Part shown: positions 1 to 60,900 of the stretch, in pieces
Layout of the letters: each line of letters starts with the position of its first letter
Numbering within the stretch: position 1 is the stretch's first letter
Source of the DNA: Halothiobacillus sp.
Lineage (GTDB): Bacteria; Pseudomonadota; Gammaproteobacteria; Halothiobacillales; Halothiobacillaceae
Assembly: GCA_020061705.1 (NCBI GenBank)
Contig: JAGUXT010000045.1
Coordinates: 1-60,900, forward strand
DNA length: 60,900 nt
Direction of reading: 5' to 3'
Position numbers and translations under genes: made by a program
Notes under the pieces: generated by a model
Told to the model about the DNA's origin: nothing
The model's database searches: none
The model's input: only the letters and a program-made list of their open reading frames with translations

Positions 1-248
1 CCGTCGGCATCAAAATCACCGACGATCAGAATGCGCAGCCCGCGCTCCACCGCATCGGCCAACACCTCCGCCGCCTGCGCAATGCCGGACAACGCGCCCG
101 GCGGATGCAGGCGCGCCATGGCCAGATCAAGCTGCTCGGGCGCGTCCACGCCGCGCGCCGCCAACAGCCGTGCAAGCAAGGGCGGCACACCGGGCAGGTT
201 CACGTGCGCCACGGCCTCGCGCCGACGAATCACACGCTGGGCGCGCAT
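1..248 (-). CDS. recJ: RecJ single-strand DNA exonuclease, N-terminal fragment
   Basis: About 82 codons of the N-terminus are present; the rest lies beyond the window start. The translation opens MRAQRVIRRRE and ends at the edge in ILIVGDFDADG, the first DHH-family metal-binding motif of RecJ. RecJ is the 5'-3' single-strand exonuclease used in recombination and mismatch repair. The ATG lies inside the last codons of the upstream RpfE-type gene (19-nt overlap), so translation is probably coupled. The identification rests on this motif and the typical RecJ start. Confidence 0.85.
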   Translation of the reverse strand, partial: MRAQRVIRRREAVAHVNLPGVPPLLARLLAARGVDAPEQLDLAMARLHPPGALSGIAQAAEVLADAVERGLRILIVGDFDAD

Positions 249-1306
249 AGGCTCTCCAGGATTTTGGCTCTGCGCCAAATGCGCCAGCGTTGCGCGGGCG
301 TGCAGGTAAAACACGCCGCACCCGCATCCATCCGCAATGTGGACACGCGCCCCTGCGCCAGCGCCGCACGCAAGGGGGCAAACCAGCGCGCTTCCAGCCC
401 TTCGAGCGTGGCTTGCCAGTCGTCGAAATCGCCGTCCTGCCAGGGCTGCACGAGATCATCCAGCAAGATCAGCGCCTTTTGCGGCAGATCAGCGCACTCT
501 TCCAGAGTTTCCGGCAGATCATGCACTGGCAAATCCAAGGCATGCGCCAAGCCACGCGCCAGAGGATGATTGGCATAGACCACGGTTAACTGATCGGGCA
601 ACAACGTCCGCCCCGCTTTCGCAAGAAGCGAGAGGGGCAAAGCGCCCGCCCCCCAAGGCCACAAGCTATTGATCACCGGCAAGCCCCGCGCCTCGCGCAC
701 CGCATTGACCGGGTGCGCGAACAACAGCATTTGCGCCTCGGTCAGATCCGCCAGCCAACGCCGCGCATCCTTCCCCTTTGGCTTGAACACCCCGGCATCA
801 TGCCCCAGGGCTTGTGACAGGGGCGTGGTATGCAACTCAAAGGACGCATCACAGAGTACATCGCCGGACACATCAAGACACACATACCAACGCTCGGGCG
901 CGGCGACCACCATGCGCCAGCCGCGCGCGCTGAAATGCTGCTCCAATGCGCCTGCCAGCGTATTGGCCTCATCATGACTCAGGTGCAGCGCTGCCCCACC
1001 CATCACCAGCGCATCGGTCATGCCAAGCTTGAGATGCACCGGGTCAAGACGCAGTACCAAGCCGTCCGGGCGCTCACCATGCTCACCCCACAAGCCCAGC
1101 GCGCCCCAGGGCAGCTCGCCTGCTTCAACGGCAAACGCCCGCGCCAGCGCATCCTCAAACGCCAACGCAGGCTGCGCCAAACGATCCGCGCGCGTCAACA
1201 GCGCTTGCAATGCCGGGACAGTTGGCGCAGGAAGGGGCAGATGCGGCTCGTCCCCGCGCCAAGGTGCGCACAGACCGGGCAGCAACAGGGTTAGCTCAGT
1301 CTTCAC
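230..1306 (-). CDS. RpfE-type protein (phosphoglycerate mutase-like conserved protein)
   Basis: A 358-aa soluble protein of the family annotated as 'regulatory protein RpfE type', often found just upstream of recJ in proteobacteria. Visible features are an N-terminal LLLPGLCAPW segment, a central YVCLDVSGDV stretch, and INSLWPWGAG, which recalls phosphoglycerate-mutase-like proteins. The biochemical role is not established. It starts with GTG overlapping the stop of the preceding phosphatase gene (GTGA) and its own 3' end overlaps recJ, placing it inside the ampD-to-recJ operon. Confidence 0.7.
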   Translation of the reverse strand: MKTELTLLLPGLCAPWRGDEPHLPLPAPTVPALQALLTRADRLAQPALAFEDALARAFAVEAGELPWGALGLWGEHGERPDGLVLRLDPVHLKLGMTDALVMGGAALHLSHDEANTLAGALEQHFSARGWRMVVAAPERWYVCLDVSGDVLCDASFELHTTPLSQALGHDAGVFKPKGKDARRWLADLTEAQMLLFAHPVNAVREARGLPVINSLWPWGAGALPLSLLAKAGRTLLPDQLTVVYANHPLARGLAHALDLPVHDLPETLEECADLPQKALILLDDLVQPWQDGDFDDWQATLEGLEARWFAPLRAALAQGRVSTLRMDAGAACFTCTPAQRWRIWRRAKILESLCAPSV

Positions 1307-1887
1307 AAACGATGCCCCAAACCCTCAACCGTCCAGGCATCATGCGCCCGGCGCAAAGATAAAAAACTCGCGTAATCCACGTGGATACGGCTCAAGGCCT
1401 GCGGCGGCGCGTCCAGCGCAATCGCCAACGCCGCACGCATCACCACCGCATGACTCACCACCAGCACGCGCTGCCCGCCCAACGTGCTCGCAAGCTCATC
1501 CAGCGCAGCACGCACCCGCGCCATAAAGTCCAGTACTGGCTCTGCACCGTGAGGCATTCCTTGCACAATGTCGCGCTTGTAAGCGGCATAGGCCTCGGCC
1601 TGCCCGTGCTTGACCTGCTCATGGCTCAAGCCCTCCCACGCGCCCAGACCAATTTCACGCAAACGCGGCTCGATCATCAGCGGCAAAGCAGCCTTGGCCG
1701 CATAGCTTTGCGCAAACGCATGGCAACGCTGCAAGGGTGATGTCACCACAACACCCCATGAACCAAGCTCAACCGCCTGCCACATGGCCGCCAAACCCTC
1801 GTCGGTGAGCGGATCATCCACGCCATCGCCACGATAACGCGAACCACCCACCGGCTCGCCATGGCGCAAAAAATCAAGACGCACCAT
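1303..1887 (-). CDS. Histidine phosphatase family protein (CobC/PhoE-like)
   Basis: A 194-aa protein with the catalytic LRHGE motif at residues 6-10 and a second histidine in VVSHAVVMRAAL near the C-terminus, the arrangement of the histidine phosphatase superfamily. The closest named members include alpha-ribazole phosphatase (CobC), but no cobalamin genes are nearby, so the substrate is unknown. The ATG shares one base with the ampE stop (TGATG); an upstream TTG would add four residues but has no better support. Confidence 0.8.
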   Translation of the reverse strand: MVRLDFLRHGEPVGGSRYRGDGVDDPLTDEGLAAMWQAVELGSWGVVVTSPLQRCHAFAQSYAAKAALPLMIEPRLREIGLGAWEGLSHEQVKHGQAEAYAAYKRDIVQGMPHGAEPVLDFMARVRAALDELASTLGGQRVLVVSHAVVMRAALAIALDAPPQALSRIHVDYASFLSLRRAHDAWTVEGLGHRL

Positions 1888-2801
1888 CAGTGAATCCAAT
1901 CGCCCAAAGTCAGCAAGGCCACCACGGCCACAATGATAATGATGGCGCGCAACACCAAACCACGCGCCGCCCGCACAATGCTGGCATCGGCCTCAATCTC
2001 GCCCGACTCGCTGATTTCGGTCGTAATGCTGTACTCCTCGGTACGCAAGGCTGCACGCCCGACACGCAGTAGCAAATCCCGATTGGCCAGCTCCAGCTCA
2101 TCCGCCCGACTCAACACCACATCGTGTTGCGTATCCACCGAAACCTGCTTCTCTTGCCGCCACGCGTTCAAACCTTCCTCAAAACTACCCGAAAGCGTGT
2201 ACATCGCCGCCAAAAGATGGGCCGGAATAAAGTCCAGCGCCGCACGCAACAGCCGCGCCGCCTCGGCCAAAGCCCCCTGCCCGGCACGCACTTCGACATG
2301 CACCGTCAGGCGATACAGTACCGCCCCCACGGGCCCCAGCAACACAAACCACAAAATCGGCGCGACCCAACGCTCATTCGCTTCAAGCAACAATGTATCC
2401 GCCACTGCCCGCACTTCCTCTTCCACCGACTCCGGCGTAGAACCACCAAGAATGTGCTCTGCCTGATGCCGCGCCGTGTCATTCTCACCCTTCTCGCGCG
2501 CCGCGACATAGGCATCCACCGCCGGATCAAGACTGCCCGGACGCAGAGCGAAAAACAGCACCAACACGCTAAAAGCTAGCTCCAGCAAGTTCCACAACAC
2601 GCCGTGGAAAACAAACTGCGCCAACGCGGTCAACGCCACCCACGGTGCCAAAAGAATCAGCAAAACAGCCCATCCCGACCCGCCTGTACGCCCTTGCAGC
2701 GCAGCATAATAAGCATCAAACCAAGCCAGCGAGCGCCGTTCAGCGAGTTGCGGAGCCAAACGCTCGGCAAATAAAGCAATCAAGGTTGCAAGTAAAAGCA
2801 T
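1887..2801 (-). CDS. ampE: AmpE-like inner-membrane protein
   Basis: A 304-aa integral membrane protein with hydrophobic segments near residues 45-65, 70-85 and 145-165 and a C-terminal anchor rich in I/V. Opening residues MLLLATLIALFAERL match the AmpE family, an inner-membrane protein encoded directly after ampD in many Gammaproteobacteria and linked to beta-lactamase regulation. Its molecular activity is unclear. It overlaps ampD by 22 nt, supporting co-translation. Confidence 0.85.
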   Translation of the reverse strand: MLLLATLIALFAERLAPQLAERRSLAWFDAYYAALQGRTGGSGWAVLLILLAPWVALTALAQFVFHGVLWNLLELAFSVLVLFFALRPGSLDPAVDAYVAAREKGENDTARHQAEHILGGSTPESVEEEVRAVADTLLLEANERWVAPILWFVLLGPVGAVLYRLTVHVEVRAGQGALAEAARLLRAALDFIPAHLLAAMYTLSGSFEEGLNAWRQEKQVSVDTQHDVVLSRADELELANRDLLLRVGRAALRTEEYSITTEISESGEIEADASIVRAARGLVLRAIIIIVAVVALLTLGDWIH

Positions 2802-3436
2802 GAATAAGTCCCCACCTGAAACTTTGCAGAGGTTAACACCAAGCGCGCCTCGCTTGCTGCCCCTTGCCCGGTATGTTGCAGCGAAACCCCGCCGTCATTA
2901 AGCAGCGCTTCCAGCCGCGACCACTCAAAACTCGCCCCCGGATCAGTCTTGCGCCCCGGCGCAATATCCGCATGTCCGGCAATGGCGCGCAATGAGGGAT
3001 AAGCCTGCTGCAAAGCCGCAATCACCTGCGCCAGACTGGCGTACTGCGCCTCGGTATAGGGCAGATCATCCGTGCCCTCAAGCTCGATGCCGATGGAAAA
3101 ATCATTGCACCCCGCCCGCCCTTCAAAAGCAGACGCGCCCGCGTGCCAGGCGCGCAAATGAAAAGGCACGTACTGCGTCACCGCGCCATCCCGCCGAATC
3201 AGCACATGCGCCGACACCCGCAAATGCGCAATCCCGGCAAAATAAGGATGCGCCGCCGGGTCAAGCCGCCCCATAAACAGATCATCAATCCACGCCCCGC
3301 CAAACTCCCCCGGCGGCAGACTGATGCCATGCACCACGATCAAGCTCGGCTCAACACCCTGCGGACGCACGTCACAATGCGGCGAGGGTAAAAAGTAAGC
3401 GTCTGCCACTAGCCCGATGGCGTGTTTAATTTGCAT
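2780..3436 (-). CDS. ampD: 1,6-anhydro-N-acetylmuramyl-L-alanine amidase AmpD
   Basis: Cytoplasmic zinc amidase that removes the peptide from anhydromuropeptides during peptidoglycan recycling. VHGISLPPGEFGG carries the first zinc histidine of the amidase_2 fold, HLRAWHAGAS the conserved central block, and GHADIAPGRKTDPG the second histidine, Asp ligand and catalytic Lys. The ATG at 3436 gives 218 aa; a GTG at 3451 would add five residues. The following gene is ampE, the classical partner. Confidence 0.92.
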   Translation of the reverse strand: MQIKHAIGLVADAYFLPSPHCDVRPQGVEPSLIVVHGISLPPGEFGGAWIDDLFMGRLDPAAHPYFAGIAHLRVSAHVLIRRDGAVTQYVPFHLRAWHAGASAFEGRAGCNDFSIGIELEGTDDLPYTEAQYASLAQVIAALQQAYPSLRAIAGHADIAPGRKTDPGASFEWSRLEALLNDGGVSLQHTGQGAASEARLVLTSAKFQVGTYSCFYLQP

Positions 3437-3505
3437 TAACAACTCGTTCACTCAATCTTTGATTCAAACGCTTACGCACGGTAGCCTTGCCCCCCCAATC
3501 GGTCA

Positions 3506-5512
3506 ATGTTCCTCATGCTCTCCACCCTCAATCCCGCGCAACGCGCTGCCGTTACCCATGTTCACGGCCCCCTGCTGGTACTGGCTGGCGCGGGCTCGGG
3601 CAAAACGCGGGTGATTACCAGCAAAATCGCCCATCTGGTGCGCGAATTGCAGGTTCCTGCGCGTCACATCTACGCGGTCACCTTTACCAACAAGGCCGCG
3701 CGCGAGATGCAGGCGCGCGTGGGCAAGATGCTGGCGGCTGATGAGCGGCGCGGGCTGCATGTGTCCACTTTTCACACTCTGGGTCTGACCATCCTTAAAC
3801 ACGAGTTCGCAGCGGCAGGTTTGCGACGTGGCTTTTCGATTCTGGATGCCGAAGATGCCATGTCCATGCTGCGCGAGCTGTCCAAACTGCCCGACAAGGC
3901 TCAGATTGAAGAGCTGCGCCAGCGCATCGGGCGCTGGAAGAATGATGGCATTTCACCCGAACAGGCCGCCTCCAATGCCGTGGATGACGACGAACAACAT
4001 GCCGCCCGCCTGTTCGCCGCCTACGAGCGCCAACTGCGCGCCAGCAATGCGCTGGATTTTGACGACCTGATCGCCCTGCCGGTGCGCCTGTTCAACCAGC
4101 ACCCTGATCTGCGCGACAAATGGCGGTTGCGCGTGCGCTATCTTCTGGTGGACGAGGTGCAGGACACCAACGCCGCGCAATACGCCCTGCTGCGCCATCT
4201 GCTGGATGTTTCCGCCAACCTGACTGCCGTAGGCGACGATCACCAGTCCGTGTACGCCTGGCGCGGCGCACGCCCGGAAAACCTCAACCTGCTGGGGCAG
4301 GATTACCCCATGCTCAAGCTCATCAAGCTGGAGCAAAACTACCGCTCGGTGAATACCATCCTCAAGGCTGCCAATGCACTGATCGGGCACAATAGCCAGC
4401 AGTTCGAGAAAAACCTGTGGAGCGCCTTGGGCGAAGGCGAGCCGCTGCGCGCCCTGCTCTGTGCCGACGGCGACGATGAAGCCCTGCGCGTGGCGGTCGA
4501 AATCCTGCAACACAAATTCAAACAACGCACAAAATTTGCCGACTACGCCGTGCTCTATCGTGGCAACCACCAGGCGCGCGTGCTGGAAGGCGCACTTCGC
4601 CAACATGCCATCCCTTATCACATCACCGGCGGACAATCGTTTTTTGACCGCGCTGAAATCCGCGACCTGTCCGCCTATGTGCGCCTGCTTGCCAACCCGG
4701 ACGATGACACCGCGTTTTTGCGCGTGGTCAACACCCCACGCCGCGAAATCGGCGCCAGCACGCTGGAAAAGCTTGGAGTGTATGCCGAATCCCGCAAGCT
4801 GCCGCTGATTGCCGCCAGCCGCGAACTTGGTCTTGCACAGCAACTGGGCGAGCGTGCTTATGAACGTTTACAGCACTTCAATACCTGGCTTGACCGTCTG
4901 CGCGAAGCCAGCGACCACGCCCCGCTGGCAGGCATACGCCAACTGATTAGCGACATCGGCTATGAAGACTGGCTCAAAGACACCTCCGACACGCCCAAAC
5001 AGGCCGAACGCCGCTGGCAAAACGTGAATGACTGGCTCGAATGGCTGGAAAAAGTCGCCAGTGGTGAAGAAAGCATGGACATCCAGGAACTGGCCGCTCG
5101 CGCCAGTCTGATGGGCATTCTGGAGCGGCAAAATGAGGATGAAGCCGGTGACCAGGTGCGCCTGATGACCCTGCACGCTGCCAAGGGGCTGGAATTCCCG
5201 CATGTGTTCATTATCGGCATGGAAGAAGAGCTGTTGCCGCACCGCGAAAGCCTGGACGACGAAAAGCTGGAGGAAGAGCGCCGCCTGGCCTACGTCGGCA
5301 TCACCCGTGCGCAACAAAGCCTGACGTTCACACTGACCAAAAAGCGCAAGCGCTATGGCGAGTGGGTGGACTCCGAACCGAGCCGTTTTTTAGCCGAAGT
5401 CCCACCCGAACTGCTGCAATGGGATGGTCGCAACGATGCACGCGACCCGGAGGAAAAAAAATCCAAGGGACGAGCGCAGCTTGAGGGACTGAAGGCTCTG
5501 TTAGGAGGGTAG
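3506..5512 (+). CDS. rep: ATP-dependent DNA helicase Rep
   Basis: A 668-aa UvrD/Rep superfamily 1 helicase, the usual size for Rep. Walker A is AGAGSGKTRV near residue 31, motif Ia AVTFTNKAA, motif II VDEVQDTN (DEVQ-type box), motif III GDDHQSVYAWRGA, then the EQNYRS, LMTLHAAKGLEFPHVF and VGITRAQ motifs. Rep is a 3'-5' helicase that clears roadblocks ahead of forks. A second ATG lies at 3515. It diverges from ampD, with short promoter space between. Confidence 0.95.
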   Translation: MFLMLSTLNPAQRAAVTHVHGPLLVLAGAGSGKTRVITSKIAHLVRELQVPARHIYAVTFTNKAAREMQARVGKMLAADERRGLHVSTFHTLGLTILKHEFAAAGLRRGFSILDAEDAMSMLRELSKLPDKAQIEELRQRIGRWKNDGISPEQAASNAVDDDEQHAARLFAAYERQLRASNALDFDDLIALPVRLFNQHPDLRDKWRLRVRYLLVDEVQDTNAAQYALLRHLLDVSANLTAVGDDHQSVYAWRGARPENLNLLGQDYPMLKLIKLEQNYRSVNTILKAANALIGHNSQQFEKNLWSALGEGEPLRALLCADGDDEALRVAVEILQHKFKQRTKFADYAVLYRGNHQARVLEGALRQHAIPYHITGGQSFFDRAEIRDLSAYVRLLANPDDDTAFLRVVNTPRREIGASTLEKLGVYAESRKLPLIAASRELGLAQQLGERAYERLQHFNTWLDRLREASDHAPLAGIRQLISDIGYEDWLKDTSDTPKQAERRWQNVNDWLEWLEKVASGEESMDIQELAARASLMGILERQNEDEAGDQVRLMTLHAAKGLEFPHVFIIGMEEELLPHRESLDDEKLEEERRLAYVGITRAQQSLTFTLTKKRKRYGEWVDSEPSRFLAEVPPELLQWDGRNDARDPEEKKSKGRAQLEGLKALLGG

Positions 5513-5623
5513 GTAAGTTACTGAGGCCCGTATGGTGGTAATCCAGCAAAATCACCGTTGACTTGCTAAAGTCCCATTGATGTCTCAACTTTAAAACCAT
5601 CGCAGCATTGGATATCGAACACT

Positions 5624-6238
5624 ATGACTAGCCCACAAGAATTCTGGAACCAACGTTTTGCCGAAGCGAGCCATGCCTATGGCGAAGCGCCGAATGCGTT
5701 TGTGCAGTCTCAAGTCGGACGCATACCTGCGAGCGGGCGCGTTCTATTGCCCGGCGACGGGCAGGGTCGCAATAGCGTGTGGCTAGCACAGCAGGGGTTT
5801 GATGTGACGTGTGTGGACTGGAGCGAGACTGGCTTGGCGCGTGCGCTGGAACTGGCGGCGCGTCATGCAGTGCTGATCGAGCCGGTCTGTGCTGATTTAA
5901 CCACTTGGCTCTGGCCTGAAAGTGAGTTTGATGCGGTGGTGGCGGTGCACCTGCATCTTCCGCCCGATGCGCGCCGTCAGGTGCATCACGCCATGCTGCG
6001 TGCGCTCAAGCCCGGCGGCGTATTGATTCTGGAAGCATTTGATGTTGAGCAGATCAATTATTCAAGTGGCGGACCGAATCGGCTGGACATGCTGTATTCC
6101 GCCGAAATGTTGGAAGAGGATTTTGTTGATGCCGAGATGCTCCTGCTGGAGCGCACCCAGGTGGTGCTGGATGAGGGGCTTTATCATCAGGGCGTGGCTG
6201 AGGTGGTGAGGATGGTGGTGGTGCGGGCGGCTGTTTGA
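5624..6238 (+). CDS. Class I SAM-dependent methyltransferase
   Basis: A 204-aa cytosolic protein with a Rossmann methyltransferase fold: motif I RVLLPGDGQGRNSVWLA near residue 39, acidic residue in VTCVDWSETG, and motif IV around FDAVVAVHLHLP. LKPGGVLILEAF follows as the usual beta-strand 5 block. It resembles the TehB/thiopurine-methyltransferase-like group often annotated only as methyltransferase domain proteins. The substrate is unknown. No operon partner; an intergenic region of about 110 bp precedes it. Confidence 0.8.
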   Translation: MTSPQEFWNQRFAEASHAYGEAPNAFVQSQVGRIPASGRVLLPGDGQGRNSVWLAQQGFDVTCVDWSETGLARALELAARHAVLIEPVCADLTTWLWPESEFDAVVAVHLHLPPDARRQVHHAMLRALKPGGVLILEAFDVEQINYSSGGPNRLDMLYSAEMLEEDFVDAEMLLLERTQVVLDEGLYHQGVAEVVRMVVVRAAV

Positions 6239-6270
6239 TGGCTTTCAGCCGTCCTTGCCAACTGCGTGGA

Positions 6271-6288
6271 CTTGACAGTTGTGTCAAG
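6271..6288. repeat. Short perfect inverted repeat downstream of the methyltransferase
   Basis: CTTGACA, four-base loop GTTG, TGTCAAG. It lies about 33 bp after the methyltransferase stop in the 172-bp spacer before the glutathione peroxidase. It could be an operator or a weak hairpin; there is no U-tract, so it is not called a terminator. Confidence 0.4.
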
Positions 6289-6410
6289 CGAACCTTCGAG
6301 TTGTTTATGCCACGGCGAGATCGTAAACAGATTTAAAACATATTGGCCGTGATGTCATGGGCACGTGATTTGGGTCTACACTCAAGGCAACTATTCCGAG
6401 GACTGTTGGC

Positions 6411-6986
6411 ATGAAAATCTCGCGCTGGTTGGCTGTGTTGAGCCTTGGCTTGTTACCACTTTCCGCACCGGCCTTGGCCGATACCGACTTGCTCGGTTTC
6501 AAATTGCGCACGCTGGCGGGTGAGAGTGTCGTGGATTTGCGCCAAGCCTATGCCGGCAAAGTCGTGCTCATGGTGAACACGGCGAGTAAGTGCGGATTTA
6601 CCGACCAGTTTGAGGGCTTGGAAGCCTTGTATCGTAAGTACAAGGATCAAGGCTTGGTCGTACTGGGCTTTCCATCAAATGATTTTGCCAATCAAGACCC
6701 TGGATCGGAAAAAGAAATCCAGGCATTTTGCCGAAATACCTACAGTGTCGAATTCCCCATGTTTGAAAAGCTGCATGTACGCGGTAGTGAGGCGCATCCT
6801 TTGTTCAAGGCGCTTGCGGCTCACCCCGAGGGTGCAACGCCAAAGTGGAATTTTTATAAATTTTTACTGGATCGTAACGGGCAGCTGGTGGAAAGTTGGG
6901 GCAGTGTCACGACACCGCAGGATGCGGGTCTGATTAAGCAGATCGAACGGCTTTTGGCGCAACCGGCATCCAAAACTGCATCTTGA
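6411..6986 (+). CDS. Periplasmic glutathione peroxidase family protein
   Basis: A 191-aa thiol peroxidase of the glutathione peroxidase family. An N-terminal signal peptide (about residues 1-23, ending APALA-D) predicts export. The catalytic motif NTASKCGFTDQ has Cys instead of selenocysteine, LGFPSNDFANQDPG supplies the conserved Gln, and KWNFYKFLLD the Trp-Asn pair. Most bacterial relatives are cytosolic, so the signal peptide is notable but not unique. The ATG follows a GAGGA sequence. It probably reduces peroxides using thioredoxin-like donors. Confidence 0.88.
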   Translation: MKISRWLAVLSLGLLPLSAPALADTDLLGFKLRTLAGESVVDLRQAYAGKVVLMVNTASKCGFTDQFEGLEALYRKYKDQGLVVLGFPSNDFANQDPGSEKEIQAFCRNTYSVEFPMFEKLHVRGSEAHPLFKALAAHPEGATPKWNFYKFLLDRNGQLVESWGSVTTPQDAGLIKQIERLLAQPASKTAS

Positions 6987-7005
6987 AACGGAGGAGGTTT
7001 AAGTC

Positions 7006-7722
7006 ATGAGTACCACGCTAGTCCCCGAAGAACTGAATGAAGGCGCGAGTGCACGGGTACGTCGTTTGATGCCGACAGCGCATCAGGGTGCGCTCGACCC
7101 GTTTGTGTTTTTTGATCATTTCCATGCCGCGCCAGGTGCCGGATTCCCTAATCACCCGCATCGTGGCTTTGAGGCAGTCACCTATCTTTTGTCCGGCGAG
7201 CTGCGTCATGCCGACAACATGGGCAACAACGCATTGCTGCACGCAGGGGAAGTGCAAGCGTTTACCGCAGGCAGCGGCATGATTCACTCCGAGCTTGCTG
7301 GGGCAGACGAAGCGGTGGAGGGGCTGCAACTCTGGATTAACCTGGCGCAGGCGCTCAAGGGCATCGCACCGGGCTATCAGGCTCCGGTCAAACCGCGCAG
7401 GATTATGGCTGCGGGCTATGAAATGCAGCTGATTGTTGGTGCTGATGCACCGATTCAATTGCATACGCCATGCTGGATCGCATGGCTGGATATTGCTCCC
7501 GGCGAGCGTTTTACGCCCGACGTTCCGGCGCATTGGCGCGGCTTCGCCTATGTGGTGCAGGGTGAATTGCACAGTGCCGACTTTGCGCACGCTATCGGCG
7601 GTGAGGGTTTGAGTTTGGCCGGTACCGAGACGGTGAGTAGCCCAAGTGGCGCGCGCGTACTGATCGCGCTTGGACAGCCGCATGGCGAGCCGATTTTCAT
7701 GCGCGGGCCGTATGTCGATTGA
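7006..7722 (+). CDS. Pirin family bicupin protein
   Basis: A 238-aa pirin-like protein. The N-terminal cupin has FFDHF, HPHRGFEAVTYLLSGE and AGSGMIHSE, supplying the His/His/His/Glu metal site of pirins; the C-terminal cupin is shorter and lacks an obvious site. Some pirins have quercetinase activity, others are regulatory, so the role here is open. It follows the peroxidase gene by 19 nt and has a strong ribosome binding site (GGAGGAGG) eight bases from the ATG, so the two genes probably share a transcript. Confidence 0.88.
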   Translation: MSTTLVPEELNEGASARVRRLMPTAHQGALDPFVFFDHFHAAPGAGFPNHPHRGFEAVTYLLSGELRHADNMGNNALLHAGEVQAFTAGSGMIHSELAGADEAVEGLQLWINLAQALKGIAPGYQAPVKPRRIMAAGYEMQLIVGADAPIQLHTPCWIAWLDIAPGERFTPDVPAHWRGFAYVVQGELHSADFAHAIGGEGLSLAGTETVSSPSGARVLIALGQPHGEPIFMRGPYVD

Positions 7723-7886
7723 TGTCAAACCCAGGCGAGATGACCAGGAAAGTGCGTGACAGATTCTTCCCCTTCTACCACGTCGACGGGCAGGCGACAT
7801 TATCCATGACCAGACAACGCATACGCGGAACTCCTGCGCCTGCTAAAATGCCGGTTTTTCTTTCGCCTTAAACCCGAGGACTCGCC

Positions 7887-9461
7887 ATGCGAACCCATAT
7901 CACCCCAATTCGCCGCGCTTTGCTTTCCGTGTCTGATAAAAGCGGCCTGCTTGAATTTGCGCGCTTTTTGATTGCACGGAATGTCGAGTTGCTCTCCACC
8001 GGCGGCACGGCCAGGATGTTGCGCGAGGCGGGCTTGGCGGTCAAAGACGTATCCGACTACACCGGCTTTGCGGAAATGATGGACGGGCGGGTGAAGACCC
8101 TGCATCCGAAAGTGCATGGTGGGATTCTTGGACGACGTGGCACGGATGATGCAGTGATGGCCGAGCACGGCATTGCCCCGATTGATCTTGTGGTGGTCAA
8201 TCTCTACCCCTTCGCCGCCGCGACCGCCAAAGCCGATTGCAGCTATGAAGACGCGGTGGAAAACATCGACATTGGCGGCCCAACCATGGTGCGTGCGGCC
8301 GCCAAAAACCATGCGGACGTGACGATTATCGTCAATCCTGCGGACTATGCGCGCGTACAGACTGAAGTGGAAACGCATGGCGGCGTAAGCGCGACTACCC
8401 GTCTGGATCTGGCAGTGCGCGCATTTGAACACACGGCGGCCTATGACGGCATGATCGCCAACTACTTCGGTGCTCGCGTAGGCGAGGCCAGCTTTGTGCA
8501 GCCGGCCGATTTTCCGCGCACCTTCAACCTGCAACTCGAAAAGAGCATGGGCTTGCGCTATGGCGAAAACCCGCATCAACGTGCCGCGTTTTATGTCGAA
8601 CTAGATGCACCTTCGGGCAGTATCGCCCGCGCCACCCAGCTTCAGGGCAAGGAGCTGTCCTACAACAATATTGCGGACACCGATGCGGCGCTGGAGTGCG
8701 TGAAGCAATTTGATGCACCCGCCTGCGTCATTGTGAAGCACGCCAATCCCTGCGGCGTGGCAGTGGGGGAAAATATCCTCTTGGCCTATGAGCGCGCCTA
8801 TTTGACCGATACCGAGTCGGCATTTGGCGGCATTATCGCCTTCAACCGCCCGCTGGATGCCGCCACCGCACAGGCGATTGTCGAGCGCCAGTTTGTCGAA
8901 GTGATTATCGCCCCGGAGGCCAGTGCCGGGGCTCTGGCGATCACTGCGGCAAAGAAAAACGTGCGTGTTTTGGTCTGCGGTGAGCTGAAAGCCGATACAC
9001 CACGTTTGGATTACAAGCGTGTCACCGGCGGACTGCTGGTGCAGGATGCCGACCTCGCCGTACTGCACGAAACTCGCGTGGTCAGCCAGCGTGCACCAAC
9101 AGAAAGCGAGATGCGCGACCTGCTATTTGCCTGGAACGTGGCCAAGTTCGTCAAATCCAATGCGATTGTTTATGCCAAGGATACGGCGACCATCGGTGTG
9201 GGCGCAGGACAAATGAGCCGGGTGAATTCGGCGCGCATTGCCGCGATTAAAGCCGAACATGCTGGCCTGGATGTGACAAGCGCAGTCATGGCTTCAGATG
9301 CCTTTTTCCCCTTCCGTGATGGCATCGACAACGCGGCAGACAACGGCATTACCGCCGTGATTCACCCCGGCGGCTCCATGCGCGATGAAGAAGTGATCGC
9401 TGCCGCGAACGAGCACGGCATGGCAATGATTTTTACCGGAATGCGTCATTTCCGCCATTAA
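7887..9461 (+). CDS. purH: Bifunctional AICAR transformylase / IMP cyclohydrolase
   Basis: A 524-aa enzyme catalysing the last two steps of de novo IMP synthesis. The N-terminal IMP cyclohydrolase (MGS-like) domain includes [16 protein letters not shown] and [11 protein letters not shown]; the C-terminal transformylase domain contains [25 protein letters not shown] and [12 protein letters not shown]. The protein ends in GMRHFRH, the usual PurH terminus. It is a single gene with a TAAAAT -10-like sequence upstream, followed 20 bp later by a terminator. Confidence 0.97.
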
Positions 9462-9479
9462 GGTAGAACGCGTGGTATA

Positions 9480-9511
9480 AAAAAAGCCCCGGCAAGTGAC
9501 CGGGGCTTTTT
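9480..9511. terminator. Bidirectional rho-independent terminator after purH
   Basis: Stem AGCCCCGG/CCGGGGCT with loop CAAGTGA, flanked by an A-run on the left and a T-run on the right. It can terminate purH on the plus strand and the nine-gene cluster on the minus strand. Confidence 0.92.
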
Positions 9512-9531
9512 CATGTCTGGAGGAAAAAAAA

Positions 9532-10287
9532 TCAACGCGCCTTGAGTGTATCCATCAAATCAATCATGAACTCCGTGTCCTCGTGATCGACTTCTGCCCA
9601 CCCCTCAAAGCCCAATGCTTCGAGCACTCCCGCGCCTTTTTCAATTTGCGGCATACGCAGCATCAAACCCTGAATGTCTTCCACGCTATCCATTAAGCGC
9701 GGCCCAACCAAAAGCACATGCTGAATGTCGGAAATCTGGCTGGTGACCAAGGGGCGCAATTGTTTGCGTACCGTGTTCGACAGGCCATCCCAGGCATCTT
9801 TCAGGAAGAAGCCCACATCGGCACTCCCCTTGAGCAGGGCTTTAGCCACCAATACATACCCATCCACAGTAATGGACTGCACATTGTCGGCATTCAAGTC
9901 GGCAGGTTCGAGCATAATCATACCCACCAAGTGAATGTCGGGGTCGTCGGTACTGGCCACACGCGCATTCGGCTGTAAATCCTCGACCTTCTGCACTGGG
10001 CTGTCTGCGGGCACGACAATGACGCACTCATCCGCCACGCCTATTGGGCGCACCACGGCGCGAAAGCCTTTTTCACGCACCAGCATCGATGCGTCATATG
10101 GATTGGCGTAAATCAAGTCCACCTTGTCCTGGCGGATCGCCTCGCGCTGGGCATCAAAGCTGTCATACATCTCCAGATGGAAATGCAGCCCCAAATTACG
10201 CTGTAGCCAAGTGTTGTAGATATACCAGCCGGAAATGTGTTCTGGTGTGAAATCCGGGCTGACCGTGAGTTGATAAATTGTTTCCAT
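9532..10287 (-). CDS. PhnD-type ligand-binding protein without signal peptide (copy A)
   Basis: A 251-aa protein of the phosphate/phosphonate-binding PhnD superfamily (type 2 periplasmic-binding fold): GWYIYNTWLQRNLGLHFHLE, then DLIYANPYDASMLV and a C-terminal ADVGFFLKDAW block. Unlike transporter-bound PhnD there is no signal peptide or lipobox, and no permease or ATPase gene nearby, so it probably works in the cytoplasm as a ligand sensor. The chosen ATG has GGAGG seven bases upstream; the stop of the PAS gene falls within that ribosome binding site, implying coupling. It is the last gene of the cluster. Confidence 0.72.
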   Translation of the reverse strand: METIYQLTVSPDFTPEHISGWYIYNTWLQRNLGLHFHLEMYDSFDAQREAIRQDKVDLIYANPYDASMLVREKGFRAVVRPIGVADECVIVVPADSPVQKVEDLQPNARVASTDDPDIHLVGMIMLEPADLNADNVQSITVDGYVLVAKALLKGSADVGFFLKDAWDGLSNTVRKQLRPLVTSQISDIQHVLLVGPRLMDSVEDIQGLMLRMPQIEKGAGVLEALGFEGWAEVDHEDTEFMIDLMDTLKAR

Positions 10288-10289
10288 GT

Positions 10290-10802
10290 TCATACCTCCG
10301 GCCCATCCCATTGCGAACCTTCCTGCGCTTTAAGCTGCTTGTACAGCGCGATCGACTCACGAATTTTGGTGCGTGACGGCTTGCGGCGCACCGAGGTATA
10401 ACCCACAACCTTGCCATCGCGCACATTAGGAATTACGGTGGCATACACCCAGTAAAACTTACCGTCACCACGCAGGTTTTTTACATAACCGTGCCAGATT
10501 TTTCCAGCTTCAACATCATCCCAAAGACTTTTGAAGGCCACGCCAGGCATATCCGGATGACGCAAAATACTATGCTCGGTGCCAATCAGGGCTTCACGAG
10601 TGTGTCCTGACATTTCCACAAACGACTGATTACAGTGAGTAATAATTCCGCGTGTGTCGGTACGCGACACAATCAACTTGCCATCAGGATAAGGAACCTC
10701 CTCATCCGTCACCAAAACCTTACGCGCACCAAAGCCATAAAGATTGATGTGGTACTCACGAAAATCACCCACGACAGCCGTGGACTGCATATCTCTTAAC
10801 AT
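10290..10802 (-). CDS. Aer-like PAS domain protein lacking an output domain
   Basis: A 170-aa protein that is mostly one PAS domain. The run SRTDTRGIITHCNQSFVEMS, the RHPDMPGVAFKSLWDDVEAG block, WHGYVKNLRGDGKFYWV and GYTSVRRKPS closely resemble the FAD-binding PAS domain of the aerotaxis receptor Aer. There is no transmembrane segment and no chemoreceptor, kinase or GGDEF domain, so it must act on a partner. Redox or energy sensing is inferred from that similarity. Strong ribosome binding site (GGAGGGGGG). It sits between the roadblock gene and PhnD-like copy A. Confidence 0.8.
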   Translation of the reverse strand: MLRDMQSTAVVGDFREYHINLYGFGARKVLVTDEEVPYPDGKLIVSRTDTRGIITHCNQSFVEMSGHTREALIGTEHSILRHPDMPGVAFKSLWDDVEAGKIWHGYVKNLRGDGKFYWVYATVIPNVRDGKVVGYTSVRRKPSRTKIRESIALYKQLKAQEGSQWDGPEV

Positions 10803-10872
10803 ATTCCCCCCTCCTTAGAACCCGTTCACGCTCTCGCCTGTCGGCGCATCGCTGCGAAGTCCAAAAATTCGT

Positions 10873-10956
10873 AGGGCGGGGCGCGCAAGGCGGATGCACC
10901 AAGCTTGCACACCCACCCTACAGGCTCGATCGGCTCGGGGACGAGCCTCCTACGAC
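10873..10956. repeat. REP-like inverted repeats between the roadblock and PAS genes
   Basis: GTAGGGCGGGG ... CCCACCCTAC form imperfect inverted ends about 50 bp apart, followed by the hairpin GGCTCGGGGACGAGCC. They fill most of the 163-bp gap inside the otherwise compact cluster. The type resembles repetitive extragenic palindromes. Confidence 0.5.
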
Positions 10957-10965
10957 GTGGCAAAA

Positions 10966-11328
10966 TCAGATCACCTTGCCAACCGACTCAGCCGCGCGCT
11001 TCACATCAAGGAAAATCAAGCCAAGCTTGGCCTGTGGCTTGGCCAGTACCGTCAACACGGCATCTTCACCGGCATGGGTCATCAGGATATAGCCCTTATC
11101 ACCCTTGATAAGCACCTGCTCCAGGCCACCACGTGCCAGCTCTTTGGCGGTACGATCACCCAAGGACAGCAAGGCGGCGCTCATGGCGCCCACGCGGTCT
11201 TCATCCATATTGCTTGGCAGCAAGGCCGCCATCATCAATCCATCGGTCGATACAATGGCCGAGGCTTCAATATCCGCCGAAGAGCCATTCAGTTCAGCCA
11301 AAATAGAGGTCAACATATCTGCGCGCAT
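10966..11328 (-). CDS. Roadblock/LC7 domain protein
   Basis: A 120-aa single-domain roadblock/LC7 protein, the fold of MglB and dynein light chain 7. ASAIVSTDGLMMAALLP, then DRVGAMSAALLSLGDRTAKEL, LIKGDKGYILMTHAG and AVLTVLAKPQAKLGLIFLDV are characteristic blocks. Such proteins bind small Ras-like GTPases, acting as GAPs or scaffolds; the probable partner is the GTPase encoded at 13297-13857. Ribosome binding site AGGAG eight bases before the ATG. Confidence 0.88.
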   Translation of the reverse strand: MRADMLTSILAELNGSSADIEASAIVSTDGLMMAALLPSNMDEDRVGAMSAALLSLGDRTAKELARGGLEQVLIKGDKGYILMTHAGEDAVLTVLAKPQAKLGLIFLDVKRAAESVGKVI

Positions 11329-11381
11329 AATCTTATCTCCTACTAAAAAATAAAAAACTTACCAAGTTAATCCTGATGAAA

Positions 11382-11825
11382 CTACCATGTTTCATGGCAA
11401 GTAATACCTGTTGCATGGTATTCCGAGCTCACGTGCAGAGTAATAATCTTCTTGCCAGTCACCGACTCAACCGCCCCGTCAATCAAGCCAAAGCCGAAAT
11501 TACACAGCGCATGTTTACCGGCTTCAATGCCGCGCTCCTGCAATACCAAGCCAATACGGCAGCCGGTTAACTCGGCTTCATGGCCTTTAAGTTCAATCGC
11601 GTCCATAAACTCTTTGTCTTGAAAAAACTTAGAGACCAATGCACGTGCCTCTTCCTCGGTTCCGCCGCCGTGCCCAGCACCAAGCTTCTTGCCTAATTGC
11701 TTGCCTGCATAGCGGAATACGCCATTAGTACCTTTTTCACCAATAATCGTCTCGACTTGACCGGCAATATCTGCCAACAAGCTAACGATTTCCTTGGTAT
11801 CCATTGCACAAGTTTTCGTGGTCAT
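11382..11825 (-). CDS. Conserved protein with V4R-like C-terminal features
   Basis: A 147-aa soluble protein. The N-terminal half is helical with a Gly-rich turn (GAGHGGGTEEE). The C-terminal half, ELTGCRIGLVLQERG then HALCNFGFGLIDGAVESVTG and SEYHATGITCHE, recalls V4R/hydrocarbon-binding-type domains that bind small hydrophobic ligands or metals through Cys/His; this match is tentative. GAGGTGAGCG precedes the ATG. Its place between two sensor-type genes suggests an input or adaptor role in the cluster. Confidence 0.5.
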   Translation of the reverse strand: MTTKTCAMDTKEIVSLLADIAGQVETIIGEKGTNGVFRYAGKQLGKKLGAGHGGGTEEEARALVSKFFQDKEFMDAIELKGHEAELTGCRIGLVLQERGIEAGKHALCNFGFGLIDGAVESVTGKKIITLHVSSEYHATGITCHETW

Positions 11826-11856
11826 CGCTCACCTCGGTATTAAAAAATCCCCGAGC

Positions 11857-12594
11857 CTACCGCCTCAATTCACGAATCGCATCAAGCTCGGCAGGCTGCA
11901 TGGCTAATAAATCATCCATACCAAGCTCAGCAAGAATCGAGCCACCGCGTGAATCCTCCGCCATGCCCAACAAAGTTCGGCGCACCGCATCAAGACTGTC
12001 CATATGCTGTGGGGCCAACATAAAGCAATGATACACAGAATGCTCCTGTGTTTCACTCAACACTTTGATTTGTTTGCGGCTTAAGGCACTCATGCCCGCA
12101 TAAAAGTCTTTGTACAAGATGCCAAAGCGCGTATCACCGCGATAAATCGACTGCACCACCACCATCCACGTCGCGGCAGGCAGGAGTTCGGCGGGTGCAA
12201 CATCCTGACGCGCCAATGACTTCAACGCGACCTGAGTCACCAGCATGCTGGTCACCGTCGAAACGCTGGCCTGCTGCACATCCGCAAGCTGAGCATCACA
12301 TTCGGCGCAGGTCACAATCACCGCCTCATCGTACAGGTTTCCCGCCCTTGCCACAGGCATAAAGCCATGTTTTTCAGCAAGCTGCAAAGCGTGTTGTGGA
12401 TTGGCATAAATCAAATCAGCCGCCGCCATGCCTGTCTGGAATTCAGCGAAATCCAAACTCTGTTGGAAACGCACCGAAAGCCCCGAGTCAGTCTCTAACG
12501 CTATGTTCTGGCTAAGATATTGTGCAAAAACAAACCAACGTTCCGGGTTTTTTGCCGTGTCATGCGGGCAAACCATCATTGTCCAATGCTGCAT
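11857..12594 (-). CDS. PhnD-type ligand-binding protein without signal peptide (copy B)
   Basis: A 245-aa relative of copy A, diverged but with the same architecture: ADLIYANPQHALQLAEKHGF corresponds to the DLIYANPYDASMLV block, and RFGILYKDFYAGMSALSRK to the second-lobe block. No signal peptide, lipobox or transporter partner. It has several Cys residues in CAECDAQLADV that copy A lacks. The ATG has GGAGG six bases upstream; a TTG 18 nt earlier is less likely. Two such paralogues in one operon suggest distinct ligands or a heteromer. Confidence 0.68.
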   Translation of the reverse strand: MQHWTMMVCPHDTAKNPERWFVFAQYLSQNIALETDSGLSVRFQQSLDFAEFQTGMAAADLIYANPQHALQLAEKHGFMPVARAGNLYDEAVIVTCAECDAQLADVQQASVSTVTSMLVTQVALKSLARQDVAPAELLPAATWMVVVQSIYRGDTRFGILYKDFYAGMSALSRKQIKVLSETQEHSVYHCFMLAPQHMDSLDAVRRTLLGMAEDSRGGSILAELGMDDLLAMQPAELDAIRELRR

Positions 12595-12649
12595 CTCTAG
12601 TCCTCCGAACAAGCGTTCATATTGATTCGGTGAGCATGAATCGAGTCAT

Positions 12650-13297
12650 TTAAACGACGGCACCGACCCCATAACGCCGGAACAATAACCACACCAAATC
12701 CAGCATGGCGGGCTGATCAAGCTTGGGTGCTCCGCTAATAATCAGCACAAAACGATGCTTACCAATGAATAACGGCCAAAAGCCCATATTGCTCATGCCG
12801 CCCGCATTGATCAGCGCCCATGCACTGCTGCGCATCCCCAAATGCCCCTCAAGCAGAGCAAAATGCCGCGAATGCAGGGAGCTTAAATCGGCCGACAAGC
12901 CAGCCAGTTCTTCTGCCGTTTCATGGTGAAAGCCATGACAGCCAAGATAAAAACCTTGTTCATCCGCAAGAAGCGCCTTGCCCTGGCCCGCCAGCTCGGC
13001 CAAAAGCGACGGCAAGCTGGATTCCAGATTGTCCGTCGATTGCTTGCGAGTCGCACTCAATCCGTGAATCAATCCTAGCGCTTGCAGGCGATAAATGTGC
13101 TCTAGCGCCGTTTGCTCGTCACTCAATCCGGTTAGCTCGCTCAACAACGCGGCATCAAATGCCGGAAACTCGGAATAAGCCAGCAAACGGCATAAACTCG
13201 TCCGCGCCGGTTCCTGGGTTACGCTGGAGGCGGCAAAGTAAGCCCCGGCAGGTGTTGGTGCCACAAAAAGCCCACGCAATAATTCAAATCCACTCAT
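12650..13297 (-). CDS. Winged-helix / roadblock-like GTPase partner protein
   Basis: A 215-aa protein of unknown function. Residues about 35-85 (LLAYSEFPAFDAALLSELTG, then QTALEHIYRLQALGLIHGL) read as a winged helix resembling the DUF742-type or DprA-like HTH modules of GTPase systems. The remainder (LLAELAGQGKALLADEQGFY, then SSLHSRHFALLEGHLG and RFVLIISG) looks like a divergent roadblock domain. Its ATG shares one base with the GTPase stop codon (TAATG), so translation is coupled. Function as GTPase partner is inferred from that linkage. Confidence 0.55.
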   Translation of the reverse strand: MSGFELLRGLFVAPTPAGAYFAASSVTQEPARTSLCRLLAYSEFPAFDAALLSELTGLSDEQTALEHIYRLQALGLIHGLSATRKQSTDNLESSLPSLLAELAGQGKALLADEQGFYLGCHGFHHETAEELAGLSADLSSLHSRHFALLEGHLGMRSSAWALINAGGMSNMGFWPLFIGKHRFVLIISGAPKLDQPAMLDLVWLLFRRYGVGAVV

Positions 13298-13857
13298 TAT
13301 CTATAACTCCCACGTTCAACCACTGTTTCAACCCCAGGGTCGATAGAAAAAAGAAGCGCTTGCACCAACAAAGAAACATCGCGTTTTTCACGCGCATCAA
13401 CTTCAAAAATAGGCGCCACCATGCCAAAGCTAGCAAGGTGTTTTACATACTCGGTCAGCGCCGGCTTTCGGGTTTCATCCATGCGTGTCACCCCAATCAC
13501 CAGTTGGGTTTCTTCAATGAAGTCTTTAAACGCATTGATATAAAAGCTCATATCCTGAAACGGATTGGTGCGCGTGTTATCAAGCATTAATACCAAGCCC
13601 AAGCCACCTTCGGTGAGAATATCCCACATAAAATCAAAACGCTCTTGTCCGGGTGTGCCATACAAGTGCACACGCTCACCGTTATCCAGTTTAATCAGAC
13701 CATAATCCATTGCCACGGTGGTTTGCGGCTTGCGTTTTGCGGTCATATCTGTAGCGTCTTCATCCGTTGCAACAATTGGGATATCACTTAACGAGCGAAT
13801 TGCTGTGGTCTTACCTGCGCCCACAGGGCCTGCGAAAATAATCTTGTGCTGTGCCAA
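13297..13857 (-). CDS. COG2229-type small Ras-like GTPase
   Basis: A 186-aa GTPase. G1 is GPVGAGKTT at residues 10-18, G2 likely Thr in KPQTTVAMDYG, G3 YGTPGQERF, G4 the variant TRMD in place of NKxD, and G5 near VDAREKRD. This is the signature of the MglA/COG2229 group found with roadblock proteins, for example in Streptomyces conservons and MglA/MglB polarity systems. The gene begins with TTG, supported by AAGGA upstream; no suitable ATG exists nearby. Confidence 0.88.
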   Translation of the reverse strand: MAQHKIIFAGPVGAGKTTAIRSLSDIPIVATDEDATDMTAKRKPQTTVAMDYGLIKLDNGERVHLYGTPGQERFDFMWDILTEGGLGLVLMLDNTRTNPFQDMSFYINAFKDFIEETQLVIGVTRMDETRKPALTEYVKHLASFGMVAPIFEVDAREKRDVSLLVQALLFSIDPGVETVVERGSYR

Positions 13858-13931
13858 CGGTGTATCCTTTTCTAGTGAGCGTCAATAAATTAAAAGCCGA
13901 GCTTCTTGAGCAGATTTCCAAATAAACCGCG

Positions 13932-15110
13932 TTATTCCTGCGTCATGGTTTTTGTAGTATGAATCGAACTGCTTTGCTTAGCTGCGCCAAGCTGCTCAAC
14001 CAGGTCAAAGGCTTGGCAGGCGCAATAAAACGAAAATACAAATCGATATGGCACACCAAGTTTGCGCGCGGTGTCCAATAAACTCGTCGGCTGTGTTACC
14101 CATAGTGCGGCAATACGCAAACCATCGGGAACGCTCATCAAACGTGGAATATTGGGCCAGGCACGCAGGCGCACAGGGGCATCCAGCGACGTGCCCCGCT
14201 CCACTCGGCCACGCGAACTCCATAGCGCCGTCTTCCACAACACATTGTCCAAGCGGCGCATGCGCACATCATCTGACGCGCCTATGGTTTTGATATCCAT
14301 GTCAACCAGCTCGACCTTCACGGGGGACTCGCCGATATTGCGTGCACATATTGCGCGCAGGTAGGCCTCGTGCATGGGGCTGGAGACAAAATCCTGCGCG
14401 TAGCCCACATACAGGGGATGCGCTCCCTCACGGGCGATGCGGGCGATGCCTTGCTCCTTGGTGAGCGTCATGGCTTGACGAAGCAAGCCTAATACAGTGT
14501 CACTGGAATTGAAAAATAACTGCTCACGCTGCTTTGGGTCACGATAAACCTCGTCGGCCAATTCACCGCAACAGGTTTTTGCATGATCTTCCAGGCTTTC
14601 GTTCATCCCGCCCGCTGCGGCAGAGGTGACGGCCGTCGTCTTTTCTGCTGTTGATGAGGGTGTTTTCGTCGTGACTGTCGCCAGCTTAATCGGCTCGGTT
14701 TGGCTCTCTGTTTTAGCAGGCAATGGAGCTTTGGGCGAATGTGGTACGGCAGCAGGTTGGGAAGGCGGCTGGCTCAGCGCCTTTTGTGCTTTATCCAAAG
14801 CTGACTTGAAGTGATCTTCATTGACGGGTTTGGACACCCAAAAAGCGTTGGTCAAGCTCTGCTCGCGCACCGATAGCACAATGGCCGGCCCGGTAAATTG
14901 ACTGCGTACATCCAACCACATTCGCGCATTGTCTACAGCATCGAGGTCAATAATCACGATCTGATGCGAGCCATCGTCAACAATTTCGCACAAACCCTTG
15001 GCCGAGCTATTCAGAAACATGGTAAATAAATTTAACGCACGCTCATTCATTCCCATGAGTTTGACCTTGGGAATAGGCTGCGTTTTTTTACCAAAAAGCC
15101 CTTTGAACAT
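13932..15110 (-). CDS. Pseudo-receiver protein with C-terminal helical domain
   Basis: A 392-aa protein not assigned to a named family. The N-terminus MFKGLFGKK is followed by a receiver-like region (about 14-105) with IVIIDLDAVD and FWVSKPV, the Asp and Lys-Pro positions of response regulators. A Pro/Ala/Thr-rich linker spans 110-165. The C-terminal part ends in a winged-helix-like block (LRIAALWVTQPTSLLDTARK). After the TAA stop the same frame continues for 13 sense codons to a second TAA (13890-13931), so the C-terminus may be truncated or extended. Confidence 0.6.
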   Translation of the reverse strand: MFKGLFGKKTQPIPKVKLMGMNERALNLFTMFLNSSAKGLCEIVDDGSHQIVIIDLDAVDNARMWLDVRSQFTGPAIVLSVREQSLTNAFWVSKPVNEDHFKSALDKAQKALSQPPSQPAAVPHSPKAPLPAKTESQTEPIKLATVTTKTPSSTAEKTTAVTSAAAGGMNESLEDHAKTCCGELADEVYRDPKQREQLFFNSSDTVLGLLRQAMTLTKEQGIARIAREGAHPLYVGYAQDFVSSPMHEAYLRAICARNIGESPVKVELVDMDIKTIGASDDVRMRRLDNVLWKTALWSSRGRVERGTSLDAPVRLRAWPNIPRLMSVPDGLRIAALWVTQPTSLLDTARKLGVPYRFVFSFYCACQAFDLVEQLGAAKQSSSIHTTKTMTQE

Positions 15111-15168
15111 AACTCGAATAACTCCTTGTTTATCCTTAGATAAACTCGTTTAGGCTACTTCCATTTAT

Positions 15169-15897
15169 TTAAGCCTGGTTTAACCATGGCTTGGGAATGC
15201 GGCCAAAATTGATTTTCAACTGCTCGCATAATCCCTGCCAACGCGCTTCGGCCTGCATTGAGCGGTATAACCCAAGCAGGATTTCAGCTGCTGCCTCCTG
15301 ATCAGGATCTTGCAGTAATGCACTTTCCAGCAACTCCACAGCATGTTCAAGTTGCCCATACTCAAGCAAGGAATCAATTTGCTCCAGTACACTCACTACG
15401 GGTGCTTCATTGCTATCGAGCCGCCGCACCAAGGGGTGTCCTTTCATATCGGATGCACGCAGCAAGGAACCCTTTACCCGCCCCAAATCGGGATCGTCGG
15501 CCACAAAGCCTGCATTCAAATGCCGTTGAAGAAAGTCTAGTGTCGCAGGTGCTAACAGCGGTTTGGCCAGTACAAGCATGCGCTGTTTAAGTGCCTGGCC
15601 GTGTGTGCCCAGTGCAATCATCAAATCAAGCAAGGCGCTGTACAACGCGGCGCCGTCGCCAATTTTAATCAACAAGAAAATACGCTGAACATGCGCGCGC
15701 AAATCAGTGGGCTGCCCCAAAATGCGATGCCCAAGACACCCCAGTACGGCCTCCTTATCCATCCAGGGTGACAACTGGAGCTTCGCGTGACGCTTGAGCA
15801 ACAGATATGGATCGACAGTAATATCGTTCATATCGACCTCCTGCAACTCGCCGCGCACGCGCACAAGAGGCAGACCCTGGGGTGTTAACTGACTCAT
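15169..15897 (-). CDS. TPR-like protein at the head of the GTPase cluster
   Basis: A 242-aa soluble protein of unknown function. The C-terminal third (VLEQIDSLLEYGQLEHAVEL, then QDPDQEAAAEILLGLYRSMQ) resembles a TPR pair like the cytoplasmic C-terminus of FimV. Residues 30-110 are helical, the N-terminal 30 residues a short beta-rich piece. It is the first gene of the minus-strand cluster, with AGGACGG upstream of the ATG, and a possible scaffold for the downstream proteins. Confidence 0.5.
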   Translation of the reverse strand: MSQLTPQGLPLVRVRGELQEVDMNDITVDPYLLLKRHAKLQLSPWMDKEAVLGCLGHRILGQPTDLRAHVQRIFLLIKIGDGAALYSALLDLMIALGTHGQALKQRMLVLAKPLLAPATLDFLQRHLNAGFVADDPDLGRVKGSLLRASDMKGHPLVRRLDSNEAPVVSVLEQIDSLLEYGQLEHAVELLESALLQDPDQEAAAEILLGLYRSMQAEARWQGLCEQLKINFGRIPKPWLNQA

Positions 15898-16006
15898 ACA
15901 ACCGTCCTAGTATTCCAATTAAACGAATAATACGCGCCTTCGTGCAAATCTGGCTCAAACAACCTTGACGCAAATACAGAACTCCTATTTAGGGGAGCGT
16001 AGCCCT

Positions 16007-16408
16007 TTATGGCAGTTGCACAAGCTCGGGAGCAACCCACCCTGCCTTGCGGTGCTCCACGACCACTGTCGTATACACACCACCACGAACATTCCACTCC
16101 CCCGTAACGCGCATAAAGCGCGGATCAGTCACCTCGACCAAATCGCTCAGAATGCTATTGGTCATAGCCTCATGAAAGCCGCCTTCTTCACGGAAAGACC
16201 ACATGTACAATTTAAGCGCTTTAAGCTCGACGCAACGCTCATCGGCAATGTAGTCGATACGAATAGTGGCAAAATCGGGCTGCCCGGTCAGAGGGCACAA
16301 GCAGGTAAACTCCGGAACGCGGATATGAATGGTAAAATCGCGCTCTGGATTCGGATTGGCGAAGGTTTCAAGGTTTTTGGAAGGGCGTGTGGACATTGGT
16401 TTTCTCAT
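16007..16408 (-). CDS. queF: NADPH-dependent 7-cyano-7-deazaguanine reductase QueF (type I)
   Basis: A 133-aa single-domain QueF reducing preQ0 to preQ1 in queuosine synthesis. [18 protein letters not shown] carries the catalytic Cys, [20 protein letters not shown] the QueF motif with NADPH-binding Glu and His. The length fits the short unimodular type. It starts 33 bp from divergent smc, so promoters overlap. An internal ATG four codons in (MSTRPSK) is an alternative start. Confidence 0.95.
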
Positions 16409-16441
16409 TATCTAATTTAGCGCGATTCTGAAGCATAAAGT

Positions 16442-19400
16442 ATGCGTCTAGCAACCTTGCGCCTTGCCGGCTTCAAATCGTTTGTTGATCCAACCGAATT
16501 GCACTTTCCTTGCGAATTGGTCGGTATTGTCGGGCCGAATGGCTGCGGCAAGTCCAATACGCTGGATGCCCTGCGCTGGGTCATGGGTGAGTCTTCGGCC
16601 AAACACCTGCGCGGGCAATCGCTTGATGATGTGATTTTTGCGGGTAGCGGGCAACGCAAGCCGGTTGCGCAAGCCTCGGTGGAGCTGGTGTTTGAGCATC
16701 ACGATGAGTCAGGCGCGCTACAAGGCCCTTGGGCGCGTTTTCGAGACCTGAGTATTCGCCGCGTCTCGACCCGCGATGGACAATCCAAGTATTTTCTCAA
16801 CGGCACACGCTGTCGGCGTAAGGATATTGCCGATTTGTTTCTTGGCACGGGGCTCGGGCGGGGGCACGGTTCAACCTCCGGTACACGCAGCTACGCCATC
16901 ATCGAACAGGGTCAAATCAATCGCCTGCTGGATGCTCGCCCGGAAGAATTACGCGCCACGCTGGAAGAGGCTGCGGGCATTTCGCGCTACAAGGAGCGCC
17001 GCCGCGAAACTGAAATTTCCATCCAGCACACCCGCGACAACCTCACACGCCTGAATGATCTGCGCGATGAGCTAAGTCGCCAGCTTGACAAACTTGAGCG
17101 CCAGGCCAAGGCCGCCGAACGTTTCCGGCTATGGCAACACGAGGCCGCGCAATTTGAGATCGCACTGCATTCTTTGCAACTACAGCAACTGCACAGTGAG
17201 CGTGAGCATGAGCTTACACTGCACGCCGAGGAACAGGCTCAACTTGACGAGACGCAACGTCAACAGCAGCAGTGCCTCCTGCAACTTGAAGCCAGTCGTG
17301 CGCGCGATACTGATCTGCAAACGCACTTGCACCAAGCCCAGACGAAGACTTATGCCCTCGCCGCCGATGTCGCCCAGCTGGAGCAAACGCGTCGTCATCA
17401 TTTCGAACAGGCCGAACAGATCGAACGCGAATTGCAACAGCTCGCGCAAGAAAGCGCTCAACACGCACAACATAGCGCCGAAGCTCAGACCTATCTGGCG
17501 CAACTTGTGCGCGACATCGAAGCTGCCGAAGCAGCGCTCGCGCCCCTGACTGAGCAGGTCAAACGGACCAACAGCGCCCTCGAAGCCGCCGAGCAACGCA
17601 CTCAAGACACCCGTGCTGCCTTTGAACGCTTGCAAAGTCAGGCGCAGGAACCGGCACAGCAATTACACGTCCAGCGCAGCCAGCTTGCCCATAGCGTTCA
17701 GCAGCAGCGCAGCCTGCACGAGCGACTGCAACGACTAAGCCTTGGCAGGCTTGAAAGCGAAACTCAGACATTGGAGCGTGACGCAGAGGCTGCGCGTGCG
17801 GCGCATCTGGAGCTTAGTCAGCGCGTCAATATGCTTGAAACCATGCAGGATCATCACACGGAAACTCTCGCCAGTGCCCGCCAAGCCCTCACCGACGCTG
17901 GGGCGCGGCTTGGCGCCATGCAAGCAGAGATTAGCGCGGCCAGCGCCGAACAGCGTGCTCTCGTTGCGCTGGAACAGGCACAAAGCAACGAAGTCTCCCC
18001 CTCACTTCGCATCTGGTTAAAACAGCATGGACTGGAGCACGCACGCGCCGCTGAACAGGTGAGCGCCGCCGCAGAGTGGCTGGAAACCCTTGATGCAGTA
18101 CTCGCCGACGCGTTGAATGCCGTGCCGGTGGAGTCGCTGGATGCCTGGCTTACCTCCGCCAACGTGCACGCGACGCATGGCTTGTGGCTGGTGGAAAGGG
18201 ATGTGGCCGCATCCTGCGCGCAAGACTCCGCAGCTCTGTTGCACGGCGACTACGCACTTGCCCTGCTCAACGGCCTACATCCCAGTCCGAACCTTGAAAC
18301 CGCTCTTGCAGGTCGCCACGAGCTGCAGCCCGGTGAAGCCTGGCTTACCCCGCAAGGCGACAGAGTGAGTCGTCATTTATGGCAACGCCCGCCCGCGCCA
18401 CAAGGCAATCACGGCACACTCAAGCGTCGTCAACGCCTTGAACAACTCGCGTCTGAACTGGAGCGCCTGCACCCAAGCCAGCTCGCGGCGAGCGAGCAGC
18501 TTACAACCGCGCGTCATGCACTCGCCGCCCTTGAAGGCGAGCACAGCGCCCGGCAACGCGAACACCGCGAGGCTCTGCGCCAACAGGGCGAGCTGGCATT
18601 GCGATCAGAGCAACTGCGCCTGCGACTGGAACAGTCACAAAACCGCCTGCGCGGACAGCGCCGCGAGCACGAGGAGCTGCATGAAGAGCTGCATCGTGGC
18701 GAACAACGTCGCAACCAGCTTCAACAACGCGTGGATGAGCTTGAGCGCGCCCTGCGCACGCACGAGACTGAACTCCACGCCGCACGCTCAGCGCGAGAAC
18801 AGGCCGAACAGGAGGTGGCACGCCTGCGTCAGAGGGTACGCGATGCGGAACGTGCTGAACAGGCGGCACAATCACGCCTGCACGCCCTGCAGCGTGAGCA
18901 TGGCGTACGCGGCCAGGCACTGGCGCACATTGAAGCGCAAGGCGCGCACCTTGCAACGCGTCAGCACGCGTTGCTTGAGCGTCAACGCGCAACCCTCGCG
19001 CCGCAAGCCGAGCTCGGCGCGCAACTTGAGTGTGCCCGCACAGCCGATCACCTCGCCAGCACAGAGCTTGAACATGCGCGTAGAACGCTTGCCGCCCACA
19101 CCGATGCCACGCGCTCACGACACGAGGCACTGCTTCGCGCCGAACAAACGCTCGAACAGGCGCGTACTGATCTTGCAAACCGCCTCCTGCGCCTGCAGGC
19201 ACTGGAGCTACGTGCCGAAGTACCTGCCGCCCGGCTTGCTGACATTGCTCCCAGTGACATTAGCCGCGCCCGTGGACTCGTCAATGATCTCGACATTCCG
19301 GCAGTACAAGCCCGTCTGCACGACACGCAAGCGCGCATTGCCCGCCTCGGCGCAGTCAACCTCGCTGCACTGGAGGAATACGAGCAAGCGCGCCTGCAAC

Positions 19401-20005
19401 ACGCTGCAATGGAAGCGCAACACGCCGACCTCAACGAGGCGCTTGCCACGCTGGAAACGGCCATGCACACCATGGATCAGGACACGCGCGCGCGCTTCCG
19501 TGAGACCTTTGAGGCGGTCAATGCCAAACTCGGCGAAACCTTCCAGCAACTCTTCGGCGGCGGCGAAGCACGGCTTGAGCTGCAAGGCGACGCACAGCTC
19601 GCCGAGCAGGACGACCCGACCCAAACGAAGCAGGATCGCTGGCTGGATCGTGGCGTGGTGTTATTGGCACGCCCGCCGGGGAAGAAAATCAGCCACATCC
19701 ACCTCCTCTCCGGCGGTGAAAAATCGCTCACCGCCATTGCCTTGGTGTTTGCCATTTTTCAGCTCAACCCTGCACCGTTTTGCCTATTGGATGAAGTGGA
19801 TGCGCCGCTGGACGAGGCTAATGTGGGACGATTTTGTGCTATGGTTCAGGCCATGTCCGCACGGGTGCAATTTATCTTTATCACTCACAATAAAACGACG
19901 ATGGAGCTGGCGCGACATTTGATTGGCGTCACCATGCGCGAAGCGGGCGTGTCGCGCATCGTCGAAGTGGATCTGGATGCGGCAGTTAAAATGCTGGACG
20001 AGTAA
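16442..20005 (+). CDS. smc: Chromosome segregation ATPase SMC
   Basis: An 1187-aa SMC. The N-terminal head has Walker A GPNGCGKSNTLDALRWVMGE; two long Gln/Glu/Arg/Ala-rich coiled coils (about 170-500 and 670-1000) flank a hinge near 510-650; the C-terminal head holds the signature LLSGGEKSLTAIALVFA and Walker B CLLDEVDAPLD. It organises and segregates chromosomes with ScpA/ScpB, which are not in the window. smc followed by zipA is typical of Gammaproteobacteria that use SMC rather than MukB. Confidence 0.96.
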   Translation: MRLATLRLAGFKSFVDPTELHFPCELVGIVGPNGCGKSNTLDALRWVMGESSAKHLRGQSLDDVIFAGSGQRKPVAQASVELVFEHHDESGALQGPWARFRDLSIRRVSTRDGQSKYFLNGTRCRRKDIADLFLGTGLGRGHGSTSGTRSYAIIEQGQINRLLDARPEELRATLEEAAGISRYKERRRETEISIQHTRDNLTRLNDLRDELSRQLDKLERQAKAAERFRLWQHEAAQFEIALHSLQLQQLHSEREHELTLHAEEQAQLDETQRQQQQCLLQLEASRARDTDLQTHLHQAQTKTYALAADVAQLEQTRRHHFEQAEQIERELQQLAQESAQHAQHSAEAQTYLAQLVRDIEAAEAALAPLTEQVKRTNSALEAAEQRTQDTRAAFERLQSQAQEPAQQLHVQRSQLAHSVQQQRSLHERLQRLSLGRLESETQTLERDAEAARAAHLELSQRVNMLETMQDHHTETLASARQALTDAGARLGAMQAEISAASAEQRALVALEQAQSNEVSPSLRIWLKQHGLEHARAAEQVSAAAEWLETLDAVLADALNAVPVESLDAWLTSANVHATHGLWLVERDVAASCAQDSAALLHGDYALALLNGLHPSPNLETALAGRHELQPGEAWLTPQGDRVSRHLWQRPPAPQGNHGTLKRRQRLEQLASELERLHPSQLAASEQLTTARHALAALEGEHSARQREHREALRQQGELALRSEQLRLRLEQSQNRLRGQRREHEELHEELHRGEQRRNQLQQRVDELERALRTHETELHAARSAREQAEQEVARLRQRVRDAERAEQAAQSRLHALQREHGVRGQALAHIEAQGAHLATRQHALLERQRATLAPQAELGAQLECARTADHLASTELEHARRTLAAHTDATRSRHEALLRAEQTLEQARTDLANRLLRLQALELRAEVPAARLADIAPSDISRARGLVNDLDIPAVQARLHDTQARIARLGAVNLAALEEYEQARLQHAAMEAQHADLNEALATLETAMHTMDQDTRARFRETFEAVNAKLGETFQQLFGGGEARLELQGDAQLAEQDDPTQTKQDRWLDRGVVLLARPPGKKISHIHLLSGGEKSLTAIALVFAIFQLNPAPFCLLDEVDAPLDEANVGRFCAMVQAMSARVQFIFITHNKTTMELARHLIGVTMREAGVSRIVEVDLDAAVKMLDE

Positions 20006-20029
20006 GAACTTGAGTGCGTGGAGACGAAT

Positions 20030-21025
20030 ATGGATTGGATGCTGTGGGTTTTAATCGGTCTGGGCGCCGGGCTTGTCGTGCTCGGCCTGTATTACTTCAA
20101 TGCAACGCGCCGCGCGGAGCGTGCACCGTTTCCACTGGATGATGCCTTGCGCGACACCCTCGGCGCTGACCCGCTGGATGATCCATTAGCTTCGTCGCCA
20201 GCAACACCAAAACCAGGCAAGTCGCCCACCCTTGACCCGCGTATCGAGCCGCGCATTACCACCTCTTCCGAATTTGACGAGTTTGGTGTCGGCCCCGTTC
20301 GTTTGCGTCCACAAGATGAAGCCGCCGCCGCACGTCTCGCCGCTGGACGACAACGACGCCCCCCGCGCTTCAGTTACAAAAATGTTGCAGAAGATGCACC
20401 ACAATCCAGTAATGCGCGCCGGGAGCCGCATTTTGATGCGGGTTTCGATGCTGATGTCGCACGTGCCGAGCTGCCCACAGACACCGTCCAAAAAGTCAGT
20501 GTACCGATCGCTTCCATTCAGAATGAAGCGCCTCGCCCCCTCCAGGACAAGCACACGCCTCCGTCCATGAGCGAGCCAAGCCCGGCGAGTGAGGCTGCAT
20601 CCAACGCCCCCCAGGACACGAAAGTCACGAGTCCGAACGTCATCCCGCTTTATCTTGTGTCGCGCACGCCCACTGGCTTTGCCGGAAGCGACTTGCTGTC
20701 ATTGTTTACGCGCATGGGCTTTGAATTTGGCGAAATGGATGTGTACCACTTCACGGATGAGCACGGTCAGGCATTATTTAGTCTAATGAACGGTGTGGCT
20801 CCCGGCACGTTCGATCCAAAAAGGCTGGCCGAACAGAGCACACCCGCCCTCGCGTTATTCCTGCGTTTGCCGATTGCCCGCCAGCCTAATCTGGTTTTGG
20901 AGCAATTTCTTGATCTTGCCTACCACATGGCTGAAGCGCTAAATGCCGTTATCCTGGATGATCGCCGCGAGGAACTGAGCACTGAGTCGGTCGATCGGAT
21001 GCGCGCCATTGTCACTGACGATTAG
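20030..21025 (+). CDS. zipA: Cell division protein ZipA
   Basis: A 331-aa bitopic inner-membrane protein that tethers FtsZ. The N-terminal helix WMLWVLIGLGAGLVVLGLYY anchors it, a charged Pro-rich linker spans about 45-205, and the C-terminal FtsZ-binding domain starts near VIPLYLVSRTPTGFAGSDLL. The ATG chosen has GGAG six bases upstream; a GTG four codons earlier is less convincing. The expected next gene, ligA, is absent: a terminator follows instead. Confidence 0.92.
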   Translation: MDWMLWVLIGLGAGLVVLGLYYFNATRRAERAPFPLDDALRDTLGADPLDDPLASSPATPKPGKSPTLDPRIEPRITTSSEFDEFGVGPVRLRPQDEAAAARLAAGRQRRPPRFSYKNVAEDAPQSSNARREPHFDAGFDADVARAELPTDTVQKVSVPIASIQNEAPRPLQDKHTPPSMSEPSPASEAASNAPQDTKVTSPNVIPLYLVSRTPTGFAGSDLLSLFTRMGFEFGEMDVYHFTDEHGQALFSLMNGVAPGTFDPKRLAEQSTPALALFLRLPIARQPNLVLEQFLDLAYHMAEALNAVILDDRREELSTESVDRMRAIVTDD

Positions 21026-21049
21026 TACCATCTCGCAAGGCCCGCAAAC

Positions 21050-21086
21050 AAAAAAGCCGCTGAAACTTTCGTTTCAGCGGCTTTTT
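21050..21086. terminator. Bidirectional terminator between zipA and rhodanese
   Basis: GCCGCTGAAAC, loop TTTC, GTTTCAGCGGC with A-run and T-run on either side: an 11-bp perfect stem placed between convergent genes. Confidence 0.93.
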
Positions 21087-21118
21087 GACGGCTACACGAG
21101 CCTAAAATCCAGCACGCA

Positions 21119-21721
21119 TCAGTTCAGGATGTAGTACATCTTGTCCTTGTCCATCTTGTAATCCCATGGAAGATTGGCATTTTTCCAACCATTGACGGTG
21201 CGCTTGCCCTTGTTTTCGCCGTCTTTGGCCTTGTCACCTTCGAAGCCATCCACCACCGAGTAAACCTTGGTGTAACCAGCCTTGCCAAGCAGGCTGGCGC
21301 CCTTGGAGCTGCGGTCGCCCGAGCGGCACATCAAGATGATCTCGCTGTCTTTATCCAGACCTTTCTTCGCCACGAGGTCATTCACCGAGGTGACAAAATC
21401 GCTATTGGCAGCATTTTTGTAATGCTTCATTTTCTCGTCATAGCCGGAAATGTCGTTGAGCACATAAGGCACGTTAACGTCCATCATCTCGCCGACATTA
21501 CCCACATATTGCAATTCTTCCGGGGTACGCACATCGATCAGCAAAATCTTTGCATTGCCCTTTTTCATTTCAAAGGCTTCAGCTGCAGTGACATAAAGCT
21601 TCAAATCAGACTGCTTGATTTCCGGAACCTTGGCCGGATCAACACTACCCGCCATCAACGGGGAAAAACTCATACCACCAAGCATGGCAGCCAACGCAAG
21701 AACGAGAGCGCGACGATTCAT
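21119..21721 (-). CDS. Exported rhodanese-like protein
   Basis: A 200-aa protein with a signal peptide (about residues 1-24, FSPLMA-GS) and one rhodanese domain. ILLIDVRTPEEL is the CH2A motif and the active-site loop is CRSGDRSS with its Cys around residue 137. The domain has an unusually long C-terminal Lys/Asp-rich tail. Location suggests periplasmic sulfur transfer or thiosulfate handling; the substrate is not determinable. Confidence 0.85.
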   Translation of the reverse strand: MNRRALVLALAAMLGGMSFSPLMAGSVDPAKVPEIKQSDLKLYVTAAEAFEMKKGNAKILLIDVRTPEELQYVGNVGEMMDVNVPYVLNDISGYDEKMKHYKNAANSDFVTSVNDLVAKKGLDKDSEIILMCRSGDRSSKGASLLGKAGYTKVYSVVDGFEGDKAKDGENKGKRTVNGWKNANLPWDYKMDKDKMYYILN

Positions 21722-21888
21722 CTACATGTGTCTCCATATGATTCAAAGGGCAAACAGAAGCCGTTACTCCAGAAGAAAAGTAACGTACTTCCTTAAGCTA
21801 TTGCATTTATGCATGCATTAAAAATAGAAAAAACTAATCATGATTTAATTGCCAAGTAGCTTGTCGAGGTTTGGATGTCTACATAACC

Positions 21889-21990
21889 AGGGCTTACGCA
21901 AAATTGTTCCAGCAAGGCAAAGCGACGAAGACAGTCACCCGGTACGGCGAGGCGCTTTAACGCCGCTGGGGCGGTTTTGCGTAAGTCCTA
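21889..21990 (+). repeat. ~100-bp palindromic element, copy A
   Basis: Begins GGGCTTACGCAAAA and ends TTTTGCGTAAGTCC, with imperfect complementarity continuing inward for about 35 bp (CCAGC/GCTGG pairs). The right end stops six bases before the stop codon of the SafE-type gene. The remaining 21722-21888 spacer is AT-rich and presumably holds the rhodanese promoter. Confidence 0.85.
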
Positions 21991-21995
21991 ATTAA

Positions 21996-22697
21996 TCACT
22001 TAACAAAGGGCGTGAGCAAGGTATACACCCCAAACAAGGCCACCAAGCCGCCTGCCACGCCGCGCACCCAACGCTGGCGCAAGAAACGCCCCAACTGTGC
22101 AGCGAATACGCCCATCAACATTAAATTCGGCAAGGTTCCCAAGCCAAAGCCCAGCAAGAGTAGCGCACCTTGCTGCGGGCTGCCGGAAGCCAGCGCCCAA
22201 ATCAGCACGCTGTAGACCAAACCGCAGGGCAGCCAGCCCCAGACAAAGCCCAACATCAAGGCCTGACGCGGCGATTTCACCGGCAACAGCGTGCGCGCAA
22301 ACGGCTCAATTTTCCGCCATAGAACACCGCCCGCCTGCTCGACCCGCGCCAGGCCACTCCACCACCCGGCCAAGTACAAGCCCAACATGACCATAAACAC
22401 ACCAGCAATCACCTGCAAAACCTGCTGTGCCGCATTCAGCGCCACCAAGCTCGCCGCCAGCCAACCCAGACCGCCCATCAATGCCCCTGCCACCACATAA
22501 GCGCTGATGCGCGCCAGATTGTAGGCTACCAAGTATGGAAAAACCTTGCCGGGTGACTGGCGGATATCGGCGGGCAAGCCAAAGGTCAACGCGCCCACAA
22601 TGCCGCCACACATGCCGACACAATGCACACCACCCAACAGGCCGACCATGAACGCGGCGATAAATGAAGCTTCTGTAGGCATGTCTTCCTCACTCAT
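21996..22697 (-). CDS. DsbD_2/SafE-type (TauE-like) membrane protein
   Basis: A 233-aa protein with six hydrophobic segments. It opens with the GLLGGVHCVGMCGGIVGAL motif, typical of the sulfite exporter TauE/SafE-annotated DsbD_2 subgroup, and repeats a helix with WGWLPCGLVYSVL containing the second conserved Cys. Members have been linked to copper handling during cytochrome oxidase assembly or to thiol transport; the exact role here is open. An ATG 15 nt downstream preceded by GAGGAAGAC is an equally good start. Confidence 0.78.
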   Translation of the reverse strand: MSEEDMPTEASFIAAFMVGLLGGVHCVGMCGGIVGALTFGLPADIRQSPGKVFPYLVAYNLARISAYVVAGALMGGLGWLAASLVALNAAQQVLQVIAGVFMVMLGLYLAGWWSGLARVEQAGGVLWRKIEPFARTLLPVKSPRQALMLGFVWGWLPCGLVYSVLIWALASGSPQQGALLLLGFGLGTLPNLMLMGVFAAQLGRFLRQRWVRGVAGGLVALFGVYTLLTPFVK

Positions 22698-22724
22698 ATT
22701 TCCATTACGGGTACCTCTATAAAC

Positions 22725-22961
22725 TCACTGAAGCCGCGCATCCTGCTCTCGCACCCCTTGGGCATCCTTGCCCAAGGCCTGCTGCGCAGGAAAGGCGCTC
22801 GAATCTTGTAGCGTCAAAATACAGCTCAAAATGCTCACACAGCCGTCTGTGCTGCGCTTTTCGCCGAATCCTGGCTTGCCATCGTCGGCTTGATTGACTT
22901 TATAGAACCACCCTCGCTGTGGAATATACACCTGCATGCACATAGCACCGTCACACTCCAT
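22725..22961 (-). CDS. Small conserved-looking hypothetical protein
   Basis: A possible 78-aa protein starting MECDGAMCMQVYIPQRG, divergent from gspC by 16 bp. The sequence (FYKVNQADDGKPGFGEKRS, then ILTLQDSSAF) has balanced, soluble-protein composition unlike the antisense part of the same open frame, which continues through gspC. It has six residues of Met/Cys in the first ten and no obvious ribosome binding site. No family recognised; the call is tentative. Confidence 0.5.
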   Translation of the reverse strand: MECDGAMCMQVYIPQRGWFYKVNQADDGKPGFGEKRSTDGCVSILSCILTLQDSSAFPAQQALGKDAQGVREQDARLQ

Positions 22962-22977
22962 CACATAGAATGCGCGG

Positions 22978-23844
22978 ATGAATTTTTCCGTACCCATCCA
23001 GAAACTGAGCGTGCTTGCAAACTCACCCAAGCTGCAACGTCCACTGCGCCTCGCGTTGAGCGTAGTGTTGCTCGCTGTTTTAATGGGCATTTTGGCACGC
23101 TGGACGTGGCTTCTTCTGCCCGCAACACCTACACCCCAAAGTGCCAATAATAGTGCTGCGGCACTCGTTCCAAATCCCGGCGCAGCCGCGCCAGCACTCA
23201 GTCCGCTCGCCAGCATTTCCATCCCTCGTTTATGGGGCGCGCTACCCGTGGTCGCCGCGCCCAGTGTGACCCAAGACACGCGTCTTCCCTTGAGCCTGCG
23301 CGGTATTTTGAGCGGCGAAGGCCTGGCGATGATTGAGAGCAGCGGTAGCGGCACCAAGGTATATCGCATAGGCGACAGCCTGCCCGGCGGTGCCATCCTG
23401 AAAGATGTATTGATTGACCATGTGTTGATTGAGCGCGCTGGTGTAATTGAGCGCCTTGCCCTGCCTCGCCAAACCCTGGGCGCCCAGGCGCTTAGGGACG
23501 CTCCTGCCGCCGCAGGGCAAGACACAGCAGCCGCTCCAGTCAGACTTGGCAAGCTGCTGCAACAATCGCCCGCTGAACTGAGCAAGGAATTCCGCCTTAC
23601 GCCTGTCAGCGAGGGAGGCAAGCTGCGCGGCTACCGTCTGCGTGCGCTGCGCAGTCCAGAAATGCTGCAACGCGCGGGGCTGGAAGCTGATGATGTTTTA
23701 ATCAGTGTGAACGGCACTTCGCTCACCCAGGCCAACGACCTGCCCAAATTCATTAAGGACCTGCGCACCGCCACTGCCATTGATGCCGTGGTATTGCGTA
23801 ATGGCAGCGAAATTCCGCTGCATCTTGACCTTAACGCCAACTGA
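22978..23844 (+). CDS. gspC: Type II secretion inner-membrane protein GspC
   Basis: A 288-aa protein linking the inner-membrane platform to the secretin. One transmembrane helix (about 25-47), a Pro/Ala-rich stretch, the homology region with LSLRGILSG and YRIGDSLPGGAIL, and a C-terminal PDZ-like domain (MLQRAGLEADDVLISVNG). gspD follows after 22 bp. GspL, GspM and the pseudopilins are not in the window. Confidence 0.9.
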   Translation: MNFSVPIQKLSVLANSPKLQRPLRLALSVVLLAVLMGILARWTWLLLPATPTPQSANNSAAALVPNPGAAAPALSPLASISIPRLWGALPVVAAPSVTQDTRLPLSLRGILSGEGLAMIESSGSGTKVYRIGDSLPGGAILKDVLIDHVLIERAGVIERLALPRQTLGAQALRDAPAAAGQDTAAAPVRLGKLLQQSPAELSKEFRLTPVSEGGKLRGYRLRALRSPEMLQRAGLEADDVLISVNGTSLTQANDLPKFIKDLRTATAIDAVVLRNGSEIPLHLDLNAN

Positions 23845-23866
23845 ATCTGCCTATCCGGAACCACGC

Positions 23867-26041
23867 ATGCACCGTCCCAATCTCCGCTTCGCCCCTTTTT
23901 TGCTGCTGCCACTGGCACTTGCCTTGCCCTCACTGCTTGGGGCGGCCAATGTCAACGACACCGTGGTGCAACCGCAGCTTAACAATGGCAAGGTCACACT
24001 CAATCTGCGCGATGCAGATCTGGATGCGCTGATCGCTACCGTATCCGAAGCCACCGGCAAGAATTTCATTGTTGATCCGCGCGTCAAGGCCAAGGTTAAT
24101 TTAGTCTCTGCCAAGCCCATGTCCGCCGATGAGCTGTACAACGTGTTTCTTTCGGTGTTGCAGGTGCATGGCTTCGCTGCCGTGGACAAGGGCGGCATCA
24201 TCAAAATCGTGCCCGACGTGAATGCCAAACAGGACGGCGTGGATGTCGTCGCCAATGTCGGCTCTGCCGGACGGGGTGCCGATGAAATCGTCACCGAAGT
24301 GGTCAAACTGCGTCATGTCCAGGCCGCACCCTTGCTTACCGCCTTGCGCCAACTTATGCCACAACAAGCTGCGCTCTCGGTGCACCCGGAGTCCAACAGC
24401 CTGATCCTGACCGACAGGGCGGGCAATGTGGCACGCATGAAAGATATCCTGCTGCGCGTCGATGTCTCAAGTAGCGACGATGTGGAAATCATCCGCCTCA
24501 AACACGCCTCGGCCACCGATATTGTCAAAACCCTGACTCAGTTGCGCAGCGGCTCACGTGGTGGTCAAGCTAATGCCGCCGTCCAGGGCGGTGCCGATGG
24601 CAGCAATATGCCTGCCAGCTTTGCCGCTGACGAGCGCAGTAACAGCGTGCTTATTTCCGGCGACAAGACCGATCGCGCCAAGCTGCGTGCGGTCGTTGTC
24701 TATCTGGATACCCCAATGTCACGCGCCGGGAATACACAAGTCTTCTATCTCAAGTACGCCCGCGCAAAGGATTTGGTGCCCATTCTGCAAGGCAGTAACC
24801 GCCCCGTGGCACGTGAAGGCAGCACGACTTCGGGTCTGTCGAGCGGCTTAAGCAACAACAGCAGCTCCAGCGCCTTTTCCGGCAGCAGTACCTCGACCAG
24901 TTCCAGCAGCAACATCAACAGCGGCACGGTCGGTATCGGCGGACGCCAGGATGCGGTGGTACTGGCCGACGATTCGACCAATGCGCTCATCATCACTGCA
25001 CCGCCGAATGTGATGCGCGAACTGGAATCCATTATTCAGCAACTCGATATTCGCCGCGCCCAGGTTCTGGTCGAAGCGATTATTGCCGAGGTATCCGAAG
25101 ACTTTGCCAAAAAACTCGGTGTGCAGTGGGCCTTCTTACCCGCGAGCGGCACTGGTGCGATTGGTTTATCCACCTTTGGCGGCCTGCTCTCGAGTATTGC
25201 GACAGCCACCAGTGGCGGCACCAATCCCGCTGGGGCAGTCGGTGCGATTGGTGACGGCTTTAACCTTGGTGTGGGTAATTTCGATGGCTCCGGCACCGAT
25301 TTTGCCGTGCTGATTTCTGCGCTGGCTGGGGATGCGAACAACAATATCCTCTCCACACCCAGCCTGCTCACCATGGATAACCAGGAAGCCAGTATTGTGG
25401 TCGGTCAAAACGTGCCGATTGTCACTGGCTCCTACACCAATACCGGCAGCGGCAGCTCATCAACCTCGCCCTTCCAGACGGTTAGCCGCGAAGACATCGG
25501 CGTGAAGCTCAAAGTCAAACCGTCGATCAGCCCGGATGGCGCGGTGCGTCTGGAGCTTGATCAGGAAGTCTCCAGTATCGACCAGCGCGCCACCAAGGAC
25601 AGCTCATCCGGCCTGATTACCAGCAAGCGCAATGTCAAAACATCGGTTTTGGCACAGGATGGCGACGTGGTGGTGCTTGGCGGCCTGATGGACGAAGCGG
25701 TGCAGGACAGCGTTTCCAAAGTGCCTCTGCTCGGCGATATCCCGGTGTTGGGCGTATTGTTCTCGCAGAAGGAAACCACCCGTACCAAGCGTAACCTGAT
25801 GGTCTTCATTCGCCCGATCATCATGCGAGACAACGTGGCCGCCTCGCGTTACACCACCAATAAATACAACGAATTCCGCGACCAGCAAATGCGCTTTTCA
25901 CAAAACCCACTCGGCTTTGCCGTGCCGGGCGAGTACCCCATGCTGCCGGAAAGCACGGGCTACAACATCAATATGCCGACGGCCAAACCCGTGGTCGCAC
26001 CAACCCCGACGCCCCCCGTAGCCAACCCAGACGCTGAATGA
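23867..26041 (+). CDS. gspD: Type II secretion secretin GspD
   Basis: A 724-aa outer-membrane secretin with a signal peptide (starting MHRPNLRF, cleavage after LLGA). N0 and N1-N3 domains precede a Ser/Gly-rich loop (about 325-365), then the secretin core with VGQNVPIVTGS and the C-terminal GDIPVLGVLFSQK strand block. This ATG is chosen because it follows gspC directly and starts the signal peptide; the open frame extends 29 codons upstream into gspC. The tail ends in a short Pro-rich segment. gspE overlaps by 4 nt. Confidence 0.94.
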   Translation: MHRPNLRFAPFLLLPLALALPSLLGAANVNDTVVQPQLNNGKVTLNLRDADLDALIATVSEATGKNFIVDPRVKAKVNLVSAKPMSADELYNVFLSVLQVHGFAAVDKGGIIKIVPDVNAKQDGVDVVANVGSAGRGADEIVTEVVKLRHVQAAPLLTALRQLMPQQAALSVHPESNSLILTDRAGNVARMKDILLRVDVSSSDDVEIIRLKHASATDIVKTLTQLRSGSRGGQANAAVQGGADGSNMPASFAADERSNSVLISGDKTDRAKLRAVVVYLDTPMSRAGNTQVFYLKYARAKDLVPILQGSNRPVAREGSTTSGLSSGLSNNSSSSAFSGSSTSTSSSSNINSGTVGIGGRQDAVVLADDSTNALIITAPPNVMRELESIIQQLDIRRAQVLVEAIIAEVSEDFAKKLGVQWAFLPASGTGAIGLSTFGGLLSSIATATSGGTNPAGAVGAIGDGFNLGVGNFDGSGTDFAVLISALAGDANNNILSTPSLLTMDNQEASIVVGQNVPIVTGSYTNTGSGSSSTSPFQTVSREDIGVKLKVKPSISPDGAVRLELDQEVSSIDQRATKDSSSGLITSKRNVKTSVLAQDGDVVVLGGLMDEAVQDSVSKVPLLGDIPVLGVLFSQKETTRTKRNLMVFIRPIIMRDNVAASRYTTNKYNEFRDQQMRFSQNPLGFAVPGEYPMLPESTGYNINMPTAKPVVAPTPTPPVANPDAE

Positions 26042-27534
26042 TGCCAAGCCTACCTTACAGCTTTGCCAAACGTCATGGCATGATCGCCCAACGTGACCAA
26101 GCGCCCAATACAGCGCCGGACGATCAAGCCTTGCTGCTCTTGCATCGTCCCGGCCTCAAGGCGGCGGCATTGACCGAAGCTCGACGTGTACTCGGATGCC
26201 GTTTCGAACGTCGTGAAATCAGCGCCGAAGCATTTGAGCAATTGCTTGCGCGCGCTTATCAACGCGGCTCGTCGGATGCCATGGACACCCTCGGTGATTT
26301 GGGTGACTTCGACTTGTCGCGGGCTGCCAGCGCCTTGGGTGAACCCTCTGATCTGCTGGAAGCGCAAGACGACGCGCCGATTGTGCGCCTGATTAACGCC
26401 CTGCTTACCGAAGCCATCCGCGAAGATGCCTCCGACATTCACGTCGAAACCTTTGAAAACCGCCTGGTGGTGCGCTTTCGTGTCGATGGTCAGTTGCGCG
26501 AAGTGCTGGAACCGCCGCGCGCCATTGCCAGCCTGATTACCTCGCGCCTCAAGGTCATGGCGCAACTCGACATTGCCGAAAAACGCCTGCCGCAAGACGG
26601 ACGCATTGCACTGCGCCTGGCCGGACGTCCGGTTGACGTACGTGTATCCACCCTGCCTTCCGCGCACGGCGAGCGCGTGGTGCTGCGTTTGCTCGACAAA
26701 CAGGCCGGACGGCTCGACCTTGAAAAGCTCGGTATGGAAGCGCAAACCCGCGCACGACTTGAGGCGCTGATTCACCGTCCGCACGGCATCCTGCTGGTCA
26801 CCGGTCCGACCGGATCGGGTAAAACCACCACGCTGTATTCCGCTCTTGCTCGCATCAACTCGCGTGACCGCAATATCCTCACCGTGGAAGACCCTATCGA
26901 ATACGACCTTGATGGCGTGGGTCAAACCCAGGTCAATACCAAGGTCGATATGAGTTTTGCCCGCGGCCTGCGTGCCATTTTGCGCCAGGACCCGGACGTG
27001 GTGATGGTGGGCGAAATTCGCGATCTGGAAACCGCCGAAATTGCCGTGCAAGCCTCGCTCACCGGGCACCTAGTGCTATCCACCCTGCACACCAACTCCG
27101 CCATTGGCGCGATTACGCGTCTGCGTGACATGGGCGTGGAGCCATTTTTGCTCTCGTCGAGCCTGATCGGCGTGGTCTCGCAGCGACTGGTGCGTCGCCT
27201 GCTGCCAGAGTGCCGCGAAGCCTTTACCCCGGATGCCGCTGAGTGCGCCATGCTGGGGCTGGATGCTCTTAATCCACCCACCTTGCACCGTGCCAGCAGC
27301 CAAGGCGACTGTGCGGCACGCGCGTACAGCGGGCGCACCGGCATTCATGAGCTGATTAACGTCGATGCCACCCTCGCTCGCATGATTCACGATGGTTCCA
27401 GTGAGGCGCAAATGGAAGCCTATGTGCGCCAATCCAGCCCCAGCCTGCGCGAAGACGGCCTGCGCAAAGTCATGCTCGGCGAAACCAGTCTGGACGAGGT
27501 TTTGCGCGTTACCGTCGAAGATACCGGAGGCTAA
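26038..27534 (+). CDS. gspE: Type II secretion ATPase GspE with degenerate zinc motif
   Basis: A 498-aa cytoplasmic ATPase powering pseudopilus assembly. Walker A is GPTGSGKTTTLYSAL, the Asp box EDPIEYDLDG, Walker B region VGEIRDLETAEIA, followed by the His box STLHTN. In most GspE two CxxC pairs bind zinc; here only the second Cys of each pair remains (Cys392, Cys425; Leu389 and Gln422 replace the others). The start ATG overlaps the gspD stop. Confidence 0.93.
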   Translation: MMPSLPYSFAKRHGMIAQRDQAPNTAPDDQALLLLHRPGLKAAALTEARRVLGCRFERREISAEAFEQLLARAYQRGSSDAMDTLGDLGDFDLSRAASALGEPSDLLEAQDDAPIVRLINALLTEAIREDASDIHVETFENRLVVRFRVDGQLREVLEPPRAIASLITSRLKVMAQLDIAEKRLPQDGRIALRLAGRPVDVRVSTLPSAHGERVVLRLLDKQAGRLDLEKLGMEAQTRARLEALIHRPHGILLVTGPTGSGKTTTLYSALARINSRDRNILTVEDPIEYDLDGVGQTQVNTKVDMSFARGLRAILRQDPDVVMVGEIRDLETAEIAVQASLTGHLVLSTLHTNSAIGAITRLRDMGVEPFLLSSSLIGVVSQRLVRRLLPECREAFTPDAAECAMLGLDALNPPTLHRASSQGDCAARAYSGRTGIHELINVDATLARMIHDGSSEAQMEAYVRQSSPSLREDGLRKVMLGETSLDEVLRVTVEDTGG

Positions 27535-27538
27535 GCCA

Positions 27539-27739
27539 ATGCAGATTATCCTGAACGGCGAACCGCACGATCTGCCAGAACAGGCTTATGTCACTGACTT
27601 GATTGAGCACCTTGGCCTAGTCGGCCATCGCCTTGCCATTGAGGTCAACGGCGACATCGTGCCGCGCAGCCAGCACGGGGAGCGGCAGCTTTACGCGGGT
27701 GACCGGGTGGAAGTTGTGCGGGCAATTGGGGGAGGCTAA
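27539..27739 (+). CDS. thiS: Sulfur carrier protein ThiS
   Basis: A 66-aa ubiquitin-like protein beginning MQIILNGEPHDLPEQ and ending in the diagnostic Gly-Gly (VRAIGGG), the sulfur-carrying terminus used in thiazole synthesis. Its ribosome binding site GGAGG is formed by the last codons of gspE, so the two are coupled. thiG, the usual next gene, is absent here; glmU comes in from the other strand. Confidence 0.9.
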   Translation: MQIILNGEPHDLPEQAYVTDLIEHLGLVGHRLAIEVNGDIVPRSQHGERQLYAGDRVEVVRAIGGG

Positions 27740-27829
27740 GGTTTGTTGCGCAGTCCCCGCCGATTGCGTGAACTTGGCAAAGGCATCAAACAAACCTTCG
27801 TGCAGTGAAACCCATTAAAAAAACCCAAA

Positions 27830-29191
27830 TTACCCGCCCTTGCGTGGTCGCTTCCAGCCACTGCGCTGAATTTGCGGTGAGCGCGACAAGGCCAGCGTGT
27901 TTGCGGCAACATCCTTGGTAATCGTGCTGCCTGCACCGATGGTCGCCCCTGCCCCCACAGTCACCGGTGCGACCAGCTGCGTATCCGAACCAACAAACAC
28001 ATCATCACCGATCACCGTTTTGTGCTTGTTGGCGCCGTCGTAATTGCAGGTAATCGTGCCCGCACCGATATTGCAGCCCGCGCCGATTTCGCTGTCGCCG
28101 ATGTAGCTCAAATGATTGACCTTACTGCCCGCACCAATTTGACTGGCTTTGACTTCGACATAATTGCCGATGTGCGTGTGCTCAGCCAACAGCGTACCCG
28201 GACGGATGCGCGCGAAGGGGCCGATCATGCAGCCCGCGCCAATGGTCGCCCCCTCCAGAATGCTGTGCGGGCGAATCTCCACTCCCTCACTTAACACCAC
28301 GTCTTTAAGCACACAGCCCGCGCCAATACGCACGTTCGGCGCAAGCACCACCTCGCCTTCCAGCAGCACATTCACGTCGATAAACACATCGCGCGCCGCA
28401 ATCACCCGCCCACGCACATCCAGCCGTGCCGGATCGGCCAGGCTCACGCCCTCGTCCATGAGCACGCGCGCCTGGTGCGCTTGATACACGCGCTCCAAAG
28501 CCGCTAATTGCGCGCGTGAATTCACTCCTGCGACCTCGTGTTCATCCACCGCAATCACCGCTTCAACGCGACCCGCCCCAGCCGCCATACCCACCACATC
28601 GGTCAAATAATACTCACCCTGCGCGTTGTTGCAGGACACACACGCCAACCACGCACGCAAAGCACCTGCCCGCGCCGCCATAAGACCGGTATTGCCCTCC
28701 CGGATGCGACGTTGCTCCGGTGTACAGTCTTTGTCTTCACGAATACCCACCACCTGCCCATCCGCCGTCCGCAGAATACGTCCATAGCCACGCGGCTCGG
28801 CCAGCTCCACTGAAAGCAGCGCCAAATCGGCCTGCTGCAAACGATCAAGAAGTTGCTGACAGGTCGCCGCACGAATCAGTGGCACATCGCCATACAGAAT
28901 CAACACCCGCGCATCATCCGGAATGCCCGGCATGGCTTGCTGCACGGCATGACCGGTGCCGAGCTGCCTATCCTGGCTCACCCAAGCGACCGGGTAGGCT
29001 GCGAGCTGCGTACGTACGGCATCCGCGCCGTGTCCAATCACCACATGCACTTGCTCTGGAGACAATGCAAAAGCCGCATCCAAAACATGTGCCAACATGG
29101 GTCGAGCGGCAATCGGGTGCAGAACCTTGGGCAGGCTGGAGCGCATACGCGTGCCTTGGCCTGCAGCCAGAATCACAATGTGTAAGGGCAT
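27830..29191 (-). CDS. glmU: Bifunctional GlmU (GlcNAc-1-P uridyltransferase / GlcN-1-P acetyltransferase)
   Basis: A 453-aa enzyme making UDP-GlcNAc for peptidoglycan and LPS. The pyrophosphorylase domain opens with ILAAGQGTRMRSSLPKVLHP, the C-terminal half is a left-handed beta-helix of hexapeptide repeats (IGAGC, IGAGT and similar), with GNYVEVKAS and the acetyl-CoA region NYDGANKHKT. The ATG at 29191 fits the family start; the frame extends 12 codons upstream. It is normally near atp genes, which are absent here. Confidence 0.96.
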   Translation of the reverse strand: MPLHIVILAAGQGTRMRSSLPKVLHPIAARPMLAHVLDAAFALSPEQVHVVIGHGADAVRTQLAAYPVAWVSQDRQLGTGHAVQQAMPGIPDDARVLILYGDVPLIRAATCQQLLDRLQQADLALLSVELAEPRGYGRILRTADGQVVGIREDKDCTPEQRRIREGNTGLMAARAGALRAWLACVSCNNAQGEYYLTDVVGMAAGAGRVEAVIAVDEHEVAGVNSRAQLAALERVYQAHQARVLMDEGVSLADPARLDVRGRVIAARDVFIDVNVLLEGEVVLAPNVRIGAGCVLKDVVLSEGVEIRPHSILEGATIGAGCMIGPFARIRPGTLLAEHTHIGNYVEVKASQIGAGSKVNHLSYIGDSEIGAGCNIGAGTITCNYDGANKHKTVIGDDVFVGSDTQLVAPVTVGAGATIGAGSTITKDVAANTLALSRSPQIQRSGWKRPRKGG

Positions 29192-29205
29192 AGGATGAAA
29201 AACCT

Positions 29206-29262
29206 GTAGCTGCGAATTCATTCGCATGATTAAAAGGAACGTGCGAATGAATTCGCACCTAC
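29206..29262. repeat. Palindromic repeat between glmU and parA
   Basis: Contains TGCGAATTCATTCGCA and GTGCGAATGAATTCGCAC about 14 bp apart, together forming inverted ends flanked by GTAG/CTAC. The same unit recurs in the modA-modE gap at 41697-41783. Confidence 0.7.
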
Positions 29263-29267
29263 GTTAA

Positions 29268-30035
29268 TTAATCCGCTAACGGCACATGAATGGCGCGCCA
29301 CAATCGGTAATACGCCTGTGCCGCCTCGGAGCGTGGTTGCCCATAGGTCACGGGAACGCGGCTCACCGTCTGGCGCTCGATCTCGCTGCTGGCGGGAATC
29401 CATTCGGGCAGCAACTCCGGCAGTTCGGCTCCGTGCTCCTCTACAAATTGACGATGCAGCCCGCGACGACGATCCACCATGCTCAAAAACGCGCTCATAC
29501 GCGGAGCCCTGGAGCGCGACGCCAAGGCATCCCGCACTTGCAAAGCAGCGCGCAACGACAAGGGCGCGGGAATCAGCGGCACAAGTACATCATGCGCGGC
29601 TTCAAAAATATTATCCGCCACCAAGCCCAAGCCCGGCGGGCAATCCAGCACCACCTCGTCGAACTGCCCCTCCAAGCGCTCCAACAGACGCGCCAAACGT
29701 TCGGTGGCGTGTTTCATCTCGGCCAGTTCCAGCGACAAGTCAGCGTGTTCCGGACCATTCGGCCAGAGCATGAGATTTTTGTAGCTGGTGTCCAAAAGCC
29801 TCGCATCCAGATCCTTGCCCTTGAGCATGCGTCGCATATCAGCCTTGTGCGCCTTGGGCAAACCACCATCAAGCATCCAGGTCGCCGCGCCCTGCGGATC
29901 AAGATCAAATAGCAGGGTGCGCCGCCCCTGCAAGGCTGAAAGCATGGCAAGATTGAGGGCACTGGTGGTTTTACCCACCCCGCCCTTGACGCTGTACACC
30001 GCCATGACGTGCATGGCAATTTTCTGGGAATTCAT
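29268..30035 (-). CDS. Orphan ParA-family ATPase
   Basis: A 255-aa ParA/MinD-type ATPase with deviant Walker A YSVKGGVGKTTSALNLA, switch I-like LFDLDPQGAATWML and Walker B-like DEVVLDCPPGLG. No ParB, parS or plasmid gene is near, so it probably belongs to a cellular positioning or regulatory system rather than partitioning. The start chosen has AGG seven bases upstream; an ATG six bases earlier is possible. It diverges from the rhombosortase by 12 bp. Confidence 0.85.
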   Translation of the reverse strand: MNSQKIAMHVMAVYSVKGGVGKTTSALNLAMLSALQGRRTLLFDLDPQGAATWMLDGGLPKAHKADMRRMLKGKDLDARLLDTSYKNLMLWPNGPEHADLSLELAEMKHATERLARLLERLEGQFDEVVLDCPPGLGLVADNIFEAAHDVLVPLIPAPLSLRAALQVRDALASRSRAPRMSAFLSMVDRRRGLHRQFVEEHGAELPELLPEWIPASSEIERQTVSRVPVTYGQPRSEAAQAYYRLWRAIHVPLAD

Positions 30036-30047
30036 TTTCATACCTGC

Positions 30048-30659
30048 ATGTTAGCAAAATCTGCTCAATTCAATGCCATAACTAACTTAATAACCCATTA
30101 TTGGGGCACATGGCTGCTGCTTGTCATTTGGATATCGACCCAATATGGCGGCGGCCCGTCGCTGTGGGATTATTCACGCGCGGCCATCACGGATGGGCAG
30201 CTGTGGCGCGTACTGAGCGGACATTTTGTCCACCTCAACACCACGCATCTGCTCATGAATTCGCTCGGCCTGCTCGGCATTGTAGGTGTGTGGGGGGCGG
30301 CACTAAACGGCGCTCGACCATTGTGGCTCAGCATGAGCATAGGCTTGGGCATCTCCGTCAGTCTGTGGCTTGGCGAGCCGCAATTACAGCATTACGCAGG
30401 GGCTTCCGGCGTACTGCATGGTTTGTTTGCTGCTGGAATTATTTTGGCGCGCGACGTGGATCTACGCTTCCGATTTTTTGCCGGTGCTGCGCTAATTACC
30501 AAATTGATTGCCGAGACCCAGTTCAATACCGGCAGTGCGGAACTGATCGGCGCGCCGGTGATTCATGCCGCACATCAATGGGGTGCCGTTTGGGGCACCC
30601 TCATCGCCAGCGTTTATCTTGCCTTCAACTGGGCCTTCAACTTGGCACGGCGACGTTGA
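30048..30659 (+). CDS. rrtA: Rhombosortase (rhomboid-type intramembrane protease)
   Basis: A 203-aa membrane protein with about six helices. The nucleophile motif GASGVLHG contains Ser120; the catalytic His is in the last helix (VIHAAHQWGAVWG). HLNTTHLLMNSLGLLG matches the conserved second-helix His/Asn region of rhomboids. The short length and GASGVLHG form are those of rhombosortases, which cut proteins ending in a GlyGly-CTERM tail. The neighbour on the opposite strand has just that tail, and the two genes overlap by 46 bp at their 3' ends. Confidence 0.88.
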   Translation: MLAKSAQFNAITNLITHYWGTWLLLVIWISTQYGGGPSLWDYSRAAITDGQLWRVLSGHFVHLNTTHLLMNSLGLLGIVGVWGAALNGARPLWLSMSIGLGISVSLWLGEPQLQHYAGASGVLHGLFAAGIILARDVDLRFRFFAGAALITKLIAETQFNTGSAELIGAPVIHAAHQWGAVWGTLIASVYLAFNWAFNLARRR

Positions 30660-32272
30660 CGCAAAGCCGCAACACCGAATAAGCCGAGTAATCCAAACCA
30701 TTCCATAGATCCGCCGCCGCCCGATGAAGGCGGGGGGACGGGTGTAGGCTCCGGCTGAGGAATCGGTTCGGGGCTCGGGACCGGCTCCGGAATAGGCTCG
30801 GGCGCTGGCGGCACGGGCGATCCCTGCATCTGACTGAGCACCGCCTGCGCATTCACAATGCCCGCACCACAGGTTGAGGTAGTGCAATTAAAGGCAATGT
30901 TCTTGGCATATTTGGGAAAAGCCGTGGCGGATTGCTGCAACAGGCTCAACGCCTCATCCCGACCCAAGTCGGCTTTGAGCGCCAACATCAGAGCCAATAC
31001 CCCGCTAACATGCGGCGTGGCCATGCTCGTGCCGTCGTAATTGCTGTATTGCAGCAGCGAGCTGCCATAACTACTGTCCAAATTGGCCGTCGTGCGTCCT
31101 GAATCGGCCGTAGACAAAATGCCCGTATCAATCGGCTGCTCACCGCCAGGCGCGGATAACTCAATCTCACTGCCATAATTGCTGTACGAGGCAATCTGCC
31201 CCTGCTGATCGGTTGCCGCAATGGTGAATACCCCGCTGCACGAGGCAGGGGTTTCGGGCGAAGTTTTCAGATTCTCGCCGCTATTTCCCGCTGCGACCAC
31301 CAGCATCCCGCCTTTGGCCAGCACGTCGTTTACCGCACTCTGCTCAGCCGCTTCGCACGCGCCCACGCCGCCAAAACTCATGTTCAGAATACGTGCCGGA
31401 TGTAGATTGTCGGGGACACCGGGAACCGGCATCCCCACCGACCAACGCATGGCATCCAGAATGTCAGAAAACGAGCCGCCACAGGTACCCAACACCCGCA
31501 CCGGCAACAAACTCACCTGCCAAGCCACTCCGCTCACACCCATGGCATTATTGGTAAGCGCGCCCACCGTCCCGGCCACATGCGTTCCGTGCCAACTGCT
31601 CGGGTAAAACGTGCCATCGCCGCACAGCTTGTTATCTTTCTCCACCCAATCCCCCGGATCGGTCGGATTCGCGTCCCGCCCATCGCCATCATTGGCAATC
31701 TCCGGCTCGGAAATAAAGTCATAGCCCGGCTTCACCCGCCCAACGCCATCCAGGATATTGCTATCAATATCCTGATGCGGCAGCAGCCCGGTATCCAACA
31801 CGGCCACCACGACCGATGAACTGCCCGTCGTGATGTCCCACGCCCCCGGCAGATTCAGTCCGTAATTGTTTTCACCGTAGGCCTTACCGGTAATGAGGGA
31901 CTGATAATTCCATTGCTCGCTGAAGCGCACATCATCCGGCACCATGCGCGGATACACGCGGCGATCAATTTGCGCGAACCGTACCAGACCACTGGCCTGC
32001 AAACGCGCCACCACGACTTTGGCTTCACTATGTGTCATAGCTTTGGGCAAGCGTAGCACCTGAGACTGCCCCGACATGGCGCGCGCATGTTGCAGATCAA
32101 GTTGAGCGGCCTGACTAAAACGCACCACCTCCCCGGCGTTCAGTACGCGTGCATGAGCCAAGTGAAATTCCGCTGGCTGCACAATCAACTGCGTCACCAT
32201 GCTTTCACTCGCCCAACAAGGCGACAGCAGCCCCAAACTCAGCCCAGCCCACAGCGCACAATTCAACTTCAT
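30614..32272 (-). CDS. Exported S8 subtilisin-like serine protease with GlyGly-CTERM tail
   Basis: A 552-aa protease. A signal peptide ends near residue 21, a short prodomain follows (about 22-118), then the catalytic triad Asp160 (VAVLDTG), His228 (HGTHVAGT) and Ser416 (GTSMATPH). After a Pro/Glu repeat linker (about 487-515), SSGGGGSMEWFGLLGLFGVA and an Arg/Lys-rich end form a GlyGly-CTERM sorting signal, the substrate type of rhombosortase. Such proteins are usually exported by type II secretion. The start overlaps the propeptide-like gene by 4 nt. Confidence 0.93.
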   Translation of the reverse strand: MKLNCALWAGLSLGLLSPCWASESMVTQLIVQPAEFHLAHARVLNAGEVVRFSQAAQLDLQHARAMSGQSQVLRLPKAMTHSEAKVVVARLQASGLVRFAQIDRRVYPRMVPDDVRFSEQWNYQSLITGKAYGENNYGLNLPGAWDITTGSSSVVVAVLDTGLLPHQDIDSNILDGVGRVKPGYDFISEPEIANDGDGRDANPTDPGDWVEKDNKLCGDGTFYPSSWHGTHVAGTVGALTNNAMGVSGVAWQVSLLPVRVLGTCGGSFSDILDAMRWSVGMPVPGVPDNLHPARILNMSFGGVGACEAAEQSAVNDVLAKGGMLVVAAGNSGENLKTSPETPASCSGVFTIAATDQQGQIASYSNYGSEIELSAPGGEQPIDTGILSTADSGRTTANLDSSYGSSLLQYSNYDGTSMATPHVSGVLALMLALKADLGRDEALSLLQQSATAFPKYAKNIAFNCTTSTCGAGIVNAQAVLSQMQGSPVPPAPEPIPEPVPSPEPIPQPEPTPVPPPSSGGGGSMEWFGLLGLFGVAALRQRRRAKLKAQLKAR

Positions 32273-32634
32273 TGCGCACCTCCGCTCATCGGACGTGCCA
32301 GTTTATCTTCCTGCACATACACCACATCGGGCTGTCCACGTAAACAGTTCAAAGCAGCCTCCGGCATGGGCGCGCGCATCTGCACGACGTGCGCTCCACC
32401 TGACATGGGGCGCAGGTAGCTCAGATGAACATCGCATGCCGTTGCCAAATCAGGCAAGCGAGCGCGCAAAGCCGATTCATCGGCAGCCTTATTCACCTTG
32501 ATGATGAGTGGCAGCGTGCGCATGGTCGCACTCGGGTCATCAGCACTCCCAACCGAGCCAGCACAACCATTGTTTAACGCCAGCGTAGGTATCAGCATAA
32601 GCATGACACTCCAAAGAGCCTTCCGTTGTTTCAT
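32269..32634 (-). CDS. Exported propeptide-like (inhibitor I9-type) small protein
   Basis: A 121-aa protein with a hydrophobic N-terminal signal ending ALNNGC, a possible but non-canonical lipobox. The body (LIIKVNKAADESALRARLPD, later QPDVVYVQEDKLARPMS) resembles the inhibitor I9 propeptide of subtilisins, which ends in a VxYVExD-type strand. It overlaps the protease start (ATGA), so the pair is co-translated. A role as separate folding chaperone or inhibitor of that protease is inferred. Confidence 0.65.
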   Translation of the reverse strand: MKQRKALWSVMLMLIPTLALNNGCAGSVGSADDPSATMRTLPLIIKVNKAADESALRARLPDLATACDVHLSYLRPMSGGAHVVQMRAPMPEAALNCLRGQPDVVYVQEDKLARPMSGGAQ

Positions 32635-32673
32635 CCATTCACCGCGTGAAAAACTTAAGTGCTCATGAGGTTA

Positions 32674-32762
32674 GCAGCCTGTCGGACTTTAGGGAAATCG
32701 GCTGCAAATCCGTCTGGACGAGGGCAGATTTTCGCTGCGATTCCTAAAGTCCGACAGGCTGC
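32674..32762. repeat. 89-bp palindromic element with 20-bp perfect ends
   Basis: Left end GCAGCCTGTCGGACTTTAGG, right end its exact reverse complement; the interior also pairs partially. Together with the ~100-bp element that follows, it accounts for most of the 286-bp gap before rsuA. End fragments lie at 42655 and 58291. Confidence 0.82.
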
Positions 32763-32809
32763 CAGATGGCAGGAAGTACTGGGTCAAGGCTGGATTGCAT
32801 TGATTCGTT

Positions 32810-32910
32810 GGGCTTACGCAAAACTGTTCCAGCAAGGCAAAGTGCCGAAGACAGTACACTTAGTACGGCGAGGCGCTTGAACGCCGCTGGGGCGGTTTTA
32901 CGTAAGTCTT
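32810..32910 (+). repeat. ~100-bp palindromic element, copy B
   Basis: Begins GGGCTTACGCAAAA and ends TTTTACGTAAGTCT, same orientation as copy A and closely matching in the middle (TTCCAGCAAGGCAAAG). The right end is about ten bases from the rsuA stop codon. Confidence 0.85.
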
Positions 32911-32920
32911 ACATTCAAGT

Positions 32921-33670
32921 TCAACGGCTTTGCACCTGCAGCAGCTCATGCTCACTCAAATATCGCCATTGCCCGGGCAGCAAATCCATAGGCAACTTCA
33001 AATAACCAATCTGAGAACGGTGCAGGGACTCCACCCGATTACTTACAGCCGCCAACATGCGTTTGACCTGATGGTACTTGCCCTCGGTCAAGGTCAGGCG
33101 CAGGTGATGCGTAGACACCCGTTGCGCTGCGGCGGCTTTGACTAGCACGGGGTCATCATCCAGCACCACCCCCGCCAGGAGCTGCTGCACCTGGTCCTCG
33201 CTCAGCGGATGCTTGGTCGTAACTTCATAGACTTTGGCGACGTGCTTTTTCGGCGAGCTCATGCGGTGAATAAACTGGCCATCGTCGCTCAACAGCAACA
33301 GCCCGGTCGTGTCCTGATCCAAACGTCCCACCGCCTGTACGCCCAACGCGCCGCCCTTGTGCGGGCGCAAACGCAACGGCGCGGGCAATAAACTGAAAAT
33401 GCTTGGGTGCGCCGAAGGCTTCTGCGAACACTCGGTACCGGCGGGCTTGTGCAGCATAATGTAAGCCTTCGTATAGCTCACCCATTCCTGCCCCTGCACG
33501 CGAAAGCGCAGGCCTTCTGCAGGATATTCATCCACCGCAGAATCATCCGCTCCGGCAACCTGCCAGTTGCCCGACGCATCCAACACGTCCACAACACCCG
33601 TTTCAATAAGACCAGCACACGATCGCCGCGTACCAAAACCCTGGGAATAAAGAATATCCTCTAAGCGCAT
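32921..33670 (-). CDS. rsuA: 16S rRNA pseudouridine(516) synthase RsuA
   Basis: A 249-aa RsuA-family pseudouridine synthase. N-terminal S4-like domain (MRLEDILYSQGFGTRR), catalytic motif VGRLDQDTTGLLLLSDDG with the active Asp, and C-terminal GKYHQVKRMLAAVSN. It modifies U516 of 16S rRNA. The ATG at 33670 matches the family start; a TTG five codons upstream is unlikely. Confidence 0.92.
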   Translation of the reverse strand: MRLEDILYSQGFGTRRSCAGLIETGVVDVLDASGNWQVAGADDSAVDEYPAEGLRFRVQGQEWVSYTKAYIMLHKPAGTECSQKPSAHPSIFSLLPAPLRLRPHKGGALGVQAVGRLDQDTTGLLLLSDDGQFIHRMSSPKKHVAKVYEVTTKHPLSEDQVQQLLAGVVLDDDPVLVKAAAAQRVSTHHLRLTLTEGKYHQVKRMLAAVSNRVESLHRSQIGYLKLPMDLLPGQWRYLSEHELLQVQSR

Positions 33671-33694
33671 AAATCTCGCCAACACCCCTTCAGG

Positions 33695-35173
33695 CTAATC
33701 ATCCATCCCCAACTCTTTCATCTTGCGCGCCAGCGTATTGCGCCCCCAGCCCAGCACCATGGCGGCATCCTGTTTCAAGCCGTGGGTATGCGCCAGTGCG
33801 GCTTCAATCATGACACGCTCAAACATGGGCACGGCCTCATCCAGCAGTGGTTGCTCGGCCTGCACCAAATGCGCATCCGCCCAGCGGCGTAAGGACTGCG
33901 GCCAATCCAGCCCGCCATGCTCAGACAACGTGCTCTTGAGCGCAACCGTCAGTGACGATTTCGTAGCCTCCCCCATGTTTGTCTGCGCATCCAAAAGCGG
34001 GCGCAACACTTCCGGCGGCAAATCCTGCGGTGCAACTTCGCGCCCACTGGCCATGACCGTCAACCAACGACAGGTGTTTTCCAACTGGCGTACATTACCT
34101 GGCCAATCGTAGTTTTCCAGTATCGCCAAGGCTTCTGCAGTCAGTGTCTTGGCCGGACTATCCAACTCCCGCGCCGCGCGCTTGAGGAATGTATTCAGCA
34201 ACAACGACACATCTTCACGCCGTTCGCGCAGCGGTGGAATTTCCAGCCGAATGACATTCAAACGGTGCATCAGATCTTCGCGGAACACACCATCGCGCAC
34301 GCGCTGAGCAAGGTCCTGATGCGTTGCGGCGATAATCCGCACATCGACCTTGACCGGGGTATGCCCGCCCACGCGGTAAAACTCACCTTCCTGCAATACG
34401 CGCAGCAAGCGGGTTTGCAGGTCAAACGGCATGTCGCCGATTTCATCCAAAAAAAGCGTACCGCCATCGGCCTGCTCAAAGCGGCCACGACGCTGCGCGG
34501 CCGCCCCGGTAAACGCACCGCGCTCGTGACCGAACAGCTCGGACTCCAGCAAATCCTTCGGAATCGCCGCCGTGTTCAGCGCAATGAACGCCCCCTTGGC
34601 GCGAGGGCTGTGTTGATGCAATGCCTGCGCCACCCGCTCCTTGCCTGTGCCGGATTCTCCGGTAATCAGCACGGTAATACTCGAACGCGCCAGGCGACCA
34701 ATGGCGCGAAATACCTCCTGCATGGCAGGCGACTGACCGATAATGCTCGATGTGTCATCCTGGGTTGCAGCCGATTTATCGACCACCTCGCGACCACTGT
34801 CGATGGCGCGCCGTACCAAAGTCACGGCTTCGTTGGTATCAAAGGGCTTGGCCAGATAGTCAAATGCCCCGCCTTCAAATGCATTCACCGCACTGTCAAG
34901 ATCGGAGTGCGCCGTCATGATTACCACTGGCAGGCGCGGATAATGCGTGCGCACCTCACGCAACAATTCCAACCCATCCACCCCTGGCATACGTATATCG
35001 CTCAACAACGCGGCGGGTTGCTGTTTACGCAAGCTGCTCAACACATCTTCTGCTGACTCAAACATGCGCGCACTTAACCCCGCCTTGCTCATGGCCTTTT
35101 CCAGCACCCAGCGTATCGAGGCATCATCATCCACAATCCAGACATCTTGCCCAAGATTGCTTATGGCGTTCAT
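33695..35173 (-). CDS. glnG: Nitrogen response regulator NtrC (NR-I)
   Basis: A 492-aa sigma-54 activator. Receiver domain with WIVDDDAS and the phospho-acceptor in [12 protein letters not shown]+ domain with Walker [10 protein letters not shown] and the sigma-54 contact loop GAFTGA, and a C-terminal Fis-type HTH ([20 protein letters not shown]). It is phosphorylated by the kinase gene immediately upstream (4-nt overlap) and should act on glnA 2 kb away. Confidence 0.96.
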
Positions 35174-36267
35174 GCGGATTCTCCGGGGGCTAAGCCCATA
35201 GGCAGCAAGACAGTGAACACGGTTTTACCCGGCTGGCTAACAAACTCAATCAAGCCGTTATGTTGAGCAATTAATGACTGGCTAATCGACAAGCCCAAAC
35301 CGATGCCTCCCTTGCGCCCACTGACCATGGGTAAAAATAGCGTATCTTGCAGCGCAGGCGGAATGCCGGGACCGTTATCTTCAATATCAATCCGTGCTAC
35401 GAGGCGGTGGCGTATATTGCCAATGGTGAACTGGCGCATGACCCGAGTACGCAAAATAATCTGTGCATCATCTTGTTCGTCCATCACTTGCACCGCGTTG
35501 CGCACGATATTCAGCACCGCCTGAATCAGAAGATCAGGGGCAGCGTACAATTCTGGAATACTTGGGTCATAGCGAGTGATCAAGCGCAGCGCACTTCCCT
35601 TGGTATCCAGCATCACCAGCCGACGCACATGCTCAAGGGATTCGTGGATGTTGACCATGCCCATTTTGGGGCGCACCGGCGAGCCTATCATGCGATCCAC
35701 CAGGCTGCGCAAGCGGTCGGCCTCGCGCAATATTACCTCGGTATACTCGCGCTGCTCCGGGTTGCTCAGCTCGCTATCCAGCAACTGTGCCGCTCCACGC
35801 AACCCTCCGAGCGGGTTTTTGATTTCATGCGCCAAGCCGCGCAACAAGCTGCGCGTGGCCTGTTGTTGCGCCAACAAATGCTCCTCACGTGCAATCTGCA
35901 AATGCCGGTCAATATCCATCATTTCCACCAACAGGCACGACCCCAGCAACGGATCGTGCAGCGGACTCATGGCGCAATCAATCACCACATCCCGACCGGC
36001 GACATGCAGCGAAATTTCTCGCAAGGTACAGGGGTGACCACTTTCGAGTGAGTATTGCATTTGCTCGGGCAGCGTGGACTCTCCCGCAAGAAGACTGCGC
36101 ACCGACTCGCCATGCGCTTGGCGCAAACTCGTTCCCAGCAAGGCTTCAGCGGCCGGGTTGAGATAAGTCACCTGTAAATGCTCACCCAGCCACAGCACCG
36201 CCACACTTAAATGTTCGAGCAAGGCAGGTGCAGGGATGTTTGCGGGGTCAAAGGGCAAGGTTTTCAT
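35170..36267 (-). CDS. glnL: Nitrogen regulation histidine kinase NtrB (NR-II)
   Basis: A 365-aa cytoplasmic kinase: PAS domain (about 15-125), HisKA with RGLAHEIKNPLGGLRGAAQL carrying the phosphorylated His, and HATPase with DNGPGIP and GLGLSISQSLIAQH. No membrane segment, as expected of NtrB, which responds to PII. A sigma-54-like sequence lies directly in front of the ATG. It overlaps ntrC by 4 nt. Confidence 0.95.
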   Translation of the reverse strand: MKTLPFDPANIPAPALLEHLSVAVLWLGEHLQVTYLNPAAEALLGTSLRQAHGESVRSLLAGESTLPEQMQYSLESGHPCTLREISLHVAGRDVVIDCAMSPLHDPLLGSCLLVEMMDIDRHLQIAREEHLLAQQQATRSLLRGLAHEIKNPLGGLRGAAQLLDSELSNPEQREYTEVILREADRLRSLVDRMIGSPVRPKMGMVNIHESLEHVRRLVMLDTKGSALRLITRYDPSIPELYAAPDLLIQAVLNIVRNAVQVMDEQDDAQIILRTRVMRQFTIGNIRHRLVARIDIEDNGPGIPPALQDTLFLPMVSGRKGGIGLGLSISQSLIAQHNGLIEFVSQPGKTVFTVLLPMGLAPGESA

Positions 36268-36345
36268 GCCTTAAACCAAAGCAACGATCAGGCCAACTCG
36301 CACCCAATATGTGCGGCACTCAGGCTTGCACGCAACCCGGCACAA

Positions 36346-36975
36346 CTACGGTGCAGCGCGCGGCGTAGGTGCGATTGGGCGAGGTGTCGGCACAGCGCTT
36401 GGTGGCACTTGCCCCGCACGACCAGGCAGGAACAGGCTGGTGCGTTGCAGACTAAAACGTACAGGCGCGGACTGAAAGACCACTTGCCCCGATGCATTCA
36501 CCACAAAAGCCTCCAACACATGTTCACCGCGATCCACATCCGCCAGCGCCACATTCATGCGCGCACTATTTTGCAACACCGGCCGTCCATCCATGGTAAT
36601 GGTCAACCCATGCCCCAAATCAGTGCGTAAAGGCGGAACCAGACTCACGCTCACGTCAACATCACCCGCACCATTGTTCAGGCCCGCACCGTTTTCAGGC
36701 TGGGTAATCACCATCGCCTGATAACCATTAAAGGCACTGGAATCTTGTGGTGCAGCCTTGGGAGCTTCAACACGCGGCGCAACAGGCATGGCTTCGACGC
36801 TTGACGGAGCCTGAATGTCCACCGGCTTGGCGTTTTGGCTCGGCATGTCGGTAAATACCACATTGCCCTGCGCATCCACCGAACGAAACACTTGCGTTCC
36901 AGTGTCGGCGGCAAAGCCTGATGCCGCCAGCCCCATCAACGCAGAAGCAAATAAAACAGCTTTAAATCCAGTCAT
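36346..36975 (-). CDS. Exported DUF4124 domain protein
   Basis: A 209-aa protein with a signal peptide (cleavage near SGFAA-DT), a DUF4124 region (TQVFRSVDAQGNVVFTDMPS) and a C-terminal beta-sandwich-like part (GLTITMDGRPVLQNSARM, then VFQSAPVRFSLQR) ending in a Pro-rich tail. Genes of this type often sit between glnA and ntrB in Gammaproteobacteria; function is unknown. The ATG follows GAGGTGCATCGA; the GTG three codons earlier lies inside that site. Confidence 0.8.
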   Translation of the reverse strand: MTGFKAVLFASALMGLAASGFAADTGTQVFRSVDAQGNVVFTDMPSQNAKPVDIQAPSSVEAMPVAPRVEAPKAAPQDSSAFNGYQAMVITQPENGAGLNNGAGDVDVSVSLVPPLRTDLGHGLTITMDGRPVLQNSARMNVALADVDRGEHVLEAFVVNASGQVVFQSAPVRFSLQRTSLFLPGRAGQVPPSAVPTPRPIAPTPRAAP

Positions 36976-37024
36976 TCGATGCACCTCAAATAAATTACGA
37001 ACGAGTGTAGACCCTTATCAGGAT

Positions 37025-37202
37025 GCTGAAAAACTCATCCATGCGTTTTTCAGCCCTACCGAATCCGGTGGGTTTGCGCCAGCTTCGCGTTCACGCCCGG
37101 ATTCGGTAGCGACAAATCAATCACTGGCGTGATTGATTTGCGTGCGGGACATTCATCTCCCGCCATAACAGGCTGCTGAAAAGAGTATTCCAGCAGCCTG
37201 TT
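37025..37202. repeat. Run of four perfect hairpins
   Basis: Four successive perfect inverted repeats: GCTGAAAAAC/GTTTTTCAGC (37025-37054), TACCGAATCCG/CGGATTCGGTA (37057-37108), AAATCAATCAC/GTGATTGATTT (37114-37139) and AACAGGCTGCTG/CAGCAGCCTGTT (37167-37202). They fill the 293-bp gap between the glnA terminator and the DUF4124 start and contain no gene. Confidence 0.85.
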
Positions 37203-37213
37203 GCCACAAAAAC

Positions 37214-37237
37214 AAAAAGCCCCGCACAAGGCGGGGC
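37214..37237 (-). terminator. glnA rho-independent terminator
   Basis: On the minus strand GCCCCGC, loop CTTGT, GCGGGGC followed by TTTTTG; it starts about 30 bases after the glnA stop. Confidence 0.92.
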
Positions 37238-37268
37238 AGATTCAACAGCGCAATTTCAGTATTACAGA

Positions 37269-38678
37269 TTACAGGCTGTAATACATATCAAATTCAACCG
37301 GATGCGGTGCCATGCGCACGCGCTGCACTTCGCCTTGCTTGAGCTCGATGTAGGCGTCAATCAGGTCGTCGGTGAACACGCCGCCTTCAGTCAGGAAAGC
37401 GCGATCAGTCGCGAGGGCTTCCAGTGCCTGATCCAGCGAGAAGGCCACCTCAGGGATGAGCTTCTCTTCTTCCGGCGGCAGGTCGTACAAGTTCTTCGAA
37501 GCGGCTTCGCCCGGATGAATCTTGTTCTTGATACCGTCCAGACCGGCCATCAGCAATGCTGCAAACGCCAGATAGGGGTTGGCGGTGGAGTCGGGATAAC
37601 GTACTTCGATGCGGCGAGCCTTCGGGCTGGAGACGAAAGGAATGCGGATTGAAGCTGAACGGTTGCGGGCTGAATAAGCCAGCTTGACTGGAGCCTCAAA
37701 GTGCGGAACCAGACGCTTGTAGCTGTTGGTGGACGGGTTGCAGAACGCATTCAGCGCGTGACTGTGCTTGATGATGCCGCCGATGTAGTACAGCGCCATT
37801 TCGGAAAGACCGGCATATTGGTCACCATTAAAGGTGTTCTTGCCATCCTTGGACATCGACATATGAACATGCATACCTGAACCGTTATCACCCATCATTG
37901 GCTTGGGCATAAAGGTGACGGTCTTGCCATAGGTGTGGGCAACGTTCTGGATCACATACTTGAGCGTTTGAACTTCGTCGGCCTTCTTCACCAGGGTGTT
38001 AAAGCCCACGCCGATTTCACACTGACCGGCGGTCGCCACTTCGTGGTGATGCACCTCAACAGTCAAGCCCATGTCTTCCAGCACCAGGCACATGGCCTGA
38101 CGGATATCGTGCAGTTGATCGACCGGTGGCACGGGGAAATAACCACCCTTCACGCCGGGACGGTGTCCCATATTGCCATCGGCATATTCCTTGCCGGTGT
38201 TCCATGCAGCTTCGGCAGAGTCGATTTTGACGAAGCAACCGGACATATCGGTGTTCCAGCGAATATCATCAAACACGAAAAACTCGTTTTCCGGGCCGAA
38301 GAAGGCCTTGTCTGCCAGACCGGTGCCCTGCAAATAGGCTTCAGCGCGCTTGGCAATCGAACGTGGATCGCGCGAATAACCCTGCATGGTGTCCGGCTCG
38401 ATCACGTCGCACACCACGATCAGGGTTGGTTCTTCGGAGAACGGATCCATCAATGCAGTCGCAGCGTCCGGCATCAGAATCATGTCGGAGGCGTTGATGC
38501 CCTTCCAGCCCGCGATAGACGAACCATCGAACATAATGCCGTTTTCAAACGCTTCTTCATCCACGCGCTTGGCGGGATAGGTGACATGCTGCTGCTTGCC
38601 ACGGGTGTCAGTAAAACGGAAGTCAACGAACTTGACGCCGTTTTCCTTAATCATCTTTTCGACATCTGCTGGGGTCAT
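37269..38678 (-). CDS. glnA: Type I glutamine synthetase
   Basis: A 469-aa GSI-beta enzyme fixing ammonium into glutamine. [18 protein letters not shown] and [13 protein letters not shown] form the N-terminal domain; the metal-binding block [11 protein letters not shown] and [16 protein letters not shown] are visible, and [10 protein letters not shown] contains the Tyr that is adenylylated by GlnE. Nitrogen control is supported by the sigma-54 promoter and NtrC sites upstream; ntrB and ntrC lie downstream. Confidence 0.98.
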
Positions 38679-38765
38679 CGTCCAATCTCCAAATAAATAA
38701 AAGCCTCAAGGCCGGAATCAACGCGGAAGTGAAGTTTACCCTTGCGGGCAATAGTCGCAATCGAA

Positions 38766-38780
38766 GCATGAATAATGCCA
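38766..38780 (-). promoter_or_regulatory. Candidate sigma-54 promoter of glnA
   Basis: Minus-strand TGGCATTATTCATGC: GG at the -24 element and GC at the -12 element with the exact required spacing. It would give a leader of about 75 nt before the glnA ATG. Match to TGGCAC-N5-TTGC is good but not perfect. Confidence 0.72.
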
Positions 38781-38842
38781 ACCATCAAAGCGCCCAATGC
38801 AACGTTTGAATTAACCAACACATCCCACCGCATTGACCCAGC

Positions 38843-38870
38843 GCACCATAATTGGGCACTAAAACAGTGC
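38843..38870. promoter_or_regulatory. Candidate NtrC binding sites upstream of glnA
   Basis: Two overlapping imperfect palindromes: GCACCATAATTGGGCAC (38843-38859) and GCACTAAAACAGTGC (38856-38870), each close to the NtrC pattern GCACYA-N5-TGGTGC. They are about 65-105 bp upstream of the -24 element, a normal enhancer distance. Confidence 0.6.
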
Positions 38871-38892
38871 GTTGCGCATAACAGAGGATTCT

Positions 38893-38992
38893 AGGACTTA
38901 CGCAAAATTGTCCCAGCAAGGCAAAGTGACGAAGACAGTACACTTAGTACGGCGAGTCGCTTTAACGCAGCTGGGGCGGTTTTGCGTATGTC
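38893..38992 (+). repeat. ~100-bp palindromic element, copy C
   Basis: Starts GGACTTACGCAAAA and ends TTTTGCGTATGTC, same orientation as the other copies. Its right end is about seven bases from the modC stop codon and its left end lies about 25 bp from the glnA enhancer sites. This and the glnA control region explain the 320-bp gap. Confidence 0.85.
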
Positions 38993-38998
38993 ATGGAT

Positions 38999-40060
38999 TC
39001 ACTCCATCAAAGCGACAGATTTAATGAGCGCATAGACCTGCTGACCTGCTTGCAGACTCAAACGCCGACTCGAATAGGCCGTGACTTCCGCCAAAAGCAG
39101 CTGGCCATCGGCCAGGCGGCAGGCCACGCTGACACGACCTCCGACCTCGGGATGCACAGCTTCGACCACAACCTCAAGATGATTGAGGATGCTGATCTGC
39201 CCGGGATTTTCCAGCGACAAGCTGACATCACGCGCCAGAATGCGCAGGCGGGTGGCCGACTTTTTCTCCCCGCATGTCCCGGTCAGGCGAATGCAGAGGC
39301 GATCGTTACCGAATGGCGTCAAGCCATCCGCATCCGTGGTGCCCATGACACCCTCCAGCACCGAGACAGGGCCCTCCTCATCGAACAACGGTGAGTCAGG
39401 GCGCGCCAGCGCATCGCGCAGGGTCTCGATACGCTCAATGCGCCCTTCGGCCATGAACACCACGCGATCGGCCAGGCGCTCGACTTCAACCGGCGCGTGG
39501 GTGATGTAGAGCACCGGCACGCCGGTTTCGCGCGCCAGGCCGTCGATCAGGCTCAATAATTCCCCCTTGGCACGCCAGTCCAACGCGGACAGTGGTTCGT
39601 CCATGCATAAGAGGCGCGGCTTGGAAAGCAGGGCGCGGGCAATCGCCACGCGCTGCTTCTCACCGCCGGAGAGGGTGGTCACGCTCTGGTCGAGTTTGTG
39701 GGCGACGCCCACCCGTTCCGCCAACTCGACCAGCGATGAGCCGCCCGCAGGTGCGCGCTTGACCGCATATTCCAGATTGCCGCGCACGCTCAAATGCGGA
39801 AACAGCGCCGCATCTTGAAACACAAAGCCAATGTCGCGCTGCTGCGTAGGTAGACGCCACGTGGAATCCTGCCAGCGCTCGCCATTGAAGCTGAGCGAGC
39901 CGCGTGTGTGCTTGTCCAGCCCGGTAATGGCGCGCAGCAACGTGCTTTTGCCGGAGCCGGAACGACCAAACAGCACGCTGATGCCGCTGGTTTCAAGCTC
40001 AAACGCGCCGGATTGCAGCAGAAAATCACCTTGTTTGAGGGACAGGTCGCCTTTTAACAT
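38999..40060 (-). CDS. modC: Molybdate ABC transporter ATPase ModC
   Basis: A 353-aa ABC ATPase. Walker A FGRSGSGKST, signature LSGGEKQRVAIARALL, Walker B LLCMDEPLSALD, H-loop YITHAPVE; the C-terminal part (about 285-350) is a TOBE/Mop molybdate-binding domain. ModC drives molybdate import through ModB. The ATG at 40060 follows modB by four bases; the frame continues upstream into modB. Confidence 0.96.
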   Translation of the reverse strand: MLKGDLSLKQGDFLLQSGAFELETSGISVLFGRSGSGKSTLLRAITGLDKHTRGSLSFNGERWQDSTWRLPTQQRDIGFVFQDAALFPHLSVRGNLEYAVKRAPAGGSSLVELAERVGVAHKLDQSVTTLSGGEKQRVAIARALLSKPRLLCMDEPLSALDWRAKGELLSLIDGLARETGVPVLYITHAPVEVERLADRVVFMAEGRIERIETLRDALARPDSPLFDEEGPVSVLEGVMGTTDADGLTPFGNDRLCIRLTGTCGEKKSATRLRILARDVSLSLENPGQISILNHLEVVVEAVHPEVGGRVSVACRLADGQLLLAEVTAYSSRRLSLQAGQQVYALIKSVALME

Positions 40061-40064
40061 GCCC

Positions 40065-40760
40065 CTACCCCACCTTGACCGCAAAGCGGCGGTTAATGCC
40101 GTACACCAGCATCAGCACCACCACCGAGAACAGCAGCATCATGGCGGACAGCAGATGCGCCTCGGCGTATTCCAGCGATTCGACATGGTCGAAGATGGCG
40201 ATGGACACCATGCGCGTGGTATCTGGCACATTACCGCCCACCATCAGCACTACGCCAAACTCGCCCACCGTATGTGCGAAGGTGAGGGTGCCCGCCACCA
40301 GAAAACCGCGCCGCGCCAGCGGCACGACCACACTGAAGAAACGATCCAGCACCCCGGCACGCAAGGTGGCAGCAGCGTCCAGCAGGCGCATCGGCAACGC
40401 CTCGAACGCGTGCATCAGCGGCTGCACGGCAAACGGCAGTGAATAAAACACCGAGCCGATCACCAGCCCGGCAAAGCTGAAGGTCAGTTGCCCGTCAAAG
40501 CCGAACACATGCAAGAACTGCGTCAATGCGCCATTCGGGCTCATAACGATCAAAAGGTAGAAGCCCAGCACCGTTGGCGGCAGCACCAGCGGCAGGGCGA
40601 CAATAGCCTCCAGCACAATCTTGAAGGATGAGCGCATATGCGCCAGCCACCACGCCAGCGGCGTGCCCACCAGCAGCAGGATGACGGTGGTCGTCAACGC
40701 CACTTTGAGCGTGAGCCAGATGGGCTGCGCGCTCACGCTGATACCGAAAAGCTCGATCAT
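40065..40760 (-). CDS. modB: Molybdate ABC transporter permease ModB
   Basis: A 231-aa inner-membrane permease with five to six helices. TLKVALTTTVILLLVGTPLA begins the conserved core, and the EAA-like loop DAAATLRAGVLDRFFSVVVP contacts ModC. The ATG at 40760 matches the family start. Confidence 0.95.
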   Translation of the reverse strand: MIELFGISVSAQPIWLTLKVALTTTVILLLVGTPLAWWLAHMRSSFKIVLEAIVALPLVLPPTVLGFYLLIVMSPNGALTQFLHVFGFDGQLTFSFAGLVIGSVFYSLPFAVQPLMHAFEALPMRLLDAAATLRAGVLDRFFSVVVPLARRGFLVAGTLTFAHTVGEFGVVLMVGGNVPDTTRMVSIAIFDHVESLEYAEAHLLSAMMLLFSVVVLMLVYGINRRFAVKVG

Positions 40761-40902
40761 GTCGTGTTTCTTACACTCAAAAAGGGGGCGTACGCCGCAA
40801 CGCAGCGCGCTTTCAAAAGTAATGGAATACGGACAAGCACGCACCATGCCTGTCGCGCATTCAAGACATGGCTCCCCATCGCTTCGGGAAGCTCATGTCC
40901 AC

Positions 40903-41667
40903 TCAGGGAATCGAGTAACCGTAGCGCTCGATGATCTTGCACCCATCATTCGAACGCAGGAAGTCCATAAACTGCTGCGTTACCGGGTTGTTCTCCCCGC
41001 GTTTGAGGATGACTGCGGCCTGATCGATAGGGTCATACATAGCCTGCGGCGGCAGCCAGTACTCGCCCTTCTGATACGCCGGACTCTGCGGGTCAACCAG
41101 CTGCGACATGGCGACGAAGCCCAGTTGCGCATTGCCGGTCTGCACATACTGGAAGGCATGAGCAATGCCCTCGCCGTTGACGATCTTCGGCTTCACCGTG
41201 TCGTACACGCCCAGCTTGCCCAGCACCTCCTCTGCGGCCACGCCATAGGGCGCCGTCCTGGGGTTGGCAATGGCTAGATGATTGAACTCCGCCTTGCTCA
41301 AAACGTCCTTGTAGCCCTCCTTCACCGGCAGGGTCGGGCTGTACAGCGCCAGCACGCCGCGCGCATAGACGAAATAACTGTCCGGTTTGGTCAGACCCTC
41401 CTTGACCAGCATGTCGGGCTTTTCGGTATCGGCAGCAAAGAACAGGTCGAACGGCGCACCGTTCTTGATCTGCGCATATAGCTTGCCGGTCGGACCAAAG
41501 GCGAACTTCACCTCATGTCCGGTTTTGGCTTTGAAAGCCACACCGACTTCTTCGATGGTCTTGGTGAAATTGGCGGCCACGGCCGCGTTGATCGTATCGG
41601 CCAAGGCGGCCAGCGGCGCACTGAACAAAATCCCTGCGGCCAGCAGGGGGGCAATAAACTTTTTCAT
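40903..41667 (-). CDS. modA: Molybdate-binding periplasmic protein ModA
   Basis: A 254-aa type 2 solute-binding protein with a signal peptide (cleavage after LAALA-DT). AAVAANFTKTIEEVGVAFKA and FAFGPTGKLYAQIKNGAPFD contain the Ser/Thr oxyanion-binding region. It captures molybdate or tungstate for ModBC. About 140 bp separate it from modB with no gene in between. Confidence 0.95.
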   Translation of the reverse strand: MKKFIAPLLAAGILFSAPLAALADTINAAVAANFTKTIEEVGVAFKAKTGHEVKFAFGPTGKLYAQIKNGAPFDLFFAADTEKPDMLVKEGLTKPDSYFVYARGVLALYSPTLPVKEGYKDVLSKAEFNHLAIANPRTAPYGVAAEEVLGKLGVYDTVKPKIVNGEGIAHAFQYVQTGNAQLGFVAMSQLVDPQSPAYQKGEYWLPPQAMYDPIDQAAVILKRGENNPVTQQFMDFLRSNDGCKIIERYGYSIP

Positions 41668-41696
41668 GGTCTTCAGTCTCGATGAATGCAGGTGTT

Positions 41697-41783
41697 CGTA
41701 GGTGCGAATTCATTCGCACATTTCATGCGTTACCAGGAACAGTGCGAATGACACACGCGAAGCTGGCGTAAGCCCGCACCTAC
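41697..41783. repeat. Palindromic repeat in the modE-modA gap
   Basis: GTAGGTGCGAATTCATTCGCAC at the left and AGTGCGAATGA with a terminal CGCACCTAC at the right form inverted ends of a unit related to the one at 29206-29262. It takes up most of the 122-bp gap. Confidence 0.65.
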
Positions 41784-41789
41784 CCGGAA

Positions 41790-42611
41790 TCAATCATCCA
41801 CACCCAAAATGATGTGGCTGGATTTGATGAGCGCGCAGACGCGAGCACCGACCTTGAAACCCATACTCGCCACGCTGCCCTCGGTGACAATGGCGGCCAG
41901 GGTGTTACCACCATCCAGCTCAAGCACCACCTCGGCGTTGACTGCGCCATCCTGCACGCGCTTGATCGTGCCGCACAAACGGTTGCGTGCCGACACGCGC
42001 AGACATTCATCCGGCGCAGCCAGAATGATCCAGGACGCCTTGATGAGCGCCCAAACCTCCTTGCCCGGCGCCAGACCCATGGAATCGGCAGATCCCTTGG
42101 TGACAATCACGTTCAGGTAGTCATCACCTTGCAGGCGCAGGGTGATCTCGCTATTTACCGCGCCGTGGCGCACCTCTTCAACCATGCCGCGCAGGGCATT
42201 TCGCGCACTTGTTTTCATGTACAGATTCCTCAATGTGGATAGATGCTCAAAGCCGCCACCCTCCTCCTCGAACTGTGCCAACACAGCCGTCAGGACGCCT
42301 TGCAAACGCTTTTGCGTCGAGACGATCTGCTCACCCAGCGGCGTCAAGCGCGCCCCGCCCCCACCTGCTCCACCATGCTGACTTTGCACCAAAGGCTGAA
42401 CAGACAAATTGTTCATCGCCTCGATCGCGTCCCAGGCTGCCTTGTACGTCATGCCAATGCGCTTGGCTGCGCCACTGATGGAGCCGGTCTCAGCTACAGC
42501 GTCCAGCAAGGCCAGTCGCCGTGTTGAAATCTCGCCTCCACCAAGTTGCAAGACCAGAGGAGCCGCAAAGGTGGATAGTGCTTCGTTATATTCTTTGGGT
42601 GATATCGACAT
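41790..42611 (-). CDS. modE: Molybdate-responsive regulator ModE
   Basis: A 273-aa transcription factor. Winged HTH with STRRLALLDAVAETGSISGA and YKAAWDAIEAMN near the N-terminus, then two Mop/TOBE domains, each starting TSARNALRGMV-like and SARNRLCGTIK. It represses mod genes when molybdate is bound. It is the first gene of the modEABC set; a clear ModE operator was not found. Confidence 0.93.
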   Translation of the reverse strand: MSISPKEYNEALSTFAAPLVLQLGGGEISTRRLALLDAVAETGSISGAAKRIGMTYKAAWDAIEAMNNLSVQPLVQSQHGGAGGGGARLTPLGEQIVSTQKRLQGVLTAVLAQFEEEGGGFEHLSTLRNLYMKTSARNALRGMVEEVRHGAVNSEITLRLQGDDYLNVIVTKGSADSMGLAPGKEVWALIKASWIILAAPDECLRVSARNRLCGTIKRVQDGAVNAEVVLELDGGNTLAAIVTEGSVASMGFKVGARVCALIKSSHIILGVDD

Positions 42612-42654
42612 GCGAAATATACCTCAGTAGATCTTGATTGCAAGAAAGAATTCA

Positions 42655-42675
42655 GTCTGTCGGACTTGAGGTGAT
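42655..42675 (+). repeat. End fragment of the 89-bp element
   Basis: GTCTGTCGGACTTGAGG matches the left end of the 32674-32762 element with one substitution; no right end is present. Confidence 0.45.
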
Positions 42676-42704
42676 CTGGCTGCCAGCCACGCATGGCGCA
42701 AAGC

Positions 42705-43385
42705 TCACGTCCGCCAGTCGATCGGCGGCTGCCCGTGTTGTGCAAGAAAGGAATTGATGCTGGAAAAAGGCTTGCTGCCAAAAAAGCCGCGATAAGCCGA
42801 CAGCGGCGAGGGATGCGGCGCTTCCAGCACACAATGCCGAGCGCGATCGATATGCGCGCCTTTGAGCTGCGCCGGTCGCCCCCAGAGCACAAATACCAAC
42901 GGCTCTGCCTGCGCATTGAGAATCTGCACCACCCGGTCGGTGAAACGCTCCCAGCCCTTGCCGTGATGACTCCCGGATTTCCCGCTCTCCACAGTCAAAA
43001 CCGCATTGAGCAGCAGCACGCCCTGATCGGCCCAGGGAGTCAGGCTGCCGCAGGTATTGCGAATACCCAGATCGTCCTCTAGCTCGGTGAAAATATTTTG
43101 CAGCGACTTGGGCAAAGGGCGCACCTGCGGCTGCACGGAAAAGCACAAGCCATGCGCATGCCCCGGCCTGGGGTAAGGGTCTTGCCCCAGAATCACCACA
43201 CGCACCTTGTCCAGCGGCGTGTGGTTGAAGGCATTGAACCATTCATCCGGATTAGGGTGGATACGCTTGCCCGCCTTCAGCTCGGCCGCCAAAAAAGCGC
43301 GCAACTCAGCCATGTAAGGCTGAGCGAACTCCTCTCCCAGCGCAGCCTTCCATGAGGGGTCGAGTTTGATGCGTTCAGAATTCAT
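42705..43385 (-). CDS. ung: Uracil-DNA glycosylase (family 1)
   Basis: A 226-aa enzyme excising uracil from DNA. Water-activating loop GQDPYPRPGHAHGLCFSV, uracil-binding LLLNAVLTVESG, and the leucine/intercalation loop HPSPLSAYRGFFGSKPFS are all intact. Ends DWRT. It is likely co-transcribed with pdxH, whose stop is 23 bp away upstream. Confidence 0.96.
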   Translation of the reverse strand: MNSERIKLDPSWKAALGEEFAQPYMAELRAFLAAELKAGKRIHPNPDEWFNAFNHTPLDKVRVVILGQDPYPRPGHAHGLCFSVQPQVRPLPKSLQNIFTELEDDLGIRNTCGSLTPWADQGVLLLNAVLTVESGKSGSHHGKGWERFTDRVVQILNAQAEPLVFVLWGRPAQLKGAHIDRARHCVLEAPHPSPLSAYRGFFGSKPFSSINSFLAQHGQPPIDWRT

Positions 43386-43407
43386 GACGCGACTCGGAAG
43401 GTGCCAT

Positions 43408-44052
43408 TCACGGCATCAAACGCTGAATATCCCAGCCACCCGCCGTGCGCGTGTAAGTGAAGCGGTCGTGCAGTCGGCTCTCGCGCCCTTGCCAGAACTC
43501 GTACACCTCTGGAACAAGGCGGTAGCCGCCCCAATCCGGGTTACGCGGCACATCACCCTCCGGGTATTGCTGTTCCAGTTCGGCAATGCGCGCCTCCAGC
43601 ACTTCGCGACTGGCCAGCGGCTGACTCTGGTGCGAGGCGGCGGCGGCAAGACGACTGCCCAGCGGGCGCTGATTGAAATAAGCCTCGTTGTCGGCTTCCG
43701 GCAGGCGCTCCACCCGCCCTTCCACGCGCACCTGACGGTCGTTTTCCGGCCAGTAAAACGCCAGCGAGGCCTGCGGATTATCCGCCAGCTCACGCCCCTT
43801 GCGACTGCGCCCGTCGGTGTAAAAACACAGGCCGCGCGCATCAAAATGCTTGAGCAACACCCAGCGCAACGACGGCTGCCCGGTCAGACTCGCCGTGGCC
43901 AAAGCCATGGCCGTGACATCGAAATTGCCCGCCGCCTCGGCATCTTGCAGCCAACGCGCCAACATGGCGGACGGCTCCGGCAACAAGTCAGCACGATGCA
44001 ACTCACCATGCAAAAACTCGCGCCGGGTACTCCGGTGATCGATTTCGTTCAT
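43408..44052 (-). CDS. pdxH: Pyridoxamine 5'-phosphate oxidase
   Basis: A 214-aa FMN enzyme making pyridoxal phosphate. PSLRWVLLKHFDARGLCFYT and RQVRVEGRVERLP are the FMN region; the C-terminal WGGYRLVPEVYEFWQGRESR then LHDR, and the end RLMP, match the family. The ATG at 44052 is preceded by GGTGGA; a start seven codons earlier is possible. Confidence 0.94.
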   Translation of the reverse strand: MNEIDHRSTRREFLHGELHRADLLPEPSAMLARWLQDAEAAGNFDVTAMALATASLTGQPSLRWVLLKHFDARGLCFYTDGRSRKGRELADNPQASLAFYWPENDRQVRVEGRVERLPEADNEAYFNQRPLGSRLAAAASHQSQPLASREVLEARIAELEQQYPEGDVPRNPDWGGYRLVPEVYEFWQGRESRLHDRFTYTRTAGGWDIQRLMP

Positions 44053-44086
44053 TTCAATTCCACCTTGATTCATTGATAGGACCTAC

Positions 44087-44183
44087 GCAAAAGCGTTCCA
44101 GCAAGGCAAAGCGCCGAAGAATGTACACCTATAAGTACGGCGAGGCGCTTGAACGCCGCTGGGGCGATTTTGCGTAAGTCCTA
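44087..44183 (+). repeat. ~100-bp palindromic element, copy D
   Basis: TAGGACCTACGCAAAA at the left and TTTTGCGTAAGTCCTA at the right, same orientation as copies A-C. It lies between the pdxH start and the terminator of the cytochrome operon. Confidence 0.85.
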
Positions 44184-44224
44184 ATTGAGTTATTGAACTA
44201 TGCAGTGTCTGGATGACGCGAACA

Positions 44225-44252
44225 AGAAAAAGCCTCGCACACAGGCGAGGCT
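44225..44252 (-). terminator. Terminator of the cytochrome operon
   Basis: Minus strand AAGCCTCGC, loop CTGTGT, GCGAGGCTT followed by TTTC, about 20 bases after the cytochrome c stop. Confidence 0.9.
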
Positions 44253-44274
44253 TGCACCGGAAAAACATTAAAAC

Positions 44275-44577
44275 TTACTTAAACTGCGCGAAATACGCCG
44301 CGATATTGGCCATATCGGCATCATTCAAGGCTTTGGCCATAGGCACCATAATCGGGTCTAGGCGCGTGCCATCCCGATAGCCTTTGAGTGCTGCAACCAA
44401 GTACTCGGCATGATTACCCGCCAGGGTTGGGTAGGTTTTAATGGCTGGGTGCCCATCTTTGCCGTGGCAGGCAAAACACACCGCCGCCTTTTTTTCGCCC
44501 GCTGCAATATCCGCAGCCATGCTTTGAGCGAACGGGATTGCGCCTAGCGCAAGCAACAACACAACTTTTTTCATCAT
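44275..44577 (-). CDS. Small periplasmic class I cytochrome c
   Basis: A 100-aa exported monohaem cytochrome: signal peptide MKKVVLLLALGAIPFAQSMA, haem motif CFACH near residue 34 and a Met ligand in IMVPMAKAL; the C-terminus NIAAYFAQFK is the usual helix of cytochrome c4/c553-type domains. It is the last gene of the operon with the two CydA-like subunits and likely donates electrons to or accepts them from that complex. Confidence 0.88.
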   Translation of the reverse strand: MMKKVVLLLALGAIPFAQSMAADIAAGEKKAAVCFACHGKDGHPAIKTYPTLAGNHAEYLVAALKGYRDGTRLDPIMVPMAKALNDADMANIAAYFAQFK

Positions 44578-44645
44578 GAATTCCTGTATTGAAATGAAAT
44601 ACATCCGGCGGCGTATCAACGTCAGCCGCCGAATTAAATTAAGGT

Positions 44646-45881
44646 TTAGCCGTTATTACTCAGCCAGATCCAGATACCAACGGCCATAAAGCCCGCCACC
44701 CACAGCGCTGTAGCCGCCACCGAGCCGACCCCCAGCCGGGATACCGTGGCATCCGCCTGATACACGCCCGACACTCGCCCGGCCTTGTACACCAAGGTGA
44801 TAATGAAACCGCCCATCAGCCCGCCCACACCGACAATGGTGAGCAAGAACAGCACAAACGAGGGCACATCCCACAACACCTTGTAGTCCAGCACGCTGTA
44901 GTTGAACGGTGCCATATACGCCATGCGCAGCACTTCGCGAAAAATCGCCACCAAGCCCGCCATGCCGATACTCAAGGTCAGCAGCTTGTAGCCTTGACCT
45001 TGCGTATCACTGCCACGCGCCACGGCGAAGGCCGCCACCAGCACACCGAGATAAATCAACAACAACCAAGACATCGGGTGCGTCCAGATTTTCAATGCAG
45101 CAGGTACATCCAGCATCCACCCCAAGAGCAACACCACCTGCGCCACTGCGCCAACAAAGGCAATTTGACTGCCCAGTTTGCGTGCAAAGGCGAGATACGC
45201 CGGACCGCGGTCGGCACGCACTTTGAAATAATCGCCATACGCGATTAAAAACGCGCCGAACACCGTGACACTCATGGCCATGAAAAAGCCCCAGCGCACC
45301 AATTCATAGGCATGGACACTGTTGCCGGACATGTCCACATGACCATCCGGGGTGTACCACTCGACCCATTTTTCCGGATGCAGGCCTTGGTAGGCCAAAA
45401 CGTGCATGATGAAGCCATCAAGAAAAAACATTGCCAAACCAAAAACGCCCAGCCAGAAAATCCAGCCTGGCGCATGATCGCCGTGGTTTTTCAGATAAAA
45501 CGTAAACCAGGCGAGATAGCCGATGGTCAGGGTGAAAATAAAGCCGATCACCCATGAAGCCGACAACAGGTTCGAGGCATACCACTGCGGATCGTAGATG
45601 GTCTGGGTAAACAAAAGCGGCGCGACCCCCAGCACCACCAGCAAAGACACCCCCACTTTAGCGACTTTGGTCATCGCCTCGGAGAGCTTCTGCCAATGCG
45701 GGTCATGGCGCTTAGTGAAGGCATACAGCCCCATCAAGGCTGCACCCAGACTGATATTCACAAACAAAATATGCGGAACCCAAGTAAACACCATCAACAC
45801 CTGAAAAATCAGCGGATGCGAAGGAATCCCCGTCGGGTCTTGAAGGGTATGCAGCATGGCTGCGGTGCTTGCAACATCCAT
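44646..45881 (-). CDS. CydA-like membrane subunit (second subunit)
   Basis: A 411-aa protein with about nine membrane helices. The first helix VFTWVPHILFVNISLGAALM resembles the CydA helix that holds a haem ligand His; further helices include HGDHAPGWIFWLGVFGLAMF and VPSFVLFLLTIVGVGGLMGG. There is no canonical Q-loop. It overlaps the upstream cytochrome-fused subunit by one base, and the two seem to be paralogous halves of one complex. Its reaction is not determinable from the sequence. Confidence 0.7.
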   Translation of the reverse strand: MDVASTAAMLHTLQDPTGIPSHPLIFQVLMVFTWVPHILFVNISLGAALMGLYAFTKRHDPHWQKLSEAMTKVAKVGVSLLVVLGVAPLLFTQTIYDPQWYASNLLSASWVIGFIFTLTIGYLAWFTFYLKNHGDHAPGWIFWLGVFGLAMFFLDGFIMHVLAYQGLHPEKWVEWYTPDGHVDMSGNSVHAYELVRWGFFMAMSVTVFGAFLIAYGDYFKVRADRGPAYLAFARKLGSQIAFVGAVAQVVLLLGWMLDVPAALKIWTHPMSWLLLIYLGVLVAAFAVARGSDTQGQGYKLLTLSIGMAGLVAIFREVLRMAYMAPFNYSVLDYKVLWDVPSFVLFLLTIVGVGGLMGGFIITLVYKAGRVSGVYQADATVSRLGVGSVAATALWVAGFMAVGIWIWLSNNG

Positions 45882-47287
45882 TAGTTCACTCCTTTAGCAG
45901 ATGATGAATGCGTCGCCTGACTCACCGCCACAGCGGGCGGCGTATAGCCCGAAAGCGAAGCGATATACAGCGCCATGGCCGCACGCTCGTCTTCCGGCAG
46001 AGGCATTCGGGGCATGTAAGGAATCTTGCCGTGATACAGCGCACCATCCAGATAAGCCTGAATCATCTTCGGCTCATCCGAATGCCCAAACAGCGGCGGC
46101 AAAGGACGCAGTGCGCCATCCGACTCCACACTATGGCAATTCGCGCACATGATTTTGGTCAACACCTCGCCCGCACGCAGCTGATTTTCCGGCGTAATTT
46201 TGCGCAATTCCTCAGGCACAAAATAATTTGTCGCCAACACGCCTTTCGCCTCAATCAGCGGCATATCCGACACCACCCCCTTGCCCGGCACATCACGCGA
46301 GAAAAACTGATTCGAATAAATATACTGCCCCGCCACATAAGGCTTGCGCATCGACTCACGCGAACGCTCCTCCGGCCACAAGCCAAACAGACCAATCGCC
46401 AGCGTCATCACCACAGCCACACCCTGACGCAGGTACATGGGCTTCCATGCGGTAAAGATGAAATACACCAAAGTCGCCAACAGCAACGCACCCAGCGTAC
46501 TGCCGTATTTCGGCATCATCTGCGTTTCCATAATCAAACGCGCATTTTCCGGCAAGGTTGCGGTGTACCACATGAACATCACCAGCATCAGAAACATGCC
46601 CGCCAGCCCCATTTTGGAGAGGAAGCGCGTAATCTCGATGCGGGTTTCACGGTCTTTCAGCGTCGCGGCAATAATTCCGCCCACCGCCCCCGCCACCGCA
46701 AACATAAAGGCCGTGCGTATGCCCAAATGCGCAAAATAATTCAGGTTAAATGCCGCATCAAAAGTGGAACCGGTGCTATACCACTGGTCATTCCCCGGCC
46801 ACATCATGAAACTCAAAATCGGCACAATCAGAATCATCGTCGCCCACGAAGCAAGAGCGAACGACCACGCAAGTTTCAGATAGGTCTTGTTATCAATCTT
46901 GCCGATTAGATACACCATGGCATACACCCCGATGACCTCGACAAAGAAAAACACCCACTCCGAAGCCCACAGCCAGACAAAATTATGAATCAGGCCACTA
47001 ATCCCGCGTGGACTCGCCACCGTGACCGAATACCAAATTCCAGGCCCAGTAATCGAACCGATGATGTAAGAAAACACCAACAGAAACATGCCGTATTTTT
47101 TCAAATACAGCATGATTTCCGGTTTATTTTCACTGACCGACTTTTGCGCCAGCAAGGCAAACAGCCAAGCCGCGCCGACGGATGTATGCGAAGCCAGCAC
47201 GTGAATGGTGCCGATAATTCCCATCACCCACGCCGTGCCTATTCCCGGCACATACCACTGCGGGTACAGCCCAAGCATTTCAAGCAT
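45881..47287 (-). CDS. CydA-like membrane subunit fused to a cytochrome c domain
   Basis: A 468-aa protein. About eight helices include GTIHVLASHTSVGAAWLFAL (CydA-like first haem region), WLWASEWVFFFVEVIGVYAM and LNYFAHLGIRTAFMFAVAGA; after a periplasmic stretch the C-terminal domain has one haem motif CANCH near residue 388 with Met ligand candidates in IPYMPRMPLP. It belongs to the cytochrome bd-like superfamily rather than to quinol oxidase CydA proper. The start has AGGAGGAG upstream. It is first in the operon. Confidence 0.75.
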   Translation of the reverse strand: MLEMLGLYPQWYVPGIGTAWVMGIIGTIHVLASHTSVGAAWLFALLAQKSVSENKPEIMLYLKKYGMFLLVFSYIIGSITGPGIWYSVTVASPRGISGLIHNFVWLWASEWVFFFVEVIGVYAMVYLIGKIDNKTYLKLAWSFALASWATMILIVPILSFMMWPGNDQWYSTGSTFDAAFNLNYFAHLGIRTAFMFAVAGAVGGIIAATLKDRETRIEITRFLSKMGLAGMFLMLVMFMWYTATLPENARLIMETQMMPKYGSTLGALLLATLVYFIFTAWKPMYLRQGVAVVMTLAIGLFGLWPEERSRESMRKPYVAGQYIYSNQFFSRDVPGKGVVSDMPLIEAKGVLATNYFVPEELRKITPENQLRAGEVLTKIMCANCHSVESDGALRPLPPLFGHSDEPKMIQAYLDGALYHGKIPYMPRMPLPEDERAAMALYIASLSGYTPPAVAVSQATHSSSAKGVN

Positions 47288-47536
47288 GATGCAATCTCCT
47301 CCTGTTAGATGACTGTCTGGACGCACGCCAAACTGGAGGAGAGCCTATGCACTGCCCGTGCCACAATTGCAACCAACTGTTTTAATTAAACTTAATTACA
47401 AAACTAACCCAAAAAACGCTCACTTATCACGTCAAAAAAACCACCCAACCCCGTATTCCACCCAACCGAGAGCTTATTGAGCATATAGGCATTCACTAAT
47501 CTTATGAGCCAGGTCATCTAACCGCATGACAGACGT

Positions 47537-47562
47537 AAAAAAGCCCCGCATTTCACGGGGCT
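47537..47562 (-). terminator. Terminator after the Tll0287-like gene
   Basis: Minus strand AGCCCCG, loop, CGGGGCT followed by TTTTTT. It separates the Tll0287-like gene from the CydA-like operon. The 269-bp gap 47288-47595 shows otherwise only AT-rich DNA that must hold the operon promoter. Confidence 0.88.
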
Positions 47563-47595
47563 CAGACAGTCAATCAAATACTTAAGTCGCAAGCC

Positions 47596-48156
47596 CTATG
47601 GCAAAGCAGCACTCACCGCAAACGCCCCGCGAATATCGCCCAGCTTAAAGCCGACCGCCTTATCATTCGGATACAGCGCCTGGATTTTCGCCTGCACCTC
47701 TGGGTTAATCGCCGTACCGTGGCAGGTCAGGCAGACATCTTCCGTGCCAATCGCCTTCATCATGCGCAGCGTCGGCGTGCCATTGACCTCGACCACTTCT
47801 TTCCACACCAAGTCGGCCACCGGCTTGCCTGCGGCCTTATCCTTCTCAAAGCCCTCAAGTACCACCATTTCCCATTCGCTTGGCGGCGTGGCACGCGGCT
47901 TGAGCGACGTGCGGTGAATATCCACGCCGTATTTTGCACTCATCTGCTGCGCAATTTTCGGCGCTTCGGTATGACAGACCGGAATCGCGTTCATCACCCC
48001 ACCTTCTTTCATGGCCGCCTGCAAAGTCGCTTTAAGCGTCATGCCAAACTCCTTCATCGCCTCCTGCGATTTTTGTACCGCAGCCTGTTCTGGCGCATCG
48101 GCGTACACAGCCAGCGGGGTGAGTAAAGTCAAAACAGCAATCAGGCCAAGCTTCAT
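47596..48156 (-). CDS. Tll0287-like exported haem protein
   Basis: A 186-aa protein with a signal peptide (MKLGLIAVLTLL, cleavage near VYA-DA) and a Tll0287-like/DUF3365 domain. The single haem motif CLTCH is in the C-terminal part; AIPVCHTEAPKIAQQMSAKY supplies the other conserved Cys-His pair. These proteins are small periplasmic sensors or redox proteins of uncertain role. The chosen ATG has GAGG upstream; the frame has other ATGs five codons earlier. Confidence 0.82.
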   Translation of the reverse strand: MKLGLIAVLTLLTPLAVYADAPEQAAVQKSQEAMKEFGMTLKATLQAAMKEGGVMNAIPVCHTEAPKIAQQMSAKYGVDIHRTSLKPRATPPSEWEMVVLEGFEKDKAAGKPVADLVWKEVVEVNGTPTLRMMKAIGTEDVCLTCHGTAINPEVQAKIQALYPNDKAVGFKLGDIRGAFAVSAALP

Positions 48157-48308
48157 GATCATCATCCTCATGGGTATTTATTCAACAGAGGATAGCGCAA
48201 TCCGTATAAGCCGCTGTTCTGATGTCATGAACCCGCCCGCAGATTTTCCCGCTCGACGCTATCCCGCATATACTTGCCGCCACTTTGTGACTCAACAACT
48301 CATTATCT

Positions 48309-49238
48309 ATGTCATCCAACTTTGATCTTTCGACCTTTCAAGGGCTGATTCTCGCCCTGCAAGACTACTGGGCGCGCCAAGGCTGCGCCGTGCTGCAACC
48401 GCTGGACATGGAAGTCGGCGCGGGCACCTTCCACCCCTCCACCTTCCTGCGCGCCATTGGCCCGGAGCCTTGGAGCGCGGCGTATGTGCAGCCCTCGCGC
48501 CGCCCGACCGATGGGCGCTACGGCGAAAACCCCAACCGCCTCCAGCACTACTACCAATTTCAAGTGGTGATGAAACCTTCGCCGCTGGAAATTCAGGAGC
48601 TGTATCTTGGCTCCTTGCGCATGCTGGGTTTCGATCCGCTGACGCATGACATCCGCTTCGTCGAAGACAACTGGGAGTCGCCTACCCTCGGCGCATGGGG
48701 CTTGGGCTGGGAAGTCTGGCTGAACGGCATGGAAGTGACCCAGTTCACCTATTTCCAGCAGATCGGCGGCCTCGACTGCCGCCCGGTGACCGGCGAGATC
48801 ACCTACGGCCTGGAACGCCTGGCGATGTACATGCAGAACGCGGAAAGCGTGTATGACCTGATCTGGGCGAAGACCCCGAACGGCGTGATTACCTACGGCG
48901 ACGTGTACCACCAGAACGAGGTGGAGCAGTCCACCTACAATTTCCAGCACGCCGACGTGAGTTTCCTGTTCGGCCTGTTCGACCAATGCGAAAAAGAAGC
49001 CAAGCGCTTGATGGCGCTGGATACGCCCCTGCCCCTGCCCGCGTATGAGCAGGTGCTCAAGGCCTCGCACACCTTTAACCTGCTCGACGCGCGCCGCGCC
49101 ATTTCGGTGACTGAGCGCCAGCGCTTCATCCTGCGCGTGCGCGAACTGGCGCGCAGCGTGGCCGAAGCCTATTACGCCTCGCGTGAACGACTGGGTTTTC
49201 CAATGGCAAGCCGCGCAGCACAGGAGGGCGCAGCATGA
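48309..49238 (+). CDS. glyQ: Glycyl-tRNA synthetase alpha subunit
   Basis: A 309-aa class II synthetase catalytic subunit: [20 protein letters not shown], motif 2 region [20 protein letters not shown] and motif 3-like [14 protein letters not shown]. It pairs with glyS, which overlaps by 4 nt. The alpha2-beta2 form is the bacterial type. Confidence 0.98.
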
Positions 49239-51313
49239 ATACTCGCGACCTTTTGATCGAAATCGGCGCCGAAGAGCTGCCACCCAAAGCCCTGACCACG
49301 CTGGCAAACGCCTTGGCCGATGGCGTTGTGCGCCGTCTGCACGATGCAGGGCTGGAGCCGCAAGGCCACACCGTGTATGCCGCGCCACGCCGCCTGGCGG
49401 TGTGGGTGCGGGGTGTGCGTGAACATCAAGCCGAGCGCGAAATCGAGCGGCGCGGCCCGGCGGTGAATGCTGCCTTTGATGCCGAAGGCCGTCCAAGCAA
49501 GGCACTGGAGGGCTTTGCCCGTTCCTGCGGCATCACCGTTAACGAGCTTGAAGAATTGATCACCGACAAGGGTGCGTGGATGGTCTATCGCGCTACCCAA
49601 CCCGGCCAGTCGGCGCAGGCATTGATTCCCGAGATGCTCGCACAGGCGCTGGACGAGCTGCCCATCCCCAAGCGTATGCGCTGGGGCGCGGGCGAGACCG
49701 CTTTCGTGCGCCCGGTGCACTGGATTGTGCTGCTGTTCGGTGACGCGGTGATCGACGCGAACATTTACGGCATTCAGACCGGGCGCAGCACACGCGGACA
49801 TCGTTTCCATCACCCCGAGGCCTTGATTGTGCCGGCACCGCACGAGTACGCCGCATTACTGGAAAGCACGGGGCACGTGGTGGCCGACTTTGCCACACGC
49901 CGCGCCATGGTTAAGGCACAGGTGGAATCGGCTGCCGCCGAGTTGGGCGGCCATGCGGTGCTGGACGATGATCTGCTGGACGAAGTCGCCGCGCTGACTG
50001 AGTGGCCGCGCGTGGTCACCGGCAACTTCGAAGCGCGCTTCCTCGATGTGCCGAAGGAAGCGCTGATCTCCACCATGCAGGGCAACCAGCGTTATTTCCC
50101 GCTGTTGAATGCGGCGGGGCATCTGCTGCCGCATTTCATTACCGTGGCAAATATCGACAGCACGGATCCCTCAGCGGTACGCCAGGGCAACGAGCGCGTG
50201 ATTCGCCCGCGCTTTTCCGATGCCGAATTTTTCTGGAAGGAAGACCTCAAGCAGCCGCTATCTGCGCAACTGGAAAGCCTCAAAACCGTAGTCTTCCAGC
50301 AAAAGCTTGGCACCCAGTTTGATAAAACCCAGCGCGTGATGCGTCTGGCGCGGCATATCGCGGCACTGTGCGGCGCGGATCTGGAACATGCCGCACGCGC
50401 CGCGCTTTTAGCCAAGTGCGACCTGATGAGCGGCATGGTGGGGGAATTCCCCGAGTTGCAGGGCATCATGGGGCGCTACCTGGCGCGTCACGACGGTGAA
50501 CATGCCGAAGTCGCGCAGGCGTTGGACGAGGTTTACATGCCACGCCGCGCCGGGGATGAGCTGCCCGCCACAAAGACCGGTCAGGGGCTGGCACTGGCGG
50601 AGCGTCTCGACACCCTGGTGGGCATTTTTGCCATCGGCCAGGGGCCGACCGGGGCAAAAGATCCCTTCGCCCTACGCCGCGCCGCCCTTGGCGTGCTGCG
50701 CATCCTGATTGAACGCGATATCGACCTCGATCTGCACGCCCTGCTGGCCTTCGCTGCCGAAGGACTCAAGGATAAAGTGGATGCTGCCAAGGTCGTGGAC
50801 ACTGTGTTCGAATTCATGCTTGAGCGCATGCGCGCTTACGCACTGGATCGCGGCATTCGCCACGACGTGTTCGACGCCGTGCTGGTTACGCGTCCGCAGC
50901 GTCCGCTGGATTTCGAGCGCCGTGCGCAAGCGGTCAACGATTTCCTCGCCCTGCCCCAGGCTGAAGCCCTGGCCGCCGCCAACAAGCGCATCGGCAATAT
51001 CCTCAAGAAGGTGGAGGGCGATTTGCCCACAACCATCAACGCGGGTCTGCTGCTTGAGCCCGCCGAGCGCGAACTGGCCGAGCGCGTGCAACAGCTTGAA
51101 GCCGAGCTGGCCCCGCTGTTTGCGGCAGGCGACTACACCGCAGCACTGGGCAAACTCGCCCACCTGCGCGACACGGTGGATGCCTTCTTCGACGGCGTGA
51201 TGGTCATGGCGGAGGACGCCGCCCTGCGCGACAACCGCCTCGCACTGCTCAACCGGATGCGCGCTCTGTTCCTGCGGGTTGCCGACATTTCCGTGCTGGG
51301 CGGGACGGCGTGA
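49235..51313 (+). CDS. glyS: Glycyl-tRNA synthetase beta subunit
   Basis: A 692-aa subunit with [16 protein letters not shown] at the N-terminus, the core HD-like region and a C-terminal DALR-type anticodon-binding domain. It recognises tRNA-Gly and completes the alpha2-beta2 enzyme. Typical length for the family. Confidence 0.97.
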
Positions 51314-51338
51314 TGACTGCGCGGTGACGACGTTCAAA

Positions 51339-53426
51339 ATGCGCACAAGGCCAGTTGAGAAAAAGTTGGGAAGCATTGTTCGACCTGCCTTGCTTTGGGC
51401 GCTCCTGGCCTGGGTCGCCTTGGCTCCGGTCGCCTGGACAGCGCCTGCCCCCCCCGCCGAGTTGCCGCATATCGCTCTGGCTGACTTCAACCAGCCCAAG
51501 CCTTTGACCGAGCGCCTGCAAACCTGTCCTGCCAAGCCAAATTCCACCGCTTCGATCCGTTTGGAAAGCGCGCTCAGCCCTCGTGCCGGGCGCAAGGAGC
51601 AGGTCTTGCGCCTGCGTTACCGCATGAATCTGACCGCGGATGACGACATCGGTGCCGCTTATGGTATGCGCCTGAATCTGCCTGCACTCAACATGGGCGA
51701 CTATGATCACCTGCGCCTGTGGGTAAGACTTGAAGCGACCCAAGGTGCAGCGCCCAGACTGCGCGTGCGCTTTAACCCCGCCCCCGAAGGCCAGGCTGTC
51801 AACGCACCAGGCGAGGGCTTCAACATTATCGGCCTGAACACCACCTGGCGGCAGGTGCTGGTTCCATTGAATGAACTCTCGGGTGTGTTTCCGGGTATCA
51901 CTCCGACCCACCTGAATCTGATCATCATCCCCGCACAAGATGCGCTCAACACAGACAGCAAGACCACACTCAAAGGTGCGCTGGAGATTGATGACATTGA
52001 ACTGGTGCGCGTCGGGCAGCGTGTCGGTGCGTATGAAGATCGCGCCGTAGCCGCACAGAAAAAGACCTGGGAAATGCAGCGCGGCGGTGAAGTCGCTGCG
52101 CGCAAGGCGATACGCGCCCGTGCCATCGAACTTCCGCCCGGCCCGCTGGTGCTGCGCGAGCCCCTGCCGCAGGACGAACAGGAGTTCACGCAAAAAGTCC
52201 TGCGCGACACATGGCGCGGGCTGGATGGCCTGCGCGACCGCGAAAATGGCCTGCCCTTCGATACCGTGACCTTTTTCCCCGGCGGCGGTGCGCCTGCGGT
52301 AGGTGATTACACCAATGTGACCAATATCGGTCTGTTCATGATGAGTGTGGTGGCGGCACGCGAACTGGGCCTCATCGACAGCAAGGGCGCGTTCAGTCGT
52401 CTGCAAAGGCTCGTTGGCACGCTGGAAAAACTTGAAACCTACCACGGCTTCTTCTTCAATTATTACGACACCACCTCGCTGGAGCGCACCAGCCACTTCA
52501 TCTCCTTTGTCGATTCCGCCTGGCTGAGCGCAGGTCTGATGACCGCGCGCATGGCCGAACCCAAGCTCAAGCCACGCATCGACGCCCTGCTCAAACGCCA
52601 AAACTATGCCTTTTTCTACGATGCCAAAACCGGGCAGATGGCGCACGGCTACCATGTACAGCGCGATGAGCGCTCCAATAATCGCTATGGCCTGCTGTAT
52701 TCAGAGCCGCGCCTGGGCAGCCTGATCGCCATCGGGCGAGGCGATGTGCCGGCGTCGCACTGGTTCGCTCTTTCCCGCACCTTCCCGGTCGACTGGAACT
52801 GGCAGAGCATGAGCCCGCTCAACCGCACCCCGCGTCTGGTCGATGGCTACAAGGTCACTGGCGGCTATTACGCTTGGCAAGGTCTGCGCTACCTGCCATC
52901 CTGGGGCGGCAGCATGTTCGAGGCGCTCATGCCCCTGCTCGCGCTGGATGACCAGGCCTACGCCCCGCACAGCCTGGGCGCGAACGCGATTGCGCATGTC
53001 GATATTCAGCGCCGCTATGCGCAGGAAGTGCTCAATCTACCGGTGTGGGGTATGTCGCCTTCCGCCAACCCGCTCGGCGGTTATGGCGAGTACGGCATTT
53101 CAATCTTGGGCGTGAAAGGCTACGACGAAAGCGTGGTCACGCCGCATGCCTCCGGCCTAGCCGCCATGCTGCGCCCGCGCGAGGCGGTATTGAATCTGCG
53201 CGAACTGGCGCAGCTTTACCCGATTTACGGCAACTTCGGCTTTTACGATGCCGTTGACCCCAAAAGCGGCAAAGTTGCTTACAAATACCTCGCGCTCGAT
53301 CAGTCCATGCTGTTTCTTGGCCTGGCCAACACGGTCAAACCGCACCTGGTACAGCGCTATTTCGCCGCCGACCCCGACATCAAACGCGCCCTGCCCGTGG
53401 TGCGTAGCGAGAATTTCTTCAAGTGA
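51339..53426 (+). CDS. Exported glucoamylase-like (PF10091/GH144-type) protein
   Basis: A 695-aa protein with an N-terminal signal/anchor (about 15-33), a beta-sandwich carbohydrate-binding-like module (about 50-225), and a C-terminal glucoamylase-like domain: [44 protein letters not shown] and the acidic [11 protein letters not shown] and YGEYGISI region. Related domains include beta-1,2-glucanases, so a role in glucan degradation or synthesis is plausible but unproven. The ATG overlaps nothing; a GTG 15 nt upstream is possible. Confidence 0.75.
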
Positions 53427-53433
53427 GCGCCGC

Positions 53434-54504
53434 ATGAATCCGCCCAGCGTCGAGTGCCTTCAACTTTGCAAAACCTATCCCGGCGCCGAGCGCCCGGTGA
53501 TCGACGACCTGAGTCTTCAAGTGCAGCAAGGCGAACTGCTAGTGATGGTCGGCCCTTCCGGTTGCGGCAAATCCACCGTGCTGCGCATGATCGCCGGGCT
53601 GGAGCCGATCAGCGCGGGCGAATTACGCATCAACGGGCGGCGCGTCAATGAACTCGAGCCCAAGGCGCGCGACGTGGCCATGGTGTTTCAGGACTACGCG
53701 CTCTACCCGCACATGAGCGTGCGCGACAACCTCGCCTTCCCGCTGAAAATGCGCCGCGTCCCCGCCGCCGAACAGGCCAAGAAAATCGCCCGCGTGGCCG
53801 AGATGCTCCAGCTCGGCGAACTGCTGGAACGCAAGCCGGCGCAACTATCCGGCGGCCAGCGCCAGCGCGTGGCCATGGGACGCGCCCTGATCCGCGAAGC
53901 CTCGGTGTTTTTGCTCGACGAGCCGCTCTCCAACCTCGATGCCAAGCTGCGCGTGCAGGTACGTGCCGAAATTGCCGAACTGCAACGCCAGCTTGGCGCG
54001 ACCATGCTCTACGTCACCCACGACCAGACCGAAGCCATGACCCTCGGCCAGCGCGTCGCGGTGTTCAATCAGGGGCGGCTGCAACAGATCGCCAGCCCGC
54101 GTGAACTCTACGACGCACCCGCCAATCTTTTCGTCGCTGGCTTTATCGGCCAGCCACCGATGAATCTGATTCCGGCATCCCTGCTATCTGCACAGCCTGC
54201 CGCCGATTCGACCTGCGTCTGGGTGGGCGTTCGCCCAGAACATTTGCGCATCGCCACCGCCCATGATGCTCAACAGCTCCATGTAAGCGTGGACATGGTC
54301 GAATTTCTCGGCCATGAAACGCTGCTGTACCTTCAGCCCGATGTGGGCGGCGCCCCACTCGTCATGCGCCAGGCAGGACGTAGCGCCCTGGCGCTCAATG
54401 CGCGCATTGCGCTCGCCTTCGACAGCGAACCGCACTGTTTTGATGCCGAAGGATCGCGCATCGCATACCCACTTGCCGCCAGATCAACAGAACATCTCCC
54501 GTAG
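53434..54504 (+). CDS. Orphan MalK/UgpC-type ABC transporter ATPase
   Basis: A 356-aa ATPase. Walker [19 protein letters not shown], signature [16 protein letters not shown], Walker [16 protein letters not shown], and a C-terminal TOBE/MalK regulatory region. It would energise a sugar importer, but no permease or binding-protein gene is near, so it may serve a transporter encoded elsewhere (MsmK/MsmX-like). It begins seven bases after the glucoamylase-like gene, probably the same transcript. Confidence 0.88.
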
Positions 54505-54578
54505 CGCTCGCCAGTTTTGGAAAACTGCCCCGCAGGCGCAAAATGAACCCCATGCGGATCAACGAAACGAGGATCGAT

Positions 54579-55586
54579 ATGCCGCAGCAGACAACCCATC
54601 TTCCAGATGCACTGTTCAGGGCGCTGATTGACGCGCTGCCGGAAAGTATTGCCCTGCTCGACACCCAGGGCGAAATTCTGTGCGTCAATGCCTCATGGAA
54701 TGAATTCGGTCACAGAAACGGCCTGCGCACCCCCAAATCCTCATCCAACTCGCCGCTGCATCAGTTGTCCGCGTTTTGGACTGGGGTCAACTACTTCGAG
54801 GTCTGCCGCAACTCGGTTCTGAATGGGGATGCCGACGCAGAGTCTTCACTCGCAGGGATACTGAGCGTTATTCGCGGCGATACATCAGGCTACTACCACG
54901 AATATCCCTGCCATAGCCCGCAAGAGCGGCGCTGGTTCATGATGAGGGTTGCGCCCCTTGATTGGCACGGCGCGCGTTACTGCATCATCTCGCATCACAA
55001 CATCAGCGAAAGAAAACTGGCCGAGGAGCGCATTGAGGCGCTGGCCCTGCTCGACGGACTTACTGGCATTCCCAACCGCCGCTATTTCGATGCCTTTCTC
55101 GCCCAAGAGTGGAAGCGAGCGAGCCGGATGCAGGCACCACTTGCGCTCATCATGCTCGACATCGACCATTTCAAGGAATTTAACGATCTCTACGGACACC
55201 AGGCCGGAGACGAATGCCTGCGCCGAATCGCGCAAGCTCTGGGCGGATTTGCCCAGCGTGCAGGTGACATAGCCGCGCGCTACGGCGGCGAGGAATTCAT
55301 GCTGGTACTGGGCAACACCACGGCGGACACCGCCGGACAGATCGCAGAAAAAGTGCGCGCTGCCGTCGAGGCACTCGACATTCATCACGCAAGCTCGCGC
55401 TTTGCACATCGCCTTACCGTCAGCCTCGGCGTGAGCGCGGCTCATCCGCACCGAGGCAAAACCCAGCCTGATGGCCTGATCGCCCAAGCTGACAAGGCGC
55501 TCTACGCCGCAAAAACCGCCGGACGGAACCAAGTCGTGAGCGCACCGTCCGAAGCAGGTACACCTGCTACAAGCGAATGCGAGTAA
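54579..55586 (+). CDS. PAS-GGDEF diguanylate cyclase
   Basis: A 335-aa cytosolic enzyme. A PAS domain (about 10-145; ALPESIALLDTQGEILCVN) is followed by a PAC-like stretch and a GGDEF domain with an active GGEEF site. RAGD five residues before it is an inhibitory I-site (RxxD), so product feedback is expected. It makes cyclic di-GMP from GTP. The start has AGGA five bases upstream of the ATG; an earlier ATG at 54543 is less well placed. Confidence 0.92.
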   Translation: MPQQTTHLPDALFRALIDALPESIALLDTQGEILCVNASWNEFGHRNGLRTPKSSSNSPLHQLSAFWTGVNYFEVCRNSVLNGDADAESSLAGILSVIRGDTSGYYHEYPCHSPQERRWFMMRVAPLDWHGARYCIISHHNISERKLAEERIEALALLDGLTGIPNRRYFDAFLAQEWKRASRMQAPLALIMLDIDHFKEFNDLYGHQAGDECLRRIAQALGGFAQRAGDIAARYGGEEFMLVLGNTTADTAGQIAEKVRAAVEALDIHHASSRFAHRLTVSLGVSAAHPHRGKTQPDGLIAQADKALYAAKTAGRNQVVSAPSEAGTPATSECE

Positions 55587-55627
55587 AATTTTCCCCATAC
55601 TCTACATCGCCCATAAAGACGGCTGCC

Positions 55628-56164
55628 ATGACTTTTCCTTCTGACTTCACCTGGGGTGTCGCCACCTCGTCCTACCAGATTGAAGGCTCGCCGCTGGCCG
55701 ACGGCGCGGGTCTGAGCAATTGGCACCGCTTTGCGCTGGAAAGAGGGCGCATCGTCAACGACGATCACGGCGAAACTGCCTGCGACCACTATCGTCGTTC
55801 GCACGATGATGTTGCGCTAATAAAGGAACTGCGCGCGCATCCAACCCTTTGCCACCCTGCACCACCCCTGCACCACTGGGATTTGCCCGCTACGCTGGAA
55901 GACCACGGCGGCTGGCTCAACCGCGACACCGCATACCGCTTCGCCGACTTTACCGAAATCATGACCCGCGCACTGGATGGGCAAATTCAGGACTGGTACA
56001 CCTTCAACGAGCCCTGGGTCATCATGCACGAAGGCTATGTCAACGGCGCACATCCGCCCGGCTTGCACAGCGCCCCCTCGGGCAGCATCCTCGCGCTGCG
56101 CCTTGGCGACATGCCGTTGTGCTTTGATGCCGAGGGGAATGCGCTAGATCGTAGAACAAGCTGA
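55628..56164 (+). pseudogene. Remnant of a GH1 beta-glucosidase
   Basis: The 178-codon frame begins with the family opening MTFPSDFTWGVATSSYQIEG and keeps the catalytic acid motif FNEPWVIMHEG, but a normal GH1 enzyme has about 450 residues. About 40 residues after DDVALIKEL are missing, at a site with the perfect 11-bp tandem repeat CCCTGCACCAC (55855-55876), and everything after HPPGLHSAPSG is replaced by an unrelated tail. The nucleophile Glu is gone. It is a decayed gene, followed four bases later by a palindromic element. Confidence 0.85.
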
Positions 56165-56167
56165 TTA

Positions 56168-56308
56168 GGGCACTTCTATAAATTCGATCAAGGCGATGAT
56201 GACAAGCCAAAATCCGGCGAGAAAGCGCAGCATACATGCAGTATGTGAGCATTTTGAGCCGGATTTTGGCGCAGTCAGCGCGGCTTCAGCGGATTTATAG
56301 AAGTGCCC
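56168..56308. mobile_element. 141-bp MITE-like element with 4-bp flanking duplication
   Basis: Perfect 16-bp terminal inverted repeats GGGCACTTCTATAAAT, flanked on both sides by ATTA (56164-56167 and 56309-56312), which looks like a target-site duplication. Internally GCCAAAATCCGGC pairs with GCCGGATTTTGGC. No reading frame inside. It fills the gap between the GH1 remnant and the amidohydrolase. Confidence 0.82.
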
Positions 56309-56321
56309 ATTACTTTCCGGC

Positions 56322-58202
56322 TCAGGGCGTATCGACCTTGTGAACCACACCGCCGACCACAGAGCCCAGCACCTTGGCGTTGCGCAGCTCGGTCGGTTTC
56401 ATCGCCAGGATGTCGCTATCCAGCACGGTGAAATCGGCGAGTTTGCCGATCACTATGCTGCCTTTCTGGTGTTCTTCGCCCAACAGAAATGCGGCATCGA
56501 TGGTGATGGCTTTCAGGGCGTCCTCGACCCCGATGCGTTCGCTGAGCCCCACCGGCGCGCCGCTGATGCTCAATCGATTCGTGGCGTTGGACATTGCCAG
56601 CAGTCTGTCAACGGGGGTCACGGGGTGATCGCTGTGCAGACCGAAGCGCAGGTCGTGGCGTTTCGCGGTGGCCGCAGCATCGATGAGCGCCCCCTTGACC
56701 GGGCCGCCCATCGACTTCAACCAATCGTCACCCCAGTAGTACACATGATTGATAAGGAAATTCGGTGATACACCCATGCGTTTCATCCAGGCGAACTGCT
56801 CGTCGTTGGCCACTTGCACATGCTGCAGGGTCGTGCGGTGCTCGATCACCGGCGACTCGCGCAGCGCGTCCTGAATCGCGCTCAATACCGCCTGGAGAGC
56901 GCCGTCCGCGTTGACGTGGATCGTCGGCTGTATCCCCAGCTTGTAAAGCGCGACAAGATCGCGCTCCAACGCCTCCGGCTCGTAGTTGTAGATGCCGTTC
57001 GGGCGCCCGTCATAGTAGTAGGGCCACAAGAAAACCGCGGTGCCGCCCTGGCTGGATCCATCCATCACGAACTTCGCGCCGGCCAGGCGGAAGCGGTCGG
57101 TGTTGCGGTTTTGCAGTACCTTCAGCATCTGGAAACCGCCGAGTTTCTGTACCCGTGGATCCTTCAGGACGTCGATCAACACATAGGCGGAGAGGCGTAC
57201 CGGGAAATTGGGGTCCCTGGCGGTTTCCACGGCGGCCTCGTAGCCGTGCGGGATCATGCCGAAGTTCATGTCGGTGATGGTGGTAATGCCCATGCGGCTG
57301 GCCAGTTTGGCGATGGTCCACTGGGCATCGATCATGCGCTGCTTGGTGATGGGCGGAAAAACCTTGGCCATCTGTTGCAGCACTTCCAGTTCTTCGATCC
57401 GTCCGGTGGGTTGTCCATCTTTCCCCTTGATGACGCCCTTGAGATCGGTTGTTTTGTCGAAACCGGCAAGTTTCAGCGCCGCACTGTTCACATAGGCCTG
57501 GTGCATGCTGGCATCCAGAATGAACAGCGGCTTGTTTCCAGTGACAGGATCCAGATCGGCCGTGGTGATATCGTATTTCAGAATGGTTGGATCGTAGCCC
57601 CAGCCGAACACCCACTCGCCGTCCTTCTTGCCGTCGGCAGCCGCCTTGATGCGCGCCTTGATTTCGTCGATCGTCTGCGGCCCCTTGTCAATCACGCCAT
57701 CCGGACGCATCTGCTCCATTTGCCCAAGGTAGGTCGTCATCCATTGCAGACCCGCACTCTGGGCATGGGCATGGGATTCGATAAAGCCTGGATAGATCAC
57801 GGCATTGGCAAAGTCGGAAACGGTGTCATAAGGCATGTCCTTGACCCGATTCTTGACCTGCTCCAGCGTTCCGAGCGCCAGGATTCGGCCGCCCAGAGTG
57901 GCGATGGCCTGAGTCTCCGGGTACATCGGATCCATGGTGATCACCTTCTTCGCGAGGAACACCTTGGCGCGCAATTCGCTCGGCTGCTTGTCTCCCGCGG
58001 CTTCTGGCTTGGTCTGGGACATCGCTGCAATCATGGCGCTGTCCGGCGCATGTGGAACCAGATGCGTGACCCCGCACATGTCGCCCGGGCCATGTGCTGC
58101 CGTTGCGGCAGCTCCCGCCGACTCTGCATGGACGTACATCGTTGCCGAAAGCATCACAATGACGGCCGTCGTGCGCAAGACGTTGCTGATCTTCAAGTTC
58201 AT
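56322..58202 (-). CDS. Exported amidohydrolase (YtcJ/NfdA-like)
   Basis: A 626-aa metal-dependent hydrolase with a signal peptide (cleavage after YVHA-ES). PGFIESHAHAQSAG has the HxH metal pair; the YtcJ-type blocks FILDASMHQAYVNSAAL, GIQPTIHVNADGALQAVL and FGLHSDHPVTPVDRLLAM supply the other His/Asp residues; KGSIVIGKLADFTVLDSDIL is the C-terminal beta-sandwich. Substrate unknown. The ATG at 58202 gives the signal peptide directly at the N-terminus. Confidence 0.87.
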   Translation of the reverse strand: MNLKISNVLRTTAVIVMLSATMYVHAESAGAAATAAHGPGDMCGVTHLVPHAPDSAMIAAMSQTKPEAAGDKQPSELRAKVFLAKKVITMDPMYPETQAIATLGGRILALGTLEQVKNRVKDMPYDTVSDFANAVIYPGFIESHAHAQSAGLQWMTTYLGQMEQMRPDGVIDKGPQTIDEIKARIKAAADGKKDGEWVFGWGYDPTILKYDITTADLDPVTGNKPLFILDASMHQAYVNSAALKLAGFDKTTDLKGVIKGKDGQPTGRIEELEVLQQMAKVFPPITKQRMIDAQWTIAKLASRMGITTITDMNFGMIPHGYEAAVETARDPNFPVRLSAYVLIDVLKDPRVQKLGGFQMLKVLQNRNTDRFRLAGAKFVMDGSSQGGTAVFLWPYYYDGRPNGIYNYEPEALERDLVALYKLGIQPTIHVNADGALQAVLSAIQDALRESPVIEHRTTLQHVQVANDEQFAWMKRMGVSPNFLINHVYYWGDDWLKSMGGPVKGALIDAAATAKRHDLRFGLHSDHPVTPVDRLLAMSNATNRLSISGAPVGLSERIGVEDALKAITIDAAFLLGEEHQKGSIVIGKLADFTVLDSDILAMKPTELRNAKVLGSVVGGVVHKVDTP

Positions 58203-58290
58203 CACGCTAATCCCCTTAAAAAATTGACTCAAATTCTGGAAGCGACGAACCGAAGTCACCTCGACTTCTGCCTCGGATATGCCACCTGGC

Positions 58291-58306
58291 GGCCTGTCGG
58301 ACTATT
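58291..58306 (+). repeat. End fragment of the 89-bp element
   Basis: GGCCTGTCGGACT resembles the element end at 32674 (GCAGCCTGTCGGACT) but diverges afterwards; a short remnant or chance match between the amidohydrolase and the small exported protein. Confidence 0.3.
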
Positions 58307-58329
58307 CGACTTTGAATGAAGCAACCGGA

Positions 58330-58644
58330 TTATGGCTGAACGTTCTTACGAAAATCGAAGGCCTTAACGCACTCAGGTAAATCGTAGTACAACGCCGCTC
58401 TATCGCCAGTCTGCGCACCATAGTCTCGATAAAAGCGTGTGCATTCTTCTCGGCTTTCCTTGAATTTCTTGGCTACGCATTCGTCGATGTACATGGCGCG
58501 CTCAGGTGCAAGCCTCTGCTCCCGAGCCGCCTCGCATTGCGCATCGAGCGCGGCCTGAACCGACTTCCGGTTGGTATCATCAGCGATACAAACCGTAGAG
58601 CCGATCAGAAAAACACCGAAAATCATCACTAGCTGCCTGTTCAT
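58330..58644 (-). CDS. Small exported protein of unknown function
   Basis: A 104-aa protein with signal peptide MNRQLVMIFGVFLIGSTVCIA. The mature part is acidic-basic and helical (ALDAQCEAAREQRLAPERAM) with several Cys that could form disulfides. No family recognised. AGAGGG precedes the ATG. Confidence 0.65.
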   Translation of the reverse strand: MNRQLVMIFGVFLIGSTVCIADDTNRKSVQAALDAQCEAAREQRLAPERAMYIDECVAKKFKESREECTRFYRDYGAQTGDRAALYYDLPECVKAFDFRKNVQP

Positions 58645-58750
58645 TTTCACCCTCTTCGACTGATTAAGATTTCGATTGCACAACAGCCGCACCGCATGGC
58701 GTGGCTGTGGCTCAATGTAACAAGCACCGCGTGCCGCCCGGCGTGAAGCA

Positions 58751-60900
58751 TCAGAACGGAACGATCAGCTTCACCTCGCCGCCATAGCTCTCGGTGTTGT
58801 CGGAGACGCTGCCAAAGACCTCGACGCGGGTGGTGATGTTGTTGCGGGTCAGCAGGTCGACTCCAGCGGAGAGGTTGACATGCGTGCGATCCAGCTCGGT
58901 GCTGGCGGTGAACGCTGGCGTGTTCGCGCCGCCGGCGGCGAAGCGGACTTCGCTGGAGGGCGCGGCATCGCCGATGAACTGGGTCACGCCCAGGGTCAGG
59001 CGCGGCCGCAGCAGGGCGCCGTCGTCAATTTTGATTTCGCCGCCGATTTCGAGCGCGGGCTGAACGCTGACATAGGTGTCGCTGCCCCCGCTGACATTGA
59101 GCCGCAGCTCGCTGTTGCCGGACTCGTTGAATCCGTCCGCGGAGAGATAGTCCACGCCCAGGTCGATGCGCGGCTTGAGATACCAGTCGCCCTGCTCGAT
59201 CAGGTAGGACGCGCGCAGTTGGGTCGATGCGAGCCACATGCGTTGGGTGGCTGTCGTCTGGGTTCCCGTCCAGAAGGTTCGGGCGAGGTCGAAGTCGCCG
59301 CTGCCCAGGGACAAGGCGCCGGAGAGCTCGGCGGCGCCGATGCGTCGGGCGAGGTAGACGCCGCCCTGCACCTGGTGGCCGCTGCTGTCCGCCTGAACAT
59401 CGTTGACGTCGAGGCGGCGATTTTCATAGGACAGGGCGCCGCCGATGCGCCAGTCGGCATCGAGCTTGACCTGTCCGCCGCCGGCGAGCTGCCAGCTGCG
59501 CTCATTGAAACCAAGGTTGTCCCCGGTGCTGCCCTGGTCGAAGTTTCGGGCCTGCACCTGCATCCAACCGCATTGCCCTTGCTGCATGAAGCGAGCCTCG
59601 CCGCTGTGCGCCGAGCAATTGAACAGCTGGTCGCCAAAACGCATGCTCGAAAGCAGGCTGCCGATCTGGTTGTCGATCGCCACCTCGGGACTCAGGGTGT
59701 TCATGACTCCGGCGTAGGCGTGCGCATCGCTGATGGCGATCAGATCGTTGGCAAATGTGCTGCTCAACTCGCCGGCGCTGTACAGGGCGTGGATATTGCG
59801 GGCGAGCGCGTCCTGATTGTCGTTGACGTGAGCGAGGATGCCATTGTTGGCGAAGTGGATGTCGTAGCCCAGATGCAAGCTGCCGTCCGTCGGCTGCGCC
59901 AGGTGGTAGCGCGCCACCGCCGAGGGCGTGACGCTGAGCGCGCCGGGCGCGACGCTCACGCCTCCATCGGCACGGACGAGTTCGACGCTTTGCACGCCAA
60001 GCACCGGCTTCCAGTCATCCGCCAGTTGCACGGCGAGCTTACCGGCCAGCGCGGCATGGCCGCCGACCTCCAGTCGATCGGCTCGCACGTCCACGCCTGT
60101 TTTGCCGGGGACAAGATCAATGGCGAGCACGCCGCCCTGCCCCTGGGTGAGGTCGCCGCTCACACGGGTGGTGCCCACGCTGCCCGCCCCCGCGACAACC
60201 AGGGTGCCCTGATTGTCGAGTTGCGCGACATCCAGAACCGAACCGGCATTGATGATGCCGCCGGAGAGATTACGGAGCGTGATGCTGCTGTCGCTGTTGG
60301 AAGCGGATGAAGTGCTACTGACATTAGGCATGGCGACTGCGGCTTGCGCCGCAGGCGTTGCGGGGGCACAGGCGTTCGCGCCGGTGGAGGTACTGGCATG
60401 GCAGATATTGCCGGTAATGGTGCCGCTGTTTTGCACGCCAACATCGCCCGAGTCCACAAAGACGATGGCGTTGCCGGAGGCGCTGCTGATCGTGCCGGCA
60501 TTGGTGATGACGCTGGGGTTGTCGCCGGCATTCTTGACGACGATGCCCGCGCCGTCGTTGGCGATGGTCGCATCAGGAGACACCCCGCCGCCGCTGACCA
60601 TCGCGCCCTTCTGGATCGTGATGCCGACTGCGCCTTCACCCTTGTAGTAGCTCTGGGCGTAAATACCGTGGGAACCCCGTCCGTCGGCTTGGATGTTGCC
60701 GCTAACATTCACGCTGACCAGCCCCGAACCATCGGTGCCGAGGCTCTGCGCGAACACGCCATGCGCGGCATCGCCGCTGGTGTGGATGTCGCCGCCGACC
60801 GCAACGGTCACCGCGCCGCCGCTTCCGGCTGCGCCGGAACTTCCGGTCTTTAACGTCACGGGATTTCCGGCATCCGGTAGCTGGATGCCGCCCTGCAATC
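58751..60900 (-). CDS. Autotransporter, C-terminal passenger and beta-barrel (partial)
   Basis: At least 715 residues, cut by the window end. The passenger has Gly-rich strand repeats (GDAAHGVFAQSLG, GRGSHGIYAQSYYKG and similar) of a beta-helix; a linker follows, then a roughly 270-residue autotransporter beta-domain ending in KLIVPF with the terminal Phe required for outer-membrane insertion. It would be a type Va surface protein. Passenger function unknown. The promoter and signal peptide lie outside the window. Confidence 0.9.
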   Translation of the reverse strand, partial: LQGGIQLPDAGNPVTLKTGSSGAAGSGGAVTVAVGGDIHTSGDAAHGVFAQSLGTDGSGLVSVNVSGNIQADGRGSHGIYAQSYYKGEGAVGITIQKGAMVSGGGVSPDATIANDGAGIVVKNAGDNPSVITNAGTISSASGNAIVFVDSGDVGVQNSGTITGNICHASTSTGANACAPATPAAQAAVAMPNVSSTSSASNSDSSITLRNLSGGIINAGSVLDVAQLDNQGTLVVAGAGSVGTTRVSGDLTQGQGGVLAIDLVPGKTGVDVRADRLEVGGHAALAGKLAVQLADDWKPVLGVQSVELVRADGGVSVAPGALSVTPSAVARYHLAQPTDGSLHLGYDIHFANNGILAHVNDNQDALARNIHALYSAGELSSTFANDLIAISDAHAYAGVMNTLSPEVAIDNQIGSLLSSMRFGDQLFNCSAHSGEARFMQQGQCGWMQVQARNFDQGSTGDNLGFNERSWQLAGGGQVKLDADWRIGGALSYENRRLDVNDVQADSSGHQVQGGVYLARRIGAAELSGALSLGSGDFDLARTFWTGTQTTATQRMWLASTQLRASYLIEQGDWYLKPRIDLGVDYLSADGFNESGNSELRLNVSGGSDTYVSVQPALEIGGEIKIDDGALLRPRLTLGVTQFIGDAAPSSEVRFAAGGANTPAFTASTELDRTHVNLSAGVDLLTRNNITTRVEVFGSVSDNTESYGGEVKLIVPF

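Follow-up and report, generated by a model that had tools for sequence, protein, structure and literature searches.

What kind of enzyme is encoded by a gene cluster in which two CydA-like membrane proteins, one of them fused to a haem c domain, are followed by a small cytochrome c? The cluster lies in the window (the whole stretch of DNA analysed, 60,900 nucleotides from Halothiobacillus sp.), which is contig C16 of a nearly complete 2.27 Mb genome. The bd superfamily is divided into quinol-oxidising enzymes (qOR) and two types that lack a quinol site, OR-C and OR-N (Murali et al. 2021, as summarized in PMC10839748, PMC13189123 and PMC8509429). According to a 2021 review (PMC8509429), every bd-type cytochrome that has been characterised biochemically oxidises quinol, and a bd enzyme with a non-quinol donor is wanted. 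Here, we argue that the cluster (A–B–c) probably specifies an OR-C-type cytochrome c:O2 oxidoreductase that contains no copper, making it a compact three-gene candidate for a non-quinol bd enzyme that carries its own cytochrome c.

The sequence and its open reading frames agree with the original prediction on the extent of the cluster (44275-47287) and on its three genes, the third of which is a small cytochrome c (Table 1). Subunit A starts with an ATG at 47287, preceded by AGGAGG, and ends at 45881, where B starts behind its own AAGGAG to end at 44646; both genes are thus provided with a good Shine–Dalgarno sequence. Terminator-like hairpins flank both sides of the cluster, delimiting the operon to A–B–c. 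A gene for a Tll0287-like haem protein (47596-48171) is found upstream of A on the same strand, with its own terminator. It was rejected as a fourth operon member, given the intervening terminator-like hairpin and its presence nearby in only one other fetched genome. In locus L025, a Tll0287-like homologue is placed after the cytochrome c gene instead.

Table 1. Features of the A–B–c operon and its flanks, in window coordinates.
Feature	Position	Strand	Remarks
Subunit A	45881..47287	-	468 aa; 8 predicted TM helices; haem c domain at the C-terminus
Subunit B	44646..45881	-	411 aa; 10 predicted TM helices
Small periplasmic mono-haem cytochrome c	44275..44577	-	100 aa; PF00034 1.1e-08
A/B stop/start overlap TAATG	45879..45883	-	Seen in the sequence
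Terminator-like hairpin 3′ of cytochrome c gene	44230..44253	-	Predicted
Terminator-like hairpin 3′ of Tll0287-like gene	47541..47563	-	Predicted; parts that gene from A
A His29 codon, helix I	47201..47203	-	Equivalent to CydA haem ligand H19/H21; 67/67
A Glu110 to Glu117, helix III	46937..46960	-	Equivalent to CydA E99, E107; 67/67, 66/67
A E307..R310-E311..R314 motif	46346..46369	-	Equivalent to CydA ExGRQPW; all four 67/67
A CANCH (381-385), covalent haem c site	46133..46147	-	Invariant; PF13442 4.1e-07, PF00034
A Met425	46013..46015	-	Likely axial ligand of fused haem c; 67/67
B His37, helix I	45771..45773	-	Equivalent to CydA H19; invariant 58/58
B Met159-His160	45402..45407	-	In all 32 B of the window's clade; in none outside it
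B R315-E316-V-L-R319	44925..44939	-	Probable equivalent of CydA E445 motif

This three-gene operon is real and conserved. Identity to the window's subunits in close relatives is 79-90% for A and 69-84% for B. The A–B order is kept in nearly all loci showing both genes, and the A–B–c order in alpha-, beta- and gammaproteobacteria. A mono-haem cytochrome c also directly follows B in Thiomonas, Paraburkholderia, Variovorax, Alcanivorax and Methylosinus. The free cytochrome c of the window scores similarly against FccA and against half of a di-haem cytochrome c.

Subunit A taken singly is barely recognizable as a CydA protein, reaching the CydA family PF01654 with an E-value of 0.22, under the Pfam cut-off. 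Single-sequence searches of the PDB with A and B returned no matches, so that profiles were needed. A profile of 54 relatives matches Geobacillus CydA (5doq_A, E 3.6e-10) in an alignment covering both the initial helices and the final motif, and 48 of the 54 homologues match PF01654 individually (best 1.5e-21). The AlphaFold2 model of A (mean pLDDT 89.2) superimposes on CydA 7ose_A over 313 residues at 2.9 Å (VIA-align Z 28.9, for a predicted model). Against ten bd entries, Z ranges from 26 to 29 and the top chain is always CydA.

A comparison of 67 A proteins drawn from many phyla showed no substitution at H29, E110, R191, E307, R310, E311, R314, C381, C384, H385 or M425, while E117 is kept in all but one. 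E110 and E117 are spaced by 7 residues, as in Geobacillus CydA, and E311 falls at the position of the haem b595 ligand (E445/E378) when its motif is aligned to the Geobacillus AEVGRQPW. By these alignments, A retains equivalents of CydA H19, E99, E107 and E445, the residues of the predicted high-spin di-haem oxygen site. The quinol side of CydA is missing: in the model, helices 6 and 7 are linked by about 4 residues and no Q-loop is present, and in the alignments the quinol-binding Q/K/E set and F-R-x-M have no counterpart, M161 being the sole conserved core Met. The haem b558 ligands H186 and M393 are likewise not conserved in the alignments; the site of the His is variable (I, L, V and others) and is followed by the invariant R191. 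Together, these gains and losses suggest that A has kept the catalytic di-haem site, lost the quinol-oxidising haem and its site, and gained a haem c. As the number of helices is even, both termini of A should lie on one side of the membrane, which the haem c domain predicts to be the periplasmic side, as in CydA; the charges of the loops agree with this.

Subunit B was expected not to be a CydB protein, and the comparisons bear this out. B has no relevant family match when searched singly, but profile comparison by hhalign aligns it to A at 98% (E 1.2e-14, 277 columns) and to CydA at 86%, as opposed to 3% for CydB. Its AlphaFold2 model (mean pLDDT 93.2) aligns to CydA 7ose_A over 346 residues at 4.0 Å (VIA-align Z 28.7, again for a predicted model), and in all ten bd entries the top chain is CydA. 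We therefore rejected B as a CydB homologue; on profile and model evidence, B is a CydA paralogue with a CydA fold. Among 58 B sequences, 32 of which form the window's clade (Proteobacteria, Campylobacterota and Thermus), no equivalent of CydA E99/E107 is present. R315 and R319 are found wherever the region is present (57/57), and E316 in 32 of the 32 clade members, with mostly D, H or Y elsewhere. The pattern E316-x-x-R319-x-x-Y corresponds to E311-x-x-R314-x-x-Y in A and to E-x-x-R-x-x-W in CydA. However, hhalign favours a register in which the B and A motifs are shifted by roughly one helix turn, which makes the equivalence of E316 to E445 only probable. Judged by these residues, B may be a haem-binding subunit that lacks a second catalytic site.

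The main structural claims of the original prediction thus stand: both membrane subunits are CydA-type by fold, profile and residue evidence, each has a conserved His in its first helix, one carries a C-terminal haem c domain with an invariant Met, and a complex without Q-loop and haem b558 ligands in A and with a CydA paralogue as B is not a standard bd oxidase. Its suggestion of a cytochrome c-linked oxidase or other bd-like reductase agrees with the fold, profile and residue evidence and can be refined: only A has the full high-spin ligand set, B having H37 and, in the clade, E316.

A–B pairs are found in Gamma-, Beta- and Alphaproteobacteria, Campylobacterota, Thermus, Acidobacteriota, Ignavibacteria, Bacteroidetes, Planctomycetota, Thermodesulfobacteria, Nitrospirota and others. 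The phylogeny proposed as a check separates canonical CydA from the A–B family (SH-aLRT support 100), and within the latter a proteobacterial branch consists of the window's group and the group of a sister paralogue (SH-aLRT support 93 and 99). The Halothiobacillus genome itself encodes both copies, the window copy on C16 and the sister on C24 (A2–B2, L074:5892-8534, ~52% identical to the window copy), besides a canonical CydAB (C28), a cbb3 oxidase (C61) and another haem-copper oxidase (C10). The sister A was matched in 8 of 274 genomes drawn from the class.

The sister paralogue is where a testable function comes into view. In 12 fetched loci from four families, A2–B2 adjoins FccB (PF21706, PF09242) of flavocytochrome c sulfide dehydrogenase (FCSD), mostly together with FccA and a di-haem cytochrome c where the contig reaches that far. 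Eight of these loci have the order fccA-fccB-A2-B2-dihaem c (L078, L114, L115, L116, L117, L118, L119 and L120, the contig of L118 stopping after A2), and four have A2-B2-fccA-fccB-dihaem c (L121, L146, L147 and L150, with fccA uncalled in L146). Locus L148 shows the di-haem cytochrome c only, and in the Halothiobacillus locus (L074) and L076 the contig stops within or just past fccA. The fcc linkage is essentially that of one clade, in which gene order has changed, and does not represent many independent events. It belongs to the sister paralogue and not to the window copy; FccB is encoded in no locus of the window's group within flanks of up to 6 kb.

The same genome also connects fccB to a different oxidase. 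The end of C10 and the start of C22 share an identical 99 bases of the fccB 3′ end, followed on C10 (L142:3154-6405) by CoxB, CoxA and a di-haem cytochrome c and on C22 (L143:1-888) by a di-haem cytochrome c; probably, two fccB copies broke the assembly at these contig ends. The fccB 3′ end next to CoxB-CoxA-dihaem c indicates that the fcc module also pairs with a haem-copper oxidase, and a module that occurs with either oxidase type favours A2–B2 as a cytochrome c oxidase. The sister copy thereby suggests a defined chain that could be rebuilt, running from sulfide via FccAB and cytochrome c to the oxidase.

For A–B–c, we propose that electrons would enter at the haem c fused to A, delivered by a cytochrome c of the periplasm (most likely the one encoded in the operon), and would then move on to the high-spin di-haem site in A (putative ligands H29, E110 and E311; E117 would belong to the proton path). 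O2 would be reduced to water at this site, and quinol would not be the donor. B would replace CydB structurally and may itself bind one or two haems (H37, E316). Should protons be taken up from the cytoplasmic side, turnover would be electrogenic. The bd oxidases resist sulfide (PMC4815019), and a likely use of A–B–c would be respiration where haem-copper oxidases fail, for example when sulfide is present, given that the sister copy shares an operon with a sulfide dehydrogenase. A more specific version holds that the complex is a bd-type heterodimer with haem in both subunits (the pair and haem c in A, and haem at H37 and E316 in B), acting as a sulfide-tolerant, copper-free oxidase coupled directly to periplasmic sulfide oxidation and bypassing the quinone pool; we put this forward tentatively and consider it rather doubtful as a whole.

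Canonical bd enzymes also act on NO and peroxide, and A–B–c could accordingly be a cytochrome c-fed bd-like reductase of NO, peroxide or a similar substrate, or an oxygen-scavenging defence enzyme, instead of an energy-conserving oxidase. The occurrence of members in anaerobic lineages and beside multihaem cytochromes, and a MauG-type peroxidase gene near the Alcanivorax copy, would fit such a role, and in strict anaerobes that carry members, such as Thermodesulfobacterium, oxygen defence or another acceptor is possible. We nevertheless regard this as unlikely, since no nor, nir or nos genes were seen among the scanned neighbours (a selected, non-exhaustive set) and the paralogue takes, next to sulfide dehydrogenase, the position that a haem-copper oxidase occupies in the same genome.

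The remaining alternatives concern the electron donor and the direction of electron flow. The archaeal two-paralogue CydAA′ is said to be a quinol oxidase, so a divergent quinol oxidase with a newly evolved quinol site and an accessory haem c is conceivable; with the Q-loop, the quinol-loop K and E and the haem b558 ligands all absent, and a cytochrome c in the operon, it is very improbable. A module resembling alternative complex III, or one for reverse electron transfer (quinone to cytochrome c), has been proposed for the bd-like proteins of Nitrospina (PMC3578206), and membrane subunits of alternative complex III are indeed weaker fold neighbours of A and B (VIA Z 17-19). This we find hardly credible for A–B–c, as both subunits match CydA with Z scores some 10 units above these and electron transfer alone does not need the full high-spin di-haem ligand set of A.

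The cytochrome c:O2 oxidoreductase we favour has a place among known bd-type systems. A fused cytochrome c reportedly marks the OR-C family. With OR-C, A–B–c shares the CydA-like core, the di-haem site, the lack of a quinol site and the likely cytochrome c donor, and nothing contradictory was found in a comparison based on secondary descriptions; we therefore place it in OR-C by these traits and by secondary citations. The original prediction held that no function could be named with confidence. This is still apt for the enzymology, as none is reported for OR-C in reviews of the superfamily (PMC10839748, PMC13189123, PMC8509429), but the family itself already had a name and a description based on sequences. 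Excerpts of two genome papers on Guyparkeria, of the same bacterial family, mention FCSD and haem-copper oxidases and no A–B–c oxidase.

The canonical CydAB of the same genome (C28) resembles A–B in its CydA fold and in the H19, E99, E107 and E445 equivalents of A, whereas A–B lacks the Q-loop, the haem b558 ligands and a CydB, and has haem c fused to A. The archaeal CydAA′ (Caldivirga) likewise replaces CydA and CydB with two CydA paralogues, but without a fused haem c. OR-N proteins (CydAA′ of Nitrospira and Nitrospina) share the pairing of two CydA paralogues, the lack of a quinol site and a predicted cytochrome c donor (PMC10839748, PMC12342949). The Nitrospina bd-like proteins, which are without quinol residues, are described as having 14 helices (PMC3578206), in contrast to the 8 helices and fused haem c of A. 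Two loci (L112, L113) encode long bd-like, OR-N-looking proteins without haem c, which the A profile does not reach at E 1e-3; in L112, a separate CxxCH protein adjoins on the same strand. Finally, cbb3 and other haem-copper cytochrome c oxidases would catalyse the same proposed cytochrome c:O2 reaction and are partners of fccB-type genes, but their fold is unrelated to A–B and they contain copper.

Several relatives show further variations in architecture and neighbourhood. Two tandem A genes and one B are found in Ignavibacteria (L038:1-8413, L039), downstream of an apparent cbb3 operon. In Thermodesulfovibrio and Thermodesulfobacterium (L040:4923-8406, L065, L066), A is ~885 aa long with an extra domain and B precedes A; in L040 (Thermodesulfovibrio), an ODP/flavodiiron-type protein is encoded next. 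Multihaem cytochrome genes lie immediately 5′ of A in L051 and L067, and the peroxidase gene of Alcanivorax is similarly a neighbour of its copy. Behind the Methylosinus copy come a kinase and a response regulator of the ActR/PrrA/RegA kind, which scores E 7.6e-46 against NF033791 but stays below the cut-off of that model; a similar regulator and kinase pair comes after the Agrobacterium copy. Like the ODP/flavodiiron-type protein, these regulators are neighbours with a link to oxygen and fit the proposed oxidase. On a plasmid of Methylosinus sp. C49 (NZ_AP022335.1, L080), the A-B-c-kinase-RegA-like set is only a few genes away from a methanobactin operon for copper scavenging and from feoB, such that the putative copper-free oxidase adjoins copper-starvation genes.
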